From NCBI RefSeq assembly GCF_017515565.1, contig NZ_JAFWFN010000031.1, forward strand, positions 44,765 through 108,764: a DNA stretch of 64,000 nt. The letters are read 5' to 3'. Under the pieces are notes generated by a model that was not told the DNA's origin, did not search any database, and saw only the letters and a program-made list of their open reading frames with translations. The translations under genes and the position numbers were made by a program. This DNA is from Halomonas sp. (GTDB lineage: Bacteria > Pseudomonadota > Gammaproteobacteria > Pseudomonadales > Halomonadaceae). Shown here in pieces: positions 1-64,000 of the stretch (positions are counted from its first letter, which is position 1; each line of letters opens with the position of its first letter).

Positions 1-50
1 TCTCCGCTATAGCCTGGCCCCGAAGGGCAAGTGTTAGTGTTTGTTAGGTG

Positions 51-82
51 TAGCATGCGCCCTGAAAATAGCGCGCATGCTA
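51..82. repeat. Inverted repeat downstream of pepA
   Basis: A 10-bp perfect stem (TAGCATGCGC at 51-60 and GCGCATGCTA at 73-82) with a 12-nt loop lies about 60 bases past the pepA stop codon on its downstream side. No T-run follows on either strand, so it is not a classic intrinsic terminator. It may be an mRNA 3'-end stabiliser or part of a transcript end for a gene beyond the left edge. Nothing else is recognisable in bases 1-143. Confidence 0.45.
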
Positions 83-143
83 ATGCCCTTAGATGTAACG
101 TTTACGTCAACGAATGGCAACCGTTGATCGCCTGATTGTGATG

Positions 144-1664
144 TTAGTCGTCGCTATTCTCTACTTGGGCGTCGGCTTCACGATCAAGCAGGTACTGGGT
201 TAATAACCCGACCGGGCGACCGGTGGCGCCTTTTTGCTTGCCGGAGTTCCAAGCGGTACCCGCGACATCCAGATGCGCCCAGGGGAAGTGGTCGGCAAAA
301 CGCGATAGGAAGCAGGCGGCGGTAATAGTGCCCGCCGGGCGACCGCCGATGTTGGCCAGATCGGCGAAGTTAGAATCCAGCTGCTCCTGGTACTCATCCC
401 ATAGCGGTAGGTGCCAGGCACGATCCCAAGCAGCTTCGCCGGCGTCTAACAGGTCAAGCGCCAGGTCATCGTCGTTGGAGAGCAGGCCGGTGGCATGATG
501 ACCCAGACCAATAATCACGGCGCCGGTTAGGGTGGCAATATCAATCACACTGGCCGGGGTAAAACGCTCTGCGTAGGTGAGGGCATCGCAAAGCACCAGG
601 CGGCCTTCGGCGTCGGTGTTAAGCACTTCCACCGTTAACCCTTTGAGGGTTTTGATAATGTCACCGGGCTTAGTGGCGGCACCGTCGGGCATGTTTTCGG
701 CAGCGGCAACAATAAATACCACGTTCAGCTTGGGCTTGATGGCCAGCACCGCTTTTACGGTGCCAAACACGCTGGCAGCGCCGCCCATATCGAATTTCAT
801 TTCGTCCATGCCTTCGCCGGGCTTCAGCGAAATACCGCCGGTATCAAAAGTGATGCCTTTACCTACCAGTACATGGGGGGCTTCTTCCGGGTTTTCTGCG
901 CCCTGGTACTTCATTACGATCAGCCGCGAAGGTTCTTGGCTGCCGCGTCCGACTGAAAGCAGTGAGTGCGCGCCAAGGGCTTCCAGCGCCTCCTCATCTA
1001 ATATCTCCACCTCAAGCGCACCTTGGGAGCCGCGGCCCAACTGCTCGGCCTGCTCAGCCAAATAGCGTGGTGTGCAGACATTGCCCGGTAGGTTGCCCAG
1101 GGTGCGAGTGAGGTTAATGCCCTGACCGATCGCGATACCAAGCGCAGCACCTTGCTTGGCCATGGGCGCTGCATCGGCATCGCTGATAATGAGGTTTAAT
1201 TTTGCCAGGCTTGGGGCTTTCTGGGGTGACGACTTGAACCGATCAAAGCGGTAAATTGCTCGCTCCGCCGCTTCAAAGGTTTTGCGTGCTTTCCAGGTTG
1301 TGTCACGATCTTCCAGCGGGACATCGGTAAATGCGATGCAGGCTTCATCTATAGGTAGCTTGACTAGCGCCGTCAGTGCCGCGTCGAGGGCTTTGATAAA
1401 CGCCGTTTCCTGGCATTTCTCGCGCTTACCCAGACCTACCAGCAGCAAGCGCTCGGCACCCAAGCCTGGTGCAAAAGGAATGAGTTGCACATTGCCAAGG
1501 GCAGCATCGAAGTCGCCGCGCTCTAATAGCTGGCCAATCAGACGCTCACTGGCATCGTCTAATTTGGCGACAGCGGGCAATAAATCGCTACCTTTAAAGA
1601 CGGGGAGAACGAGGCAAGCCGTTTCGGCTTTGGCTGGGTTCGCGGTCTGAACGGAAAATTCCAT
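144..1664 (-). CDS. pepA: Leucyl aminopeptidase (M17 family), PepA
   Basis: Cytosolic hexameric zinc/manganese aminopeptidase that removes N-terminal residues from peptides; in enterobacteria PepA also serves as a DNA-binding accessory factor. The 506-residue protein has the usual length, with a variable N-terminal domain (about 1-170) and a C-terminal catalytic domain. The M17 signature NTDAEGRLVLCDAL is visible near residue 350, preceded by the metal-binding segment VGKGITFDTGGISLKP. The start is ATG at 1664, with GGAG about 6 bases upstream. It is divergent from lptF across 133 bases, the arrangement commonly seen in gammaproteobacteria. The identification is secure. Confidence 0.97.
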   Translation of the reverse strand: MEFSVQTANPAKAETACLVLPVFKGSDLLPAVAKLDDASERLIGQLLERGDFDAALGNVQLIPFAPGLGAERLLLVGLGKREKCQETAFIKALDAALTALVKLPIDEACIAFTDVPLEDRDTTWKARKTFEAAERAIYRFDRFKSSPQKAPSLAKLNLIISDADAAPMAKQGAALGIAIGQGINLTRTLGNLPGNVCTPRYLAEQAEQLGRGSQGALEVEILDEEALEALGAHSLLSVGRGSQEPSRLIVMKYQGAENPEEAPHVLVGKGITFDTGGISLKPGEGMDEMKFDMGGAASVFGTVKAVLAIKPKLNVVFIVAAAENMPDGAATKPGDIIKTLKGLTVEVLNTDAEGRLVLCDALTYAERFTPASVIDIATLTGAVIIGLGHHATGLLSNDDDLALDLLDAGEAAWDRAWHLPLWDEYQEQLDSNFADLANIGGRPAGTITAACFLSRFADHFPWAHLDVAGTAWNSGKQKGATGRPVGLLTQYLLDREADAQVENSDD

Positions 1665-1797
1665 GACGTCTCCAACAAGACAAGCATCGAGTGATTCGGG
1701 ATAATGCCCCGTTACTAGGGTTTTATAACAGTTGGATTAGTGTACCCAAGCCATGGGCGCATTGCATGGCAACCTGCACCTTTAGCCGGAGAGTGCG

Positions 1798-2877
1798 TTG
1801 ATTTTATTTCGGTACTTAACTCGTGAAGTGTTACTGACCATGTCTGCTGTGGCCGGTATTCTTCTGTTGGTCATTATGGGCAGTCGCTTCATCCGTTACT
1901 TTGCGGATGCCGCCGAGGGCGATATTCCCGTTACCATTCTGGGCAGTTTGATGGTTTTTCACCTGCCGGGGTTTATGGAGCTGATACTGCCGCTGTCGTT
2001 TTTCCTGGGCATCCTGTTGGCCTATGGCCAGCTCTACATGAACAGTGAAATTACTGTGATGGTGGCCTGCGGCATGAGCCCCGCACGGCTTTTACGGGTA
2101 ACGCTGCTGCCAGCCTCCGTGGTGGCTATGTTGGTTGGGGTGTGCAGCCTGTGGTTGACGCCCGCTGGCGCATTACTAACCGAAGCGACCCTGGAAGAGC
2201 AGCGTAGCCGATTGGATGTTTCGATTTTAGCACCAGGGCGCTTTCAGGACTTTGGTGGGGGGCGTACAGCCTATATTAGAGATTTTAGTAGTGATGGTAG
2301 GCAAATGCAGGATGTGCTGGTTCATGAACAAGCGCAGCCCAATGCAGAAAGTACCCATAGCTACGTGACCCGTGCTGGGGCAGGCTATCAGGAAACCAAC
2401 CTCGCTACCGGCAGCCGCTTTTTGGTACTGGAAGAAGGGGAGCGCTATGGGGTGACGCCAGGGCGGCAAGAGGCCGAGCGTTTAACCTTTGAGCGCTATA
2501 CGCTGCGCTTGGGGTTAAGCCGCAGCCGCCAGGAGCTGGATTCACTCGAGTATGCGACTACCTTTGAGCTATGGAGTGACCCCGACCCGCGCGCTCAGGC
2601 ACAGTTTCAGTGGCGAATAGGCCTACCGTTCATGGTGTTTATCCTGGCGCTGCTGGCGCAGCCGCTCTCCCGCGTTAATCCTCGGCAAGGACGCTTTGCA
2701 AAGCTACTGCCTGCGGTGTTTCTTTATGTCGCCTATTTGAGCCTACTGCTGGCCGCCGTGGATGCTATCGGCAGCGGCTCATTGTCAGCGACCATCGGCG
2801 TGTGGCCAGTGCACGCGCTATTCTTGGGGCTTGGCTGTCTGCTGCTATGGCGTTCACAACGTAAGGGGATGCGTTAA
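1798..2877 (+). CDS. lptF: LPS export ABC transporter permease LptF
   Basis: One of two inner-membrane permease subunits of the LptB2FG complex, which extracts lipopolysaccharide from the inner membrane and passes it to LptC and LptA. The 359-residue protein has the YjgP/YjgQ layout: three membrane segments in the first ~125 residues, a periplasmic beta-jellyroll domain (about 130-270), then three membrane segments to the end. The likely start is TTG at 1798, preceded by a GGAGAG purine stretch; no ATG fits the N-terminal RYLTREVLLT motif as well. The stop codon abuts the lptG start with no spacer, so the two are probably translated together. Confidence 0.95.
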   Translation: MILFRYLTREVLLTMSAVAGILLLVIMGSRFIRYFADAAEGDIPVTILGSLMVFHLPGFMELILPLSFFLGILLAYGQLYMNSEITVMVACGMSPARLLRVTLLPASVVAMLVGVCSLWLTPAGALLTEATLEEQRSRLDVSILAPGRFQDFGGGRTAYIRDFSSDGRQMQDVLVHEQAQPNAESTHSYVTRAGAGYQETNLATGSRFLVLEEGERYGVTPGRQEAERLTFERYTLRLGLSRSRQELDSLEYATTFELWSDPDPRAQAQFQWRIGLPFMVFILALLAQPLSRVNPRQGRFAKLLPAVFLYVAYLSLLLAAVDAIGSGSLSATIGVWPVHALFLGLGCLLLWRSQRKGMR

Positions 2878-3942
2878 ATGGTGTTCGATCGTTTGGATCG
2901 CTATATCGCTCGCAATGTCCTGGCCGCCATTATTGTGGTGCAGATTGTGCTGCTGGGGCTGGATATCACCATTGCTTACATAGGGGACTTAAGCGATACC
3001 CAGGGTGATTACACCGCTTTCGACGTGCTGCTCTATTTAGGTATGCGCTTGCCCTGGCGGTTTTACCAATACGCTCCTGTGGCGGTGCTAATTGGCGCAC
3101 TGATTGGCCTCGGCAGCATGGCGTCAAGCAATGAGCTGACGGTGATGCGGGCGGCTGGGCGCTCTCTGGCCCGTATTGTGTGGGGGGTAATGAAACCAGT
3201 TTTGCTGGTGGTCGTGGTGGTTCTGTTGATTGCCGAATTTGTCACGCCCCGCACCGAGCAGTTTGCCGAGGCGTGGCGTTTAGAGCAGCGCCAGGGTGAG
3301 GGGGCAATGCTCACCAGCCGAAGCGGGTGGCAATTTGAAGGCGATAGTGTGTATCGCTTTGGTGCAATCCGCGCGGATAATGTGGTGCTGGACTTAACCC
3401 GCTACCGCTTTGACGAACGCCGCCTTATCGAAGCTACCCATGCCCAGCGTGCCCATTGGGAAGGGGGGGAGTGGCAGTTAGAAAACATCACCACAACACG
3501 TATTTTTGATGATCGTACAGCCTCGACGTTCCAGGCGCAGGCCAGTTGGGAGACCGCATTTACACCGACCCAGCTAGAGCGACTTTTGCGCGACATTCAA
3601 AGCCAGGCACCCAGTGAGCTGTGGGCTTATGCCAATTTCTTGGAAAGCCAGGGGCTACAGGCTGACCAGCCGCTACTCTACTTCTGGCAAAAAATACTTA
3701 TGCCGCTCACCATGGGCTCGTTGGTATTGATTGCCGCCTCCTTTGTTTTTGGCCCGCTGCGAACGGTGGCCGCGGGTACCCGCGTGTTCTACGGGGTAGT
3801 GACGGGGTTGATCTTTAAATACGTGCAAGATCTGTTAGCGCCCGCATCGACGATTTTTGGTTTCTCACCGGTATGGGCGGTATTGGTGCCCACACTTGCC
3901 TGCGCAATCGTGGGCGTCTATTTTCTGCGCCGAAACGGCTAA
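2878..3942 (+). CDS. lptG: LPS export ABC transporter permease LptG
   Basis: Partner permease of LptF in the LptB2FG lipopolysaccharide extractor. The 354-residue protein shows the same layout as LptF: N-terminal membrane segments (about 15-125), a periplasmic domain (about 130-265) and C-terminal membrane segments (about 270-350). The N terminus (FDRLDRYIARNVL) and the conserved FVFGPLR segment near residue 285 are typical of LptG. The ATG at 2878 directly follows the lptF stop codon. No terminator is seen before the RDD gene 23 bases downstream, so the three may be cotranscribed. Confidence 0.95.
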   Translation: MVFDRLDRYIARNVLAAIIVVQIVLLGLDITIAYIGDLSDTQGDYTAFDVLLYLGMRLPWRFYQYAPVAVLIGALIGLGSMASSNELTVMRAAGRSLARIVWGVMKPVLLVVVVVLLIAEFVTPRTEQFAEAWRLEQRQGEGAMLTSRSGWQFEGDSVYRFGAIRADNVVLDLTRYRFDERRLIEATHAQRAHWEGGEWQLENITTTRIFDDRTASTFQAQASWETAFTPTQLERLLRDIQSQAPSELWAYANFLESQGLQADQPLLYFWQKILMPLTMGSLVLIAASFVFGPLRTVAAGTRVFYGVVTGLIFKYVQDLLAPASTIFGFSPVWAVLVPTLACAIVGVYFLRRNG

Positions 3943-3965
3943 TCCTTAGTTAAGAAGAGATTTAC

Positions 3966-4439
3966 ATGGCTCAACGACGTTTAACGCAGCTTGATAGCAC
4001 GTGGCCTGCCGCTCTACCGCGGCGTTTGGGAGCGATGATTTACGATGGTTTTTTAGTCGCGGCTATCTGGATCAGTATTACAGTGGCTCATGTGGCATTT
4101 TTCCGCTTTGTGCTTGGCCAAAATGCCGAGCAAATTGGTGTGAGTGCTTTAGAGGTATGGAGCTTAAGAGCGCTGCTCGTGCTGTCTGCGATGGCATTTT
4201 TTACCTTTTCGTGGACGCGTGGCGGTATGACGTTAGGCATGCAAACGTGGCGCTTACGCGTACAAACGGTTGATGGCTATACGATTACGCCGATGCAAAG
4301 TGTGATTCGCTGCTTAACCGGTTGGCTATCGCTGGCTGCTTTTGGGCTAGGTTACTGGTGGGTCTTGTTTGATCGGCAGCGTAGAAGTTGGCCAGATATC
4401 GCCTCTAATACGCAAACTGTCGTGTTACCGAAAAAATAA
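3966..4439 (+). CDS. RDD family membrane protein
   Basis: A 157-residue inner-membrane protein of the RDD family, so named for conserved Arg-Asp-Asp positions. The N terminus carries PRRLGAMIYDGFLV, the usual RDD entry motif with Arg and Asp, followed by about three hydrophobic segments (near residues 28-50, 68-85 and 115-135) and the WPDIASNT ending. No specific biochemical function is established for most members; some are linked to cation transport or salt tolerance, which would suit a halophile but is inference. It lies 23 bases after lptG on the same strand. Confidence 0.88.
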   Translation: MAQRRLTQLDSTWPAALPRRLGAMIYDGFLVAAIWISITVAHVAFFRFVLGQNAEQIGVSALEVWSLRALLVLSAMAFFTFSWTRGGMTLGMQTWRLRVQTVDGYTITPMQSVIRCLTGWLSLAAFGLGYWWVLFDRQRRSWPDIASNTQTVVLPKK

Positions 4440-4552
4440 TGGCAACGCCTGTTTTGCTAAAAATGTTGCTGCGCCAAGGCGTTATCGTATGGTTCATTTT
4501 TATTAAGACGAATGGATACCAAAAAGCATCCATTTCTACTTGAAAAGATGTA

Positions 4553-4567
4553 TGCGAATCATTTACA
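4553..4567 (+). promoter_or_regulatory. Candidate Fur box upstream of bfd
   Basis: TGCGAATCATTTACA is a 7-1-7 imperfect palindrome matching the Fur consensus TGATAAT-N-ATTATCA at five of seven positions in each arm. It ends 30 bases before the bfd start. Fur repression of bacterioferritin-associated ferredoxin is well known, which supports the call, but the match is moderate and was judged by eye. Confidence 0.5.
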
Positions 4568-4597
4568 TTCATCTCATGACTTTTATGAGGTGTCGCC

Positions 4598-4804
4598 ATG
4601 TACGTATGTGTGTGCAAGGGAGTTACCGACCATCAAATTCGCCAGCAAGTTAGCGACGGAGCGCGCAGCTGGAGAGAAGTGCGCGAAGCCACAGGTTGCG
4701 CTACCCAGTGCGGCAAATGCGCTTGCTACGCAAAATCTCTGACCCGTGAAGCGGTACAAACGGCTCGTTATGAAGCCGATATGGGCCTTGCCTACGCTGT
4801 GTGA
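4598..4804 (+). CDS. bfd: Bacterioferritin-associated ferredoxin Bfd
   Basis: Small [2Fe-2S] ferredoxin that docks on bacterioferritin and passes electrons to the stored ferric core so that Fe2+ can be released under iron starvation. The 68-residue protein has the BFD fold cysteines: Cys4 and Cys6 in MYVCVCKG, and Cys38 and Cys41 in the QCGKCACY segment. Start ATG at 4598 has GAGG upstream. It precedes bfr on the same strand with a 200-base gap, and a Fur-like box lies upstream, consistent with induction when iron is scarce. Confidence 0.95.
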   Translation: MYVCVCKGVTDHQIRQQVSDGARSWREVREATGCATQCGKCACYAKSLTREAVQTARYEADMGLAYAV

Positions 4805-4876
4805 CGCGAATCACTATTATTAGGGTTATAGTTAGCAAATATATGATTTATTTTAGTTTTTAATCGACTTCGCTAT

Positions 4877-4897
4877 ACTCCCATTCACATTGGGAGT
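4877..4897 (+). promoter_or_regulatory. 21-bp palindrome in the bfr promoter region
   Basis: ACTCCCA-N7-TGGGAGT is a perfect 7-bp inverted repeat. Its left arm overlaps TATACT (4874-4879), and its right arm covers TTGGGA (4890-4895), which stands 18 bases from a second TATACT (4914-4919). The position suggests an operator or a 5'-UTR hairpin controlling bfr. The binding protein is unknown; it does not look like a Fur box. Confidence 0.4.
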
Positions 4898-4938
4898 AAG
4901 CCACTGCATGACCTATACTCCTAGATTAACGTTTAAGA

Positions 4939-4969
4939 CAGTACTTAAAGCGCTGTTTTTTAAGTACTG
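4939..4969 (+). repeat. 11-bp inverted repeat in the bfr leader
   Basis: CAGTACTTAAA (4939-4949) and TTTAAGTACTG (4959-4969) form a perfect stem with a 9-nt loop, ending 35 bases before the bfr start codon. It could be an operator or an mRNA leader hairpin. No T-run follows the second arm, so a simple terminator is unlikely. Confidence 0.5.
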
Positions 4970-5004
4970 CATTTTAAGAACTGTACGCTAAGAAAGGTGA
5001 CGTC

Positions 5005-5490
5005 ATGAAAGGTGATCCTAAGGTCATTCAGCATCTCAATATCGCCCTCGGCAACGAGCTGGTAGCCATTAATCAATATTTTTTGCATGCCAAAATGTAC
5101 AAAGATTGGGGCTTTAAAGAGCTTGCCAAGTGGGAGTACGACGAGTCTATTGAAGAGATGCAGCACGCCGATAAATTGATCGAGCGTATTCTGTTCCTTG
5201 AAGGTATTCCCAATCTTCAGGATCTAGGCAAACTGCATATTGGCGAAAACGTTAAAGAAATGCTCGAGAGCGATCTGAAAATCGAGCACGACGGTCGCAA
5301 GGACTACATCGAAGCGATTACCTATTGTGAAAGCGTCAAAGATTACGTGACGCGTGACCTGCTGCGCGACCTGCTGGCCGATGAAGAAGGTCATATCGAC
5401 CATATTGAAACGCAGCTTGGTTTAATCGATAAAGTTGGTCTTCAAAACTACCTGCAAAAACACATGCAGTTGGCTACAGACGAAGAGTAA
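5005..5490 (+). CDS. bfr: Bacterioferritin Bfr
   Basis: Subunit of the 24-mer haem-containing iron store; it oxidises Fe2+ at a di-iron centre and deposits it as a ferric mineral. The 161-residue protein is a four-helix ferritin of normal length. Ferroxidase ligands are visible at Glu18, Glu51 and His54 (in EEMQHAD), with further ligands in the C-terminal helices, and Met52 matches the axial haem ligand. Start ATG at 5005 has AAAGG upstream. Its partner bfd is directly upstream. The leader carries two inverted repeats, and a strong terminator follows. Confidence 0.96.
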
Positions 5491-5508
5491 TTTACGCACT
5501 TTTCAGTA

Positions 5509-5543
5509 AAACGGGCAGCCTAATGGCTGCCCGTTTCGCTTTT
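5509..5543. terminator. Terminator between bfr and sodC (possibly bidirectional)
   Basis: AAACGGGCAGCC (5509-5520), loop TAAT, GGCTGCCCGTTT (5525-5536), then CGCTTTTC. A 12-bp perfect stem with flanking A and T runs lies between the convergent genes bfr and sodC, so it can end transcripts from both sides. Confidence 0.85.
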
Positions 5544-5570
5544 CTACGGCTTTTAATTGGGTTCCGCTTG

Positions 5571-6122
5571 TTAAGACTCAATAACGCCGCAGGCCATACG
5601 CGCTCCGCCACCGCCAAGATGCGGCTCATCATCGTAGGTATCGCCGCCTTCATGAATGATCAGGCTACGGCCCGACATGTCGTCCATGCTTAAGCGTGGT
5701 GCCAACACGGGTAGGTTGGCTTCGCCATCGTCGTTAACGGTGAGTACCGGTAGATCGCCAAGATGCCCTTCACCATAGGGGCCCTGGTGAGTATCCGACT
5801 CTTCGGGGTCATAGTGACCACCCGCCGATAGGGCAGCCGTGGTTTCGCCCGCGTCATTTTCAGCCGGTTCGCAGCTGGCGTTTTGGTGTAAGTGGAAACC
5901 ATACACCCCAGGTTCAAGGTCGCTTAGTGACGGGGTCAGCAGTAAACCGTGCTCGGTATGCTCTATGGTAACGGTGCCAATGGAGTCTTCAATACCGTCG
6001 GTGCTGACTTTGTTCATCTCCACCTCAAGGTTCTCACTAGCATGTGCCGCTGACGTGGCGAGCAGTAATGAGGCAGCAATGGCGGTAAGCGATGTTGAAG
6101 AGCGTATAGTTGAATAGCTCAT
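5571..6122 (-). CDS. sodC: Periplasmic Cu/Zn superoxide dismutase SodC
   Basis: Converts superoxide to peroxide and oxygen in the periplasm. The 183-residue precursor begins with a signal peptide (about 1-28, cleaved after SAAHA). Metal ligands are visible in the FHLHQ segment (copper), GGHYDP and HLGDLP (bridging and zinc histidines) and IHEG (copper); two cysteines (ASCEPA and RMACGV) form the conserved disulfide. Length and motif order fit bacterial SodC. Convergent with bfr; the iron-storage and superoxide-defence neighbours share an oxidative-stress theme, though no shared regulation is visible. Confidence 0.95.
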   Translation of the reverse strand: MSYSTIRSSTSLTAIAASLLLATSAAHASENLEVEMNKVSTDGIEDSIGTVTIEHTEHGLLLTPSLSDLEPGVYGFHLHQNASCEPAENDAGETTAALSAGGHYDPEESDTHQGPYGEGHLGDLPVLTVNDDGEANLPVLAPRLSMDDMSGRSLIIHEGGDTYDDEPHLGGGGARMACGVIES

Positions 6123-6327
6123 GAAAACTTCTCCTTCCTAATCCATGGAAACGCGATGTTAGCGTTGCTTATTTAAAGTAGCTGCCAGCGAACAACTCTG
6201 CCAGCCAACCGATTGATGACATCTTAAGGCCCAGCCGCGACAATAGCGTCCTGTTTAGATTGTGAGCGACGGCTCATTAACTACTTATTCATTAGCCATT
6301 ATTTATTAGCAATTGCCGGGGAGCGTT

Positions 6328-7101
6328 ATGACGCCACTCAACATCCTCTATCAGGATGAGTATCTGGTGGCGGTGCATAAGCCGTCAGGGCTTTTAGTGC
6401 ATCGCTCGGCGTTGGCGCGTGGCGAAACTGAGTTTTTACTCCAGCGTTTGCGGGATCAGCTCGGCAAACGGGTTTACCCCGTTCATCGGCTGGACCGGCC
6501 GACGTCGGGCGTTATCGTATTTGCGCTCTCTTCAACGGTGGCTGGCCTGCTCAGTGAGGCGTTTAGTGAGCGCCAAGTGGAGAAGCGCTACCTGGCGGTA
6601 GTGCGCGGTAAAGCGCCGGAGAGCGAACGTTTGGATTACCCATTGCGGGAAGAGGACGGCACACGACCCAAGGCGGAAATGCCCGCCATGCCCGCAATGA
6701 CCGATATACGTCGCCTGGATAGCGTCGAACTACCGGTGCAGGTAGATCGCTACCAAGTCGCGCGCTACTCGCTGGTGGAGGCGCGACCACTGACTGGTCG
6801 CCGCCACCAAATTCGCCGCCACCTTTCCCGGCGGGGCTACCCGATTATTGGCGATGCCAAGCACGGCAAAAGTGTTCACAACCGATTTTTCGCCGAACAG
6901 CTAGGGGCGCCGCGTTTACTGCTGGCGGCTACCTACTTGGCCTTCGATCATCCGCTGCTCGATAAGCGCGTACAATTAAGCTGCGCTCTGGATGACACTA
7001 TGACCGCGCTGTTTAATCACCTTGGCTGGGCGGGGCATTTGCCGCTGGATAGTATTCGTACGCCGCCGCAGAAAACGCCTTCGGCCCTGCAAGCACTATG
7101 A
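6328..7101 (+). CDS. truC: tRNA pseudouridine(65) synthase TruC
   Basis: RluA-family pseudouridine synthase expected to modify U65 of tRNA. The 257-residue protein carries the catalytic motif HRLDRPTSG, with the nucleophilic Asp near residue 55, and the downstream RRHQIRRHL motif of the family. An upstream TTG (6313) would extend it by five residues, but ATG at 6328 is better placed relative to GGGGAG and begins the conserved NILYQDEYLVAVHKPSG segment. Its stop overlaps the tcdA start (ATGA), indicating translational coupling. RluA paralogues share these motifs, so the exact RNA site is inferred from length and E. coli TruC similarity. Confidence 0.87.
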   Translation: MTPLNILYQDEYLVAVHKPSGLLVHRSALARGETEFLLQRLRDQLGKRVYPVHRLDRPTSGVIVFALSSTVAGLLSEAFSERQVEKRYLAVVRGKAPESERLDYPLREEDGTRPKAEMPAMPAMTDIRRLDSVELPVQVDRYQVARYSLVEARPLTGRRHQIRRHLSRRGYPIIGDAKHGKSVHNRFFAEQLGAPRLLLAATYLAFDHPLLDKRVQLSCALDDTMTALFNHLGWAGHLPLDSIRTPPQKTPSALQAL

Positions 7102-7976
7102 GTGAGTCTATTTCTATGCCCGCAGCTGAACCTTCCAACGAGCCAATTCCAGTCTCAGGGGATTACGACTTTCGCTTTGGCGGGATTCGCCGCCTTTACG
7201 GCCAGCGTGCTGCCAACGCATTTCGTCATGCCCATGTGGTGGTGGTGGGTGTTGGCGGGGTAGGGAGCTGGACGGTGGAAGCGCTGGCGCGCTCGGGCAT
7301 TGGCAAGCTAACGCTAATCGATTTAGACGATGTCTGCGTTTCTAACGTGAATCGTCAGCTCCATGCGCTAGATGGCACCATTGGCCAGCCCAAGGTTGAT
7401 GTGCTTGCTGAACGCTGCCGATTGATTGCTCCCGAGATTGAGATTGTGGCCGACACCGCCTTCGTCACACCCACCAACTTGGCTGAGCGAATTCCCGACG
7501 ATGCCGACCACGTTGTGGATGCTATCGACAGCGTGATTGCTAAGGCCGCGCTGATTGCTTGGTGCAAGCGACGCAAAATACCGATTACCGTCACCGGCGC
7601 GGCGGGTGGGCAAACCGACCCGACGCGTATTCAAGTCGCGGATCTTACCCGCACCGAACACGACCCGCTGCTCTCCAAAGTGCGCTCGCGGCTGCGCCGG
7701 GATTACGGCTTCTCCCGCAACCCCAAGCGGCGCTTTTCGGTAGAGTGCGTCTACTCCGACGAGCAGTTGATATACCCTAGCGGTGATGGCGAGGTATGCC
7801 TGCAAAAGCCCGGCAGCGGTGACGCCACGCGTTTGGATTGCGCCTCCGGCTTCGGTGCTGCCACCTTCCTGACCGGCACCTTTGGTTTTGTCGCCGCGTC
7901 AAAGGTGCTAGAGCGACTCGCTAAAAAAGCCAACCAGCTAGCTGCTACAAACGCACCTCAAGAGGAGAACCAATGA
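7098..7976 (+). CDS. tcdA: tRNA threonylcarbamoyladenosine dehydratase TcdA (CsdL)
   Basis: E1/MoeB-like ATP-dependent enzyme that cyclises t6A37 of tRNA to ct6A; it works with the cysteine desulfurase system CsdA/CsdE in E. coli. The 292-residue protein has the nucleotide-binding motif GVGGVGSW near residue 50, the acidic strand LIDLDDVCVSN, the Arg-containing NVNRQ, and the C-terminal CASGFGAATFLTGTFG segment typical of TcdA. It overlaps truC and the following DUF1653 gene by ATGA junctions, giving a coupled tRNA-modification mini-operon. Confidence 0.93.
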   Translation: MSESISMPAAEPSNEPIPVSGDYDFRFGGIRRLYGQRAANAFRHAHVVVVGVGGVGSWTVEALARSGIGKLTLIDLDDVCVSNVNRQLHALDGTIGQPKVDVLAERCRLIAPEIEIVADTAFVTPTNLAERIPDDADHVVDAIDSVIAKAALIAWCKRRKIPITVTGAAGGQTDPTRIQVADLTRTEHDPLLSKVRSRLRRDYGFSRNPKRRFSVECVYSDEQLIYPSGDGEVCLQKPGSGDATRLDCASGFGAATFLTGTFGFVAASKVLERLAKKANQLAATNAPQEENQ

Positions 7977-8191
7977 GCACCCCCGTTCCCGGTATTTATC
8001 GCCACTACAAAGGCAGCCTCTACGAAGTGCTCGGCACCGCCCAGCACAGTGAAAGCGAAGAGCATGTCGTGGTCTATCGCGCCCTATACGGCGAATATGG
8101 CCTCTGGACGCGCCCGCTTGAGATGTTTACGGAAACCATCATCAAAGAGGGGCACACCCAGGCGCGCTTTGCGTTGGAGAAGGCGTTTTAA
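7973..8191 (+). CDS. DUF1653 domain protein
   Basis: A 72-residue protein made almost entirely of a DUF1653 domain, recognisable from the opening GIYRHYKGSLYEV, the central VVYRALYGEYGLWTRP and the ending MFTE. Function is not established for the family. The start codon overlaps the tcdA stop (ATGA), so it is translationally coupled to that tRNA-modification gene. No signal peptide or membrane segment is present; it is predicted cytosolic. Confidence 0.9.
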   Translation: MSTPVPGIYRHYKGSLYEVLGTAQHSESEEHVVVYRALYGEYGLWTRPLEMFTETIIKEGHTQARFALEKAF

Positions 8192-8219
8192 GCCTCTGCC
8201 TTATTAATTAGGATCTGTT

Positions 8220-10235
8220 ATGCGCTCTACATCACCCCAGCAAACGCTGAAAGAAGTATTCGGTTTTGACGACTTTCGCGGCGGCCAGCAGGCGGTGGTG
8301 TCCAGAGTGCTTGAAGGGCACTCTACCGCGGCGATTTTTGCCACCGGCGCGGGGAAGTCACTCTGCTACCAGCTTCCGGCGTTGCATTTACCCCATCTCA
8401 CCTTAGTGGTGTCGCCACTGCTGGCGTTGATGCAGGATCAGCTCGCGTTTCTGACCCGCCACGGTGTGGCCGCGGCGAGTATCGATTCCACTCAAGACCG
8501 TGATGCCACCCGGGAAGTGATGGAGCGCGCCAAAAGCGGCGAGCTGAAAATCCTCATGGTGTCGGTGGAGCGGTTGAAAAATGAGCGGTTTCGCAATTTT
8601 CTCCGCCAAGTTCAGATATCGCTGTTGGTCGTGGATGAAGCTCACTGCCTCTCTGAGTGGGGGCATAACTTCCGCCCCGATTATCTGAAGCTGCCGGACT
8701 ACCAGCGCGACTTTGCCATTCCTCAAGTGCTACTACTGACGGCCACGGCGACGCCCACCGTTATTGCCGATATGAGCGAGAAGTTTGCCATCGCACCGGA
8801 TAACGTTATCACCACCGGTTTTTACCGCCCCAATCTTGAGCTGCTGGTGGCACCGGCTATGGAGGATCGCCAGCAGCAGTTGATTAACTGGCTAAAGCCG
8901 CAGATGCAGCCGGGTAGCGAAGCGCCGACGATTATCTATGTCACCCTGCAGCAAACCGCCGAGCAGGTGGCGAAGGCGCTGGCGGCCCAGGGGATTGCTG
9001 CCCAGGCCTACCACGCGGGGCTGGATTCCCAGCGAAGGGATGCGATTCAACGTCAGTTTATGGGAGGTGAGTCGCCCTGCATCGTGGCCACCATTGCGTT
9101 TGGCATGGGTATCGATAAGGGCGATATTCGTAACGTGGTGCACTTTGATCTGCCCAAATCCATTGAGAACTACAGTCAGGAGATTGGCCGGGCAGGGCGC
9201 GATGGTCTGCCTTCCACCTGCCTGACCATGGCCGGGCGGGATGGCCTGCGGGTGCTGGAAAATTTTGTTTACGGCGATACCCCCGAATACGCTGGTATCT
9301 ACCGCCTGTTGGAGGAGATCGCTACGGCAGGCCAAGCCCCGGATCGCCAGTGGGAAGTACTGCTCAACACGCTTTCCCGGGATACCAATATCCGCCTGCT
9401 ACCGCTAAAAACGCTGCTGGTACGGCTGGAAATGCACGGCATTATCGCCCCACGCTATGCGTTTCTGGCCGAGTATCGACTGCGCTATCACCTTGAACCT
9501 AGTGAACTAGTGGGTCGTTTTGAAGGCGAACGTGCTGCCTTTGTGCGCCTTATTATCGATAATATTCCGATTGCCCGCACCTGGGGAACGGTGGATTTTG
9601 ACCGCCTGCATCATGCCGGGCAGGCTCAGCAAATTGATGCCTCCCGCGCTCGCGTTATCACTGCGCTTGAGTATTTTCAGGATAAAGGCTGGCTGACACT
9701 GGAAGGCAAGCGGATGACCGATGTTTATGAGGTGCGTCAGCCCGGTTTTGCCATTGAGGCGCTGGCGAGTCAGCTATATGACGAGTGCCTACATCGAGAG
9801 CGTATCGAGATCGACCGGCTCCAGGCCATGCTGGCGCTGTTTGAGTCTGAGAGCTGCCTGACTAGACGGCTAGCCGAGCACTTTGGTGATAGTACCTTTG
9901 GTGACAGCACGTTTGATGCTCTACCTGATGGCGAACAGGGCCGATGTGGACACTGCTCGGTGTGTTATGGTCGCCCTGTGCGGCTGCCCGATGCGCCGCC
10001 GCAGCCCGCATTGTCGAAGGCTGATTTTCAGCGCTACGCCACGCCGCTGATTGAGCGCCACACAGAACAGCTCGGCCAGCCGCTCACTGCTCAGCGACTG
10101 GCGCACTTTCTGTGCGGCTTAACCATGCCGATTTTTACCCCGCTCAAAGCCCGCACTCTTAACGGCTTCGCGGTTTTTGAGCAGCGCGCCTACCCCGAGG
10201 TGCGTGAGTGGACGCAGGCGATGCTAGGCCAGTAG
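8220..10235 (+). CDS. RecQ family ATP-dependent DNA helicase
   Basis: A 3'-5' superfamily 2 DNA helicase of RecQ type, 671 residues. Motifs in order: motif I GAGKSLCYQLP (about 45-55), DEAH box VVDEAHCLSEWGH (about 139), TATATP (about 175), and in the second RecA domain IAFGMGIDKGDIR and IGRAGRDG (about 295-330). A short cysteine cluster RCGHCSVC near residue 578 may bind zinc. It is longer than E. coli RecQ (609), and its C-terminal half diverges, so it may be a RecQ paralogue rather than the housekeeping enzyme. It starts 28 bases after the DUF1653 gene. Its end overlaps the convergent FAD gene by 12 bases. Confidence 0.92.
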   Translation: MRSTSPQQTLKEVFGFDDFRGGQQAVVSRVLEGHSTAAIFATGAGKSLCYQLPALHLPHLTLVVSPLLALMQDQLAFLTRHGVAAASIDSTQDRDATREVMERAKSGELKILMVSVERLKNERFRNFLRQVQISLLVVDEAHCLSEWGHNFRPDYLKLPDYQRDFAIPQVLLLTATATPTVIADMSEKFAIAPDNVITTGFYRPNLELLVAPAMEDRQQQLINWLKPQMQPGSEAPTIIYVTLQQTAEQVAKALAAQGIAAQAYHAGLDSQRRDAIQRQFMGGESPCIVATIAFGMGIDKGDIRNVVHFDLPKSIENYSQEIGRAGRDGLPSTCLTMAGRDGLRVLENFVYGDTPEYAGIYRLLEEIATAGQAPDRQWEVLLNTLSRDTNIRLLPLKTLLVRLEMHGIIAPRYAFLAEYRLRYHLEPSELVGRFEGERAAFVRLIIDNIPIARTWGTVDFDRLHHAGQAQQIDASRARVITALEYFQDKGWLTLEGKRMTDVYEVRQPGFAIEALASQLYDECLHRERIEIDRLQAMLALFESESCLTRRLAEHFGDSTFGDSTFDALPDGEQGRCGHCSVCYGRPVRLPDAPPQPALSKADFQRYATPLIERHTEQLGQPLTAQRLAHFLCGLTMPIFTPLKARTLNGFAVFEQRAYPEVREWTQAMLGQ

Positions 10236-11618
10236 CTCAGCGGCGCTTTTGCCCGCCACTGTGCCCAGCACCACGGCGCTAAGCAGCCCGTTGCCGGAAA
10301 GGTAGCCACTGTCGTTGGAACCCGACACCCCACGGGCGGCACCGCCTGCGGCAAACAGGTTGGGCAGCGCCTGACCCTGAGTATTGAGTACTCGCGCAGA
10401 TGAATTCACCTCTAAACCGCCCTGGGTGTGAAACAGCGCACCGGTGACACGAATGGCGTAGTAGGGTGGTTTAAGCAGGTTCATGGGTTCAAAACGGCGG
10501 CCAAAGGTATCTGCCGTTTGCTGTTTGGCATGCTGCTGCATCTCCGTGAAGGTAGCCTGCAGTTCTGTTAGCGGAAGGTTCAAGCCAGCGGCCATCTCTT
10601 CAAGGTTGGCAAAGCTTCGCACCGCACCGCCTTCCTGGGCATTACGGTAATCCTCAAAGGCTTGGGCGGATTCATGTATGCGCGCATCAAATAGGTTCCA
10701 GGCTACCTGCTCCGGCTGAGCCAGCACTTTGGCCGCCTGCTCGGAGTAGCCGCCGTGCTCGTTGGAGAAACGCTCGCCGTTTAGATTGACCTGAATGCCG
10801 CCCTGCATCATCAGTGCCCAACTTATTAACGTCTGATGGGGCGTCGCTAACGAGCCGTGCCCTTGGCAGGCTCCTAGATCTTTTGTACTGGCGCCCATGG
10901 CCTGACCCCACAGTAGCGCGTCGCCTTGGTTGCCTTCATGGCCATAGTAGAGTGCGTGTTTGAGTGTCGGCAGGTAGCGTTCAACCAGCTCCACGTTACC
11001 GCCATAGCCATTGCAGGCCAGAATCAGCGCGTTGCAGCCAATGCTTTCGCGGCTGCCGTCCGGGCGCTCAAGGGTGATGCCCCGCACTCGCTGAGTGTCA
11101 TCAACGTGCAAATCCACTACCCGCGCCTGGGTTAAAATATCGATGCCCGCGGCTTCTGCAGCGTTGAGCAGTGCGCCCATTAGCTCTTCACCGGTGCGCC
11201 GTGGGGTTGCGTGCATGCGCAGGTGGCGATGGCCTGGGTAGAGAAAGCCTTCCACTAACTCAAAGGGGACGCCGTGCTGATCCGCCAGCCACTCAATGGT
11301 CGGGCCAGATTGGCTGGCGAGTAGCTCGACAATCGCCGGGTCTGCTTCAAAGCCGTTCTTCTTTTGTATATCTTCCGCCATGGCCTCGGCAGAGTCCGTG
11401 ACGCCCAGCTCATGTTGAAAGCGTGTATTAGCGGCGGGAATAAAGCCCGACGACATCGCCGTGCTGCCACGGGGCAGGGCGTCGCGCTCTAAAACGACAA
11501 GCTCAATGCCCGCTTCCTGGGCGGCCAGCGCTGCGACCAGGCCGCAGGCTCCCGCACCGATAATCACCAGCGGCAGGTGGGCATCAAAGCTATCGTGGGT
11601 ATAGGGGATAATCGCCAT
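10224..11618 (-). CDS. FAD-dependent oxidoreductase (fumarate reductase/KstD-like)
   Basis: A 464-residue flavoprotein of the FAD_binding_2 family (flavocytochrome c, urocanate reductase, 3-ketosteroid dehydrogenase, L-aspartate oxidase). The dinucleotide motif VIIGAGACGLVAALAAQ starts near residue 18, and the C-terminal flavin segment NLFAAGGAARGVSGSNDSGYLSGNG closes the FAD site. No haem motif or signal peptide is seen, so it is probably a soluble enzyme that adds or removes a C=C bond next to a carbonyl. It is the last gene of the leftward catabolic operon, and its start overlaps the stop of the upstream hydrolase. The substrate is unknown; saturation of a maleate/succinate-type intermediate is a reasonable inference. 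Confidence 0.85.
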   Translation of the reverse strand: MAIIPYTHDSFDAHLPLVIIGAGACGLVAALAAQEAGIELVVLERDALPRGSTAMSSGFIPAANTRFQHELGVTDSAEAMAEDIQKKNGFEADPAIVELLASQSGPTIEWLADQHGVPFELVEGFLYPGHRHLRMHATPRRTGEELMGALLNAAEAAGIDILTQARVVDLHVDDTQRVRGITLERPDGSRESIGCNALILACNGYGGNVELVERYLPTLKHALYYGHEGNQGDALLWGQAMGASTKDLGACQGHGSLATPHQTLISWALMMQGGIQVNLNGERFSNEHGGYSEQAAKVLAQPEQVAWNLFDARIHESAQAFEDYRNAQEGGAVRSFANLEEMAAGLNLPLTELQATFTEMQQHAKQQTADTFGRRFEPMNLLKPPYYAIRVTGALFHTQGGLEVNSSARVLNTQGQALPNLFAAGGAARGVSGSNDSGYLSGNGLLSAVVLGTVAGKSAAELLA

Positions 11619-12550
11619 TACGCCTGCTCCGCTGAATGGTGGAAGGCATTCAAAATCTCACCCGCCGGGGCCTGCCACACATCCGGATGTCCGCTGATAT
11701 GCGCCAACACGTCTTCCAGGCAAGCAATGCGATGGGGCTGGCCCACCAGCCAAGGATGCAGGTTCAGCGCAAACAGGCGGCCACCTTGTTCGCGGGACTC
11801 TTCGAGCAGAAAATCGAAGGCGTCTTTAACCTGGGTCACCCAGGAGTCTTCCGAGTGCAGGTTTTGGCTCATCACGAACTGGTCTTCGATCTCGGTGGCC
11901 AGCGGCATCATGGTTAAACTGCCTGTCTTGGTTTCACACGAATAAGGCATATCGTCATTCACCCAGTCGGCGCAGTACTCAATGCCGTTTTCTGCCAGCA
12001 GGTCAGGGGTGTTGAAGCTTTGGTGTTTGGCGGGGCTTAGCCAACCGCGAACAGGCTGACCAGTCACTCGGCGCAGAGTATCCACAGAGCGTTTGACCAG
12101 CTCAGCCTCCTCTTCAATCGGCTGGCCGCCATAGTGCAGGTGATCCATGTTCCAGCCGTGGGCGATAAATTCACCGCCATGCTCTTTTAAGCGCTGCACC
12201 AGATAGGGCGTCTGCTCCGCCAGCTGTGCGTTGATCGCAAAGGTCGGCGTGATGCTGTGTGCCGCCAGCGCTTTTAAAACGCGATAAATGCCCACGCGGT
12301 TGCCGTAATCCCGCAACGAGAAGTGGCGTAGGTCTGGGTAGGGCATGGTCATGCCGTTAGGTACTTTAAACGGCTTGCCGCGCTGGTTTAGCGGGTAGAA
12401 CTGCAGCGAAATATTGATCCACACCGCCAGGGTTTTGCCTTCGGGCCAAGTGACTGGCGCGCGCTCACTCAGCATCGACCATTCATAGCGATCATGGTCG
12501 TAGCCGTGGCGGCGGTAAGGGTAGTCGAGATAGTCGTCGTTAAGCGCCAT
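11618..12550 (-). CDS. Polysaccharide deacetylase-fold hydrolase (PuuE/imidase-like), copy 1
   Basis: A 310-residue protein of the NodB/polysaccharide deacetylase fold, closest in character to PuuE allantoinases and related C-N hydrolases rather than sugar deacetylases. The segments FSLRDYGNRVGIYR, EFIAHGWNMDH and LNLHPWLVGQPHRI carry the His/Asp positions expected at the active site. A longer reading to 12703 exists, but the ATG at 12550 begins the conserved region and overlaps the stop of copy 2 by 11 bases, indicating coupling. The sequence is clearly different from copy 2, so the two may act as a heteromer or on related substrates. Hydrolysis of a cyclic amide or imide is inferred from family and neighbours. 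Confidence 0.82.
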   Translation of the reverse strand: MALNDDYLDYPYRRHGYDHDRYEWSMLSERAPVTWPEGKTLAVWINISLQFYPLNQRGKPFKVPNGMTMPYPDLRHFSLRDYGNRVGIYRVLKALAAHSITPTFAINAQLAEQTPYLVQRLKEHGGEFIAHGWNMDHLHYGGQPIEEEAELVKRSVDTLRRVTGQPVRGWLSPAKHQSFNTPDLLAENGIEYCADWVNDDMPYSCETKTGSLTMMPLATEIEDQFVMSQNLHSEDSWVTQVKDAFDFLLEESREQGGRLFALNLHPWLVGQPHRIACLEDVLAHISGHPDVWQAPAGEILNAFHHSAEQA

Positions 12551-13508
12551 AGCGTTCCCCCTGTTTGCGCGCGGAGGCGGCCTGGGCCGCCATGCTGTCG
12601 AGGGCGGCATCGTAATAGTTGGCCAAGTAAAAATCGGCAATTTCGCGCCCGGTGGCGACCCACACATCCGGGTGGCCGGTGATGTACTCAAGCGCCTCTT
12701 CAAACGCTTTAATACGGTGAGGGCAGCTCACTTGGTAATTGTGGGTGGGAATGCACATCACCGTGCCGGACTCTGCGCCCTCGGCATACAGGCGGTCAAA
12801 GTGGCGCTTGAGCATGGTGGCGTATTGGCGCGGCTCTACTTTGTTCACTGCGTAGACGATAGTGTCGTTCATCTCCAGCGAGTAGGGCATGGAGATAAAC
12901 CGCTTGCCGGAGCGAACGCTGATCGGCGTCGGCTGGTCGTCGTGGAATAGGTCGCAGGTATAAAGCCCGCCCTTATCACCAAATAGTTCTTCGCCTACTT
13001 CGGCAAATAGATCCAGGGTGCGCTCTGAGTGGGAGAGTGCTGGCGCCAGGTATCCCGCGCAGGCCTGGCCGGTATAGCGGTGAATGGTTTCCATACTGTC
13101 GCGGATCATCGCCCGCTCTTGGGCTTCGCTAAGGCCGTAGGTGTAGCGGGTGTTGTAAATGCCGTGGCTGAAAAACTCCCAGTCACGCTCGCGGCACATC
13201 TCAATGATCTCGGGATGGTGCTCGCAGAGCGCTACGGAAAGCGACACCGAGCCGCGAATGCCGTATTTATCCAGCAGCGCCATCTGACGCTGGTGGCCAA
13301 CCCGGTTGCCATAGTCGCGAATGCTGTAGCCGGGCACCGAAGGGTGCGGGTGTGGCCAAGGGTTACGCTGTGGGTTCGGCGGTGGGTCAAGCTCGTAATA
13401 CTCAATATTGGGGGCTACCCAGAAGGCCACCTTGGCGCCTCCGGGCCAAGTGATTTTGGGCCGCTGGTCGTAGGCCCAGTAATCGTAAACGCCAAGTGAC
13501 TCTTTCAT
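12540..13508 (-). CDS. Polysaccharide deacetylase-fold hydrolase (PuuE/imidase-like), copy 2
   Basis: A 322-residue paralogue of the downstream gene. Shared features are the SIRDYGNRVGHQRQMALLDKYGI block (near residue 65), WEFFSHGIYNTRYTYG, the GYLAPALSHSERTLDL loop, and the C-terminal HRIKAFEEALEYITGHPDVW that both copies carry in similar form. No signal peptide is seen, which argues against a role on cell-wall or extracellular polysaccharide and for a cytosolic small-molecule C-N hydrolase. It is spaced 12 bases after the isochorismatase-fold gene. The tandem non-identical pair in a catabolic operon is notable; the substrate is unknown. Confidence 0.82.
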   Translation of the reverse strand: MKESLGVYDYWAYDQRPKITWPGGAKVAFWVAPNIEYYELDPPPNPQRNPWPHPHPSVPGYSIRDYGNRVGHQRQMALLDKYGIRGSVSLSVALCEHHPEIIEMCRERDWEFFSHGIYNTRYTYGLSEAQERAMIRDSMETIHRYTGQACAGYLAPALSHSERTLDLFAEVGEELFGDKGGLYTCDLFHDDQPTPISVRSGKRFISMPYSLEMNDTIVYAVNKVEPRQYATMLKRHFDRLYAEGAESGTVMCIPTHNYQVSCPHRIKAFEEALEYITGHPDVWVATGREIADFYLANYYDAALDSMAAQAASARKQGERYGA

Positions 13509-13520
13509 TGCTGGCTCCTA

Positions 13521-14189
13521 TTACCCATTACCGTCCAGCCACGCTAACACCTCGGCAACCGGCAGCACGTCGGCATACTTGAGGTGCAGGTCGGTCAGGT
13601 TGGCGTAGTGGTAGCTTTCGTGTTTATCCGCGACGCATTCCATCGGCACGATGGTGCGGTAGCCCCGGGACAGGCTCTCTACAGCGGTGGCGCGAATGCA
13701 GCCAGAGGTAGAGCCGCCGGTAATAATTACCGTGTCGACCTGATGCCACACCAGTAGCGACTGCAGCGGCGTTTCAAAAAAGGCTGAGGGCATACGCTTG
13801 GTGTAGATCACATCGCGGCTGCGGTCGATCTCGCAGCGCTCGTCGAACTCGGCGCGCTCGGAGCCATACTTAATGTTTTGCAGCGAGTCAGGCGTATCGG
13901 TGCGGGTACCCCAAACGCCAGCGTCTTCGGCGGAGTCTAAAAAAGCGACGTGGGTCCAAACCACCGGCCAGCCTTTCTCCCGAAAACCGCGCGCCAATTG
14001 GTTGGTGTAAGCCAACTGCTTGGGGTCGGTTTCGTAAGCAGTTTTGAAGAGATCGGTGCGGGTGTAGGCTTTTTGCGGGTCGACGTTCACCAACACCGCT
14101 TTATTGCCAAAGCCAAATGGCACCCGCTGCGGGTTGGCCATTACCTCGGAAAAAATCTCTTTCGCCGTTTTGTCGGTGGTCAGCATCAT
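13521..14189 (-). CDS. Isochorismatase-family cysteine hydrolase (probable amidase)
   Basis: A 222-residue isochorismatase-fold hydrolase resembling N-carbamoylsarcosine amidases and maleamate amidohydrolases. The Asp-Lys-Cys catalytic triad is visible: Asp in NVDPQKAY (near residue 37), Lys in YTKRMPSAF (near 130) and Cys in GGSTSGCIRATAVES (near 165). The upstream AGGAG lies three bases from the first ATG and six from the immediately following ATG, so translation may start at 14186. Within the operon it would suit release of ammonia from a half-amide produced by the two PuuE-like hydrolases; that step is inference. Confidence 0.86.
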   Translation of the reverse strand: MMLTTDKTAKEIFSEVMANPQRVPFGFGNKAVLVNVDPQKAYTRTDLFKTAYETDPKQLAYTNQLARGFREKGWPVVWTHVAFLDSAEDAGVWGTRTDTPDSLQNIKYGSERAEFDERCEIDRSRDVIYTKRMPSAFFETPLQSLLVWHQVDTVIITGGSTSGCIRATAVESLSRGYRTIVPMECVADKHESYHYANLTDLHLKYADVLPVAEVLAWLDGNG

Positions 14190-14249
14190 CGTCTCCTGAA
14201 TTTATTTATTGGTATTTATAAATAACGGGCACGGTTTGATAAATGAGCG

Positions 14250-15167
14250 CTAGCGATTGTCGTACTGTTCGCCAAGCTCCAGCATCGCTTGGGTGCCTAA
14301 GTAGTCGTTAAGCTGTTTGAAATCGAGCATCTGGTCGCGGAAGGCGTCGGTGGTGCCATCCTGTTTTAGCGTGGCAAAGAAACGGCTGGCCATGTGGGTA
14401 ATCGCCCGCACCAGCGCGCCGGGGAAAATCACCAGCGAGAAGCCAAGGTCTTCCAGCGCCTGGGCGTTCTGCAGCGGCGTGTCGCCGCCTTCGACCATAT
14501 TGGCCATGATGGGCACCTTGCCTTTGAACTGCGTCATGATCTTGCGGATGTCTTCGTCGCTACGGATACCTTCGATAAACAGCATATCTACGCCCGCTTC
14601 ATAATAGGCCTGGGCGCGCTCAATAGCGCTGTCAGTGCCTTCCACGCCCAGCGCATCGGTTCGGCCAATAATGAGCGTGCTGTCGCTTTCTCTGGCGTCT
14701 AAGGCAGCATGCAATTTGCCAACCATTTCGCTTTTGGAGACCAGGGTTTTACCGCGCAGATGGCCGCAGCGCTTCGGGTAGGTTTGGTCTTCAAGTTGAA
14801 TAGCGTTGGCGCCAGCGCGCTCCAACAGGCGCACGCTGCGCATCACGTTCATGGCGTTGCCAAAACCGGTGTCGCAATCCACGACCACGGATAAGTTGGT
14901 GCGCTCGCGAATGTGCGACATGGCGGTGCAAATTTCAGTAATACTGAGCAGGCCAATATCCGGTCGCCCCAGTTGGGTGTAGGCCAGGCTGGCGCCGGAA
15001 AGGTAGACCGTATCAAAGCCTGCCTGCTCGGCAAGAGACGCGCCTAGGGCGTCAAACACGCCGGGGGCAACCACAATGGAGCTGTCGTTCAACTGCTGTT
15101 TAAGTTGGGTGGGGCGGTGTGCAGCCTGCGGTGAGTCCGGTTGAGACGTAACGTGTTGGCGTGTCAT
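14250..15167 (-). CDS. Isocitrate lyase/PEP mutase superfamily lyase (2,3-dimethylmalate or 2-methylisocitrate lyase-like)
   Basis: A 305-residue TIM-barrel enzyme. The loop motif KRCGH (near residue 125, in EDQTYPKRCGH) carries the cysteine typical of true C-C lyases such as methylisocitrate lyase PrpB and 2,3-dimethylmalate lyase, whereas phosphonopyruvate mutases lack it. DCDTGFGN (near 99) is the Mg2+-binding segment, and IGRTDA (near 168) is also conserved. The expected reaction is retro-aldol cleavage of a malate derivative to pyruvate (or glyoxylate) and a carboxylate. There is no prpC/prpD nearby; the LeuCD-type hydratase across the regulator gene favours dimethylmalate-like chemistry. 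Exact substrate unknown. Confidence 0.85.
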   Translation of the reverse strand: MTRQHVTSQPDSPQAAHRPTQLKQQLNDSSIVVAPGVFDALGASLAEQAGFDTVYLSGASLAYTQLGRPDIGLLSITEICTAMSHIRERTNLSVVVDCDTGFGNAMNVMRSVRLLERAGANAIQLEDQTYPKRCGHLRGKTLVSKSEMVGKLHAALDARESDSTLIIGRTDALGVEGTDSAIERAQAYYEAGVDMLFIEGIRSDEDIRKIMTQFKGKVPIMANMVEGGDTPLQNAQALEDLGFSLVIFPGALVRAITHMASRFFATLKQDGTTDAFRDQMLDFKQLNDYLGTQAMLELGEQYDNR

Positions 15168-15210
15168 AACTATCTCGTCATTATAAGGTGAGCGAATGGT
15201 AGGGTAAGCG

Positions 15211-15639
15211 TTAGCGGTGGCTGCCTGTGTTAGCGACCAGCGCTAAATCGTTCCAAACGTCTTGGCGGGTAATCAAACCATCGGTTAATTCAAAGCGGTC
15301 AATGAAGCGCACACCAGTAGATGTGCTGCCATCCAACCACTCCACCGCCAGCTCGCCATGGCAAACCACTACGCAGCGGGTGGTGGAAGTGCCATGGCTT
15401 GGATAGCGGCAGAGATCCACGGCATGAAAGGTTTTGCTCACTCGGCGGTAGCGGGTTTTTGCCCACTCAACGACCTCGCTTAATCGCTGGATAGCCGGTG
15501 CGCCAGGGAACTGCATCACCACATTAGCCGCCAGGTATCGCTCTGCGCTGACAAGGTCGCGGGCTTCCATGGCACTTAGAAAAGCGCGCACCTGCTTTAC
15601 ATCGTGGCTTTCTAAGTCAGTCATCTCTGCGTTAGGCAT
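15211..15639 (-). CDS. NTF2-like / SnoaL-like protein
   Basis: A 142-residue protein with the NTF2-like cone fold pattern: an N-terminal helix (VRAFLSAMEARDLVSAERYL), a FPGAPAI strand-turn, a central ERF-like core, and the ending FIDRFELTDGLITRQDVWNDL. Such proteins can be small isomerases, dehydratases or ligand-binding proteins. No catalytic residue assignment is possible by eye. It is the first gene of the leftward catabolic operon, 43 bases before the lyase, and its promoter region is shared with the divergent gntR gene, which places it in the same pathway. Confidence 0.75.
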   Translation of the reverse strand: MPNAEMTDLESHDVKQVRAFLSAMEARDLVSAERYLAANVVMQFPGAPAIQRLSEVVEWAKTRYRRVSKTFHAVDLCRYPSHGTSTTRCVVVCHGELAVEWLDGSTSTGVRFIDRFELTDGLITRQDVWNDLALVANTGSHR

Positions 15640-15759
15640 TTCGACTCTCTTGCAACTAGCTGCTCACGTGAGGCCACATCGTTAGCGATACGAAACAGCG
15701 CTGGTTCTGTGATAATGGCTTTCAAGGGGCAGTGGTTGTGTTATTGATTAGCTGTCGAT

Positions 15760-15779
15760 ATGTATTATATATAATACAT
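15760..15779. promoter_or_regulatory. Predicted GntR operator (site 1), divergent promoter
   Basis: ATGTATTATATATAATACAT is a perfect 20-bp palindrome between the divergent NTF2-like and gntR genes. It contains the core TGTATTA-TATA-TAATACA and a TATAAT (15770-15775) usable as a -10 element; TTGATT (15744-15749) is a possible -35 for gntR, and TTGACG on the minus strand (15803-15808) a possible -35 for the leftward operon. The same core with AATT in the centre occurs before the leuC-like gene, which strongly suggests one regulator. The assignment to the adjacent GntR protein is inference. Confidence 0.72.
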
Positions 15780-15852
15780 TTTTATGTCTATTATTATCCC
15801 TACGTCAAGCCTGACACGAATTTTTTGAACAATATCCTAAGGAGAGGCGTGG

Positions 15853-16659
15853 ATGAGTGAGGCACAAACCTCCGCGGTGGGGGGCACTAAATCACATCGC
15901 ATCTACCTGCTGTTGAAAGACGCTATCTTGAGCGGACGGCTGCCCGCAGGCAGTAAATTGCCGGGTGAAAATAAACTGGCGGAGCAGCACGGGGTGTCCC
16001 GAGTCACTGTTCGGCGTGCGATGGAAGCGCTGCAAGCGACAGGCATGGTAGAGCGTAAAGCGGGTGTGGGTACGGTGGTGCTGGAGCAGCCGTTGGACGC
16101 CACGGTGATGACCGCCAGCGTGTCTAACCTAATGCCTAATATGGTCAAGATGAGCCAGGCTTCTCAGGTTCGGTTGCTGGAGTTTGCCTATGTGCTGCCG
16201 CCGGAAATGATCCGCGAACGGCTGGGTATGGGGCCGAGTGGGAAGGTGCAGCGTTCGGTGCGGGTGCGCATGGTTGACGATAAGCCGTTTTCCCATCTGG
16301 TGACCCATGTGCCTGAGCCTATCGCTCTGCACTACAACGAGATGGATTTAGCCAATACGCCGCTGTTTGTGCTGCTTGAGCGCAGCGGGGTGAAGGTCGA
16401 CCACGCCTCCCAATCGATTTCAGCCACTTTGGCCAGCCATGAGGTGGCCAAGGCGCTGGATGTTGCCGTTGGCTCGCCGCTGATTTCACTGACCCGCGTG
16501 GTGTTTGATGAGCAGGGTCGAGGAGTTGAACACCTGGATGCGCTCTATCGTCCGGATCGCTATCGCTTCCAAATTGACCTAGAACGCAACGGCGATGATA
16601 ACTCCCGCTACTGGGAGCCAAAGGTGGGTGGAATGCCCACCGATGGGAAGGGTAAGTAG
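15853..16659 (+). CDS. GntR family transcriptional regulator (HutC/UTRA type)
   Basis: A 268-residue regulator with an N-terminal winged helix (about 15-85; motifs GRLPAGSKLPGENKLAEQHGVSRVTVRRAMEAL) and a C-terminal UTRA effector domain (about 105-250) that should bind a pathway metabolite. The start ATG at 15853 follows AAGGAG. It is divergent from the leftward catabolic operon and upstream of the hydratase/TRAP genes. Perfect TGTATTA-N4-TAATACA palindromes lie on both sides of the gene, so it probably controls both operons and itself. Effector unknown; a substituted dicarboxylate is a reasonable guess. Confidence 0.92.
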   Translation: MSEAQTSAVGGTKSHRIYLLLKDAILSGRLPAGSKLPGENKLAEQHGVSRVTVRRAMEALQATGMVERKAGVGTVVLEQPLDATVMTASVSNLMPNMVKMSQASQVRLLEFAYVLPPEMIRERLGMGPSGKVQRSVRVRMVDDKPFSHLVTHVPEPIALHYNEMDLANTPLFVLLERSGVKVDHASQSISATLASHEVAKALDVAVGSPLISLTRVVFDEQGRGVEHLDALYRPDRYRFQIDLERNGDDNSRYWEPKVGGMPTDGKGK

Positions 16660-16681
16660 CGTGATTGGGTTATCTTTTTAA

Positions 16682-16699
16682 TGTATTAAATTTAATACA
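16682..16699. promoter_or_regulatory. Predicted GntR operator (site 2), upstream of the leuC-like gene
   Basis: TGTATTAAATTTAATACA is a perfect 18-bp palindrome, 107 bases before the hydratase start and 22 bases after the gntR stop. It shares both 7-bp arms exactly with site 1 and differs only in the four central bases. A weak TTGACC lies downstream at 16724-16729. The duplicate operator indicates that the hydratase-transporter operon belongs to the same regulon as the leftward genes. Confidence 0.72.
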
Positions 16700-16805
16700 G
16701 ATTTAAAATTAAAAAAAATACATTTGACCTGTGTTGTAAAATTGCGCTAGTTGTATTGGGTAAGAACGATAAGTCTAACGAAGGCCGAGGCAACGAGCGA
16801 CGACC

Positions 16806-18245
16806 ATGAGCACCCCCACAACGCTGTTTGACAAAGTTTGGCAAGCCCACGAGGTTCACCGCAGCGAAAGCGGTCAGAGCCTGCTGTGGATTGACCGTCA
16901 CTTTGTTCACGAAGGCTCCTTCCATGCGTTCAACAAACTCGCTGAACGCGCGCTACCCGTTGCCAGGCCCGATTTAACCTTCGGTATTGCCGATCACTAT
17001 GTACCAACCCTAGCCCGCGATCTGGCAGGCGTTGCTGATCCCAAGGTGCGCTCGATGATTGAGCAGCTCACCCGCAATACTCAGCAGCATGGGGTGACGC
17101 TGTTTGGTTTGGATGACCCGCGCCAGGGCATAGTGCATGTGCTAGGCCCCGAACAGGGGCTTACCCAGCCCGGCATGGTGATGGTGTGCGGCGATAGCCA
17201 CACCGCCACCCACGGCGCCTTTGGCAGCATTGCCTTTGGCATTGGCGCCTCGGAAGTGGCCCACGTGCTGGCGACGCAAACCCTGTGGCAAAGCAAACCC
17301 AAAGTGATGCGGATCACCGTTGATGGCCAACTGGCCGAAGGCATCACTGCTAAAGATATTGCGCTGACCTGGATTGCGCGCTTAGGCGCCGACGGTGCAC
17401 GGGGTTACGCCATTGAGTACGCTGGCGAGGCAATCCGTTCACTCTCCATGGAGGCACGGCTCACGCTGTGTAATCTCTCCATTGAGGGCGGTGGCCGCTG
17501 CGGCATGATTGCCCCGGACCCAACGACCTTTGAGTATCTGCGTGACCGCCCCTGGAGCCCAAAGGGGGAGGCCTTCGAGCAAGCCTGCGCTTACTGGTCC
17601 ACGCTCTACAGCGATCCAGGCGCTAATTTTGATCTTGAAGTAACGCTGCATGCGAATGACATCGCACCGACGGTGACCTGGGGTGTTTCCCCTGAAGAGG
17701 CGCTGCCGATTGATCGCTCAGTGCCTGATCCTGACCAACTGAGTGATCCGGCGAAAGCACGCCAAGCCCGGGATAGTCTGACTTATATGGGATTAATGCC
17801 CGGACAAAAGCTTACTGATATCACCATTGATCGAGTCTTTATCGGTTCTTGCACCAATGCGCGCATTGAAGATTTGCGCGCCGCTGCCGCCGTGCTGGCC
17901 GGGCACAAAAGCCGTGTGCCCGGCATGGTATCGCCCGGCTCAACGCTGGTGAAAACCCAAGCCGAAGCCGAAGGGCTAGACCGCATCTTTATCGACGCAG
18001 GGCTCGAGTGGCGACACTCAGGCTGCTCCATGTGCGTCGGCATGAACGGCGATTTAGTGGCCAGCGGTGAGCGCTGCGCTTCGACCACCAATCGCAACTT
18101 CAAGGGCCGCCAAGGGCCAGGCGCACGTACCCATTTGATGTCGCCTGCCATGGTAGCCGCCGCAGCGGTGAGTGGTCGGCTAGCCGATGTCCGCACGCTA
18201 AATGGCAGCGCTGGCTCAACCGTTCAGCCTGCAGGAGCACCGTAA
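16806..18245 (+). CDS. leuC: LeuC-type hydro-lyase large subunit (3-isopropylmalate dehydratase family)
   Basis: Large [4Fe-4S] subunit of an aconitase-superfamily hydro-lyase, 479 residues. The N terminus has the family opening (LWIDRHFVHEGSFHAF). Cluster ligands are the Cys in FIGSCTNARIEDL (near residue 348) and the pair in HSGCSMCVGMNGD (near 408-411). Homology alone says isopropylmalate dehydratase. However, no leuA or leuB is present, and the gene sits behind a GntR operator and before a TRAP importer, so a catabolic paralogue acting on a maleate-type substrate (as with dimethylmaleate hydratase) is more likely. The stop codon's last base overlaps the start of the small subunit. Confidence 0.85.
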   Translation: MSTPTTLFDKVWQAHEVHRSESGQSLLWIDRHFVHEGSFHAFNKLAERALPVARPDLTFGIADHYVPTLARDLAGVADPKVRSMIEQLTRNTQQHGVTLFGLDDPRQGIVHVLGPEQGLTQPGMVMVCGDSHTATHGAFGSIAFGIGASEVAHVLATQTLWQSKPKVMRITVDGQLAEGITAKDIALTWIARLGADGARGYAIEYAGEAIRSLSMEARLTLCNLSIEGGGRCGMIAPDPTTFEYLRDRPWSPKGEAFEQACAYWSTLYSDPGANFDLEVTLHANDIAPTVTWGVSPEEALPIDRSVPDPDQLSDPAKARQARDSLTYMGLMPGQKLTDITIDRVFIGSCTNARIEDLRAAAAVLAGHKSRVPGMVSPGSTLVKTQAEAEGLDRIFIDAGLEWRHSGCSMCVGMNGDLVASGERCASTTNRNFKGRQGPGARTHLMSPAMVAAAAVSGRLADVRTLNGSAGSTVQPAGAP

Positions 18246-18883
18246 TGCAACCAATTACCGTATTGGATTCCCTTGGCGTTGCCCACGCCGTAGCGAACGT
18301 AGACACCGACCAACTGATACCCGCTCGCTTTATGAAAGAGCCGCGCAGCGTTGGCTACGGTCAGTTTTTACTTTATGACGTTCGCCACGATGAGCAGGGC
18401 ACACCAGACGCCGAGTTTATTCTTCATCGCCCCAATGCTGCCGACGCTGAAGTGATGGTCAGCCGCCGCAATTTCGGAGCAGGGTCTTCCCGGGAAGCGG
18501 CGGTGTATGCCCTGGTTGATTACGGCTTTCGCTGCGTGGTGGCGCCAAGCTTTGGCGATATTTTTGCGTCTAATGCCGTTAATAATGGTTTGCTGCCTGC
18601 AGTCGTAGAAGAGGATGACGCCGAGCGTTTGCTGGCAGCCCTGGGCGATGCACCTGCCGCCATCTATGTTGATTTAGAGAAGCAATTAATTCGTGTCGCC
18701 GAAGTAGAGGTTAGTTTTTCAATTAGCCCCGTTTGGCAAACCAAGCTACTGAACGGTTGGGATGATATCGATATGACCCGCCAGCACGCTGACACCATTA
18801 CCAATTTCGCAGCGCAGTACGTACAGCAGTTTCCTTGGACGGCGGCGCAGCCGCCGGAAAGCTCCATTATAAGTAAAGGTTAA
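18245..18883 (+). CDS. leuD: LeuD-type hydro-lyase small subunit
   Basis: Small (swivelling-domain) subunit, 212 residues, partner of the preceding large subunit. Conserved LeuD segments are VDTDQLIPARFMK near residue 20, SRRNFGAGSSREAAVYAL near 77 and APSFGDIFASNAVNNGLLP near 100; the Ser-Arg loop contributes substrate-binding residues in this family. Start and stop codons of the two genes overlap by one base, so equal synthesis is likely. As for the large subunit, context argues for catabolic hydration/dehydration of a branched or methylated dicarboxylate rather than leucine synthesis; sequence alone cannot settle this. Confidence 0.85.
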   Translation: MQPITVLDSLGVAHAVANVDTDQLIPARFMKEPRSVGYGQFLLYDVRHDEQGTPDAEFILHRPNAADAEVMVSRRNFGAGSSREAAVYALVDYGFRCVVAPSFGDIFASNAVNNGLLPAVVEEDDAERLLAALGDAPAAIYVDLEKQLIRVAEVEVSFSISPVWQTKLLNGWDDIDMTRQHADTITNFAAQYVQQFPWTAAQPPESSIISKG

Positions 18884-19024
18884 TGCCGAGCCTAAAAGAT
18901 ATGCCCAAACCTACTCATAACAACAATATGCACGCTTGCATCAGATGTTTTTCAAAAATGGGTTTACAAAAAAACATCAACACAACAACCGCTATAAAAA
19001 TCACCTAATGCAGGAGACTAACCA

Positions 19025-20023
19025 ATGAAAAAAGTAACCCTTACTCTGGGCATGCTCACCGCCCTGGCTTCCACTCAGGCGCTGGCCGTTGACCAAATCA
19101 CCGCTGTGCATGCGTTTCCGCCTTCTCTGATCTATACCCAGAGTTTTCTGGAATTCGTCGATAAGGTAAACGAGCGCGGCGAAGGCGTGGTGCAGATCAA
19201 TGTACGCGGCGGCCCTGAAGTCATCGGCCTTTCTGAGCAGCCTGATGCCGTACGCAATGGCGTAGTGGATATGGCCTATACCGCTGCAAGCTTCTACGCA
19301 GGCACGGTGCCAGAGCGCGATGCCATGGTCGCTTCTAACACCAACGCTATTTTCGCCCGTGAAAACGGTGGTATCGACCTGCTTAATGAAATCCACCAGG
19401 AGAAAATGGGCACCTACTACCTGGGCTGGTTCGACAGCGGGGTGAGCTACAACCTCTATACCATTAACGAGCCCACCATTGATGCCGATGGCAACCTAAG
19501 CGTCTCGGGGCTGCGGCTGCGCAGTAACCCGGTGTATGACGCTTTCTTCCAAGACTACCTGGGCGCACAGCCGATCAGCCTGCCAACTACCGATGTATAC
19601 GCAGCGTTGGAGCGCAGCGTGGTTAATGCCACTGGTTGGACGCAAATTGGCCTAAAAGATCTCAACTGGGATCGCTTTCTCAATTATCGAATTGATCCGG
19701 CGTTCTTCTCTACCGACATGGGTGTGATCGTTAACCTGGATAAGTGGAACCAGCTAAGCGAAGAGTCCCAGCAAATTCTTCAAGAAGTGGCCATCGAACA
19801 TGAGCGTGAAAGTGCCGAGACATTGGCTAGCTTAGCCGAAGAGCAGCAAGCTGAGCTTGAGGCTGATGGTATGCAGGTTATTACCCTTGAAGGCGAGGTT
19901 GGTGAGCGCTATGCCGAAGCTTCCCGCGATGCCACCTGGGAGCGCATGCGCCGCCAGATGGAGCGCCACCCTTCAGGTCTTGAGCATTACGACACACTGA
20001 TCGAGAAGTTTAACGATCTGTAA
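19025..20023 (+). CDS. dctP: TRAP transporter substrate-binding protein DctP
   Basis: Periplasmic solute receptor of a tripartite ATP-independent transporter, 332 residues with a signal peptide (about 1-22, cleaved after TQALA). The family features are the early strand AVHAFPPSL, the Arg-containing GLRLRSNPVYDAF segment near residue 160 (the Arg normally salt-bridges the ligand carboxylate), and the DVYAALERSVVNAT motif near 190. Start ATG at 19025 follows AGGAG. A leader of about 140 bases separates it from leuD. A strong hairpin follows the gene before dctQM, as in many TRAP operons. The ligand is probably an organic acid used by the adjacent hydratase and lyase. Confidence 0.92.
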   Translation: MKKVTLTLGMLTALASTQALAVDQITAVHAFPPSLIYTQSFLEFVDKVNERGEGVVQINVRGGPEVIGLSEQPDAVRNGVVDMAYTAASFYAGTVPERDAMVASNTNAIFARENGGIDLLNEIHQEKMGTYYLGWFDSGVSYNLYTINEPTIDADGNLSVSGLRLRSNPVYDAFFQDYLGAQPISLPTTDVYAALERSVVNATGWTQIGLKDLNWDRFLNYRIDPAFFSTDMGVIVNLDKWNQLSEESQQILQEVAIEHERESAETLASLAEEQQAELEADGMQVITLEGEVGERYAEASRDATWERMRRQMERHPSGLEHYDTLIEKFNDL

Positions 20024-20033
20024 AAAGCATGTG

Positions 20034-20062
20034 GGGCGCTAACGTCGTTAGCGCCCTTTTTT
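20034..20062 (+). terminator. Terminator/attenuator between dctP and dctQ
   Basis: GGGCGCTAAC (20034-20043), loop GTC, GTTAGCGCCC (20047-20056), then six T. It is a near-ideal intrinsic terminator inside the TRAP operon. It should end most dctP transcripts and let a fraction read through to dctQM, matching the need for more binding protein than membrane subunits. Confidence 0.88.
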
Positions 20063-20087
20063 GTGTGGCTATTATCTAGGGCTTTTT

Positions 20088-20594
20088 ATGCGCTACGCAC
20101 AACGTGGCTACTTGCTACTGCTTAACGGTATGGCCCTACTAGCCGCCATTATGCTGGTATGGCTGATGGTGGCAGTGGTGCTCTCAGTGGTAATTCGTAA
20201 TTTGGGGCTTCAGCCCTCGGCGTGGTTTTTCCTTTCAACCGAGTACGCCATGTTCTATCTCACTCTGCTGGGTGCCCCTTGGTTGGTGCGCCAAAAAGGG
20301 CATGTGCATATTGAGCTGCTGACCTCGGTGTTGCCCCCAGCAGCGCTGAATATCCTCAGCCGCGGGGTGTCGCTGCTGTGTGTGGTGGTCTGCGCCATAT
20401 TGGCATGGAAAGGGTTGGATTTGGTGTTACTCAATATCGAGCGGAGTGATTACGACGTGCGCGCTTTCTTTGTGCCGAAGTGGATGCTGACGATAGTTTT
20501 CCCTATCAGCTTCACCTTAATGGCAATCGAATTTGGCCGCTTCGTGGTGGGTCATGACATTCTTCACAGTGGTGAAGCGGGGATAAAAGAATAA
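20088..20594 (+). CDS. dctQ: TRAP transporter small permease DctQ
   Basis: Small membrane subunit of the TRAP transporter, 168 residues with four hydrophobic segments (about 12-38, 50-70, 85-108 and 130-150), the usual DctQ count. An upstream in-frame start at 20061 lies within the terminator T-run and is unlikely; ATG at 20088 is preferred. A conserved E-L-L segment (HIELLTSVLPP) is seen near residue 75. Its stop overlaps the dctM start by one base. Confidence 0.88.
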   Translation: MRYAQRGYLLLLNGMALLAAIMLVWLMVAVVLSVVIRNLGLQPSAWFFLSTEYAMFYLTLLGAPWLVRQKGHVHIELLTSVLPPAALNILSRGVSLLCVVVCAILAWKGLDLVLLNIERSDYDVRAFFVPKWMLTIVFPISFTLMAIEFGRFVVGHDILHSGEAGIKE

Positions 20595-21907
20595 TGGAAT
20601 GGTACTTTGCGCTCGCTTTTTTGCTTTCACTGATCCTCATTTTTATGGCCATTGGTACGCCGATTGCACTGGCATTTTTAGCCGCCAACGTGATCGGTGC
20701 CTGGCACTTTATGGGGGGACAAACCGGCATTGTTCAGATGCTCAACAACGGTTTCGGCGCGCTCTCAAGCTTTAACCTAGTGCCTATTCCGCTGTTCTTA
20801 TTGATGGGGGAACTGTTTTTCCGCACCGGCCTGGGCATGAAAATGTTTAATGCCGTTGACCAACTGATGGGCAAACTCCCGGGACGTTTATCCTATGTCA
20901 CCGTCGTGGGCGGGACGGCGTTTTCTACTCTGAGCGGCTCTTCTATGGGCTCCACGGCATTGATGGGTTCGCTGCTTGTGCCAGAAATGGAGCGGCGCGG
21001 CTATAAAAAGAAAATGGCCATTGGCCCGATTCTGGGCACCGGCGGCCTAGCGATTATTATTCCGCCCTCAGCGCTTGCGGTGCTGTTAGCAACGTTGGCA
21101 AGAGTGGATATTGGCGCACTGCTTATTGCGGGTATTTTACCGGGGCTTACTCTAGCGGTTTTTTACATCGTCACCATTTTTATCCAAACCAAGTTAGATC
21201 CCGCCGCCGCACCGGCCTATGAGTTAGAGCCGGTTCCGCTTAGCACGAAGCTTAAGCTGATTGTGACCGATATTCTGCCCATGCTCAGCGTGATGGTGAT
21301 TATTGTTGCGATGATGCTGTTGGGGTTTGCGACGCCTTCAGAAGCCGCGGCCTTTGGGGCATTGGGCGTTATTATCCTGGCGTTTATTTTCCGCTGCATG
21401 ACCTGGGAAGCATTTAAGCTTTCGGTCACCGGGGCGCTGAAAGTCACCTTAATGGCCTACTTAATTGTGTTTGGTTCAGCGACGTTCAGCCAATTGCTAG
21501 GCTTTTCAGGCGCCTCAGGTGGGCTGATAGGCTGGGCGACCAGTTTTGAGCTTTCACCGATTTTTATGCTGCTGGCAATGTTTGCGGTACTGCTGGTGCT
21601 GGGCACCTTTATGGAGCAAATCTCAATTATGATGCTGACTGTGCCGATCTTCTTCCCTTTGGCACATGCGCTGGGCTTTGATTTGGTGTGGTTCGGTATC
21701 GTTGTTTTGCTGGCGCTTGAAATCAGCTTCTCAACGCCGCCATTAGGGCTGTTGTTGTTTGTGATGAAGGGGGTCGCGCCGGCAGGTACTACCATGCGTG
21801 AAATATACTCGGCCGCGATTCCTTATATTTTCTGTTCGATGCTGTTAGTAGCGGTGCTGATACTATTTCCGGGCCTCGCTACCTGGTTGCCCAGCATGCT
21901 GCAATAA
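20594..21907 (+). CDS. dctM: TRAP transporter large permease DctM
   Basis: The ion-coupled transport subunit, 437 residues with about 12 membrane segments. Family motifs include IPLFLLMGELFFRTGL near residue 60, a Ser/Gly-rich stretch AFSTLSGSSMGSTA near 115, GTGGLAIIIPPSALAVLLA near 150 and GTFMEQISIMMLTVPIFFP near 340. It couples Na+ entry to uptake of the substrate delivered by DctP. It completes the rightward operon of the catabolic regulon; the substrate is not readable from the sequence. Confidence 0.94.
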   Translation: MEWYFALAFLLSLILIFMAIGTPIALAFLAANVIGAWHFMGGQTGIVQMLNNGFGALSSFNLVPIPLFLLMGELFFRTGLGMKMFNAVDQLMGKLPGRLSYVTVVGGTAFSTLSGSSMGSTALMGSLLVPEMERRGYKKKMAIGPILGTGGLAIIIPPSALAVLLATLARVDIGALLIAGILPGLTLAVFYIVTIFIQTKLDPAAAPAYELEPVPLSTKLKLIVTDILPMLSVMVIIVAMMLLGFATPSEAAAFGALGVIILAFIFRCMTWEAFKLSVTGALKVTLMAYLIVFGSATFSQLLGFSGASGGLIGWATSFELSPIFMLLAMFAVLLVLGTFMEQISIMMLTVPIFFPLAHALGFDLVWFGIVVLLALEISFSTPPLGLLLFVMKGVAPAGTTMREIYSAAIPYIFCSMLLVAVLILFPGLATWLPSMLQ

Positions 21908-21991
21908 GGCCCTTAGCTTGCAAAAAAACAGTAGGCAACAAAAGAGAGAGGCTGCGGCCTCTCTCTGCTATTTATGCATCACCCCAACGGC

Positions 21992-23218
<1,227 letters not shown>

Positions 23219-23249
23219 TGCGAGTGAACCTCTAAATGGCTTTATGTTA

Positions 23250-23264
23250 TGTGATAATATAACA
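23250..23264 (-). promoter_or_regulatory. Candidate Zur box
   Basis: TGTGATAATATAACA matches the gammaproteobacterial Zur palindrome TGTTATANTATAACA at all but one position. A second TGTTAT half-site lies just to the left (23244-23249 region). It sits 32 bases before the CobW-type gene, where repressor binding would block transcription. This fits the known pattern of Zur control of COG0523 genes. Confidence 0.68.
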
Positions 23265-23310
23265 ATAAAGAGGCATTTTTAGAAAGGTCTGTTTTGATGA
23301 CTGCTGTAGA

Positions 23311-23324
23311 AGACAGTACTGTCT
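23311..23324. repeat. 14-bp perfect palindrome
   Basis: AGACAGTACTGTCT is perfectly self-complementary. It lies 8 bases past the stop of the TIGR03643-like gene and about 95 bases upstream of the CobW-type gene. It has no T-run and no recognised regulator. It might be an operator or a chance palindrome. Confidence 0.3.
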
Positions 23325-23331
23325 GGCGTCA

Positions 23332-23607
23332 TTAGCGCTTATATTGCGTTGGGCAGTAGCCCCGTAAAACATCGGGTGATCGCAACGCAGTGTGCTTAGT
23401 CGCGCGGCCGGTGACACGTTTACGCCATAGCCGAAATGAAGCGGGTTTTAACTGGTGTCGCATTACCTCAATGACATCCGGCTCGCCCAAGCCAAACAGC
23501 CCTTCGATGGCTTCAAACGGCGTGCGGTCTTCCCAGGCCATCTCGATAACTCGAGATTGCTCTTCTTCTGGGAGTCGGCGAAAGCGTTTCACGGCAGCTT
23601 TAGGCAT
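23332..23607 (-). CDS. TIGR03643-like small conserved protein
   Basis: A 91-residue basic protein with a helical N-terminal part (RRLPEEEQSRVIEMAWEDRTPF), a GLGEPDVIEVMRH segment and a C-terminal FRLWRKRVTGRATKH stretch. The architecture resembles a small helix-turn-helix and matches my memory of the TIGR03643 family, whose function is unknown. A longer reading to 23685 exists, but ATG at 23607 (MPKAAVKRF) starts the conserved region. No signal peptide or membrane segment. In other bacteria this family often neighbours photolyase or cryptochrome-type genes; none is visible here. Confidence 0.72.
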   Translation of the reverse strand: MPKAAVKRFRRLPEEEQSRVIEMAWEDRTPFEAIEGLFGLGEPDVIEVMRHQLKPASFRLWRKRVTGRATKHTALRSPDVLRGYCPTQYKR

Positions 23608-23759
23608 TGGGCACCCTGCGTATTGATGATAAGTGGAGCGTACAAGTAGTAAATAATTGTTTGTACCAACATTATACGCAATCATCTTGAATGTACTAGA
23701 AGTGAGGGTTGAAATTAAGGTTTTCTGAACAGACTGCCTAGTAAAGTGCGCAATAAGGA

Positions 23760-24374
23760 TTACTTTGTCGCCAACAAAGCGCGGAATAGACCGTTCATAA
23801 GCACGGGTTCGTCGCGGCGGATGGTAAAGCCTGCTTGTTGTATAAGCGGCGTAGCCTGACGGGTAATATCGGTAGCGATAAAGGAGGTGAAGGCGTTTAG
23901 CGCCCGCCTGCTTGGCCCGGCAAGTTGAGCATCTGGCTGAAATTTATCCATCACGCATAGTTGACCGTCTGGCTTCAGTACTCGGTTAGCTTCTGCCAGC
24001 CCCTGTTCCGGGTGAGGCATTACCGCCAGGATAAGGTGCATCACCACCACGTCGAAATGTTCGTCCGGGTACTCCAGTGCAGCGGCGTCCATTACTCGGC
24101 ACTCTACATCCCGCCTCGCTTTTTCTGCCCGCTCTCGTGCACGCTTTACCATGGCGGGCGTTAAGTCGGTCAGGTGTGTTTCCAGCTCATGGGGCAAATA
24201 AGGCAGGTCTAAGCCGGTGCCTGCGCCTACTAATAAAACGCGCATGCCTGGCTCCCAGTCGACTTGGCCAAGGGCCATGCGTCGCGGCTTACAAAATGTT
24301 TTGGTGGCCACAAGATCATACAGTGGGGCGTAGACGGTATAGCGAAGTCGATTCCAAGCTGTTGTATTTATCAT
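23760..24374 (-). CDS. Class I SAM-dependent methyltransferase
   Basis: A 204-residue Methyltransf_11-type protein. The SAM-binding motif VLLVGAGTGLDLPYLP is near residue 46, the acidic motif II region has ECRVMDAAALEYPDEHFDVVVMHLILAV (about 95-120), and motif III follows with EANRVLKPDGQLCVMDKF. The family resembles phospholipid or quinone methyltransferases (UbiE/PmtA-like), but the substrate cannot be assigned. It stands alone on the minus strand, divergent from eutB with about 106 bases between. Confidence 0.85.
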   Translation of the reverse strand: MINTTAWNRLRYTVYAPLYDLVATKTFCKPRRMALGQVDWEPGMRVLLVGAGTGLDLPYLPHELETHLTDLTPAMVKRARERAEKARRDVECRVMDAAALEYPDEHFDVVVMHLILAVMPHPEQGLAEANRVLKPDGQLCVMDKFQPDAQLAGPSRRALNAFTSFIATDITRQATPLIQQAGFTIRRDEPVLMNGLFRALLATK

Positions 24375-24480
24375 CTTACTTCTTAGCTCCCGCTTATTTT
24401 AACGGCTGACGTGCAGCAAATCAGCGGCTAAGTTGAAAGTCACCCATGCCTATAAGCATAGCTAATATGAGGGTGATGCG

Positions 24481-25896
24481 ATGTCACAGTGTTATCACAC
24501 CACGCTAGGAGAGCGTACCTACCGTTTTTCCAATTTAGCGGAATTAATGGCTAAGGCCACGCCGCCTCGTACCGGTGACCGTTTGGCTGGGGTGATGGCT
24601 GAATCCGCGGAGGAGCGGGTGGTGGCGCAAATGGTGCTTGCCGAGCTGCCGCTCACGACGTTCTTAAATGACGTACTGATTCCTTATGAGCAGGATGAAA
24701 TTACCCGGCTGATTATCGATGACCACGATACCGGTGCTTTTGCGCCGCTAAAGCATCTAACCGTGGGAGATTTTCGCAACTGGCTGCTTTCTGACCACGC
24801 CACTCGCGAGGTGCTTACTGCTGTTCGTACCGGCATTACCCCCGAAATGGCTGCCGCGGTGAGCAAGCTAATGCGCAATCAGGATCTGATTTTGGTGGCC
24901 AAAAAGTGCCAGGTAACGACAGCGTTCCGCAATACGATTGGCCTGCCGGGGCGGCTCTCTACACGGCTGCAGCCGAATCACCCCACCGATGATGTCACCG
25001 GCATTGCTGCTAGTATTCTCGATGGGCTGCTTTATGGCAGTGGCGACGCGGTGATTGGCATTAACCCCGCCACCGACAACGTTGCTCAAAGCGTCAAGCT
25101 GATGCGCTTGATGGATGAGGTGATCCAGAAGTATCAAATCCCCACCCAGTCCTGCGTGCTTACACACGTAACTAACACATTAGAAGCGATTGAGCAGGGT
25201 GCCCCCGTCGATTTGGTATTCCAATCCATCGGCGGTACAGAAGCTACCAACCGCAGTTTTGGGTTCGATTTGAGCACCTTGGCTGAAGCCGAGGCAGCGG
25301 CGCAGTCGCTCAATCGCGGCACGGTGGGCCGCAACGTAATGTATTTCGAAACCGGCCAGGGCAGCTCGCTTTCCGCCGATGCTCACCACGGCCTTGACCA
25401 ACAAACTTGTGAAGCCCGCGCCTACGCTGTGGCGCGCAAGTTTAATCCGCTGCTGGTGAATACTGTGGTGGGCTTTATCGGCCCTGAGTATTTGTTCGAC
25501 GGCAAAGAGATCACTCGGGCGGGGCTTGAGGATCACTTCTGCGGCAAGCTGTTAGGTGTGCCTATGGGTTGCGACGTTTGCTACACCAACCACGCCGAGG
25601 CTGATCAAAACGATATGGATAACCTACTGACGCTACTCGGCGTAGCGGGCTGCAACTTTATTATGGGCATCCCTGGCTCTGACGACATTATGCTTAACTA
25701 TCAAACCACCTCTTTTCATGACGCGCTTTATGCACGGCGAGTGCTGGGGCTGAAAGCAGCGCCCGAATTTGAGCGCTGGTTGGCGGACATGCAGATTTTC
25801 CAGGATGTCAGTACGTATCGGCTAAATGACCAGCTCCCCGCAGCTTTTGCCAACAGCCTGCGTCACCTGCCCAAGGAGCCGCGCCATGGTGCATAG
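24481..25896 (+). CDS. eutB: Ethanolamine ammonia-lyase large subunit EutB
   Basis: Catalytic TIM-barrel subunit of adenosylcobalamin-dependent ethanolamine ammonia-lyase, which converts ethanolamine to acetaldehyde and ammonia. The 471-residue length is near the E. coli 453. Conserved segments include NTIGLPGRLSTRLQPNHPTDD (about 162), INPATDN (about 198) and GQGSSLSADAHHGLDQQTCEARAYAVA (about 290). eutC follows with an 11-base overlap. No carboxysome-like shell, eutA reactivase, transporter or aldehyde dehydrogenase gene is adjacent, so this is the simple soluble type. Confidence 0.95.
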   Translation: MSQCYHTTLGERTYRFSNLAELMAKATPPRTGDRLAGVMAESAEERVVAQMVLAELPLTTFLNDVLIPYEQDEITRLIIDDHDTGAFAPLKHLTVGDFRNWLLSDHATREVLTAVRTGITPEMAAAVSKLMRNQDLILVAKKCQVTTAFRNTIGLPGRLSTRLQPNHPTDDVTGIAASILDGLLYGSGDAVIGINPATDNVAQSVKLMRLMDEVIQKYQIPTQSCVLTHVTNTLEAIEQGAPVDLVFQSIGGTEATNRSFGFDLSTLAEAEAAAQSLNRGTVGRNVMYFETGQGSSLSADAHHGLDQQTCEARAYAVARKFNPLLVNTVVGFIGPEYLFDGKEITRAGLEDHFCGKLLGVPMGCDVCYTNHAEADQNDMDNLLTLLGVAGCNFIMGIPGSDDIMLNYQTTSFHDALYARRVLGLKAAPEFERWLADMQIFQDVSTYRLNDQLPAAFANSLRHLPKEPRHGA

Positions 25897-26725
25897 ACCC
25901 TCATCCCCCATTGTGGTGGAAAACCCTTGGGAGCGACTGAATGCCTTTACCGATGCGCGGATTGGCCTAGGGCGCGCTGGGGTCAGTCTACCCACCCGCA
26001 AGCTATTAGCGTTCCAGCTGGCCCACGCGCAAGCCCAGGATGCCGTTCACTGCTCGCTTGATTGTGAAGCCTTAGAGGCAGAGCTAACCGACACGCTTAA
26101 CCTCACTGCGTCGCCTATTCGCTTACACAGCCTTGCACAGGATCGCGCTACTTATCTGCAGCGGCCCGATTATGGTCGACGTTTAAGCGAGCCATCGCGG
26201 GAACAGCTGCAGCAAGCCGCTGCGTCAGGTCAGCGTTTCGATTTAGCCGTGGTAGTTGTCGATGGCCTTTCTGCTCTGGCTGTGCAGCAAAACAGCGCGC
26301 TGTTTCTCGCCGCGCTGAATCAATGTCTGAACGACGATGCCTCTGATTGGCAATTGGCACCGCTCACTATTGTTGAGCAAGGGCGTGTCGCCATTGGCGA
26401 TGAAGTGGGTGCGCTGCTTAACGCCGATGCGGTGCTGGTGATGATTGGCGAACGCCCAGGGTTGAGTTCGCCAGATAGCCTGGGCCTTTATATGACCTGG
26501 GCACCCGACGTGGGTCTAAAAGACGATCGCCGCAACTGTATTTCAAATGTTCGCCCGGCAGGATTGAACCCCGAGGAGGCTGCACGGCGGATGCTATTGC
26601 TATTAAAAGAGGCCCGGCAGCTAAGGCTTTCCGGCGTAAAGTTGAAAGATCGCAGCGAAGACAACGTGCTGGAAGGCGACGCAGTCGCCACAGGCTTTAA
26701 GGATAACTTCCTCGTCGCTGATTGA
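25886..26725 (+). CDS. eutC: Ethanolamine ammonia-lyase small subunit EutC
   Basis: Cobalamin-contacting small subunit, 279 residues. Features include RIGLGRAGVSLPT near residue 25, FDLAVVVVDGLSALAV near 120, a Rossmann-like strand ADAVLVMIGERPGLSSPDSLGLYMTW near 180, and a C-terminal RNCISNVRP segment. A longer reading from 25826 lies inside eutB; ATG at 25886, overlapping the eutB end, is the sensible start and preserves coupling. With eutB it forms the active enzyme; no reactivating factor is encoded nearby. Confidence 0.93.
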   Translation: MVHRPSSPIVVENPWERLNAFTDARIGLGRAGVSLPTRKLLAFQLAHAQAQDAVHCSLDCEALEAELTDTLNLTASPIRLHSLAQDRATYLQRPDYGRRLSEPSREQLQQAAASGQRFDLAVVVVDGLSALAVQQNSALFLAALNQCLNDDASDWQLAPLTIVEQGRVAIGDEVGALLNADAVLVMIGERPGLSSPDSLGLYMTWAPDVGLKDDRRNCISNVRPAGLNPEEAARRMLLLLKEARQLRLSGVKLKDRSEDNVLEGDAVATGFKDNFLVAD

Positions 26726-26789
26726 AGCCAATGTTGCATTCATTAAGCGGTAGTGAAACGCTGGATATCCCACTTTTTGAGGAGTCACC

Positions 26790-27293
26790 ATGACGTTAAC
26801 CTTTACCGATCCAAGCGAGCAGCAGCGCTGGTATGCCGTGGACGATGGCGTAATGGGCGGCGAGTCCCATAGTGGGTTTCGTATTGAAGAAGAGACAGGC
26901 TGCTTTTATGGCGAGGTCTCATTGGAAAACGGCGGCGGCTTTGCCTCTGTACGCCGCGAGCCTAACCACGTTGAACAATCGCTTACCCAGGGCGAGGGCT
27001 TAAGGCTTCGGGTGCGCGGCGATGGTCGCACCTACCAGCTGCGTTTAAAAAGTACTGCATTAGAGGATGCCAGTGCCTATCGGGTAACGTTCACGCCTAC
27101 CAAAGATGAGTGGGAAACGTGGGATTTTCCTTGGCATAGCTTTGAAGCCGTGCGCCGCGGCACGCTGCTTGGCAGTGCGCCGCTGCTAGATCCTGAAAGC
27201 ATTCATCAAATTGGTTTTTTAATTGCCGACAGAACCGCTGGGCCATTTGCTCTCTACGTATTGAGACTAGAGGCGTTGAGCGGAAATAAGTAG
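26790..27293 (+). CDS. CIA30 family (complex I intermediate-associated protein 30-like)
   Basis: A 167-residue protein with the NADH:ubiquinone oxidoreductase intermediate-associated protein 30 fold, a galactose-binding-like beta-sandwich. Signature parts are the N-terminal WYAVDDGVMGGESHSGF (conserved DGVMGG), GEVSLENGGGFASVR near residue 48, LRVRGDGRTYQLRL near 73 and the ending IGFLIADRTAGPFALYVLRLEAL. Bacterial members are of unclear function and not tied to complex I. Start ATG at 26790 follows GAGG. It stands between eutC and the pyp module on the same strand. Confidence 0.88.
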   Translation: MTLTFTDPSEQQRWYAVDDGVMGGESHSGFRIEEETGCFYGEVSLENGGGFASVRREPNHVEQSLTQGEGLRLRVRGDGRTYQLRLKSTALEDASAYRVTFTPTKDEWETWDFPWHSFEAVRRGTLLGSAPLLDPESIHQIGFLIADRTAGPFALYVLRLEALSGNK

Positions 27294-27385
27294 AACGTTT
27301 TTCGTATCTCATTAAATAGTATTAGCTGATTGCTTTGAGGCCCTGATACTGCTAAATTCGAAAGGTGGTTCAATTTATGTATACC

Positions 27386-27397
27386 TTTTGTACAAAA
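27386..27397. promoter_or_regulatory. 12-bp palindrome in the pyp upstream region
   Basis: TTTTGTACAAAA is a perfect palindrome 50 bases before the pyp start, in the AT-rich stretch that should hold the promoter. No recognised regulator site matches. It may be an operator; chance cannot be excluded at this length in AT-rich sequence. Confidence 0.35.
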
Positions 27398-27446
27398 TTT
27401 AAAGTATTCAATGCGTCTGCAGGGTACTCAAACAGGAGATGTGGTA

Positions 27447-27830
27447 ATGGCGATGGAAACAGTGCGTTTCGGCGGCGATGATATTGAAAATGCCCTAGCC
27501 AATATGGATGACAAAAAGCTTGATACGCTGGCTTTTGGCGCCATTCAATTAGATGCTAATGGCAAAATCATTCAATACAACGCAGCGGAAGGCGGTATTA
27601 CCGGTCGTGACCCTAAAAGCGTCATTGGCAAAAATTTCTTTACTGAAGTTGCTCCCTGCACGCAAAGCAAAGAATTTCAGGGGCGTTTTAAGGAAGGCGT
27701 TAAAAATGGTGACTTAAACACCATGTTTGAGTACGTGTTTGATTATCAGATGACGCCCACAAAAGTAAAAGTGCACATGAAAAAGGCGCTTTCTGGAGAT
27801 ACTTTCTGGATTTTCGTTAAACGCTTATAA
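27447..27830 (+). CDS. pyp: Photoactive yellow protein (PYP), blue-light receptor
   Basis: A 127-residue PAS-fold blue-light photoreceptor that binds p-coumaric acid as a thioester and undergoes a trans-cis photocycle. Every key residue of Halorhodospira halophila PYP is present with a +2 offset: Tyr44, Glu48, Thr52 and Arg54 (chromophore pocket), Cys71 in VAPCTQ (thioester attachment), Tyr100 and Met102 (Tyr98 and Met100 there). Long stretches, such as the [18 protein letters not shown] segment, match H. halophila PYP as I recall it. Start ATG at 27447 has AGGAG 8 bases upstream. It is followed by a terminator-like hairpin and then the chromophore genes. Free-standing PAS with no output domain, so the partner is unknown. 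Confidence 0.97.
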
Positions 27831-27847
27831 CCCAGATTACCCAAGGG

Positions 27848-27884
27848 CCGCCCGCTCAATGGATACTATGAGTGGGCGGTTTTG
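27848..27884 (+). terminator. Terminator/attenuator between pyp and the CoA ligase gene
   Basis: CCGCCCGCTCA (27848-27858), a 10-base loop, TGAGTGGGCGG (27869-27879), then TTTTGTGTTT. The 11-bp stem contains one G-T pair and is followed by T-rich sequence. It lies 18 bases past the pyp stop and 45 bases before the ligase start. It should give abundant pyp mRNA and limited read-through into the two enzymes. Confidence 0.8.
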
Positions 27885-27928
27885 TGTTTAAACCGTACGA
27901 TATTTCTGGCGTTATTAAGGATCATCAG

Positions 27929-29059
27929 ATGCCTCAGTGGCTAAGCGAAGCCGATTGCAAGGCGGTACTGCAATCTCTGCTAAGCGCTGAACTCGCTGCC
28001 TACCGCGGAACTCCCGCGCCAGACTGGCAAAGTTCGCCCTCCATCGACTCCCTCGAAAGACTGCATCTCGCCGCCTGTGTAAATGAATACTTCCGTTTAC
28101 ATGAAACAGGGGTGGAAGATCGTCTTCTTATGACTCGGCACATTGATGACTGGGCAGCCATTGTGGCGCAGGCGCTCGATGATACGTCCGGCCTTACGTT
28201 TCGCACGTCTGGGAGTACAGGCGCTCCGACCGCCCACTTACACCGTTGGGAGGATATAGAAGCAGAAGTGAAGGCGTTAATACGCCGCTTAGCGCCTGTG
28301 ATGCCAGTTAACCGTGTCATAGGGTGGTTGCCGGTACATCACCTTTACGGTTTTATGTGGGGAGTGGCGCTACCCCGGTTGATGGGCGCAACACGCATAA
28401 CTGTCGAGCATGCTGTTCCACCTGCCTTAACGCCTGGCGATCTGCTGGTGACTGTGCCGCCCTGCTGGGACTACCTGGCAAACACTCGCAAGGGGTGGCC
28501 TGAAAACGTGACGGGCGTCTCGTCATCGGCACCCCTTTCGGCGGTTACGTCTAACGCGCTGGCCGAGCAAGGCTTAGCTGGTTTGCTCGATATTTATGGC
28601 AGTACAGAAACCGGTGGTGTGGCAACCCGTTGGCGTGCCTCTGATCCCTACCAGCTGCTAACCCACTGGCAACGCCACGATACACAGCACCTTCAGCGCG
28701 TTAATAGTGATCACCCGGTTCCGCTTCTGGACGCTACGCAGTGGGTCGACGACACCCGCTTTATCGTGAAAGGTCGGTTTGATGATGTCGTCATCATCGG
28801 TGGTGTTAACGTCAGCCCCCAGCATGTCGCGCGGAATCTATGCGCGTTAACCGGTGTTGCCGACTGTAGTGTGCGCGTCACAGGGTCTGCTTCATCGCCG
28901 CGTTTAAAGGCGTTCGTGGTTCCTGCGCAAGATGAACATGAAACAGCCAGTACGATTGCCCAAGCCACGGCCCAATGGCCAGCAGCAGAGCGCCCGGTAA
29001 GCGTTACTTATGGTGCATCGCTACCAACTAATGCGATGGGCAAACTCACTGATTGGTAA
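27929..29059 (+). CDS. pcl: p-Coumaroyl-CoA ligase of the PYP-activation type
   Basis: Activates p-coumaric acid as its CoA thioester, the donor for PYP chromophore attachment. The 376-residue protein is a compact acyl-adenylate ligase, far shorter than plant 4-coumarate:CoA ligases (about 550), as expected of the PYP-associated family (TIGR02372). Motifs: phosphate loop RTSGSTGAPTA (about 95; the usual Lys after Pro is absent), DIYGSTETGG (about 222), VKGRFDDVVIIGGVNVSP (about 280) and the C-terminal PTNAMGKL with the catalytic Lys. An upstream start at 27872 overlaps the hairpin; ATG at 27929 with AAGGA is preferred. The tal gene follows after 22 bases. Confidence 0.9.
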   Translation: MPQWLSEADCKAVLQSLLSAELAAYRGTPAPDWQSSPSIDSLERLHLAACVNEYFRLHETGVEDRLLMTRHIDDWAAIVAQALDDTSGLTFRTSGSTGAPTAHLHRWEDIEAEVKALIRRLAPVMPVNRVIGWLPVHHLYGFMWGVALPRLMGATRITVEHAVPPALTPGDLLVTVPPCWDYLANTRKGWPENVTGVSSSAPLSAVTSNALAEQGLAGLLDIYGSTETGGVATRWRASDPYQLLTHWQRHDTQHLQRVNSDHPVPLLDATQWVDDTRFIVKGRFDDVVIIGGVNVSPQHVARNLCALTGVADCSVRVTGSASSPRLKAFVVPAQDEHETASTIAQATAQWPAAERPVSVTYGASLPTNAMGKLTDW

Positions 29060-29081
29060 TTTTTGTACAGGAAGTGCTGTT

Positions 29082-30650
29082 ATGAACGATGGCTCTCGGA
29101 CGTTAGAAGAGATTGAAAACATCGCCCTTGGGCGTCAGGTGCTTGTGCTGTCGCAAGAAGAAAAACGAGCGAGCGCAAAAGCACACGCTTTTCTGTGCGA
29201 CGCTATTAACCAACGACGCCGTATCTACGGGGTTACTACAGGGTATGGGCCGCTAGCCACTACGGACGTAGACCCAAAGCAGTCAGCGCTTCTGCAGCAG
29301 AATTTGGTTTATCACCTGTGTAGCGGCGTTGGAGAGCCGCTGGCACACACCCATGTACGGGCCATGATGGTGGCGCGCGTCGCGAGCCTAGTTCGCGGAC
29401 ACTCCGGCGCGAACCCTTTAGTCATAGAGCGGCTGCTTGCCTGGCTTGAGGCGGACGTGGTGCCGGAAGTGCCTTCGCGAGGCACGGTAGGGGCGAGCGG
29501 CGATTTAACGCCGCTGGCGCACCTAGCCCGCGCATTGAGCGGTGAAGGCAGAGTGAGCCTGCGTGGCGGCCGTTGGATCGAAAGCGCCGATGCTCACCGG
29601 CAATTGGGTTGGGAGCCGCTTGTCCTACAAGGCAAAGATGCGATTGCGCTCGTCAACGGCACATCCACCACGGCGGGGATCGCGGCGTTAAATGCCACCG
29701 CTGCGCAACGAGCGGTAAAACTCAGTGCCTTACTGGTACTGCTTTACTCGGAACTACTGGGAGGGCATCGCGAGGCGTTTCATCCGTTGATCGGCAAGCT
29801 TCGTCCACACCCAGGCCAGCGGCAGCTTCATGAGTGGCTTTGGTCGCTATCAGCAACTAGCGATGCACTCATACCTTGGAGGCCCGTATCGGAGCAGCTT
29901 CCAGACATGCCGAGTGATATTACCCAGCACCGGCCGCTACCCCAAGATGCTTATACGCTGCGCTGTGCACCCCAGGCGTTAGGTGCCGTGTGGGACGTTG
30001 TTGAGCAACATGCGCAAACGGTGCGTATCGAACTGGAAGCAGTCACTGATAACCCGCTACTGTTTGCCGATGACGGCCTGATTTTGCACGGTGGGAATTT
30101 TTTTGGGCAGCACTTAGCCTTTGCCAGCGATCACCTCAACAATGCGCTCATTCAGATGGCGCTTTACAGCGAGCGTCGCATTGCAAGAATTACCGACCCT
30201 TTAAAAAACAAGGGGCTTCCCGCCTTTATGCAGCCGCTTGATACGGGGTTGCACAGCGGTTTTATGGGAGCTCAGGTGAGTGCCACGGCGCTAGTGGCTG
30301 AATTACGTAGCCACGCCATGCCCGCTTCTATTCAGTCTATTCCTACGAATGCGGATAATCAGGATATCGTGCCGCTGGGAACCATTGCCGCACGCCGCGC
30401 AAGCACGAGTTTAGAGCAGCTTTACCAAATCTTAGCGATCGAAGCCTTGGTGCTGGTGCAGGGCGCTGAATTGAAGAACACCCACGCGCTTAGCCATGCT
30501 TCCCAAGTAGTGTGCCGCTGGGTTCGAGAAACGATCCGCCCGCTTGAGCAAGACCGCCCTTTATCAGAAGACATTACCCAACTCTCAAAGATGCTTGCCG
30601 ACCCAGACCATGTCGCTCCGCTAATGGCACTGCTAGATACAACCTCGTAG
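29082..30650 (+). CDS. tal: Tyrosine ammonia-lyase (HAL/PAL family), PYP chromophore synthesis
   Basis: Deaminates L-tyrosine to trans-p-coumaric acid. The 522-residue protein has the Ala138-Ser139-Gly140 triad in TVGASGDLTPLAHL that cyclises to the MIO electrophile, the catalytic Tyr in RIYGVTTGYG (Tyr49 and neighbours), and the selectivity pair His78-Leu79 in NLVYHLCSGVG, matching His89-Leu90 of Rhodobacter TAL (tyrosine-preferring) rather than the Ser-His of histidine ammonia-lyases. No hut genes adjoin it. An upstream start at 29010 lies inside the ligase gene; ATG at 29082 with AGGAAG is preferred. With pyp and pcl it completes the module. A hairpin without T-run follows. Confidence 0.93.
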   Translation: MNDGSRTLEEIENIALGRQVLVLSQEEKRASAKAHAFLCDAINQRRRIYGVTTGYGPLATTDVDPKQSALLQQNLVYHLCSGVGEPLAHTHVRAMMVARVASLVRGHSGANPLVIERLLAWLEADVVPEVPSRGTVGASGDLTPLAHLARALSGEGRVSLRGGRWIESADAHRQLGWEPLVLQGKDAIALVNGTSTTAGIAALNATAAQRAVKLSALLVLLYSELLGGHREAFHPLIGKLRPHPGQRQLHEWLWSLSATSDALIPWRPVSEQLPDMPSDITQHRPLPQDAYTLRCAPQALGAVWDVVEQHAQTVRIELEAVTDNPLLFADDGLILHGGNFFGQHLAFASDHLNNALIQMALYSERRIARITDPLKNKGLPAFMQPLDTGLHSGFMGAQVSATALVAELRSHAMPASIQSIPTNADNQDIVPLGTIAARRASTSLEQLYQILAIEALVLVQGAELKNTHALSHASQVVCRWVRETIRPLEQDRPLSEDITQLSKMLADPDHVAPLMALLDTTS

Positions 30651-30673
30651 GAGAGCGCTTAACGCGCTCTCCT
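30649..30673 (+). terminator. Hairpin at the end of tal
   Basis: AGGAGAGCGC (30649-30658), loop TTAAC, GCGCTCTCCT (30664-30673). It begins within the tal stop codon. A 10-bp GC-rich stem is strong, but no T-run follows (next bases are CCACTAAGG), so it may be a processed 3' end or a Rho-dependent stop rather than an intrinsic terminator. Confidence 0.55.
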
Positions 30674-30749
30674 CCACTAAGGTCGTCTCGTATGTAGTGG
30701 GTTATTCAAGGAGGCTTGCGCAAGGTATTTTCAATAAGAGCACCTCCCC

Positions 30750-32516
30750 ATGAAACTTTCTCCTGCGTATCGCTTAGCAGCCACAATTCTGCATGGTTTT
30801 GATGCCTATCGTGGGCGTTTTAAACAGATCACGGCGGACGCCAGTCGTCGTTTCCGCGATGCTGCGTGGCGCGAAGCGCAGCAAGCGTCCGCTGCCCGTA
30901 TCAACCTCTACGAAGAGCGGGTAGGCGATACCCTAGAGCGTTTGCAGCGCACTTTTGACCATGATGTGCTGGCGCACTGTGAAACCTGGGGGGAAGCCCG
31001 CGGTCACTATGCCGAAATGATTGCCCAGCGGCTGGATTACGAGCTGGCGGAGACGTTTTTCAACTCACTGTTTTGCTCAGTGTTTCACTATCGCCACATC
31101 CGTAACGACTGGATGTTTGTTTACAGCTCCCGTGAAGACGCTGCCCACCACTCCGGCATTGAGCTGTGCCGAAGGCAAGCAGTAAACGGCGACTGGCAAG
31201 CAGCACTGGCCTGGGCGCTGGATGAGGCACCGTTTGACAACCCATTTGCTGACTTGGAGGGCGATATTGCCCTAGGGGCCGATCTGCTGAAAAGCCAGCT
31301 CCCAGCGGCTATTTTGGAGGCAGCAGATGCCCAGATTGAGCTGCTAAAAAACGTCTTTTATCGTAACAAAGGAGCGTACTTGGTGGGCCGTATTTTAGGC
31401 GGCGGCGAGCAGGTGCCGTTGGTACTGCCAGTGCTTCACGGCGAAGGCTTTGGCGAGCAGCAGGGCGGTGACCCTTGCCTACACTTGGATACCGTGCTGA
31501 CAGAAACGGATGAAGTCTCGATTATCTTCTCGTTTACCCGCGCCTATTTTCAGGTGGAAGTACCGGTGCCGAGCGAATTTGTCAGCTACCTAAAGCGGCT
31601 AATGCCCCATAAGCCTGAAAGTGAGCTGTATGCTGCGATTGGCTTTTTTAAGTACGGCAAAACGGCTTTTTTCCGGGCGCTTAATCTGCAGGTTGCTAAG
31701 CGCGAAGATCAGTTTATTATCGCGCCCGGTGTTCGTGGCATGGTGATGGCGGTGTTTGTACTGCCCAGCTTTCGCACCGTCTTTAAGATCATTAAAGATA
31801 AATTTGACCCCGCCAAGGAGGTTACCCACGCGGTGGTGCGCGAGAAGTACCGGCTGGTAAAGCGCCACGATCGGGTGGGGCGAATGGCGGATACCCAGGA
31901 ATTCTCAAACTTTATCGTCCGCAAAGACCACTTCGCGCCGGACTGCCTAGAGCATCTGCTGGAGGTCGCGCCCTCTACGGTATCGCTTAAAGATGACAAG
32001 GTGATCATCAAGCACTGCTACACCGAGCGGATGATGACACCGCTCAATATCTATCTTGAGCAGTGCAGCGCCGATGAGCAGGTGATGGTGCTCAAGGATT
32101 ACGGCAACGCCATCAAGCAGATGGCGGCGGCAAATATTTTTCCTGGCGATATGCTGCTGAAAAACTTCGGTGTCACCCGCCATGGGCGGGTGATTTTTTA
32201 CGATTACGATGAGGTCAGCTACCTCACCGAGTGTCGTTTTCGGCACATTCCCAAATCCTACGGCAATGACTTTCAAGGGTGTGGGGCCGAGAGCTTTTCC
32301 ATTGGCCCCAACGACATCTTTCCTGAGGAGTTTGGCCCCTTCATGTTTGCCAACCCCGCGCTTCGCGCTGTTTTTATGCAGCAGCATCCTGAGCTGTTTG
32401 ACCCGGACTACTGGCTGGAACTGCAGCAGGCGATTATTGATGGGCGGGTGATTGATGTTTATCCCTACCGCAATAAACAGCGTTTCGCAGGAACGATAGG
32501 GCAGCTGGTATATTAA
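30750..32516 (+). CDS. aceK: Isocitrate dehydrogenase kinase/phosphatase AceK
   Basis: Bifunctional enzyme that phosphorylates isocitrate dehydrogenase to divert isocitrate into the glyoxylate bypass and reverses this when the bypass is not needed. The 588-residue length matches E. coli AceK (578). The ATP-binding region includes IIAPGVRGMVMAVFVLPSF (about 325) and the catalytic part NIFPGDMLLKNFGVTRHGRVIFYDYDE (about 460-490) with the Asp, Asn and DYDE metal motif. It stands alone here without aceB/aceA, unlike the enterobacterial operon. The ribosome-binding site is weak. Confidence 0.96.
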   Translation: MKLSPAYRLAATILHGFDAYRGRFKQITADASRRFRDAAWREAQQASAARINLYEERVGDTLERLQRTFDHDVLAHCETWGEARGHYAEMIAQRLDYELAETFFNSLFCSVFHYRHIRNDWMFVYSSREDAAHHSGIELCRRQAVNGDWQAALAWALDEAPFDNPFADLEGDIALGADLLKSQLPAAILEAADAQIELLKNVFYRNKGAYLVGRILGGGEQVPLVLPVLHGEGFGEQQGGDPCLHLDTVLTETDEVSIIFSFTRAYFQVEVPVPSEFVSYLKRLMPHKPESELYAAIGFFKYGKTAFFRALNLQVAKREDQFIIAPGVRGMVMAVFVLPSFRTVFKIIKDKFDPAKEVTHAVVREKYRLVKRHDRVGRMADTQEFSNFIVRKDHFAPDCLEHLLEVAPSTVSLKDDKVIIKHCYTERMMTPLNIYLEQCSADEQVMVLKDYGNAIKQMAAANIFPGDMLLKNFGVTRHGRVIFYDYDEVSYLTECRFRHIPKSYGNDFQGCGAESFSIGPNDIFPEEFGPFMFANPALRAVFMQQHPELFDPDYWLELQQAIIDGRVIDVYPYRNKQRFAGTIGQLVY

Positions 32517-32550
32517 GAAGCCGTAAGGCGCAATGTAACCGAGGGACACT

Positions 32551-33264
32551 ATGACAGCACCCCCCCACTTAGTGGTTTTTACCGGCTCAGGCATTAGCGT
32601 CGAGAGTGGCATTAGGTCTTTTCGCGCCAGCGACGGGCTATGGGAAGAGTATCCCTTAGAGGAAGTGGCCACACCGCAAGGGTGGCGCCGTGACCCTGAA
32701 CGCGTCTTGGAGTTTTATAACCAGCGCCGAGAGCAGATTCGAAAGGCAAAGCCTAATGCGGCCCATAAAGCACTGGCGGCGCTTGAAAAAGAGGGCTTTA
32801 AAGTAAGCGTTGTGACACAAAATATTGACGACCTGCACGAGCGAGCGGGGTCGCGGGACGTGCTGCATCTGCATGGTGAGATTCTGCAGGCGCGCTCTTC
32901 TGTCGATATGCGGCTTCGCTATCGGCTGCCCAAGCGCGGTATTGCGCTGGGTGATGTGTGCGATATGGGCAGCCAGCTGCGCCCAGATGTGGTGTGGTTC
33001 GGTGAGTCGGTGCCACTGTTTGATGATGCCTGTGCCTTGGCTAGTGAAGCAGATTTTTTCCTCGTGGTAGGTACGTCATTGGCGGTAATGCCCGCCGCTT
33101 CACTCTTGACCTATATCGGCTACGACACCCCTTGTGCACTCATTGACCCCGACGCCGATTCACTCACCCCCCCGGGTGTGCTGGCGATCAACACGACCGC
33201 AGGGGAAGGCGTACCTGCGCTCGTGAACCAGTGGCGTAAGCAGGGGAGCCTGATACTGCCTTAG
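32551..33264 (+). CDS. cobB: NAD-dependent protein deacylase, Sir2 family (CobB-like, zinc cysteines missing)
   Basis: A 237-residue sirtuin that uses NAD+ to remove acyl groups from lysines. Seen: the NAD-binding TGSGISVESGIRSFR (about 10), the Tyr and Arg in FYNQRREQ (about 57-60) that mark class III desuccinylase/demalonylase activity, TQNIDDLHERAG, the catalytic His in LHLHGE (about 109) and VVWFGESVP. The usual four zinc Cys are not there: the first pair is replaced (ARSSVDM) and only one Cys remains in GDVCDMGSQLRPD. Either the zinc ribbon is lost or remodelled. Its stop overlaps the convergent bioA stop by 4 bases. Substrates unknown. Confidence 0.88.
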   Translation: MTAPPHLVVFTGSGISVESGIRSFRASDGLWEEYPLEEVATPQGWRRDPERVLEFYNQRREQIRKAKPNAAHKALAALEKEGFKVSVVTQNIDDLHERAGSRDVLHLHGEILQARSSVDMRLRYRLPKRGIALGDVCDMGSQLRPDVVWFGESVPLFDDACALASEADFFLVVGTSLAVMPAASLLTYIGYDTPCALIDPDADSLTPPGVLAINTTAGEGVPALVNQWRKQGSLILP

Positions 33265-34541
33265 GGTGTCTGATGCTCTAAAAACCATGCCTTCATCACC
33301 CCGGTAATCTGGGTGATCTCGGCGTCGGAAGCAATGTAGGCGGGCATGGTGTAGAGCCATCGGCCGATGGGGCGCAGCCACACACCTCGTTCCCGGGCGA
33401 AGCTTGCCACGCCTTTCAATACCTCGGCGCTATGGGCTTCAATCACCGCAGTGGCGCCTAGCACCCGCACGTCGGCAACCGCGGGATGGGCGTTAAGTGC
33501 CGTGTCTTCCAGCAGCTCATGAGTTAGCGTTTGGCTGAGCGCGGCAATCTTGCCCAGGTAGTTCTCCTCTTCAAACACGCGCAGACTCTCCAGGGCCACT
33601 CGGCAGGCCAGTGGGTTGCCCATAAAGGTAGGGCCGTGCATAAAGGCGTGGTGGGGGCTGTCGCCGATAAAGGCGCTATGCACTCGATCAGTCGCAAGCG
33701 TTGCTGCATGGCCGAGGTAGCCGCCGGTCAGCCCTTTGGAGAGCACCATAATATCTGGCGTTACATCGGCGTGATTGGCCGCAAACAGTTTGCCGGTGCG
33801 GCCAAAACCGGTGGCGACTTCATCAAAAATCAGCAGCACGCCAAACTCATCGCATAACGCCCGCGCACCGCGCAGGTAGTCAGGCGAGGTCATATTCAGC
33901 CCGCCCGCCGCCTGCAGCAACGGCTCCATGAGCAGCGCGGCAATTTCATGGTGATGCCGTTCAAGCACGCAGCGCAAGGCGCCAAGGTCGTGTTCAACCT
34001 GTTCAGCGCTGGCATTGAAGGGGGCGGTAGGCGCCGGAGCAAAGTGGTGCTGGGGTAGCAGGCTTGCGAACAGGCTGTGCATACCTTCTTCGGGGTCGCA
34101 CACCGCCATGCAGCCGGTGGTGTCACCATGGTAGGCCTTCATTAAGGAAAGCATCTTACGTTTTTCAGGGTGGCCGATAAGCACCTGGTACTGCAAGGCC
34201 ATTTTCATCGCCACTTCCATACCCACCGAACCGCTGTCTGAGTAGAACACGTGATTCAGCCCCGGCGGGGTAATACGCACCAGCTCTTGCGCAAGCTGGT
34301 CGGCGGGATCGTGGGTGAGACCACCCAGCATGACATGGCAAAGCTCGCCAGCCTGCTCGCGAATCGCTGCCACTAAACGCGGGTGGGCGTAGCCATGAAT
34401 CATGCACCACCAGGAGCAGGTAGCATCCAGCAGGTGTTCGCCGCTTTCCAGCGTAAAATGGCTGCCGCTACCACCGATAACCTTGGGGGCAGGCGTTTGG
34501 GTTTTTAGATGAGCGTAAGGGTGCCAAACGTGGGAACTCAT
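33261..34541 (-). CDS. bioA: Adenosylmethionine-8-amino-7-oxononanoate aminotransferase BioA
   Basis: PLP enzyme that converts KAPA to DAPA using S-adenosylmethionine as amino donor, the third step of the biotin ring pathway. The 426-residue protein has the class III aminotransferase core: YFTL-like N terminus with SWWCMIHGYAHP, SDSGSVGMEVAMKMALQY, IFDEVATGFGRTG (about 225), and the PLP lysine in VLSKGLTGGYL (about 272). Its start overlaps the bioD stop by one base. It is the last gene of the bioBFHCDA operon. Confidence 0.96.
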   Translation of the reverse strand: MSSHVWHPYAHLKTQTPAPKVIGGSGSHFTLESGEHLLDATCSWWCMIHGYAHPRLVAAIREQAGELCHVMLGGLTHDPADQLAQELVRITPPGLNHVFYSDSGSVGMEVAMKMALQYQVLIGHPEKRKMLSLMKAYHGDTTGCMAVCDPEEGMHSLFASLLPQHHFAPAPTAPFNASAEQVEHDLGALRCVLERHHHEIAALLMEPLLQAAGGLNMTSPDYLRGARALCDEFGVLLIFDEVATGFGRTGKLFAANHADVTPDIMVLSKGLTGGYLGHAATLATDRVHSAFIGDSPHHAFMHGPTFMGNPLACRVALESLRVFEEENYLGKIAALSQTLTHELLEDTALNAHPAVADVRVLGATAVIEAHSAEVLKGVASFARERGVWLRPIGRWLYTMPAYIASDAEITQITGVMKAWFLEHQTP

Positions 34542-35263
34542 TAGGTAGCTTCCTGGTGCAGCGTGGGTGCGTTAAGCAGCGGTGTTAACGACAGATACGG
34601 ATGAGCCTGCGCCGCTTCCGGGCTCGCTAAATGCGGAATAATACCCAGGCACGGCGCTGCCAATGTTTCGTTGAGTAGGGCCAGGTTAGCGTCAAAGCGT
34701 GGTTGGTCAGCGGCGAATTCAGGGTCTACGACGCTGCCGACCCAGCCCGCCAGGGGTAAGCTGTCGGCCGCGATCACCTCTGCGGTGAGCCGTGCATGGT
34801 TGAGGCAGCCTAATTTAAGACCCACCACCAGAATTACCGGCAGTTTCAGCGCTTTGGCAATATCAGAGAAGTCTTCAAGCGTGTTAAGCGGTACGCGCCA
34901 ACCGCCCGCGCCCTCTATCAACGTTAGATCGCGCTGTGTGTGGTGAAGGGTTTGTCGCAGTACCTCCGTTACTTTCGCAACGCTCAGCTCAGCGCCTGCT
35001 TCCTGGGCGGCCAAGTGCGGAGCAATGGCGGGGGCGAACGCCCAAGGGTTAATGGTTTCGTAGCTAACGGGTGGTGTGCTTTGCGCCTGAAGCGCTAGGG
35101 CATCGCTATTGCGCAGTCCCTCTGGTGTAATGCTGCTGCCCGAGGCTATCGGCTTAAGTCCCAGCGTGCTGAGCTGCTGCTCTTTAGCGGCGCATAGCAG
35201 GGCGCTGGTCGCTAGGGTCTTACCTGCATCGGTATCCGTACCGGTGACGAAATAGGTGATCAT
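34541..35263 (-). CDS. bioD: Dethiobiotin synthetase BioD
   Basis: ATP-dependent carboxylase that closes the ureido ring of DAPA to give dethiobiotin. The 240-residue protein starts with the P-loop FVTGTDTDAGKTLATSALL, has LKPIASGS near residue 37 (catalytic Lys) and IEGAGGWRVPLN near 115. The C-terminal strand PLAGWVGSVVDPE is typical. It overlaps bioC by 4 bases and bioA by 1, so it is embedded in a coupled operon. Confidence 0.95.
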   Translation of the reverse strand: MITYFVTGTDTDAGKTLATSALLCAAKEQQLSTLGLKPIASGSSITPEGLRNSDALALQAQSTPPVSYETINPWAFAPAIAPHLAAQEAGAELSVAKVTEVLRQTLHHTQRDLTLIEGAGGWRVPLNTLEDFSDIAKALKLPVILVVGLKLGCLNHARLTAEVIAADSLPLAGWVGSVVDPEFAADQPRFDANLALLNETLAAPCLGIIPHLASPEAAQAHPYLSLTPLLNAPTLHQEAT

Positions 35264-36051
35264 GACGTTTTTTCCAGGTGCAGGGTGAAACAGTGGTAGC
35301 TAACCGGCAGCCCTTGAGGTTCACGTAGGGTTTCAAAACGCGCTTGGGCGGCAGCCAGTTCACGACGGGTAAGCTGCGCATTAGACCGTGTTACCTGGGC
35401 GCCTACGCCCTTAATCGAAGCCATGACGGCGCTTAGGTCGGGGTAGTAAAACTGCTGCTGCTCGGTGGTGCTGCGAACCAGCGTTAAGCCGCTGCGGGCA
35501 ACGGCGTCTTCAACCGTAGAAGCATCGGGCATCTGCAGCAGTGCTTCTGGCCGCTGCCAGGCGGTGGCAACTTCTTTTAACGTGCCGGGTAGCAGCGTGG
35601 TGATGTGTGCCTCTCCACCAGGGGTGAGCACTCGCGCAAGTTCCTTTATCACGGCGCTTACATCGCTGCACCACTGAATCGCTAAGTTGGAAACGATCAG
35701 ATCAAAATGGTTGTTCTTAAATGGCAGCGCGGCGGCGTCTCCCTGTTGCCACGTAATCACCTCACCGTAAAGCGCCTGGGCATGGGCAAGCATGCCGGGG
35801 GCAATATCAAGCCCTGTTATGCTGGCGTGAGGGTAGAGCGCTGCCAGCCGCTGGGTCCAGTAGCCGGTGCCACAGCCTAGGTCGAGTACGCGCTTAGCGT
35901 TGGGAGGCAGTGCTAGCCACAGGGTTTCGCCTATCTGACGTTGGGCGCTGGCCAGCGCGTCGTATTGCGGGGCCGCCCGGGAAAAGGCGCGAGCGACACT
36001 TGCCTGCCAGCTAGGCAGTTGGGGTGTCGGCGAGGCTACCGTGCTGCTCAT
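35260..36051 (-). CDS. bioC: Malonyl-ACP O-methyltransferase BioC
   Basis: SAM-dependent methyltransferase that caps malonyl-ACP as a methyl ester, letting fatty-acid synthesis build the pimeloyl chain. The 263-residue protein has the SAM motif VLDLGCGTGYWTQRLA near residue 60, the acidic GLDIAPGM, and FDLIVSNLAIQW near 120. The N-terminal ARAFSRAAPQYD segment is a BioC hallmark. Overlaps bioH and bioD by 4 bases each. Confidence 0.94.
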   Translation of the reverse strand: MSSTVASPTPQLPSWQASVARAFSRAAPQYDALASAQRQIGETLWLALPPNAKRVLDLGCGTGYWTQRLAALYPHASITGLDIAPGMLAHAQALYGEVITWQQGDAAALPFKNNHFDLIVSNLAIQWCSDVSAVIKELARVLTPGGEAHITTLLPGTLKEVATAWQRPEALLQMPDASTVEDAVARSGLTLVRSTTEQQQFYYPDLSAVMASIKGVGAQVTRSNAQLTRRELAAAQARFETLREPQGLPVSYHCFTLHLEKTS

Positions 36052-36788
36052 AGGGTCTCCTTGACGGCCTGTAGGCTAATAGTAGCGGCCTGTTCGGCGA
36101 TGATCGTGGCTAACGGGGCTGGCTGAGAAAGCATAGGGCAGTGCCCGGCATGGGCGAGTTGAATCGCATGGCGATGGGCGCTGTCACCGACTAATGGGTC
36201 GTGTTGGCCCACCAAACGAACCACTGGGCAGGGGGCTGAGTGCAAACGCTGCGTATTATCCAGCGTGGCAAGCCAGCTAAGCCCCTGAGAGAGCGTGCCA
36301 GTGCCAGCGCTGGGGGTGTCACCTAGCAAGTCGCGTAGCTGCCGATGGGCGTGACGGGCATTGGGCTCCCCTTGGCTCTGCCAGCGTAAAAAATGCTGCC
36401 ATGTGGCAATTGGGTCACGGTGAAAGGCGCGGCAGAAGGTGGCAAGCTCTGCGGTGGACACGCCGTCATCGCTACAGAACCGCTCCCCTGCGCCAATCAG
36501 AATAAGGCCACGTGGGGCGGGCAGGTGGTCAAGCAGCGCGGTCGCTAATAGCCCGCCCAGTGACCAGCCAACCCACACGGCGTCACTGGACAGTTGGCCG
36601 GCCATGGCATGGGCCAGCGAGGTAAGGGTGGTAGGTTCCGGCAGCGCGGATACGTCCCCGTAACCCGGCCAGTCGACGCGGCTAACCTTACTCCCATCGG
36701 GCCAATAGTCTGCAAGGGGCTGCCAGATACGCTTATCGACTCCCCAGCCAGAAAGCAGCACCAGCCGCTGTGGTGCTAAACGGGGCAT
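36048..36788 (-). CDS. bioH: Pimeloyl-ACP methyl ester esterase BioH
   Basis: Alpha/beta-hydrolase that removes the BioC methyl ester, ending chain growth and supplying pimeloyl-ACP to BioF. The 246-residue protein has LVLLSGWGVDKRIWQPL at the start, the nucleophile elbow VGWSLGG near residue 80, an Asp in LVGQHDPLVGD and a His in AHAGHCPML. A longer reading to 36815 exists, but ATG at 36788 lies within the bioF end with an 13-base overlap, giving coupling. In E. coli bioH is unlinked; here it is in the operon. Confidence 0.92.
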   Translation of the reverse strand: MPRLAPQRLVLLSGWGVDKRIWQPLADYWPDGSKVSRVDWPGYGDVSALPEPTTLTSLAHAMAGQLSSDAVWVGWSLGGLLATALLDHLPAPRGLILIGAGERFCSDDGVSTAELATFCRAFHRDPIATWQHFLRWQSQGEPNARHAHRQLRDLLGDTPSAGTGTLSQGLSWLATLDNTQRLHSAPCPVVRLVGQHDPLVGDSAHRHAIQLAHAGHCPMLSQPAPLATIIAEQAATISLQAVKETL

Positions 36789-37930
36789 GCCGCTTCCTCC
36801 CGCAGGCAGGCGCAAAGCCCTTCCAGCAGGCGATCAATATCGCTAAAAGTGTGGCGGGCGCTTAACGTAATGCGCAGCCGTGCTGCTCCTTTGGGCACCG
36901 TGGGTGGCCGAATAGCGCCTACCTGGATACCTTGCTTGGCAAGCTTTGTGGCCCACGCCATGGTGCGCGGTTCATTGCCTAACAAAAGCGGTTGAATAGG
37001 GGTGGGGGAGTCGGTAAGCGGTAAGCCAAGCGCGTGGGCCTGTTGACGGAAGTAGTGGATATGGCGCTGGAGCCGCTGGCGGTGTTCGGGCTCGCGCTGG
37101 ACGATCGTTAATGCCTCCAGGGTCGATGCTGCGATGCTAGGGGGCTGTGCGGTGGTATAGATATAGCTGCGCGCAAACTGCGTAATATGCTCAATGAGCG
37201 TGGCGTCACCGGCCACAAAGGCGCCGGCAGTACCCAAGGCTTTGCCCAAGGTGCCCACCAAAATAGGCACACGCTGGCTGTCGAAACCTGCCACGCAGCC
37301 GCCGCCGTTATCGCCCAAAACGCCCAGGCCGTGAGCGTCATCAATCATTAGCCATGCGTTGTGCTGCTGGCTGATATGGGCAAGGGTGGCGATATCGGCA
37401 ACGTCGCCATCCATGCTAAACACGCCATCGCTGACCACCAGTTTATGAGTGGCCGTGCTGCGCAAAAGCAGACGCTCAAGATCAGCGCTATCGCGGTGAT
37501 GAAAGCGCCGTGAGCGAGCACCGCTAAGCGCCGCACCGTCTAGCAAGGAGGCATGGTTGAGGCGATCTTGAAAAATAGCCGTGTGCGGGTCTGCGAGCGC
37601 CTGTAGCACGCCAAGATTCGCCATATAGCCGGTAGAGAACAGCAGGGCCCGCTCGCGCCCTGTCCAACGCGCCAGGGCGTCTTCCAGTGCGTCGTGAATC
37701 TCCAGATGGCCGCTAACCAGGTGCGATGCGCCTGCACCTGCGCCAAAGCGACGAGCGCCTTCCGCTTGGGCAGCCTGTACCCGAGGATCCTGGGCCAGCC
37801 CTAGGTAGTCGTTTCCCGCAAAATCGAGCGCGCTGTGGGTGTTCACTAACCGGTGCCGCCAGCGCTGCTCATTGAAACGCTGTTCGCGAGCGCTCGCTAA
37901 CCGTTCTTGCCATGCTTCAGACACTGGCAT
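36776..37930 (-). CDS. bioF: 8-amino-7-oxononanoate synthase BioF
   Basis: PLP enzyme that condenses pimeloyl-ACP/CoA with L-alanine to KAPA. The 384-residue protein shows [16 protein letters not shown] near residue 35, [19 protein letters not shown] near 95, [10 protein letters not shown] near 200 and the PLP lysine in [15 protein letters not shown] near 232. It begins inside the 3' end of bioB (14-base overlap) and ends over the start of bioH. Confidence 0.96.
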
Positions 37931-38999
37931 CTACCGCTAGCTCGGCAACGCGTTTGGCGTGTTCCTGCTGCTGAGTCTGTTGGGCGAGCCGAGCCGCTTG
38001 GGCGTCTTCGCTTTCGCAGGTCTCGCGCTTTTCAGGGTGCAGGCCCAGCTTGGCAAACAGCGCGCGGTCACGATCCGCCTGGGGGTTGCCGGTGGTTAGC
38101 AGCTTGTCGCCGTAGAAGATAGAGTTAGCCCCGGCCAAAAAGGCCAATGCCTGGGTCGACTCGCTCATCTGCTCACGGCCAGCAGAGAGCCGCACGTGGC
38201 TTTGCGGCATCATAATGCGGGCAACGGCGATGGCGCGGATAAACTCAATCGGGTCGAGGTCTTCGACGTTTTCAAGCGGCGTGCCGGGCACTTTTACCAG
38301 CATGTTAATGGGCACGGATTCAGGGTGCGGGGTGAGCTTTGCCAACTGTTGGAGAAGCGCACTGCGGTCTTGCGCATCTTCACCCATACCGAGAATGCCG
38401 CCGGAGCACACCTTCATACCCGCTTCACGCACGGTCGCCAGTGTGTCCAGGCGGTCGCTGTAAGTACGGGTGGTGATAATTTCGCCGTAGAAATCCGGCG
38501 AGGTATCCAGGTTGTGGTTGTAGTAATCAAGCCCAGCGGCGGCAAGACGGTTGGCTTGCTCACCATCGACCATGCCCAGCGTCATGCAGGTTTCAAGCCC
38601 CAGGGCTTTTACCTGGCGAACCATCTCCTCGACCAGTAATAAGTCCTTATCGCGTGGGCTGCGCCATGCTGCCCCCATGCAGAAGCGGCTGGCGCCAGCC
38701 TCTTTGGCGGCTTGGGCTTGAGCCACGACCTTTTCGATTTCCAGCAGCTTCTCTTTTTCTAGCTGGGTGTTGTAGTGGCCAGACTGGGGGCAGTATTTGC
38801 AATCTTCCGGGCAGGCACCAGTTTTGATTGATAAGAGGGTAGAGACCTGTACCGCGTTGGCATCAAAATGTGCCCGATGTACCTGCTGGGCCTTAAACAG
38901 TAGGTCATTGAAAGGTAGCGCAAACAGCGCGTTAATCTCTTCCAGTGTCCAGTCGTGACGGGGAGCGGCGGTGTCGGCATTGAAGGCGGTAGCGGTCAC
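37917..38999 (-). CDS. bioB: Biotin synthase BioB
   Basis: Radical SAM enzyme that inserts sulfur into dethiobiotin. The 360-residue protein has the radical SAM cysteines in [12 protein letters not shown] near residue 57-64, the second-cluster Cys/Arg region with ETCMTLGMV and [11 protein letters not shown], and [11 protein letters not shown] near 265. Start is GTG at 38999 with AAAGG upstream. First gene of bioBFHCDA; upstream lies a long inverted repeat that includes the -35 element. Confidence 0.96.
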
Positions 39000-39014
39000 G
39001 GGTAAACCTTTTTT

Positions 39015-39071
39015 CTTTTGAAAGTTGACAAGACTTTATCGGTGAGTTGCTTTTGGTGTCAACTTTAAAAG
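39015..39071 (-). promoter_or_regulatory. bioB promoter with long inverted repeat (candidate biotin operator)
   Basis: On the minus strand the arms are CTTTTAAAGTTGACA (39071-39057) and TGTCAACTTTCAAAAG (39030-39015), separated by 26 bases; they pair perfectly apart from a single extra base. The first arm contains TTGACA, a consensus -35, and GATAAA follows after 16 bases as a -10. A protein bound to both arms would bracket the promoter. BirA is the obvious candidate because it controls biotin operons elsewhere, but arm order and spacing differ from the TTGTAAACC-N14/15-GGTTTACAA BirA site. Confidence 0.6.
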
Positions 39072-39170
39072 ATGGTTGGGTTTACTGAAGCTGGTTGGAA
39101 GCGCTCGGCGTTCGTCATGCGGGTGGGCCTGCTTTATACTCGGCGCCCTTTGACGATTACTGGAGCGCAG

Positions 39171-39935
39171 ATGTCTGACGCTACCTCTCTGCCGCCTGAA
39201 CACCCTGAACGTGACCCGGTAACGGGGCACCTGCGGCCGCCTCGGCGTGAATTTAAAGCGCGGGGTAGTTTTGTGACGCGCTGTAAAGGCTGTAACCTGC
39301 CTGAACTTAACTGCCTGTGCCCTTATCAAGTAAAGGCAGAGAGCGACGCCCAGGTGTGGCTGCTAACTCACTCTATTGAGCATTTTAAACCGACCAATAC
39401 CGGGCGGTTGATTGGCGATGTGCTGACTAATACCCGCGTGTTTACCTGGTATCGAACGGCGCCAGATGAAGCGCTTGCGTCCCTGCTTGAAGATCCGCGC
39501 TACGCGCCCTTTGTCATTTTTCCTGATGACCAGCCTGATTACGCCGAGCGGGTGGTGGGTATTGACGCTGTGCACGCGGCGAAGCAGCAGGCACGCATTC
39601 CGGTGTTTGTGATTTTAGATGGCACTTGGCGCCAAGCGCGGCGTATGTTCCGCAAGAGCCCCTACTTGGATACGCTGCCCGTTCTGCCGCTGCGCACCGA
39701 GCGTGAAACACGCTATCGGCTGCGTAAGCCAGCCTCGAAAGCGCACCTCTGCACGGCGGAAGTAGCCATTGAGCTATTGCGCCAGAGCGGTGATGAAGAC
39801 GCGGCAAGTGTCTTGGATGACTACTTTGATGTGTTCAACGACAGCTACGCTGAGAGCCGCTACTATCGCAAAATTGCAGAACCAACCGCTGCCATGCAGC
39901 GGCTGTTAGCCCGTCAAACAGAGGGCAGCGTTTAG
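39171..39935 (+). CDS. DTW-domain tRNA-uridine aminocarboxypropyltransferase (TapT-like)
   Basis: Adds the 3-amino-3-carboxypropyl group of SAM to a tRNA uridine (acp3U). The 254-residue protein has the DTW motif as LDGTWRQARRMFRKSPYL near residue 145, an N-terminal Cys cluster CKGCNLPELNCLC (about 45-57) that may bind zinc, and THSIEHFKPTNTGRL near 70. An upstream in-frame start at 39072 would overlap the bio promoter; ATG at 39171 begins the conserved part. Divergent from bioB. In this family TapT and Tsr3-like enzymes differ by site; TapT is inferred. Confidence 0.86.
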   Translation: MSDATSLPPEHPERDPVTGHLRPPRREFKARGSFVTRCKGCNLPELNCLCPYQVKAESDAQVWLLTHSIEHFKPTNTGRLIGDVLTNTRVFTWYRTAPDEALASLLEDPRYAPFVIFPDDQPDYAERVVGIDAVHAAKQQARIPVFVILDGTWRQARRMFRKSPYLDTLPVLPLRTERETRYRLRKPASKAHLCTAEVAIELLRQSGDEDAASVLDDYFDVFNDSYAESRYYRKIAEPTAAMQRLLARQTEGSV

Positions 39936-39954
39936 CGCATTAAGCGTGCAACGT

Positions 39955-41208
39955 TTAGGCTGCACCGCTACCAAACAGGGCGCCGGCAATTCTAAACCCG
40001 GCTACCCAGGTGCCTATGGCGGAGCCAATAGTCGCCAGTAAAAAGACCAGTAAGGTGCGCGAGACGCGGTTTTTCCACCAGCCCTTAAGCTCGGTAACAT
40101 CGTGGCGCAGGGTAGAGAAGTCGCGCACTTTGGGTTTGCGCATAAACAGCTCGACCCCAGCGGCTACAAACCCCGCGCCAATGGTGGGGTTAAGCGAGGT
40201 GAGTGGTGCGGCAAAGAAGGTCGTAATCACCGTCACCGGGTGAGCCAGGGCGATAATCGTCGCGCCACCAGAAAGAATGCCGTTGATCAAAAACCACTCA
40301 ATCACCAGCTGCCAGCCAAGCTCTGTATTGCGCGAAAAGCCAATGACAAACCCGGTAAGCACCAGCGCGGTAATCAGCCAGGGGGCGGCTTTCCAGAGCT
40401 TGGAGGGCGGCGGCGTCGCTTCTAGCGCTTCACGCTCGGGGGTGGGGCTTTCCGGCAGCGGCGCTTCAAGGTGCTCCACCGTGCCTTTCAAGTGCCCTGC
40501 ACCGATCACCACCAGCACGTTTTTATAGCGCCCGGGCGGTGCCTCTTCGGCCAGGCGTAGCGCCATATAGCGGTCGCGTTCGCGAATTAGCGGCGTGTAC
40601 AGGGCTTCGGATTCGGCGGCGAATTCGTTGAAGGTCGCCTCCAACATATCGCCCTCTTTGAGCTTCTCAATGTCCTCTTTGGAAACGTCTTGACGCGACA
40701 GCACGCTGCCAATCAACCCAGAGAAAAGCGAGAAGCGCTGCCACCAGGGCACATTGCGGTAAATGCGTTTCAGGGTAATACCCACATCCCGGTCAACTAA
40801 CAGCAGCGGTAGCTCACGGCTCTGGCAGGCTTCCACCGCCGCGCGCATTTCGGCGCCGGGTTGGATGCCCGACTGCTCGGCAATACGCTGCTGAAAGGCG
40901 CCAAGGGCCAGGCTTGCCGCCACCATGCCCGCTTTACCTTGCTTGAATACCTGGAATAGGTCCTGCTCGCCCATGGCGTCAGGGTTGTTCATGCTGTGGT
41001 GGCGTGCGTCACATAGCTCAATTGCAACGGCGTCAAAGGTGCCGCCGTTGATAAGGTTGCGGACATCATCAGCGCTTTCGGCAGAAACGTGTGCGGTACC
41101 CAGCAGGGTGTAGTGAGTGTTGCCCACGGTCACGGTTTTTAAAGGCCCGCTGGTGGCGGGTAGGTTGATAGGCGCCGCGGCCAGTGGTGAACTGTCGTCT
41201 TGGGTCAT
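39955..41208 (-). CDS. TraB/GumN/PrgY family membrane protein
   Basis: A 417-residue protein with an N-terminal TraB domain (about 25-235) carrying the family GTAHVSAESADDV and ELCDARH motifs, and a C-terminal half with about three to four hydrophobic segments (about 275-415). Homologues include Enterococcus PrgY/TraB, which curtail pheromone activity, and are thought to be membrane-bound metalloproteases. No partner or substrate is evident. It follows trkH on the minus strand after 54 bases. Confidence 0.88.
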   Translation of the reverse strand: MTQDDSSPLAAAPINLPATSGPLKTVTVGNTHYTLLGTAHVSAESADDVRNLINGGTFDAVAIELCDARHHSMNNPDAMGEQDLFQVFKQGKAGMVAASLALGAFQQRIAEQSGIQPGAEMRAAVEACQSRELPLLLVDRDVGITLKRIYRNVPWWQRFSLFSGLIGSVLSRQDVSKEDIEKLKEGDMLEATFNEFAAESEALYTPLIRERDRYMALRLAEEAPPGRYKNVLVVIGAGHLKGTVEHLEAPLPESPTPEREALEATPPPSKLWKAAPWLITALVLTGFVIGFSRNTELGWQLVIEWFLINGILSGGATIIALAHPVTVITTFFAAPLTSLNPTIGAGFVAAGVELFMRKPKVRDFSTLRHDVTELKGWWKNRVSRTLLVFLLATIGSAIGTWVAGFRIAGALFGSGAA

Positions 41209-41262
41209 GACTATTACTCAATGTATAAAATATGAAAGCGCAAATATAAAAGCGGTGGTGGG

Positions 41263-42711
41263 TTAACGGCGCCAAAATGCGGGCGTAAACAGCACCAGTA
41301 TTGTGAAAATCTCCAAGCGCCCCAGCAGCATGGCTATTACTAGAATCCATTTGGCGAGACTCGGCATGTCGCCATAGTGGCTGCTGGCTTCGCCGAGGGC
41401 AGGGCCAAGGTTATTAAGCGCTGAGCCAACGGTTGACCAAGCGGTCACCTGGTCAACGCCCGTCGCCATGACACCAACAATCATTAAGAAGAACAGCATG
41501 AGGTAGGCGGAGAAAAATCCCCATACCGCTTGGGCGATGCCGTCGGGCACGCTAACTTTCCCCACTTTAACGGCAATCACAGCGTTGGGGTGAATTAAGC
41601 GCATTACCTCACGCATGCCCTGTTTCAAAATCAGAATAATACGGATGACTTTCATGCCGCCTGCGGTGGAGCCTGAGCAGCCGCCCACAAAAGCGGCCAT
41701 GAACAGTAAAAAAGGCAGTGCGCCGGGCCAAGCGGAGAAATCAGCGACCCCAAAGCCAGCCGTAGTGGCAACCGAGACCACTTGGAAAACGCCGTGGCGC
41801 AATCCTCGCATGACATCGTAGGTATTGCTCAGCCAGAGTGTAATGACGGTGACGATGATTAAACCCGCCAAAAACAGCATTAAAAAGCGGGCTTCCGGGT
41901 CTTGAAAATAGTGCAGCAGGCTTTTTTCACGCCAAGCGATAAAGTGTAGGCTGTAACTCACCGCTGAAATGATCATAAAGGTAATACAAATGAGCTCGAT
42001 AGTGGCGCTATCAAAGTAACCAATGCTGGCGTCGTGGGTAGAGAAACCGCCAATGGCGACGGTGGAAAAGCTATGGCCCAGGGCATCAAACCAGTCCATG
42101 CCCGCCAGCATATAGGCCACCATGCAGGCAATGGTAAGAGTGGCGTAAATATACCAGAGGGCTTTGGCTGTTTCGGTAATGCGCGGCGTTAGCTTGGAGT
42201 CCTTTAGCGGCCCTGGAATCTCGGTGCGGTAAAGTGCCATGCCCCCAACGCCCAGCGTCGGGAGGATAGCGACAGCCAGTACCACAATCCCCATGCCGCC
42301 CAGCCACTGTAGCTGTTGGCGATAGTAGCGCACGGATTCCGGCAGAAAATCGATGCCGGTAATCACCGTTGCGCCGGTGGTGGTAAGGCCTGAAAACGAT
42401 TCAAATACTGCGTCAGTGATGCTTAGCGACCCCTCACCAAACAGCATGAGGGGAAGCGAGCCAAACAGCGCCAACACCGTCCAGAACATGGCGGCAATAA
42501 TAAAACCATCGCGAATCCGCAGCTCTTTTCGGGCATTTCGGTTGGGTAAATAAAGTACCAAACCGGTCACTACTGAGATGGCAATCCCGCTCATAAACGC
42601 GTGCCAGACGCCGTCACGAAACCATAGCGACATCAGCATGGGGGGCAGCATGGTGAGGCTGAACAGCATCAGCAGCAGACCTAAAATGCGTAGAATAATC
42701 CGCAAACTCAT
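41263..42711 (-). CDS. trkH: Potassium uptake protein TrkH/TrkI
   Basis: Membrane pore subunit of the Trk K+ uptake system, 482 residues with the repeated M1-P-M2 arrangement. Selectivity-filter turns are visible as LTTTGATVITG (about 110), TVAIGGFSTHD (about 220), VATTAGFGVAD (about 315) and STVGSALNNLGPA (about 435). It works with the regulatory protein TrkA encoded 49 bases upstream. In halophiles such as Halomonas elongata, Trk systems (TrkH and TrkI) carry out K+ uptake on salt stress; TrkI and TrkH cannot be told apart by eye. Confidence 0.94.
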   Translation of the reverse strand: MSLRIILRILGLLLMLFSLTMLPPMLMSLWFRDGVWHAFMSGIAISVVTGLVLYLPNRNARKELRIRDGFIIAAMFWTVLALFGSLPLMLFGEGSLSITDAVFESFSGLTTTGATVITGIDFLPESVRYYRQQLQWLGGMGIVVLAVAILPTLGVGGMALYRTEIPGPLKDSKLTPRITETAKALWYIYATLTIACMVAYMLAGMDWFDALGHSFSTVAIGGFSTHDASIGYFDSATIELICITFMIISAVSYSLHFIAWREKSLLHYFQDPEARFLMLFLAGLIIVTVITLWLSNTYDVMRGLRHGVFQVVSVATTAGFGVADFSAWPGALPFLLFMAAFVGGCSGSTAGGMKVIRIILILKQGMREVMRLIHPNAVIAVKVGKVSVPDGIAQAVWGFFSAYLMLFFLMIVGVMATGVDQVTAWSTVGSALNNLGPALGEASSHYGDMPSLAKWILVIAMLLGRLEIFTILVLFTPAFWRR

Positions 42712-42760
42712 AGCAGTGGTTGCCTCATAGCAGTGGCCCCATGTTTATTAAGAACATTGC

Positions 42761-44134
42761 CTAGAAGAACGTTAATCCCACTTGAAATAGCCGTTCTACG
42801 TCGCGGATTCGCCGCTTATCGACCACAAACAGAATGATGTGGTCGCCGCTCTCTACCATTACATCATCGTGGGCTATGAGAACCTCTTTGCCACGCACAA
42901 TGGCACCAATGGTGGTGCCTTCGGGGAGATCAATTTCGCGAATCGTGCGGCCGACGACCTTGGAAGATTGTTTGTCGCCATGGGCAATAGCTTCAATGGC
43001 TTCTGCGGCACCCCGGCGCAGCGAGTGTACGTTAACAATATCGCCCCGGCGCACGTGGGTAAGCAGGCTGCCAATAGTGGCCTGCTGAGGGGAGATGGCA
43101 ATATCAATATCACCGCCCTGAACCAGGTCAACGTAGGCCGCATTGTTGATCAGCGTGAGCACTTTCTTCGCCCCAAGGCGTTTGGCCAGCAGCGACGACA
43201 TGATGTTGACTTCGTCGTCGTTGGTCAGGGCACAAAAAATATCGCAATCCTCGATATTTTCCTCTTCCAGCAGCCGTTTGCTGGTGGCACTGCCGTGGAG
43301 TACCACGGTGCGGTCAAGCCGTTCAGAGAGCGTGGTGCAGCGCTCCAGGTTGTGTTCAATGATCTTCACCTGGTGGCTGTGTTCCAGGTGCTCGGCGAGG
43401 CGTTCACCGATATTACCGCCGCCTGCGATCACCACCCGGCGGAAATCACGCTCGACGCGGCGCAGTTCGCTCATCACCGCGCGGATATCCCGCCGTGCGG
43501 CGAGAAAGAACACTTCATCGTCGGCTTCAATGACCGTATCGCCGCGGGGAATAATCGGCCGGTTGCGGCGATAGATGGCGGCTACCCGTGTATCCACGTT
43601 GGGCATGTGCTTGCCCAAGAAGGCTAGGTCTTGCCCTACTAGCGGGCCGCCGTAAAACGCTTTAACCGCCACTAGCTGCACCAAGCCGCCCGCAAACTCC
43701 AGCACCTGCAGGGCACCTGGGTGCTCAATCAGACGGCGCACGTGGTCGGTGACCACTTGCTCTGGGCTGATCAATACATCAATGGGGATCGCTTCGTGGG
43801 CAAACAGGCCTTTGCGGGTCAGGTAGGCCGTGGCGCGCACGCGGGCTATTTTGGTGGGGGTGCGAAACAGCGTATGGGCCACTTGGCAGGCGATCATGTT
43901 GATTTCGTCGGTGTTGGTCACCGCAATCAGCATGTCGGCGTCTTCACAGCCCGCTTGGCGAAGCACAATGGGATAGGAACCTGCACCGGTGACCGTACGA
44001 ATATCCAGCTTGGTATGCAGTTCGCGTAGTTTCGCTCCGTCGGTATCGACGACGGTAATGTCGTTTTCCTCGCGGGCGAGATGCTCCGCCAGGGTGCCGC
44101 CGACCTGGCCGGCGCCAAGAATGATGATTTTCAT
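42761..44134 (-). CDS. trkA: Trk system potassium uptake regulator TrkA
   Basis: Cytosolic NAD(H)/nucleotide-binding regulator of TrkH, 457 residues with two RCK modules, each a TrkA_N Rossmann domain and a TrkA_C domain. The first Rossmann motif is [17 protein letters not shown] (residue 3) and the second [18 protein letters not shown] (about 234). Start ATG at 44134. The order rsmB, trkA, trkH on the same strand is common in gammaproteobacteria; a dodecin gene lies between rsmB and trkA here. Confidence 0.96.
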
Positions 44135-44203
44135 TGCTGAGCATCGGTTCCGTTGTAAGCGCCAGCGCGTCCCGCCACTGGATAATGTGTGTAAGTGTGC
44201 GCT

Positions 44204-44241
44204 GCAATAAAGACGGCGGCCAGTGTAAACCAGCCGCCGTC
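44204..44241 (-). terminator. Terminator after the dodecin gene
   Basis: On the minus strand GACGGCGGC (44241-44233), a 12-base loop, GCCGCCGTC (44220-44212), followed by TTTATT. The 9-bp GC-rich stem lies 16 bases past the dodecin stop and about 70 bases before the trkA start. A five-base A run on the other side makes it potentially bidirectional. Confidence 0.75.
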
Positions 44242-44257
44242 AAAAAGCAGGTAGCGC

Positions 44258-44464
44258 TTACTCCAGCGTAAAACCGATTTTCACGGTTACCTGCCAGTGG
44301 GCAACGCGGCCATCTTCAATATGGCCACGGGTATCGGTGACCTCCAGCCAGCGCATGTGTTTAATTGTCTCAGAGGCTTTAGCGAGTGCGTTCTGCACGG
44401 CTTCCTCTATACCTTTCTCGGAAGAGCCGGTGATTTCTACATGCTTGTAGGTGTGATGACTCAT
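44258..44464 (-). CDS. Dodecin (flavin-binding)
   Basis: A 68-residue dodecin; twelve copies form a hollow sphere storing or buffering flavin. Visible family features are the opening [24 protein letters not shown], the flavin-stacking Trp in [13 protein letters not shown] (near residue 36) and the ending [13 protein letters not shown] longer reading to 44491 exists; ATG at 44464 with GGAG upstream is preferred. Its terminator separates it from trkA. Functionally independent of the neighbours as far as can be seen. Confidence 0.92.
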
Positions 44465-44500
44465 GATTTCTCCATCCTTGCATGAATTCACTGCTTACAA

Positions 44501-45835
44501 TTAAGCAGTCCGCTTCTCTAGTCTGGCATAAAAAAAGCCATCGTGACTGCCTTGCTCTGGAAAGAGCTGGCGGCCTTGGCCGCTTTGGATGCCCCAGGCA
44601 ACGTCGCTGGGCGTTGTGACCTTGGCATCCGGTGTGCGGGCAAGAAAGGCATCAATTTGGTCGGCGTTCTCTGCGGGCAGCACGGAACAGGTAGCGTAGA
44701 GCAGCGTGCCGCCGGGGCGCAGCAGTGACCATAGATTATCCAACAACTGCTGCTGGAGTTTCGCGAGTTGGCGAATATCCTCTTTACGGCGCAGTGTTTT
44801 AATATCCGGGTGGCGGCGAATAACCCCGGTGCCGGAGCAGGGCGCGTCGAGCAAGATGGCATCAAACGAGGTGCCGCTCCACCAATCTTGCTGGGTAGCA
44901 TCGGCATGCTGTAGCTCCGCCGTTAGCCCTAGGCGGTTGAGCGTATCGTCTACCCGGCCTAAGCGCTGGTTATCACTATCAATGGCGGTCAGGGCAATAT
45001 CGAACTGCTCTAGTAAGTGGGCTGTTTTACCCCCTGGGGCGCAGCAGGCATCCAGCACGTGGGCGCCAGGGCGTGGGGCTAAGGCAGGGCCAAGTAACGC
45101 CGCAGAGAGCTGGGCTGCTTCATCTTGAACGCTCACATGGCCTTGCTCAAACCCTGGCAGCACGGAAACATCGCAGGGTGTGTTAAGCGTGATGCCGTCA
45201 GGCGCATGGGGGCATAAATAGCCGCTTAAGCCTTGCTCGACAAGCTGGGCTAGGTAGGCCTCGCGGTCGTTGTGGTGCTGGTTAACCCTTAGCGTCATGG
45301 GCCCCGGCTCATTATTCGCCTCGGCAATGGCGCGCCACTGCTCGGGCCAGGCATCGCGTAGGGCGGTTAGCAGCCAAGGGGGATGCTCTAGGGCAATGTG
45401 CTCTTCGCGGTCGACATCGGCCTGGAGCGCCTCGGCTTCCCGCTGCAGGCGGCGCAGGCAGCCGTTAAGTACGCGGGTGGCCCACTCTTTGCCAAGTAAG
45501 CGCGCTGCACCAGCGGTTTCACCCACCGCGGCGTGGGCAGGGATACGCATATACAGCAGCTGATAAATACCCACCAGCAACAGCGCGTGAACGTCGCTGT
45601 CGCGCTTCTTGAAAGGCTGCTTAAGCAGTTTGTTAGCGAGGGCTTCCAAGCGGGGCAGGCGGCGGCAGGTGCCGTAGCAAAGCTCTTTCAACAGGCCACG
45701 GTCACGGGCGACCACGCTATGTTCATCAAGCCCGGCGAGTGAGCCCTTGTCAGTAAGAACGGGCACTAACGCACGGGCGGCGGCAGCGCGCACCTCTTGG
45801 CCACTGCCGCCTTTTGCGGGGCGCTGTTGGCTCAT
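44501..45835 (-). CDS. rsmB: 16S rRNA (cytosine(967)-C(5))-methyltransferase RsmB
   Basis: Methylates C967 of 16S rRNA. The 444-residue protein has an N-terminal NusB-like domain (about 10-145) and a C-terminal Rossmann methyltransferase with VLDACCAPGGKTAHLLE (about 258), the LLDAPCSGTGVIRRHPDIK motif IV (about 333) and YATCSVLPAEN motif VI (about 390) with the nucleophilic Cys. It overlaps the upstream fmt gene by ATGA, giving the common def-fmt-rsmB order. Confidence 0.96.
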   Translation of the reverse strand: MSQQRPAKGGSGQEVRAAAARALVPVLTDKGSLAGLDEHSVVARDRGLLKELCYGTCRRLPRLEALANKLLKQPFKKRDSDVHALLLVGIYQLLYMRIPAHAAVGETAGAARLLGKEWATRVLNGCLRRLQREAEALQADVDREEHIALEHPPWLLTALRDAWPEQWRAIAEANNEPGPMTLRVNQHHNDREAYLAQLVEQGLSGYLCPHAPDGITLNTPCDVSVLPGFEQGHVSVQDEAAQLSAALLGPALAPRPGAHVLDACCAPGGKTAHLLEQFDIALTAIDSDNQRLGRVDDTLNRLGLTAELQHADATQQDWWSGTSFDAILLDAPCSGTGVIRRHPDIKTLRRKEDIRQLAKLQQQLLDNLWSLLRPGGTLLYATCSVLPAENADQIDAFLARTPDAKVTTPSDVAWGIQSGQGRQLFPEQGSHDGFFYARLEKRTA

Positions 45836-46818
45836 TGATTAACTCCTTGTTGAGGTGCGGGCAGCCCAAGCTGGGCGCCAATCGTCAGGGGTGTTTGGCG
45901 GGCATTGAGCAGGTCACGTACGGCCATTGCTTTGCCCCCCGGTAGTTGAGCGCGGCTAACGCAGAGCACTTCTTGGCCCTGTTCGCCGCAGGCAATGCGC
46001 AGGTGATCCTCGCCATGTTCAAGCAGCGTGCCGGGCAGCGAGGGCGGCTGCTTGCCTGATTCAACACTGGCCATTAATAAACGTAGGCGTTCATTGCCTA
46101 GCGTGCACCAGGCCACCGGCCAGGGATTAAAGGCGCGAATTTTACGGGCAAGCTGTTCGGCGGGCTGGTGAAAGTCTAGCTCGGCTTCCGCTTTACTCAG
46201 TTTGGCCGCATAGGTCACGCCCTCTTCGGGCTGGGGAGTGGCGGTTAGGTTGCCACTATCCAGTTCGTCTAACACGTTAACCAACGCGTTTGCCCCTTGG
46301 ATTGCTAGCCGGTCATGCAGGTCACCGCCGGTGGTACGCGCTGTGATAGGCGTACGTACTTCATAAAGCATCGCGCCGGTATCGAGCCCTGCATCCATTT
46401 GCATAATGACTACACCAGAGGCGCTGTCGCCGGCCTCAATAGCCCGCTGAATAGGCGCCGCGCCGCGCCAACGGGGTAATAACGAGGCATGTACGTTGAT
46501 ACAGCCTAACCGCGGCGTATCCAAAACGGCCTGGGGCAGTAACAATCCGTAGGCAACAACGACCATCACGTCAGCTTCCAGAGCCGCTAACTCGGCTTGG
46601 GCATCCGCGTTTTTTAAGCTGGCAGGTTGATACACCGGTATTTCATGCTCAAGGGCAAGCTGCTTAACCGGGCTAGGGGTGAGTTTTCGTCCTCGGCCTG
46701 CAGGGCGGTCGGGCTGGGTGTAAACCGCTACCACCTGATGCTGGCTCTCTAATACGGCAGCGAGGCTTGAAGCGGCGAAATCAGGCGTGCCAGCAAAAAC
46801 AACGCGCAACTGAGACAT
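45832..46818 (-). CDS. fmt: Methionyl-tRNA formyltransferase Fmt
   Basis: Formylates initiator Met-tRNA using 10-formyl-tetrahydrofolate. The 328-residue protein opens with RVVFAGTPDFAASSLAAV, contains the catalytic Asn-His-Asp segment NVHASLLPRWRGAAPIQRAI (about 110) and the C-terminal anticodon-side domain (IRAFNPWPVAWCTL, about 230). It lies 136 bases after def and overlaps rsmB by 4 bases. Confidence 0.97.
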   Translation of the reverse strand: MSQLRVVFAGTPDFAASSLAAVLESQHQVVAVYTQPDRPAGRGRKLTPSPVKQLALEHEIPVYQPASLKNADAQAELAALEADVMVVVAYGLLLPQAVLDTPRLGCINVHASLLPRWRGAAPIQRAIEAGDSASGVVIMQMDAGLDTGAMLYEVRTPITARTTGGDLHDRLAIQGANALVNVLDELDSGNLTATPQPEEGVTYAAKLSKAEAELDFHQPAEQLARKIRAFNPWPVAWCTLGNERLRLLMASVESGKQPPSLPGTLLEHGEDHLRIACGEQGQEVLCVSRAQLPGGKAMAVRDLLNARQTPLTIGAQLGLPAPQQGVNQ

Positions 46819-46954
46819 GGGCGTAACTACCTAACAGTAAAGGGGAGGAGCGTTTAACAGTTAAAGGCCGAGCAGCGAACACGGTAGCCAAAAAATGACA
46901 TGCAGGCTTTTTAAAGCGTGGCGGCTCGGCCGGGGGTAACGCATCGGTATCGGC

Positions 46955-47467
46955 TTAAGCGTCCTGCATCAGCTTGTGGCGCTTTTGCATCTTTCTCATC
47001 ACCCGGTCACGCTTAAGCGACGATAAGTAATCAACAAACAGTACGCCTTCCAGGTGGTCATACTCATGCTGAATACAGTGTGCCAATAGGCCGTCAGCCT
47101 CTAACTCGTAGGGCTCGCCGTTTCGGTCAAGCGCATTGAGCTTTACCTTGAGGAAACGCGGTACCTCGGCGTAATACTCAGGGATGGACAGGCACCCCTC
47201 GGAGAGTGGCTCTTTCTCTTCACCCATCGGCTCGTAGCGTGGGTTGATAAGCACCAGCGGCTGGGAGTTATCGTCGCTGACATCCATCACTACTACGCGG
47301 CGATGCACGTCGATTTGCGTCGCCGCAAGGCCGATGCCTCGTGCGTCGTACATGGTCTCCAACATATCGTCGACGAGCTGGCGGACCTCATCGTCAACGG
47401 TTTCCACCGCTACCGCCTTGGTACGCAGGCGCTCGTCGGGGAATTCGAGAATAGGAAGTTTGGCCAT
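46955..47467 (-). CDS. def: Peptide deformylase Def
   Basis: Metalloenzyme that removes the formyl group from nascent N-terminal methionine. The 170-residue protein has all three signature motifs: [10 protein letters not shown] (about 47), [10 protein letters not shown] (about 90) with the metal Cys, and [12 protein letters not shown] (about 133) with the metal His pair and catalytic Glu. Start ATG at 47467. It is divergent from the LysM gene across 190 bases. Confidence 0.97.
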
Positions 47468-47657
47468 GGCGTTACAATCACCGTTAAGCTGAGTCTTTAA
47501 TGTGAAGGCCTCACCACCTGTGTCGGCGGGCCTAAGTGCATTACTATAAGTGGTTTACTAATAGCCATCATATCATGCTGTCGGTGTTCCTGGGCACGTG
47601 CGTTCCTCGCGACGGCCTTGCGTATCACTCCACCAGCGACTGCCTAGGGAGAACAGG

Positions 47658-48707
47658 ATGGCGGCAAGAAAGCCTCTTAATTATAGCGTCTTTGGCGCCC
47701 TGCTAATGTGTATAGCCTTGCTGGTAAGTCATCCGGTTTTAGGCTGGGAGCGGCTGCGTAGCGACGCGCCGGAGCGGTATGAAGTGGTTCGCGGCGATAC
47801 GCTGTGGGATATTTCTGCGCGCTATTTACGTTCAGCCTGGCAGTGGCCTGAACTTTGGCAGGCCAACCCGCAAATTCGCAACCCCCATCTTATCTACCCA
47901 GGCGATGTGCTGGTGCTAGGCAATTGTCAGGGCGCCCCCTGTTTAACGTTAGAGCGAGGGCAGGGCGTGGTAAAGCTGACACCCCAGATGCGCACCGTAC
48001 CGGAACGGGAAGCGATTGCTCCCCTGCCCAGGGATGTTGTGCGGGCTTTTTTGCGCGAACACCGAGTGCTAGAGGAGGGCGAAGCGCTGCGGGAGCTGGC
48101 CTACGTGGTGGGTGGGGAGAACCGACGCTTGATCAGCGGAGCAGGGGACACGCTCTATGTTCGGGGTGAGCTTCCCGCGAGGGCGCAGCTGGGCATTTAT
48201 CGCCAAAGCGACCCCTATCTCGCCAATGACGGTACACCGCTGGGTATTGAACTGATCAACATCGGCGAAGCGCGCCAGCTTAGTAGCGAAGGCGATATTG
48301 CCCGGGTAGAAGTGTTGAGTGCCTATCAAGAAGTGCGTAATAACGACATTCTGATGGCGCTTGAGCATCGTGAACAAGAGGAGACCTTCCAGCCTCGAGC
48401 ACCGTTAAATAGTCTGTCCGGTAATATTATTGCAGTCCCTGGGGGGGTGCGTTTTATTGGGCGTTTACAGGTGGTGGCGGTAGACCTCGGTACTCAAGAT
48501 GGCCTTCAGCCAGGGCATGTGTTGCGGGTAGACCAGCAGGGGGAGTTGATTAATGACCCCCGCACCGAAGAGCTTATTCAACTGCCTGCAACAGAAGCTG
48601 GCCAAGTGATGGTCTTCAAGCCATACAACCGCGTGAGCTATGCCTTGGTCATGCAGGCATCAAACGTACTTACCGTGGGTGATGTGGTACGTACACCGGT
48701 TAGATAG
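47658..48707 (+). CDS. LysM peptidoglycan-binding domain protein
   Basis: A 349-residue protein with a hydrophobic N-terminal signal or anchor (about 10-32), then one LysM domain (about 45-95; YEVVRGDTLWDISARYL and NPHLIYPGDVLVL), followed by a conserved region of unknown fold. It resembles the YgaU/dprA-linked LysM proteins found upstream of dprA in many gammaproteobacteria. An upstream start at 47598 lacks a good ribosome site; ATG at 47658 follows AGGGAGAACAGG. The dprA start is 37 bases after the stop. Confidence 0.9.
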   Translation: MAARKPLNYSVFGALLMCIALLVSHPVLGWERLRSDAPERYEVVRGDTLWDISARYLRSAWQWPELWQANPQIRNPHLIYPGDVLVLGNCQGAPCLTLERGQGVVKLTPQMRTVPEREAIAPLPRDVVRAFLREHRVLEEGEALRELAYVVGGENRRLISGAGDTLYVRGELPARAQLGIYRQSDPYLANDGTPLGIELINIGEARQLSSEGDIARVEVLSAYQEVRNNDILMALEHREQEETFQPRAPLNSLSGNIIAVPGGVRFIGRLQVVAVDLGTQDGLQPGHVLRVDQQGELINDPRTEELIQLPATEAGQVMVFKPYNRVSYALVMQASNVLTVGDVVRTPVR

Positions 48708-48744
48708 AACGTTACTAAAAAGCAGCGAACAGAGGAGGCTGAGT

Positions 48745-49866
48745 ATGGATGCCAAGGAGTGGCTGGTAGTGAATGCCCTGCCCGGCATGGGTGCCCACCG
48801 CATTGCGCAACTGGTCGCCCGCAGGCCGCAGTGGCCCCAGGGCTGGTTGGCGGCGTTGCCAAGCACGGCGGCCACGGCCCTGCGCTTATGGCTTGAACAC
48901 CCGGCGCGAAGTCCGCTGCAATCCGTGGTCAACGACACACAAGTCTGGCTCCAGGGCGGCCCCAGCCGTCATCTACTGCACCGTGACCACCCTGCTTGGC
49001 CCACGCTACTTAACCAACTACCCGACCCGCCCGTCGTGCTTTGGGCCCAAGGCGATCTAAGCGCACTAGACGGCCCCAAGCTTGCCATGGTGGGAACACG
49101 CAGACCTACCTCGGAAGGCAGCGGTAATGCCCAAGCATTTGCCCGCGAACTTGCCCAGCGGGGCTGGTGCATTGTTAGCGGCATGGCGCTGGGAGTCGAT
49201 GGGGTTGCCCAGCGTGCCGCGCTGGCGACCGGTGGGCATTCAATTGCGGTATTAGGCTGCGGCGTTGATGTGATTTATCCCGCTCGTCATCGGGATTTAT
49301 ACGAGCAGCTAAGCAGCGCGCCAGGTGGGTTGCTGCTTTCCGAGCATCCGCCGGGAACGGTTGCCCGTCCGGCATTCTTCCCCCGTCGTAATCGAATTGT
49401 CACCGGCCTCAGTTTAGGCACGCTAGTGGTAGAGGCGACCGAGAAAAGCGGTTCACTGGTGAGCGCTCGTTTAGCCCTTGAACAAGGGCGCGAGCTGTTT
49501 GCCTTGCCTGGGTCGCTGCATAATGTTCAGGCGCGCGGCTGTTTGCACCTGCTGCGTACCGGCGCGACTCTTGTGCGACATGTGGACGATATACTTGAAG
49601 AATTGCAGCACTGGGCTAGCAGTTTTTTGCCGCCTGAAATTGAGCCGGTTACCGACAGCACGGGCGCTGTTGAGACAAGTGACGCTGCACCGCCCACCGA
49701 CAATCTATTAAGCGCTTTAGGCACCTCGCCAACGCCGATTGATGTGCTGGTTCAGAGCACTGGCGTCACGGTAAGCGAGTGCCAGCAGCGGCTACTGATG
49801 CTTGAGCTAGAGGGCCATGTTACGCAGCAGGCAGGCGGTTGGGTGCGTTTGGCACGGCCATGGTAG
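48745..49866 (+). CDS. dprA: DNA-processing protein DprA
   Basis: Binds incoming single-stranded DNA during natural transformation and loads RecA. The 373-residue protein has the Rossmann-like core: MVGTRRPTSEGSGNAQAFARELAQRG (about 115), the GVDGVAQRAAL segment (about 152), FPRRNRIVTGLS (about 213) and SGSLVSARLALEQGRELFALPGS (about 235). The C-terminal winged helix (about 310-370) is present. An earlier in-frame start at 48640 lies in the LysM gene; ATG at 48745 with GAGGAGG is preferred. Other competence genes are not nearby apart from pilW. Confidence 0.95.
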   Translation: MDAKEWLVVNALPGMGAHRIAQLVARRPQWPQGWLAALPSTAATALRLWLEHPARSPLQSVVNDTQVWLQGGPSRHLLHRDHPAWPTLLNQLPDPPVVLWAQGDLSALDGPKLAMVGTRRPTSEGSGNAQAFARELAQRGWCIVSGMALGVDGVAQRAALATGGHSIAVLGCGVDVIYPARHRDLYEQLSSAPGGLLLSEHPPGTVARPAFFPRRNRIVTGLSLGTLVVEATEKSGSLVSARLALEQGRELFALPGSLHNVQARGCLHLLRTGATLVRHVDDILEELQHWASSFLPPEIEPVTDSTGAVETSDAAPPTDNLLSALGTSPTPIDVLVQSTGVTVSECQQRLLMLELEGHVTQQAGGWVRLARPW

Positions 49867-49933
49867 GATGCCACTAACTGATTATTTTCGCTGGCTGAGC
49901 AGTGGCAGGTCATGATTTTGACGAGGAGCATCT

Positions 49934-51461
<1,528 letters not shown>

Positions 51462-51470
51462 GGAGGCTTT

Positions 51471-52295
51471 ATGGCTGACCGTTATTGCGTCTTTGGCAAC
51501 CCTATCAAACACTCTAAATCATCGCTGATTCACGGGGAGTTTGGTCGCCAAACTCAGCAACCCATGACCTATACCACTGAGCTTGCACCGTTGGATGGGT
51601 TTGCTGCGGCATGGCAGGCGTTTGTGGCTGAAGGCGGGCGCGGGGCTAATGTGACCGTGCCTTTCAAGGGTGAGGCCTTTGCACTCTGTGACACCCTTAG
51701 CCACCGTGCCAAACGTGCTCAGGCGGTTAATACCCTGACGGTAGGGGGCAATGGCCGCACCTATGGCGATACCACCGACGGCGTAGGGCTTGTTCGTGAT
51801 CTGGCTTACCACGGCGTGCCCATTCAAGATAAGCGCGTGCTGGTCATTGGCGCGGGCGGCGCCGTGCGCAGCGTGCTGGAACCGTTGCTGGCTGAAAAGC
51901 CCCGTGAGCTGGTGGTGGTTAATCGCACCGCAGAGAAAGCAGTTTTGCTGGCGCAGGAGTTTGCTGACCTGGGCCCGGTGAAAGGCGGTGGGTTTGACAC
52001 ATTAGAGGGGCAGTTTGATCTGGTTATTAATGGCACCAGCGCCAGTCTTACCGGTGACTTACCGCCGCTGCCTGACCTGCTTTTTACCCAGCAGGCCTGG
52101 GCTTACGACATGATGTACGGCAGCGAGCCCACGGTCTTTTTACAGTGGGCGGGGCCCCGTGGCGCCAAGCTACTGGATGGGCTAGGTATGCTGGTAGAGC
52201 AAGCCGCTGAGTCGTTTTTTCTATGGCGTAATGTACGCCCGGACACCGCGCCAGTGCGCTCGCAGCTGAGGCAGTCGCTGAATTTTAGCGATTAA
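51471..52295 (+). CDS. aroE: Shikimate dehydrogenase AroE
   Basis: NADPH-dependent reduction of 3-dehydroshikimate in the chorismate pathway. The 274-residue protein shows the substrate site [17 protein letters not shown] at the N terminus, [12 protein letters not shown] with the catalytic Lys (about 65), the NADP motif [17 protein letters not shown] (about 123) with NRTAEKA after it, and the ending [12 protein letters not shown]. It closes the dprA-tsaC-hemF-aroE cluster, and a strong terminator follows. Confidence 0.97.
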
Positions 52296-52345
52296 TGCTT
52301 CTGTCGATGAAGGCTGTGATCGACAAAATGGCAGCGCATAAGAAA

Positions 52346-52376
52346 TAAAGGGGCAGCTTGATTAGCTGCCCCTTTA
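52346..52376. terminator. Terminator after aroE (bidirectional)
   Basis: TAAAGGGGCAGCT (52346-52358), loop TGATT, AGCTGCCCCTTTA (52364-52376). A 13-bp perfect stem flanked by A and T runs separates aroE from the convergent small membrane protein gene. Confidence 0.85.
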
Positions 52377-52402
52377 CTATTGCTGGTGTTATCACCCAGT
52401 GA

Positions 52403-52660
52403 TTAACGGCGCTTGGTGTAAAACCCTACCATGCACATAACCAGCCCCAACACAGACACTAGCATGCCGCCGTTGACCAGTAGCGGCGAGCGCTCAAGCC
52501 AGGAAACAAAAGGCTGCGGCGTCTCACGGCAGGTGCTTTCCAGATAATCCCAGTAGCCGCCGTCAAGCTGACAGGCGCGCACATCGCCCAGCTCCCAAAA
52601 ATAGATGCCCATTAGTACCAAAATGGGCAGGACGAGCAGTAGTAAACCAATTCGAATCAT
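52403..52660 (-). CDS. Small two-helix membrane protein of unknown function
   Basis: An 85-residue protein with an N-terminal hydrophobic segment (about 4-22), a central extracytoplasmic-looking loop with two Cys (RACQLDGGYWDYLESTCRE; a possible disulfide), and a second hydrophobic segment (about 60-81) ending in KRR. Not recognised as a named family. It follows the M48 protease gene by 22 bases on the same strand and is probably cotranscribed with it; a functional link is only inferred. Confidence 0.75.
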   Translation of the reverse strand: MIRIGLLLLVLPILVLMGIYFWELGDVRACQLDGGYWDYLESTCRETPQPFVSWLERSPLLVNGGMLVSVLGLVMCMVGFYTKRR

Positions 52661-52682
52661 TCAAACCTCTAGCGTAAGCCGC

Positions 52683-53486
52683 TCAGGGACGCGGGCAGTT
52701 GGGCGTGCGGCCGCTGTTGCGTGCCTGTTCATAGCTTGCCAGCGCTTGATCCATATTCGCTTGAAGCCCTTGGATTCGCTGGCCTTGGCTTGGGTGGGTA
52801 GACATCCAGGCGGGCGGTGCGCCGCCGCTGGAGGCCGCCTGCATATTCTCCCATAGCGTGACGCTTTCCCGAGGGTCGAAACCGGCCTGGGCCATTAGCT
52901 GTAGGCCGATAACGTCGGCTTCACTTTCATGGCGGCGTGAGAAGGGGAGCGCAATGCCATACTCTGCCCCCATGCCTAGCACGCCCATTAACTGCTGGCC
53001 TCCGGGGGTCTGCATACCTGATGTGCTGGAAATCACCGATAAGCCCAGCGACGTCGCGCTTTGGGTAGAGGCGCGCTCGTTGGCGTGGTTAGCAATAACG
53101 TGGCCTATCTCGTGGCCTACCACAGAAGCGAGCTGATTCTGGTTGGTGGCTATATTCAACATGCCCGTGTTGACCCCCATATAGCCGCCGGGTAGCGCAA
53201 ACGCGTTCGGCTGCTCAGACTCAAATACACGGATTTGCCAATCGAGGTCACGCTGTTCAGCGGGGAGTACGTCAACAATCGCATTGGTTATACACTGAAC
53301 ATAGCGGTGACTCGCCTGGTCAGCGGTAGGCACATCTTGTTGATACTGAGCAAAGGCCTGTTGGCCCATTTGGTTCAGCTGATCATTTGAAAGCAGTAAC
53401 AGCTGCGAGCGGCCGGTTGGGGAGGTTGCGCACGCCGCTATAGAGGCACACAGCGCAGTAATAGCCAATGGACGAAGCCAATGCAT
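52683..53486 (-). CDS. M48 family metalloprotease, lipoprotein (LoiP/YggG-like)
   Basis: A 267-residue zinc metalloprotease. The N terminus is a lipoprotein signal with the lipobox SIAAC near residue 19. The HEXXH motif is seen in VGHEIGHVIANHANER (about 123-127), and the third ligand lies in the HESEADVIGLQLMAQAGFDP segment (about 187). The C-terminal STHPSQGQRI motif is typical of the YggG/LoiP/BepA-like group. It likely acts in the periplasm at the outer membrane in envelope quality control. Divergent from the DUF815 gene. Confidence 0.92.
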   Translation of the reverse strand: MHWLRPLAITALCASIAACATSPTGRSQLLLLSNDQLNQMGQQAFAQYQQDVPTADQASHRYVQCITNAIVDVLPAEQRDLDWQIRVFESEQPNAFALPGGYMGVNTGMLNIATNQNQLASVVGHEIGHVIANHANERASTQSATSLGLSVISSTSGMQTPGGQQLMGVLGMGAEYGIALPFSRRHESEADVIGLQLMAQAGFDPRESVTLWENMQAASSGGAPPAWMSTHPSQGQRIQGLQANMDQALASYEQARNSGRTPNCPRP

Positions 53487-53586
53487 AGACGGTTTCCTTA
53501 TAGACGAGTAGAGATCCTTGCCGACAAGATAACCACTGTCGGTGGTAAATCAAACCTTTCTATCATAACGCACTCCGAGGACAACA

Positions 53587-54456
53587 ATGGATGCTGAATT
53601 GAGCCAGCGCATTACGCGCCTGTTAGATCATGTCGACCACTGGCTGCCGCCTGCACCCACGCCGGTGGATTGGAACATTCATGTAGCGGCGATTTGGCAG
53701 CGCCACCCCTTGGGTGGTTGGCTGGTGCCGGTACCACCACGCGATGCGCTGACACTAGATGACCTGCTTGGTATTGAGCGGCAAAAATTGGCTCTGCTTG
53801 ATAACACACGGGCGTTTCTACAAGGATTTCCCGCGAACCATGCTCTGCTGTGGGGTTCAAGGGGAAGTGGAAAGTCATCGATTATACGAGCGCTGCTTAA
53901 TTCGCTGGCTGAGGAGGGGTTGCGGTTGATCCAAGTGGATCGTCACGACCTTTGCAGTCTACCGCTACTGGTAGAGCAGTTGCGCCATATGCCGCAGCGC
54001 TTTGTGGTGTATTGCGATGACCTCTCTTTTGAGGGCAACGATGATGCTTATAAAGCGCTCAAAAGCGTGGTGGATGGCGCCTTAACCGGGCCGCCGGAGA
54101 ATGTCTTGCTGTATGCCACTTCCAACCGTCGCCACTTGCTACCGGAATCGATGGATGACAATAGCGGCAGCCGCTTGGTCGGCGAGGAGCTACATCATGG
54201 CGATGCGGTGGAAGAGAAGATTTCGCTCTCTGACCGGTTTGGACTATGGCTTGGGTTTCACCCCTTCAGCCAGGCGACGTACCTTGATGTGTGTGAACAC
54301 TGGGTTAGCCACCTTGGCCAACCCCAGGACTGGAACGATACAACAAAAGCAGAGGCCGTTCGTTTCGCGACGTTGAGAGGAGGGCGCAGCGGCCGGACCG
54401 CCTGGCAATTTGCGGCCCACTGGGTAGGCCGCAAGCGGCTGCAAGAAAAGAGATAG
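53587..54456 (+). CDS. DUF815 family AAA+ ATPase
   Basis: A 289-residue P-loop ATPase of the DUF815 family. Walker A is WGSRGSGKSS (about 94), Walker B FVVYCDDLSFEG (about 139), and an arginine-rich sensor region NRRHLLPES is near 181. The N-terminal part (about 1-80) has no known motif. Length is normal for the family, whose role is unestablished. The gene stands alone on the plus strand, divergent from the M48 protease gene. Confidence 0.88.
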   Translation: MDAELSQRITRLLDHVDHWLPPAPTPVDWNIHVAAIWQRHPLGGWLVPVPPRDALTLDDLLGIERQKLALLDNTRAFLQGFPANHALLWGSRGSGKSSIIRALLNSLAEEGLRLIQVDRHDLCSLPLLVEQLRHMPQRFVVYCDDLSFEGNDDAYKALKSVVDGALTGPPENVLLYATSNRRHLLPESMDDNSGSRLVGEELHHGDAVEEKISLSDRFGLWLGFHPFSQATYLDVCEHWVSHLGQPQDWNDTTKAEAVRFATLRGGRSGRTAWQFAAHWVGRKRLQEKR

Positions 54457-54495
54457 CCCGAGAATGCTAGCTCCTCTTAACTTGCCCTTTTTAAG

Positions 54496-54552
54496 TAGCT
54501 CTTTTAAATAGCTCATTAAATGGTTTTTAAAAACAGCTCTTTCAAATAGCCC
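54496..54552. repeat. Imperfect direct repeat in an intergenic region
   Basis: TAGCTCTTTTAAATAGCTC (54496-54514) and CAGCTCTTTCAAATAGCCC (54534-54552) match at 16 of 19 positions with a 38-base period, between the convergent DUF815 and lipoprotein genes. A TTTTTAAAAA lies between the copies. No function is evident. Confidence 0.45.
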
Positions 54553-54558
54553 TAAGCA

Positions 54559-55173
54559 TTAACGTTGGGGAATGAGCTGGCCATCGGCCCCAACGTTTAG
54601 GCGAATGGTCGGCGTAAAGAGGCCTGATGGTAGCGTCATGCCTAAGCCGCGCAGGTCTCCAGGGGTAATGGCTAGCTCGCTACCGGCAGGCAGCTCACCT
54701 TGTGATGCTAGTTGGCTAGCGAGTTCTAGCATAGGCGTCATGCGTCGTGGGTCGGTAGCGAGAATGTCGAAGGCAACAGGCAGGCGTAATTTAGCATCGT
54801 CGCCGGGGGTCAGCGTTACATCCTGCTGGTATTGGCCCTTGACGGGGTCTACCCCCGGCATGTCTAGCGTCCAGCGAAAGCCTGACATCTCAACCGCAGG
54901 CATGCCCGCAGGTAGCCCTAAGCCCATCGCCAGCGTGGCCTGAACGGGCAAGCTGCCCGTGCCCAGGCTAGAGGCAATCAGGCTGGTTAAATCGCTGGTA
55001 TCGAGCCCAGCTTGAACGCTGTAGGGGCCAATGCGCACCTCTTCAATGCCAAGTGAGGTAACGGCTAAGCGAAAAGCAAACAAACCCGTTTGGGGTAGCG
55101 CAAGGCAGCCAGTTAAAAGGCTTGCCATGGCTAACATAGTAAATCCGCGCCAGCGGCTAACGGCAGTCATCAT
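54559..55173 (-). CDS. Lipoprotein with LEA-type 2/WHy-like or DUF1439-like domain
   Basis: A 204-residue predicted lipoprotein; the signal ends in the lipobox LLTGC near residue 22. The mature part has alternating hydrophobic strands with repeated -V-I-L-type segments and a conserved ending FTPTIRLNVGADGQLIPQR. The family cannot be named with certainty; a periplasmic beta-rich fold of the LEA2/DUF1439 kind is a guess from strand pattern. Alone on the minus strand, downstream of the der terminator. Confidence 0.72.
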   Translation of the reverse strand: MMTAVSRWRGFTMLAMASLLTGCLALPQTGLFAFRLAVTSLGIEEVRIGPYSVQAGLDTSDLTSLIASSLGTGSLPVQATLAMGLGLPAGMPAVEMSGFRWTLDMPGVDPVKGQYQQDVTLTPGDDAKLRLPVAFDILATDPRRMTPMLELASQLASQGELPAGSELAITPGDLRGLGMTLPSGLFTPTIRLNVGADGQLIPQR

Positions 55174-55290
55174 AAAACTCCCTCCTAGGAAGGGCTAAGA
55201 ATTCAGGGTGGGGCAGTGCTGAAAAGCGCGGCTATTTGAGGGCTAGCGCGAACGTCTGTCAAGCTAATTTACGAGGGCTGACCTACTACT

Positions 55291-55326
55291 AAAAACGCCC
55301 GCTGAAGAATTCAGCAGGCGTTTTTT
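55291..55326 (-). terminator. Terminator after der
   Basis: On the minus strand AAAAAACGCCTGCTGAA, loop, TTCAGCGGGCGTTTTT: an A-stretched stem with one C-A mismatch, followed by five T. It lies 35 bases past the der stop and ends the der operon; the flanking A and T runs make it bidirectional. Confidence 0.85.
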
Positions 55327-55360
55327 ATATCAGCCTAAATGATGTCGTCGGCATCAAGGC

Positions 55361-56764
55361 CTAGCGGCGGCTTTTGCGCGCTTCTTTGGTGCGGTTGAGT
55401 TCGCGCTTTTTAGCCTTCTCTTTGTCACTGGCGCCTGCCATGTGGTCAAAGGGGTTGCTGCCAGTGCGGAACTCAAAGCGCATTGGCGTACCTCTTACCT
55501 TCAACACTTTACGGAAGGTGTTGATGAGGTAGCGACGGTAAGCTTCGGGCAGAGAATCGGTCTGATTGCCGTGCACCACAATAATGGGAGGGTTGCTGCC
55601 GCCCTGGTGGGCCATCCGTAGCTTGATCCGTCGCCCGTTGACCATCGGGGGTGGGTGCTGGCTTACCGCATCTTGCAGCAACGTGGTCAAACGGTTGGTT
55701 GACCAGTGTGCGTTAGCGGCGTTAAAGGCGCGTTCAATAGAGGGGTATAAATCACCCACCGCCGTACCGTGCAGGGCTGAGATAAAGTGTATCTCGGCAT
55801 AGTCGGCAAAGCCTAAACGGCGTTTGATTTCCGCACGCATCTTCTCTTTGGCGTCGCTCTCAAGGCCATCCCACTTATTTATGGCCAGCACCAGCGCTCG
55901 GCCGGTGGTTAGCACGTAATCCAGCAGGTGCATGTCTTGTTCAACCAAGCCGCTGCGTGCATCGAGTACCACCACTGCGACGTGGCTCTCTTTGATAGCG
56001 TCGAGGGTTTTGATGATCGAGAACTTTTCGGCGATTTCGCGCACGTTCTTACGACGTCGAATACCGGCGGTATCAATTAATACGTAAGGTTTGCCGTTAC
56101 GCTCAAAGGGGATTTCGATGGCATCCCGGGTAGTGCCGGCTTCATCGAACACAACCACGCGTTCTTCGCCCAACAGCCGGTTAACCAGGGTCGACTTACC
56201 CACGTTCGGGCGGCCAATCACGCCAATACGAATCCCTTTACTGCCTGTATCGGCGGGGATGCTGGCGTCGCGCTCGGGAAACGGCTCCAGCACGGTATCG
56301 ATTAGCAGTGATACATTGCGCCCATGGGCGGCGGCGATGGCCCAGGGATCACCAAGGCCTAGCTTCCAGAAGTCAGCCATGGCCGAGTGCTCTTCCAGGC
56401 CATCGGTTTTATTCACTACCAGCCAGGTTTTTTTCTGGTTGACACGCAGGTGATTGGCAATGGCCTCGTCAGCGACGTTTAGCCCTGCCCGTGCATCAAC
56501 CAAAAACAGCACGATATCGGCTTCATCAATGGCGGCTAACGACTGCTCAGCCATTGCGGCATCAATGCCTTCTTCATCACCGCTAATGCCGCCAGTATCA
56601 ATGACGGTGTATGACTTGCCGCCCAACATGCCATTGCCATATTTGCGGTCACGAGTGAGGCCAGGAAAATCGGCCACGAGCGCATCACGCGAACGCGTCA
56701 GGCGGTTAAACAGCGTCGATTTACCCACGTTGGGTCGACCGACTAAAGCAATGACGGGTGTCAT
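55361..56764 (-). CDS. der: Ribosome biogenesis GTPase Der (EngA)
   Basis: Double GTPase for 50S ribosomal subunit maturation. The 467-residue protein has two G domains, each with GRPNVGKST (about 8 and 185), switch motifs DTGGIS and DTAGIRRR, and NKTD/NKWD guanine motifs, and a C-terminal KH-like domain (about 360-440). The start overlaps the bamB stop by ATGA. Confidence 0.97.
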
Positions 56765-57942
56765 GGAGTTACTTCCAGGGTTTCCAGGCGACCATTATTC
56801 GCCTGAACATGAATGATGTTGCCTTCAGTCACCGGGCGTACGCTGATACCTGAACGGTGCACGCGGGTGCGGCCGACAATATCGCCTTCACGCGCATCAA
56901 TTAGATGCAGGTAGCCTTCAAAGTCGCCAAATACCAAGCGTCCATCAGCGAAGGCGGGCGCCGTTAGCCAGCGGTCTTCCAGGTTGTTGTTGCGCCAAAT
57001 CTCTTGGCCACTGCTAGCGTCCAGGGCAACCACGTGGCTGTTATCGGTGACCACAAATAGCAGATCGCCTACCAGGATGGGCGTGTGACGGCTAGACAGA
57101 TTGCTTTCCCACAGCACACCACCTTGGGTAGCTTCCAGGGCAACAACGCGGCCATTGTAGCTGGTCACAAATAAGCGACCGTCTGGGCTCAGCACTGGCT
57201 GGCCTGATAGGTCGACCAAACGCTCAACTTCGCTGCGCCCCCGTGGTGTGGCAATTTGCATGTCCCAAAGTGGCTGACCATTTCGGTTATCCAATGTGGT
57301 TAATCGGCCATTGGCCATGCCAACAAAGGTAACGGGGTCAATCGTCATGGGGGTGCCGGTACCGCGGAGCGTCAGTGATGGCTGTGAACTGGTATAAACC
57401 CAGCGCTCTTCACCGCTAGCACGATCTAACGCGGTTACTTGACCATCAATGCTTTGTACTAACAGTAACTGCTGGTTAGCCTGGGGGGCGGCCAGCACTT
57501 CGCTGGAGACGCGTGAACGCCAACGGACGCTGCCATCGCGCTGGTTGAGAGCGATCACTTCACCATTGCGGGTGCCTAAGTAGACGTTGCCTGCCACGGC
57601 ATTCAAAGCGCTTGAAATGGGCGTGTCCAGTTCGGTCTGCCACTCCCGCTCACCGCTGTCCGCATTAAGCGCCATCACAAGGCCTGTGGCGTCAGCAGCA
57701 AATACTGTATCGCCTTCACGGGTGGGGGCGATGGGGTAGCGTGCGCGGCCTAGGCCATCGCCCACGTTTCTACGCCACACGCTGTCCAGCGATGAGGTTT
57801 CTTCAAAGCTGCGTAGCTCTTTAGGCGTATACGCGGGTTCGCCTTTGTTGGCACACCCGGCTAGTAAGGCTAAGGCAACAGCGCCGAGCGCAACGCGCAG
57901 TAGTTGCTTGGAAAAAAGCGGTTTTGTCAGGCTGATCGTCAT
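56761..57942 (-). CDS. bamB: Outer membrane assembly lipoprotein BamB
   Basis: Beta-propeller scaffold subunit of the BAM complex that inserts outer-membrane beta-barrels. The 393-residue precursor has a signal with lipobox LLAGC (about 28), then repeated PQQ-like blades, visible as recurrent ALDxxSGExxW motifs ([65 protein letters not shown]). It overlaps der by 4 bases and yfgM by 1 in the conserved yfgM-bamB-der block. Confidence 0.96.
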
Positions 57943-58601
57943 TATTGTGTCGCCTCCTCGGCGCCGAGATCGTCAAGCTTAAACTGTACGCCGTAGAGCG
58001 CTTGGTTGCGGGCTTGGGCCAGTTCTAACGCAGTTTGCCAAGCGTCACGCGCTTGCTCTGTGTCACCTAACGCCGCATAGGCGTCGCCCCGTATATTAGC
58101 TTGCTGGGCGGCGAGCGACTCTGTGATCGGCTCATCAAGCAGGCTAAGCGCAGCTTCAGGGTTGCCCTCAGCAACTTCGATACGCGCTAAGCGCAGCCAA
58201 GCAAGGCTTTGTACATAGCGGCGCGAAGATCTGTCGGCGACGTTCTCTAGAGTGGCCTTGGCGTCACCCAGGTTGTCTTGCTGTACGGCAAGGCGAGCGT
58301 CCAGCAGTAGCGCAAGCTCGGCATAAAGCGTATTGCCATGATCGTCGTTAATCTCGCTAATTAACGCGCGGGCGGTGGCCAATTGATCCTCTTCTAAGGC
58401 GTTACCAGCCGTCATATTCACCAGCTGTTGGTAACGCGCAGAGGCTGCTTCGGCCTGGCCTTCCTGGTAGTTTTGCCAGGCGTTCCAGCCAAACACCCCC
58501 GCTGCTGCAAGCACTGCGCCTGCAATAAGAGAGGTTCCATTCTCCTTCCACCAGCGCTTGATGACATCAAGCTGCTCTTCTTCGCTTCTCAGCTCCGCCA
58601 C
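57942..58601 (-). CDS. YfgM family tetratricopeptide membrane protein
   Basis: A 219-residue inner-membrane anchored periplasmic protein. The cytoplasmic N terminus LRSEEEQLDVIKRWWKENG is the family hallmark, followed by one membrane segment (about 22-42) and a periplasmic TPR region (about 55-210). In E. coli YfgM associates with the SecYEG-PpiD chaperone network. Stop overlaps the bamB start. Confidence 0.93.
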   Translation of the reverse strand: MAELRSEEEQLDVIKRWWKENGTSLIAGAVLAAAGVFGWNAWQNYQEGQAEAASARYQQLVNMTAGNALEEDQLATARALISEINDDHGNTLYAELALLLDARLAVQQDNLGDAKATLENVADRSSRRYVQSLAWLRLARIEVAEGNPEAALSLLDEPITESLAAQQANIRGDAYAALGDTEQARDAWQTALELAQARNQALYGVQFKLDDLGAEEATQ

Positions 58602-58687
58602 GGGCGGCCTCCTGTGCTATGGCATAGCCGCGTAGGCGGCTAGCAAGTATTCATCTGCTGTTTCGGCATTGCGTCACAGCAGTAGGG

Positions 58688-59983
58688 TTAATGGGAAACT
58701 AGCTCGCCCAGCGTAGCCGCAAGCTCGTCGCGGGCCACGCGTTGCTGCTCGCGTTCTTCGCGCAGAAACTTAAGCGTAACGACATTTGCCGCCGTCTCGT
58801 CTTCGCCTAGTAGAAGGGCAATGGGGGCGCTGCTTTTGTCGGCTTTTTTCATGCGGCTTTTAAAACTGCCACCCCCGCAGTGTAGCTGCAACCTGAGGGC
58901 CGGAAGCTCGCTGCGCAGCTGTTCTGCTAAGGTGAGTGCTGCCACCGTGGCGTTGTCGTCCATGGGCAAAAGATAGACATCGCAGCCGCCTAGTGCAGCA
59001 TCAGGCACTAAATTGAGCGTTTCCAGCAGTAGCACAAGGCGCTCGATGCCCATGGCAAAGCCTACCGCGGGGGTGGGTTTGCCCCCTAGCTGCTCTACCA
59101 GACCATCATAGCGCCCGCCTGCGCAAACCGTGCCTTGGCTGCCAAGTGCAGTGGTGGTCCACTCGAAAACAGTGCGGCAGTAGTAGTCAAGACCTCGCAC
59201 TAAGCGGGGATTGACGACATAGTTAATCCCTGCCGCGTCCAGCATCGCCTTTAGCTGTTCAAAATGCTCCCGCGATGCATCATCTAAATGATCCATTAGC
59301 TGTGGTGCGCCGTTGAGCATCTCGGCCATTGCGGGGTTCTTGGAGTCAAGTATACGCAGCGGGTTGCTGGTCAGGCGGCGCTTAGAGTCTTCATCCAGCA
59401 CGTCGTGGTGCTGTTCAAAGTAGGCCACCAGTTTCTCGCGGTAGGCGGCGCGGGCTTCTGTGGAGCCCAATGAGTTCAGCTCTAGCGTTACGTGTTCCAA
59501 AAGGCCCAGCTCACACCATAGGCGGGCCGAGAGTAGGATCACTTCCGCGTCGATATCGGGACCGTCAAAGCCGTAGGTTTCGACACCTACCTGGTGGAAC
59601 TGGCGATAGCGGCCCTTTTGCGGACGCTCATGGCGAAACATCGGCCCTTGATACCAAAGCCGCTGGGTTTGGTTATAGAGCAGGCCATTTTCCATAGCGG
59701 CACGCACACAGCTCGCGGTACCTTCAGGGCGAAGCGTTAGGCTATCGCCATTGCGATCGTCGAAGGTGTACATCTCTTTTTCGACAATATCGGTCACTTC
59801 GCCAATAGAGCGGGCAAAGAGAGCGGTTTGCTCGACAATTGGCGTGCGAATTTCATCAAAGCCATAGCGATGCATTAACTGACGAACGGTGGTTTCAAAA
59901 AATTGCCAGCGAGGACTGTCGCTGGGCAATAGGTCGTTCATTCCACGAATCGCTTGAATCTTTTTGGCGGCGGACTTACTCAA
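58688..59983 (-). CDS. hisS: Histidyl-tRNA synthetase HisS
   Basis: Class II aminoacyl-tRNA synthetase that charges tRNA-His. The 431-residue protein has [11 protein letters not shown] at the start, motif 2 [23 protein letters not shown] (about 107-130), the histidine A loop [15 protein letters not shown] (about 258) and [18 protein letters not shown] (about 285), plus the anticodon-binding C-terminal domain (about 335-425). 82 bases after ispG. Confidence 0.97.
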
Positions 59984-60065
59984 TGAAAACTCCTTGTATG
60001 GGAGGCAGCCCAGGACGCACAGAGTAACTGAACAGTGCGCCCGGGCTGGGCAGTCTGGCTCGGCG

Positions 60066-61193
60066 TTAAACGCTGCGAGCGATCATATCGTCTTGCTGCT
60101 GCTGTTTTTGACGCACTTTCTCGCGGATCAGCTTTTCAAGATCATCTACAAGGTGGTCGTTACGCAGCTTGCTGGCGGGTTTGCCATCGATATAAACGAG
60201 GTTGGCAGGAGAGCCGCCGGTTAAGCCAATGTCGGTCTCTTTGGCTTCGCCGGGGTCATTCACGACACAGCCGATGACGGAGACATCCAAGGGCGTCATC
60301 ACGTCTTCTAGGCGCTCTTCGAGCTGATTCATGGTGCTGATAACGTCGAAGTTTTGCCATGAACAGCTGGGGCAGGCGATAAAGTTGATGCCTTTAGAAC
60401 GCAGCCTCAGGCTTTTGAGCATATCAAAGCCGACTTTTATTTCTTCGACCGGGTCCGCCGCCAGGGAAACACGAATGGTATCGCCAATACCGTCCATCAA
60501 CAGCATGCCGAGCCCGATAGACGACTTGACGGTGCCAGCGCGCAGACCGCCCGCTTCAGTAATGCCCAGGTGTAGCGGCTGCTCGATACGTGTAGCTAAG
60601 TCACGGTAGGCCGCCACGGCCATAAACACATCTGAGGCTTTTACGCTGACTTTAAAGTCGGCAAAGTCCAGGCGGTCGAGGTGGTCGATATGGCGCATGG
60701 CCGATTCCACCAGCGCGGCGGGGGTCGGCTCGCCGTACTTTTTCTGCAGATCTTTTTCTAAAGAGCCCGCGTTAACACCAATGCGGATCGGAATGCCGTT
60801 GTCACGGGCTGCACTGACGACCGCGCGTACCCGATCTTCCCGGCCGATATTGCCGGGGTTGATGCGCAGGCAGTCAACACCCAGTTCGGCAACGCGCAAG
60901 GCGATTTTGTAATCGAAATGGATATCGGCCACTAACGGCACATCGACTAGCTTTTTAATCTGGCCAAAGGTTTCAGCAGCGTCCATATCAGGCACGGAGA
61001 CGCGCACAATATCGGCACCGGCTTTTTCCAACTGTTGAATCTGCGCCACGGTGGCTGCGACATCAAGCGTGTTGGTATTGGTCATGCTCTGGACAGCGAT
61101 AGGTGCATCGCCACCAACGGGTACGTTGCCAACATAAATTTGTCGGGAGAAACGGCGTTTGATGGGAGAAGGGGCGTGCATAAGACGGGTCAC
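60066..61193 (-). CDS. ispG: 4-hydroxy-3-methylbut-2-enyl-diphosphate synthase IspG (flavodoxin/ferredoxin-dependent)
   Basis: [4Fe-4S] enzyme that converts MEcPP to HMBPP in the non-mevalonate isoprenoid pathway. The 375-residue protein contains the cluster Cys in [14 protein letters not shown] (about 268-271), and [20 protein letters not shown] (about 305) with a further ligand. The N terminus has [22 protein letters not shown]. Start overlaps the rodZ stop by 4 bases. Confidence 0.97.
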
Positions 61194-62122
61194 TCTCCTA
61201 AGGTAAAGCGGGCAACATTGTTGGCACCGGCGCGTTGGGGAAGGTCAATGACTTCGCCTTGGTAGCGAAGTTCTACGCCCGTGGCGTTGCCGACCGTTAA
61301 CCGAAACGGCGGCTCGCCCTCTACGCTGGCAGTTGTACCTGGTGTCTGGAGGCCAACAAACACGCGCTGGTTGCTGGCATCAAAAATCTCAGTCCAGGAC
61401 TGTTCGTTGAATGTCAGCTCCAGGGTGTTGGACGCGGCGGCAGGGGTGGCTTCTGCTGCGGGTTCCTCTTCGCTGGCATCGCTCGCTGGTGTGCCGCTAC
61501 CCGCGACCACCATGGCAGCCGCTTGTGTGGCTTCGTCGGTCACCTCTGCCATGGGCGCAGGTTGTGTTTCGGCCTCTTCTTCCGTTAGTTGCGGTGCGGA
61601 GGCCACTGCCGGTTCACTGGTTGGGGTTGGCTCGCGCTCAGTGGTGGCATTAAGCGCTTCTTCTTCCTCTACCGATGGGGAAGCGCCCATGCTGGGTGGC
61701 TCACTGCCCCCGCGGCTTTGCCACCACATTACGGTAACGGCAATTAAACCAACGATCACTAGCAACGTGACAAGCTTAAATAGCCAAGCGCCTACTTTTG
61801 AAGGGGGGCGGCTAACTGAAACGGGAGCGACTTTGCGCTCTGTGTCGGTACTGCCATTTTGCACTTGATAAGCATCGAGCACCAAGCGGTCATCCATGCC
61901 TAAGTACCGGGCGTAAGCGCGTAAGTAGCCTCGTCGATAGGCGGTGACCGGAATCTCAGCGTAGTTGTCTTGCTCCAGCCCTTCGACCACTGCAGGGCGC
62001 AGGTTGAGGGCGCGCGCAGCATCAATCAGGGGAACACCAAGCGCTTCGCGTTGGCGTAATAGAAGCTCACCAGGGGAAGTGGTGTCGGCGGTAACGCTAT
62101 CGTGTAACTGTGTGTCGCTCAT
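61190..62122 (-). CDS. rodZ: Cytoskeletal cell-shape protein RodZ
   Basis: Bitopic membrane protein linking MreB to the cell-wall elongation machine. The 310-residue protein has an N-terminal helix-turn-helix (about 15-85; [19 protein letters not shown]), one membrane segment (about 113-133), a long Ala/Glu/Thr/Pro-rich periplasmic linker (about 135-230) and the C-terminal DUF4115 domain (about 230-310; [20 protein letters not shown]). Located between pilW and ispG. Confidence 0.95.
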
Positions 62123-62162
62123 GGCTGAGCATCCTTCAATAAATAGGTGATCAGGGCATCAG

Positions 62163-62894
62163 TTAATTGGTATTCAGCATACGCTGGTAATCGGCAGCCG
62201 CGGCGTGGTCGCCTCGGGCATGGGCGAGGTCAATCGCCATTTCCAGTGCTGCTGGGTCTGGCCCGGCTAGCTGCAAATAGCTCTGCAGTGGCGCCCAGGC
62301 TTGCTCATAATTACCCTGTGAAACTTCCAGTTCGGCTAACATTAAATACCCACGCGGGTTGCGTGGGTCGATACTTTGCGCCCGCTGAAAGCCTTCGCGG
62401 GCGCTATCAAATTCTTCCAGCGCCACATAACACTGCCCTAAATTGGTAAATAACTGGGCGCGGTTGGCGTACTGGGCATCTTGCGATGCGATTTCTAACT
62501 GTTCGCAAGCCGCTGCAAACTGCGCCCGCTGATAGAGAAATGCGGCGTAGTTATTGCGCGCTCGGGTAAACGAGGGCGCTGCATTGACGGCTTGCTCAAA
62601 GTAACGACTAGCAAGTTCGTTCTCTCCTTGCTGCTGATAGACCAGCGCAAGGGCCTGAAGTGCCTCAGCGTGACGAGGATTAATTTCCAGCGCACGATCA
62701 AGAGCGCTCAACGCGCGAGGAAGGTTATCGCGCTCTAAATAAGCGACCCCTAGCTGGGTATAGGCTTCAGCTGCATTTTGGCCGCCTTCGGCCGGGGCGT
62801 TGCTTGGCGTAGCACAACCGGTCAGCAGTATGCTGCTGATAAGCACACACAGCATTGATGCCCTAGATGGGAAGCGCCTGCAAAGACCGGTCAT
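62163..62894 (-). CDS. pilW: Type IV pilus biogenesis lipoprotein PilW/PilF
   Basis: Outer-membrane lipoprotein pilotin that helps localise the PilQ secretin. A lipobox LLTGC (about 24) follows a hydrophobic stretch in the 243-residue protein, and the rest is at least five tetratricopeptide repeats (AYTQLGVAYLERDN, ALDRALEINPRHAEALQAL, YFEQAVNAAPSFTRARNNYAAFLY and on). A longer reading to 63002 exists; ATG at 62894 with AGAGGG is preferred. The rlmN-pilW-rodZ order is standard in gammaproteobacteria. Confidence 0.92.
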   Translation of the reverse strand: MTGLCRRFPSRASMLCVLISSILLTGCATPSNAPAEGGQNAAEAYTQLGVAYLERDNLPRALSALDRALEINPRHAEALQALALVYQQQGENELASRYFEQAVNAAPSFTRARNNYAAFLYQRAQFAAACEQLEIASQDAQYANRAQLFTNLGQCYVALEEFDSAREGFQRAQSIDPRNPRGYLMLAELEVSQGNYEQAWAPLQSYLQLAGPDPAALEMAIDLAHARGDHAAAADYQRMLNTN

Positions 62895-63069
62895 GTACAC
62901 CCTCTTGATGGTTGCCTTTACTAAATGCCGCTGAAAACGGTTGATACTAAATGACGTGTCTTTAAATGCCGTAAATCTTAAAACTGTACTGATGGCGGTC
63001 AAGCCCCTGCCGCCAACAAAACGAATCCATCAAAGCGCTGTGTTCAATGGAAGTCAAGGTCACCAGCGT

Positions 63070-64000
63070 CTAGTCCGCATCTAACTGCACGGATTGAATA
63101 TAGCGTGCGCTGCGTTTGGTACGGTCTTTGACGCGTCCGACGAGCTGACCGCAAGCCGCATCAATGTCTTCACCTCGCGTGACGCGTACGGTAGCGTTGT
63201 AACCTAGATCATAGAGCCACTGCTGAAAGCGCATGACTTGGTTGCGCGACGGTGTTTCGTAGCCGGAATTAGGGAACGGGTTAAACGGTATTAGATTGAT
63301 TTTGCAGGGCAGTTCTTTCAGCAGTGCAGCAAGCTGCTCGGCATGCTCTTGCTGGTCGTTAATGTCACGGATCAGCGTGTATTCGATTGTGACCTGGCGG
63401 TTGTCAGGACATTTCGATAAGTACCGGTGGCAGGCATCCAGAAGTGCACGAATGTTGTACTTGCGGTTAATCGGTACGAGTTCGTTACGCAGTTCATCGG
63501 TGGACGCATGCAGCGAAATAGCTAGGCTGACGTCCATCTCATCGCCCAGCTTATCGATCATCGGTACAACGCCGGAGGTTGATAGCGTTACCCGGCGTTT
63601 GGAGAGTCCATAGCCGTTATCGTCCAGCATTAGCTTCATCGCGGGTACCACGTTGTCAAAGTTGAGCAGTGGTTCACCCATACCCATCATGACGACGTTA
63701 GTAACCGGACGATTGGCAGTGTCGCGGCGTGGCCCGACGCTGCGCTGGGCAACCCATACCTGGCCAATAATCTCAGCTGCGGTCAGGTTGCGCTGGAAGC
63801 CTTGCTTGCCGGTGGAGCAGAAGCTGCAGTCCAGCGAGCAGCCCACCTGGGAAGAGACGCACAGCGTGCGTCGCTTACCGTTTTCAGCGGGGATCAGCAC
63901 TGTTTCAACGTAGCTGCCATCTTCCACCTCTAGCACCCACTTGCGCGTGCCATCGCTTGAGGTGCCTTCGTAGACAACCGACGGGCCACGAATCTCAGCC
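63070..64000 (-). CDS. rlmN: 23S rRNA (A2503-C2)/tRNA (A37-C2) methyltransferase RlmN (5' end outside window)
   Basis: Dual-specificity radical SAM enzyme that methylates C2 of A2503 in 23S rRNA and A37 in tRNAs. The gene runs through the right window edge; about 310 codons are visible, including the radical SAM motif [42 protein letters not shown], and the C-terminal [15 protein letters not shown] with the catalytic Cys. Reading frame continues to base 64000 with no start codon required inside. An internal GTG is not the true start. Confidence 0.95.

Follow-up and report, generated by a model that had tools for sequence, protein, structure and literature searches.

A photoactive yellow protein (PYP) that consists of a single PAS domain would be expected to pass its signal to another protein, and the pyp locus of this Halomonas genome raises the question of what that protein is and where it is encoded. 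The PYP signalling chain was described as an important gap in a 2025 survey that, in its available text, sought partners in fusions and predicted operons (PMC12826048). We analysed a stretch of 64,000 nucleotides around the locus, here called the window, together with related genomes and other pyp loci.

A complete PYP module

A sequence-only reading of this DNA had proposed a complete PYP module, with the photoreceptor and both chromophore enzymes, and profiles, alignments and residues confirmed it (Table 1). PYP scored 209.5 bits against the NCBIfam equivalog model TIGR02373 (cut-off 143.05) and aligned end to end with PYP of Halorhodospira halophila. Ten positions were compared, including Cys69, Tyr42, Glu46 and the rest of the pocket, and they identify the protein as a PYP. 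All seven pocket residues that had been named were present (Y42, E46, T50, R52, C69, Y98 and M100 in H. halophila numbering, each two lower than the number first given). By the trend in the available text of PMC12826048, Thr50 suggests absorbance at ~445 nm.

The call of a compact p-coumaroyl-CoA ligase after pyp agrees with its sequence. Its product scored 330.6 bits against TIGR02372, slightly below the cut-off of 334.7 but by far its best-matching model, and its position in the operon supports this identity. We preferred ATG 27929 as the start, since AAGGA lies just 5' of it; the frame is open from GTG 27872, a less favoured start inside the hairpin described below. The tal product belongs to the aromatic lyases (PF00221, 490.7 bits). 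It is not a HutH equivalog, as it scored 438.9 bits against TIGR01225, below the cut-off of 539.15. The two features ascribed to it were borne out: the MIO-forming Ala-Ser-Gly is in its translation (TVGASGDLTPL), and the His-Leu selectivity pair lies in NLVYHLCSGVG, aligned to NLVHHLASGVG of PDB 2o6y, which we take to be the Rhodobacter tyrosine ammonia-lyase. The expectation that tyrosine alone could feed holo-PYP agrees with this evidence. Judged by its sequence, the module is a further member of a known operon type, with the gene order of H. halophila.

Table 1. Features of the pyp locus, in window coordinates
Feature	Position	Strand	Basis
cia30-like host gene, left border of insertion, outside module	26790..27293	+	PF08547; adjoins aceK in PYP-less relatives
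Putative sigma70 promoter of pyp, TTGCTT-N17-TAAATT, TGC extended -10	27330..27358	+	Inferred from reading the sequence
LitR/CarH-type operator, TGTACA-N5-TATACA, 11-bp direct repeat, core 27378-27394	27372..27400	-	12/12 half-site matches
pyp, photoactive yellow protein, single PAS domain, 127 aa	27447..27830	+	TIGR02373, PDB PYP alignments, pocket residues
Terminator-like hairpin, CCGCCCGCTCA...TGAGTGGGCGG then TTTTGTG, possible partial terminator	27844..27883	+	Stem score vs shuffles
pcl, p-coumarate:CoA ligase, 376 aa from ATG 27929	27929..29059	+	TIGR02372; PF00501
tal, tyrosine ammonia-lyase, 522 aa	29082..30650	+	PF00221; best PDB relative 2o6y; ASG
aceK host gene, right border of insertion, outside module	30750..32516	+	NCBIfam NF002804; empty site

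Neighbouring genes do not point to a partner

The module is surrounded by eutBC, cia30, aceK, sir2 and bio genes. In all 17 PYP-less relatives examined, cia30 and aceK adjoin each other and thus mark an empty insertion site, so neither is a PYP partner, and cia30, which had been considered as one, was ruled out. The earlier statement that PYP stands alone was right, as a motif search found no kinase, cyclase or chemoreceptor motif within 5 kb of pyp. Signalling proteins were found by motif search within ~5 kb of pyp in 18 of 81 loci, the window not being among these. Adjacent partner genes in general were rejected by clustering the open reading frames of the 81 loci. Among the 45 clusters listed, the sole families that accompany pyp widely across genera were pcl (in 70 loci) and tal (in 44), and the others were restricted to a few loci or a single genus. 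One cluster (13 loci) resembles an antisense frame of pyp.

An 11-bp direct repeat in the pyp promoter

The telling context of pyp is its promoter, not the adjacent genes. A stretch similar to GATrCTGCTAATTT recurs 5' of pyp in Vreelandella/Halomonas loci; the putative promoter itself (27330..27358) was not returned by a generic promoter scan. The operator at 27372..27400 is the best-scoring place in the window, and a further, weaker repeat lies one period away, at 27367. Its sequence repeats TRTACA directly with a period of 11 bp, an arrangement that has been described for CarH/LitR operators. Model R1, whose training sites include it, places it third in the genome.

The motif TRTACA-N5-TRTACA, which was chosen after inspection of the pyp promoters, scored 11-12/12 in 13 of 79 pyp promoters (L063, a locus that begins at pyp, being excluded) and in none of 1022 other upstream regions from the same loci. 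These controls were the 160 bases before each mechanically called open reading frame of at least 150 aa and include in-operon and antisense frames; we therefore also used intergenic and AT-matched subsets. No intergenic control (0/497) reached this score. At an AT content of at least 0.5, 8/57 pyp promoters and 0/291 controls did so, and at 0.6 or above, a thin comparison, 2/25 and 0/102 (p 0.04). Among mononucleotide-shuffled pyp promoters the frequency was 29/7900 (0.4%). At spacings from 7 to 18 other than 11, only 0-3 pyp promoters reached a score of 11, and the mean best repeat score peaked at a period of 11 bp, with 22 next. Both the period profile and the spacing scan took in L063 (3574 bases, no promoter; score 9). 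The profile left out L091 (<120 nt upstream) and included seven added loci that are outside the 13/79 and 0/1022 counts, of which L023 repeats L046.

Two observations count against the operator reading. More than half of the pyp promoters (55/79) score below 10, including those of the close relatives L035, L036, L038, L039 and L043, and the putative operator is located downstream of the putative promoter. Two other patterns were tried and set aside: the PplR1-type pattern (N12, up to 2 mismatches) was not above chance in the window, and exact TTGTAYN5TTGTAY, with 2 genome matches against 1 for a reversed control, was superseded by model R1.

A second candidate control element lies between pyp and pcl. 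The stem score of the hairpin at 27844..27883 was matched in 0/100 mononucleotide shuffles, and at 15 of 24 related loci the stem was equalled by no more than 2/100 shuffles. A terminator scan that allowed loops of 3-8 only missed it.

A LitR-like protein and its association with the repeat

The genome encodes one LitR-like protein (G000:C29:8820-9749, outside the window), and the next gene is a photolyase. It matched the MerR helix-turn-helix model PF13411 above the cut-off and the B12-binding model PF02310 below it (21.8 of 32.1); the helix-turn-helix, the B12-binding-like half and the photolyase neighbour together place it in the LitR/CarH family. Its closest solved relative is CarH. Aligned with 5c8d, the protein has other residues in place of the Glu-His and His of CarH, which we take to be the adenosylcobalamin ligands, and by its ligand positions it falls outside class I/CarH.

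The repeat is present at the genome's own litR-photolyase cluster and at 27 of the 30 litR loci analysed in the genus, all except L159, L161 and L171. The litR sites are near-identical, and two of them aligned one repeat out of phase in the litR-only alignment. Among 31 distant PYP genomes, LitR was found in 7/8 with a pyp-operator score of at least 10 and in 1/23 without (Fisher p 2e-5), the exceptions being Rhodothalassium (L078; score 10, no LitR) and L086 (LitR, no operator). At distant litR loci the repeat scored at least 11 in only 3/11, and it lies near litR in L318, L319 and L323. In the host family, LitR occurs in 262 of 275 genomes, compared with 32 that have PYP above the TIGR02373 cut-off. 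Most halomonads thus have LitR but no PYP, which makes PYP an optional input. One genome with pyp, G238, had no LitR match at E<=1e-20. Among the papers listed in literature searches, none linked PYP with LitR in its title or the opening of its abstract; for LitR and Halomonas, the 10 of 87 matches listed were, by their titles, mostly to 'litre'.

The pyp promoter appears to be a target of a LitR regulon, with an operator of the published kind that has the period of CarH and not that of PplR1.

A predicted regulon with candidate partners

A genome scan with model R1 yielded 8 sites at E<1. The model was built from 35 of 78 sites at pyp, litR and PAS-PAS-MCP promoters, so that matches at those promoters are circular; the site list leaves out 9/30 MCP loci (score <10) and three litR loci. 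Because single-site E-values are weak (0.02 to 0.5), the case for a regulon rests on recurrence. Ten relatives had 49 distinct sites, of which 45 are at promoters that carry a site in two or more of the eleven genomes, these being related genomes and not independent; 29 sites are at promoters not used to build R1. In this genome and the ten relatives, the operator recurs at chemoreceptors, at a pair of EAL and PAS-GGDEF proteins and at an ABC1 kinase. A site in G261 (L281) was tallied as unassigned: it follows yqiA, as the DUF6435 sites do, but a search there gave no DUF6435 frame. The genome of Pandoraea (L102) has an EAL protein with 47.5% identity to that of the regulon; it follows a PYP-like gene and PAS-GGDEF just before pyp. 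This is a single case, in a genome with no LitR match. Judging from the recurrent sites, PYP probably has an unlinked, co-regulated partner that acts in motility or c-di-GMP signalling.

Alternative readings of the repeat

Could the repeat be a by-product of AT-rich promoters, in an ordinary operon of the H. halophila type that is constitutive or under an unrelated regulator? The shared gene order (PMC12826048, available text), the many promoters that score below 10 and the degenerate repeats in five window-type loci would fit such an operon. However, the score was beyond every intergenic and AT-matched control, the 11-bp spacing is the only one to stand out, the operator co-occurs with LitR and the sites recur at orthologous promoters in ten genomes, and we consider this quite unlikely. 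If the operator is real, its binder could instead be another regulator of the same regulon. LitR is a putative binder, the class II LitR sites in the available text of PMC9758184 have a different period, and G238 has pyp but no LitR match at E<=1e-20. Yet the repeat is found at most litR loci of the genus and near three distant litR genes, and LitR tracks the operator among the distant PYP genomes, which makes another binder unlikely in our view. We are very doubtful of a third possibility, that PYP is a light-driven anti-repressor of LitR, as PmSB-LOV is of PmlR2 (PMC9758184, available text), because a LitR without B12 ligands would need a separate light sensor. The replaced ligand positions and the sub-threshold B12-binding match agree with it, but LitR usually works without PYP in the family, and candidate LOV proteins, recognised by a LOV-type codon pattern in 67/82 genus genomes, could serve instead.

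PYP distribution and repeated absence of tal

The Meyer 2012 survey may reportedly include Halomonas PYPs. The idea that PYP is limited to a few bacteria no longer holds, given 984 homologs in the available text of PMC12826048 and the 32 genomes in this family. The sequence-only reading therefore stood in its gene calls, lone PYP and tyrosine route, and overrated the rarity of PYP; the operator, the hairpin, the empty site, the repeated absence of tal and the co-regulated candidates elsewhere go beyond it.

Among 23 PYP-bearing genomes of the genus, 12 have an intact tal at the locus, 2 a broken one and 9 none, and two of these nine have no aromatic lyase match at E<=1e-20. Such a pattern is what would be expected if the PYP system were decaying, with tal lost first and the rest to follow. 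We regard decay as highly improbable, because the seven tal-less window-type loci retain pyp and pcl over their length and the pocket residues are kept in 5/5 compared (L032, L035, L036, L042 and L043). This retention suggests that tal-less relatives take up p-coumarate in place of making it, and predicts that some strains use external p-coumarate for the photoreceptor.

Proposed mechanism

We consider it fairly probable that an inserted PYP module is controlled by a LitR-type light switch and partial termination, with output to co-regulated, unlinked proteins. The three-gene module, with its own putative promoter, is an insertion that separates cia30 from aceK in a genome of the Vreelandella/Halomonas type. 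A class II LitR-like MerR repressor, encoded elsewhere beside photolyase, most likely binds the 11-bp repeat in the dark and is released from the pyp operator in light, so that PYP is probably made under this switch. Some of the transcripts probably end at the hairpin behind pyp, which would give much PYP and little enzyme. PYP would then be a fast sensor armed by light exposure, and its output would most likely go to proteins of the same regulon. The candidates are an EAL phosphodiesterase together with a PAS-GGDEF cyclase, chemoreceptors of the PAS-PAS and 4HB types, and a response regulator with Hpt-REC-GGDEF.

More tentatively, in halomonads and some Pseudomonas and Ectothiorhodospiraceae, LitR derepression in light might install PYP, as the fast arm of the LitR light response, alongside chemoreceptors and enzymes of c-di-GMP. 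Once photoactivated, PYP might directly drive a co-regulated protein (the EAL/PAS-GGDEF pair or the PAS-PAS chemoreceptor) and perhaps LitR as well. If so, single-domain PYPs would find unlinked partners through a shared operator and not a shared operon. A shared LitR-type operator would be a third, independent type of PYP-partner link; it narrows the possible partners to a short list, and it predicts that cells should make PYP only once they have been exposed to light.

Comparison with known systems

The halomonad host is presumably non-phototrophic, unlike H. halophila. The H. halophila operon has the same three genes in the same order (PMC12826048, available text), and the PYPs agree end to end, with the checked pocket positions kept. 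The Halomonas locus has the operator and the pyp-pcl hairpin, the comparison with H. halophila covering gene order and PYP only. In Idiomarina loihiensis, likewise a gammaproteobacterium with a single-domain PYP, PYP is reported to affect biofilm through a GGDEF protein (PMC12826048, PMC9664959; available text), and a GGDEF output is among our candidates. However, no GGDEF gene adjoins pyp in the Halomonas locus, the operator is missing from the pyp promoters of Idiomarina (L055-L058), and no LitR match was obtained in five genomes named Idiomarina (L055, L057, L060, L073 and L077).

The class II LitR proteins of Pseudomonas (PplR1, PmlR2/PmSB-LOV) resemble the Halomonas regulator in that they are MerR-type LitR of the class that lacks AdoB12 function, with T(G/A)TACA half-sites, as reported for PplR1, and light-inducible genes nearby (PMC9758184, available text); we found no paper that names PYP as a class II LitR target. 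Their footprint, TGTACA-N12-TGTACA, has an 18-bp period, whereas the spacer here is N5 (11-bp period), which counts against the LitR reading. The Halomonas regulator lacks the B12 ligands of CarH, but CarH operators are tandem 11-bp repeats of nnnnTnnACAn (PMC9304148, available text), and their period and half-site match those in the Halomonas pyp, litR and regulon promoters.

The pyp-pcl-tal module and its insertion site

In the window, pyp, pcl and tal are arranged head to tail, and the encoded PYP aligns end to end with that of H. halophila. The sequence-only reading had proposed a PYP with its chromophore-pocket residues, a tyrosine lyase carrying Ala-Ser-Gly and a His-Leu pair, and no partner gene adjoining pyp. 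These proposals held. TIGR02373 matched above its cut-off, and the pocket positions were present: Y42, E46, T50, R52, C69 and M100 (H. halophila numbering) were conserved in 81/81 PYPs (80 loci plus the window) and Y98 in 79/81. The lyase contains ASG and, in the alignment, an HL pair matching that of 2o6y, while ORF clustering and motif search of the loci found no candidate partner among the genes adjoining pyp. Among relatives, pcl is the more diverged gene (67-91% identity to the window, versus 91-99% for pyp). A pcl-cluster ORF was found in at least 70 and a tal-cluster ORF in at least 44 of the 81 loci, which are lower bounds from a sample of nearest relatives.

Features of the window, of its genome (G000) and of related loci
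Feature	Position	Strand	Remarks
DUF2805/TIGR03643 gene	23332-23685	-	4 kb from pyp
TRTACA repeat	23662-23678		score 10; 55 bp before MPKAAV start of DUF2805 gene
Place of missing permease gene	26726-26789		between eutC and cia30
pyp operator	27372-27400	-	putative LitR/CarH-type operator; TRTACA 11-bp direct repeat
pyp	27447-27830	+	TIGR02373, 209.5 bits (cut-off 143.05)
Hairpin then TTTTGTGTTT	27844-27883		3' of pyp; stem score reached by 0/100 mononucleotide shuffles
pcl	27929-29059	+	TIGR02372, 330.6 bits, slightly below cut-off (334.7)
tal	29082-30650	+	strong PF00221 match; score below HutH cut-off
LitR-like protein, 309 aa	G000 C29:8820-9749		one of four MerR_1 matches
ABC1 kinase/topB divergent promoter (L228)	G000 C32:104547		LitR-type operator in 10/11 genomes scanned
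Mobile-element gene pair, V. andesensis	L031:13365-15364		between tal and aceK
Transposase-like pair, Pandoraea eparura	L102:10536-11635		between pyp and partial pcl

G000 (3.76 Mb, one PYP gene) was assigned to the Vreelandella/Halomonas group because it is syntenic with loci of these genera (L031-L043). Of 275 family genomes, 32 gave a PYP score above cut-off; 23 of these belong to the genus. cia30 was detected in 58 of the 82 genomes of the genus sample, and 30 of its loci were fetched. Seventeen of these come from genomes that lack PYP, and in every one aceK lies shortly after cia30 without pyp between them (the aceK frame is interrupted in G223). Since aceK adjoins cia30 in PYP-less genomes, the module is an insertion bordered by these two genes. 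In G232, where pyp is located elsewhere, cia30 likewise precedes aceK at short distance.

In 12 related loci (L031-L042), eutC and cia30 are separated by a gene that we take to encode an ethanolamine permease. The window lacks this gene; in G242 and G254, cia30 directly follows eutC, as in the window. The gene pair inserted in V. andesensis presumably encodes a MerR-like resolvase and a TnpB-like protein.

The hairpin 3' of pyp may be a partial terminator, which would hold the enzyme low relative to PYP. In 15 of 24 loci tested, no more than 2 of 100 shuffles attained the stem score of the hairpin there, whose sequence differs between loci. It is weaker or missing in L038, L043, L045, L046, L048 and L050-L053, and the following T-run is poor in L032, L040 and L047.

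Changes in tal

In 12 of the 23 genus PYP genomes the locus has an intact tal; 2 more have a broken copy (with a stop in G231 and in two frames in G210), and the other 9 lack it there. On the aceK tree of 18 window-type loci (with tal intact in 10, broken in 1 and absent from 7), the state of this gene needs 5 changes, at least 3 of them forced by well-supported branches, a count that does not separate gain from loss. Because the insertion site and gene order are the same, the comparison argues for losses rather than gains. G237 and G232 keep PYP and pCL, and a genome search found no lyase match in them at E<=1e-20, making them candidate p-coumarate scavengers.

Scattered across the genus is a second aromatic-lyase group, ~38% identical to the window tal and frequently occupying long open frames. 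V. massiliensis G218 has two PYP genes (L050, L068), one with pcl and tal and the other with neither found nearby, and G140 has a weak extra copy (58 bits).

A putative operator in the pyp promoter

TGTAYA-type repeats were visible on listing the pyp upstream regions. A spacing scan over 32 Halomonad and near promoters peaked at 11 bp, then at 22, and shuffle p was <=0.05 in 22 of 87 regions. The half-site T(G/A)TACA has been published for PplR1 (PMC9758184), and an 11-bp repeat period for CarH (PMC9304148). With such half-sites scored at this period (maximum 12), 13 of 79 pyp promoters reached 11 or 12: seven Halomonad, four from Ectothiorhodospiraceae or Aquisalimonas, and two from Pseudomonas. 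The window operator scores 12, the top place of the 64 kb.

Chance similarity and AT-richness were weighed with several controls. Upstream regions elsewhere in these loci never reached 11 (0 of 1022, 497 of them intergenic; Fisher 6e-16 for the 1022, kinship ignored), and 29 of 7900 mononucleotide-shuffled pyp promoters reached 11-12. At AT >=0.5 the comparison was 8/57 versus 0/291 (p 3e-7), at AT >=0.55 4/42 versus 0/191 (p 9e-4) and at AT >=0.6 a thin 2/25 versus 0/102 (p 0.04). The spacing control weighs most, because the motif was chosen after the promoters were inspected: 13 promoters reached a score of 11 or more at 11 bp, versus 0-3 at any other spacing from 7 to 18 bp. The close relatives L035, L036, L038, L039 and L043 have degenerate repeat forms only.

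Apart from the pyp operator and its further repeat, the only window place scoring at least 10 precedes the DUF2805 gene. The equivalent place in L031 and L043 also scores 10; the window place is absent from the G000 site list of R1, the operator model described below.

A LitR-like regulator and its predicted regulon

G000 encodes a LitR-like protein whose closest solved relative is CarH (5c8d). Because the residues at what we take to be the CarH cobalamin-ligand positions are replaced, we call it class II (without AdoB12 function). In its cluster, which is of a light-response type, an epimerase gene is divergent from genes for an FAD oxidoreductase, LitR, a photolyase, a presumably SnoaL-like protein, an SDR, an amine oxidase, DUF1365 and a cyclopropane synthase. 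LitR occurs in 262/275 family genomes, and the 11-bp repeat lies upstream of the cluster in 27/30 fetched litR loci, often in three copies.

We picked 31 distant PYP genomes: eight from outside the family, chosen for the best-scoring operators, and a further 24 among the 80 loci, less one. LitR was present in 7/8 with a pyp-operator score of at least 10 versus 1/23 scoring lower (p 2e-5); at a score of at least 11, this was 6/6 versus 2/25 (p 4e-5). The exceptions were L078 (operator 10, without LitR) and L086 (LitR, without operator). Near litR itself, the repeat occurred in 3/11 distant loci (L318, L319, L323).

Model R1 was built from sequence only, on 35 sites of pyp, litR and the PAS-PAS chemoreceptor (PAS-PAS-MCP). 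Its scan of G000 gave eight sites at E<1, three of them training sites, with the next at 5.5. The other five predicted sites lie at ABC1 kinase and a divergent gene that we take to be topB; EAL, then PAS-GGDEF; a response regulator, then Hpt-REC-GGDEF; a 4HB chemoreceptor; and DUF6435/ChaN. Ten relatives gave 51 rows, or 49 distinct sites: ABC1/topB 9, EAL 8, litR 8, 4HB-MCP 7, PAS-PAS-MCP 6, pyp 2, a third MCP 2, YdjM 2, DUF6435 1, MFP/flavoprotein 1 (with an exact-pattern match in G000 too), behind yqiA without DUF6435 1, and singletons 2. Members were named by first-residue likeness to G000 proteins, and position served to assign three of the MCP sites and one of the pyp sites. Promoters found in at least 2 of the 11 genomes account for 45/49 sites, and promoters outside R1 training for 29; the R1 scan gave no response-regulator site in the ten relatives. 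Four of the ten (G243, G235, G220, G251) lack PYP, and the predicted regulon would therefore be independent of the module.

Candidate partners of PYP

Membership of this predicted regulon singles out chemoreceptors and c-di-GMP enzymes as candidate PYP partners. Such outputs have been suggested for other PYPs by fusions and operons (PMC12826048). In Pandoraea L102, the genes ahead of pyp encode a PYP-like protein, a PAS-GGDEF protein and an EAL protein with 47.5% identity to the regulon EAL, a further hint of an EAL/PAS-GGDEF link; no LitR match was found in this genome. The same locus carries a transposase-like pair.

Comparison with known systems

We consider it fairly probable that pyp is wired to a LitR/CarH-type operator common to motility and c-di-GMP genes. 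Our confidence was lowered very slightly because the numbers in the AT >=0.6 control are thin and the repeat lies at few distant litR loci. Searches of titles and abstract openings found nothing in print on such wiring, which is open to testing at once. In contrast to CarH, which has cobalamin ligands, the G000 LitR-like protein would lack them. The module itself, judged from its genes, is of an already known kind: the H. halophila operon has the identical order pyp-pcl-tal, and among 113 predicted pyp operons TAL was reported in 7 and pCL in 42 (PMC12826048).
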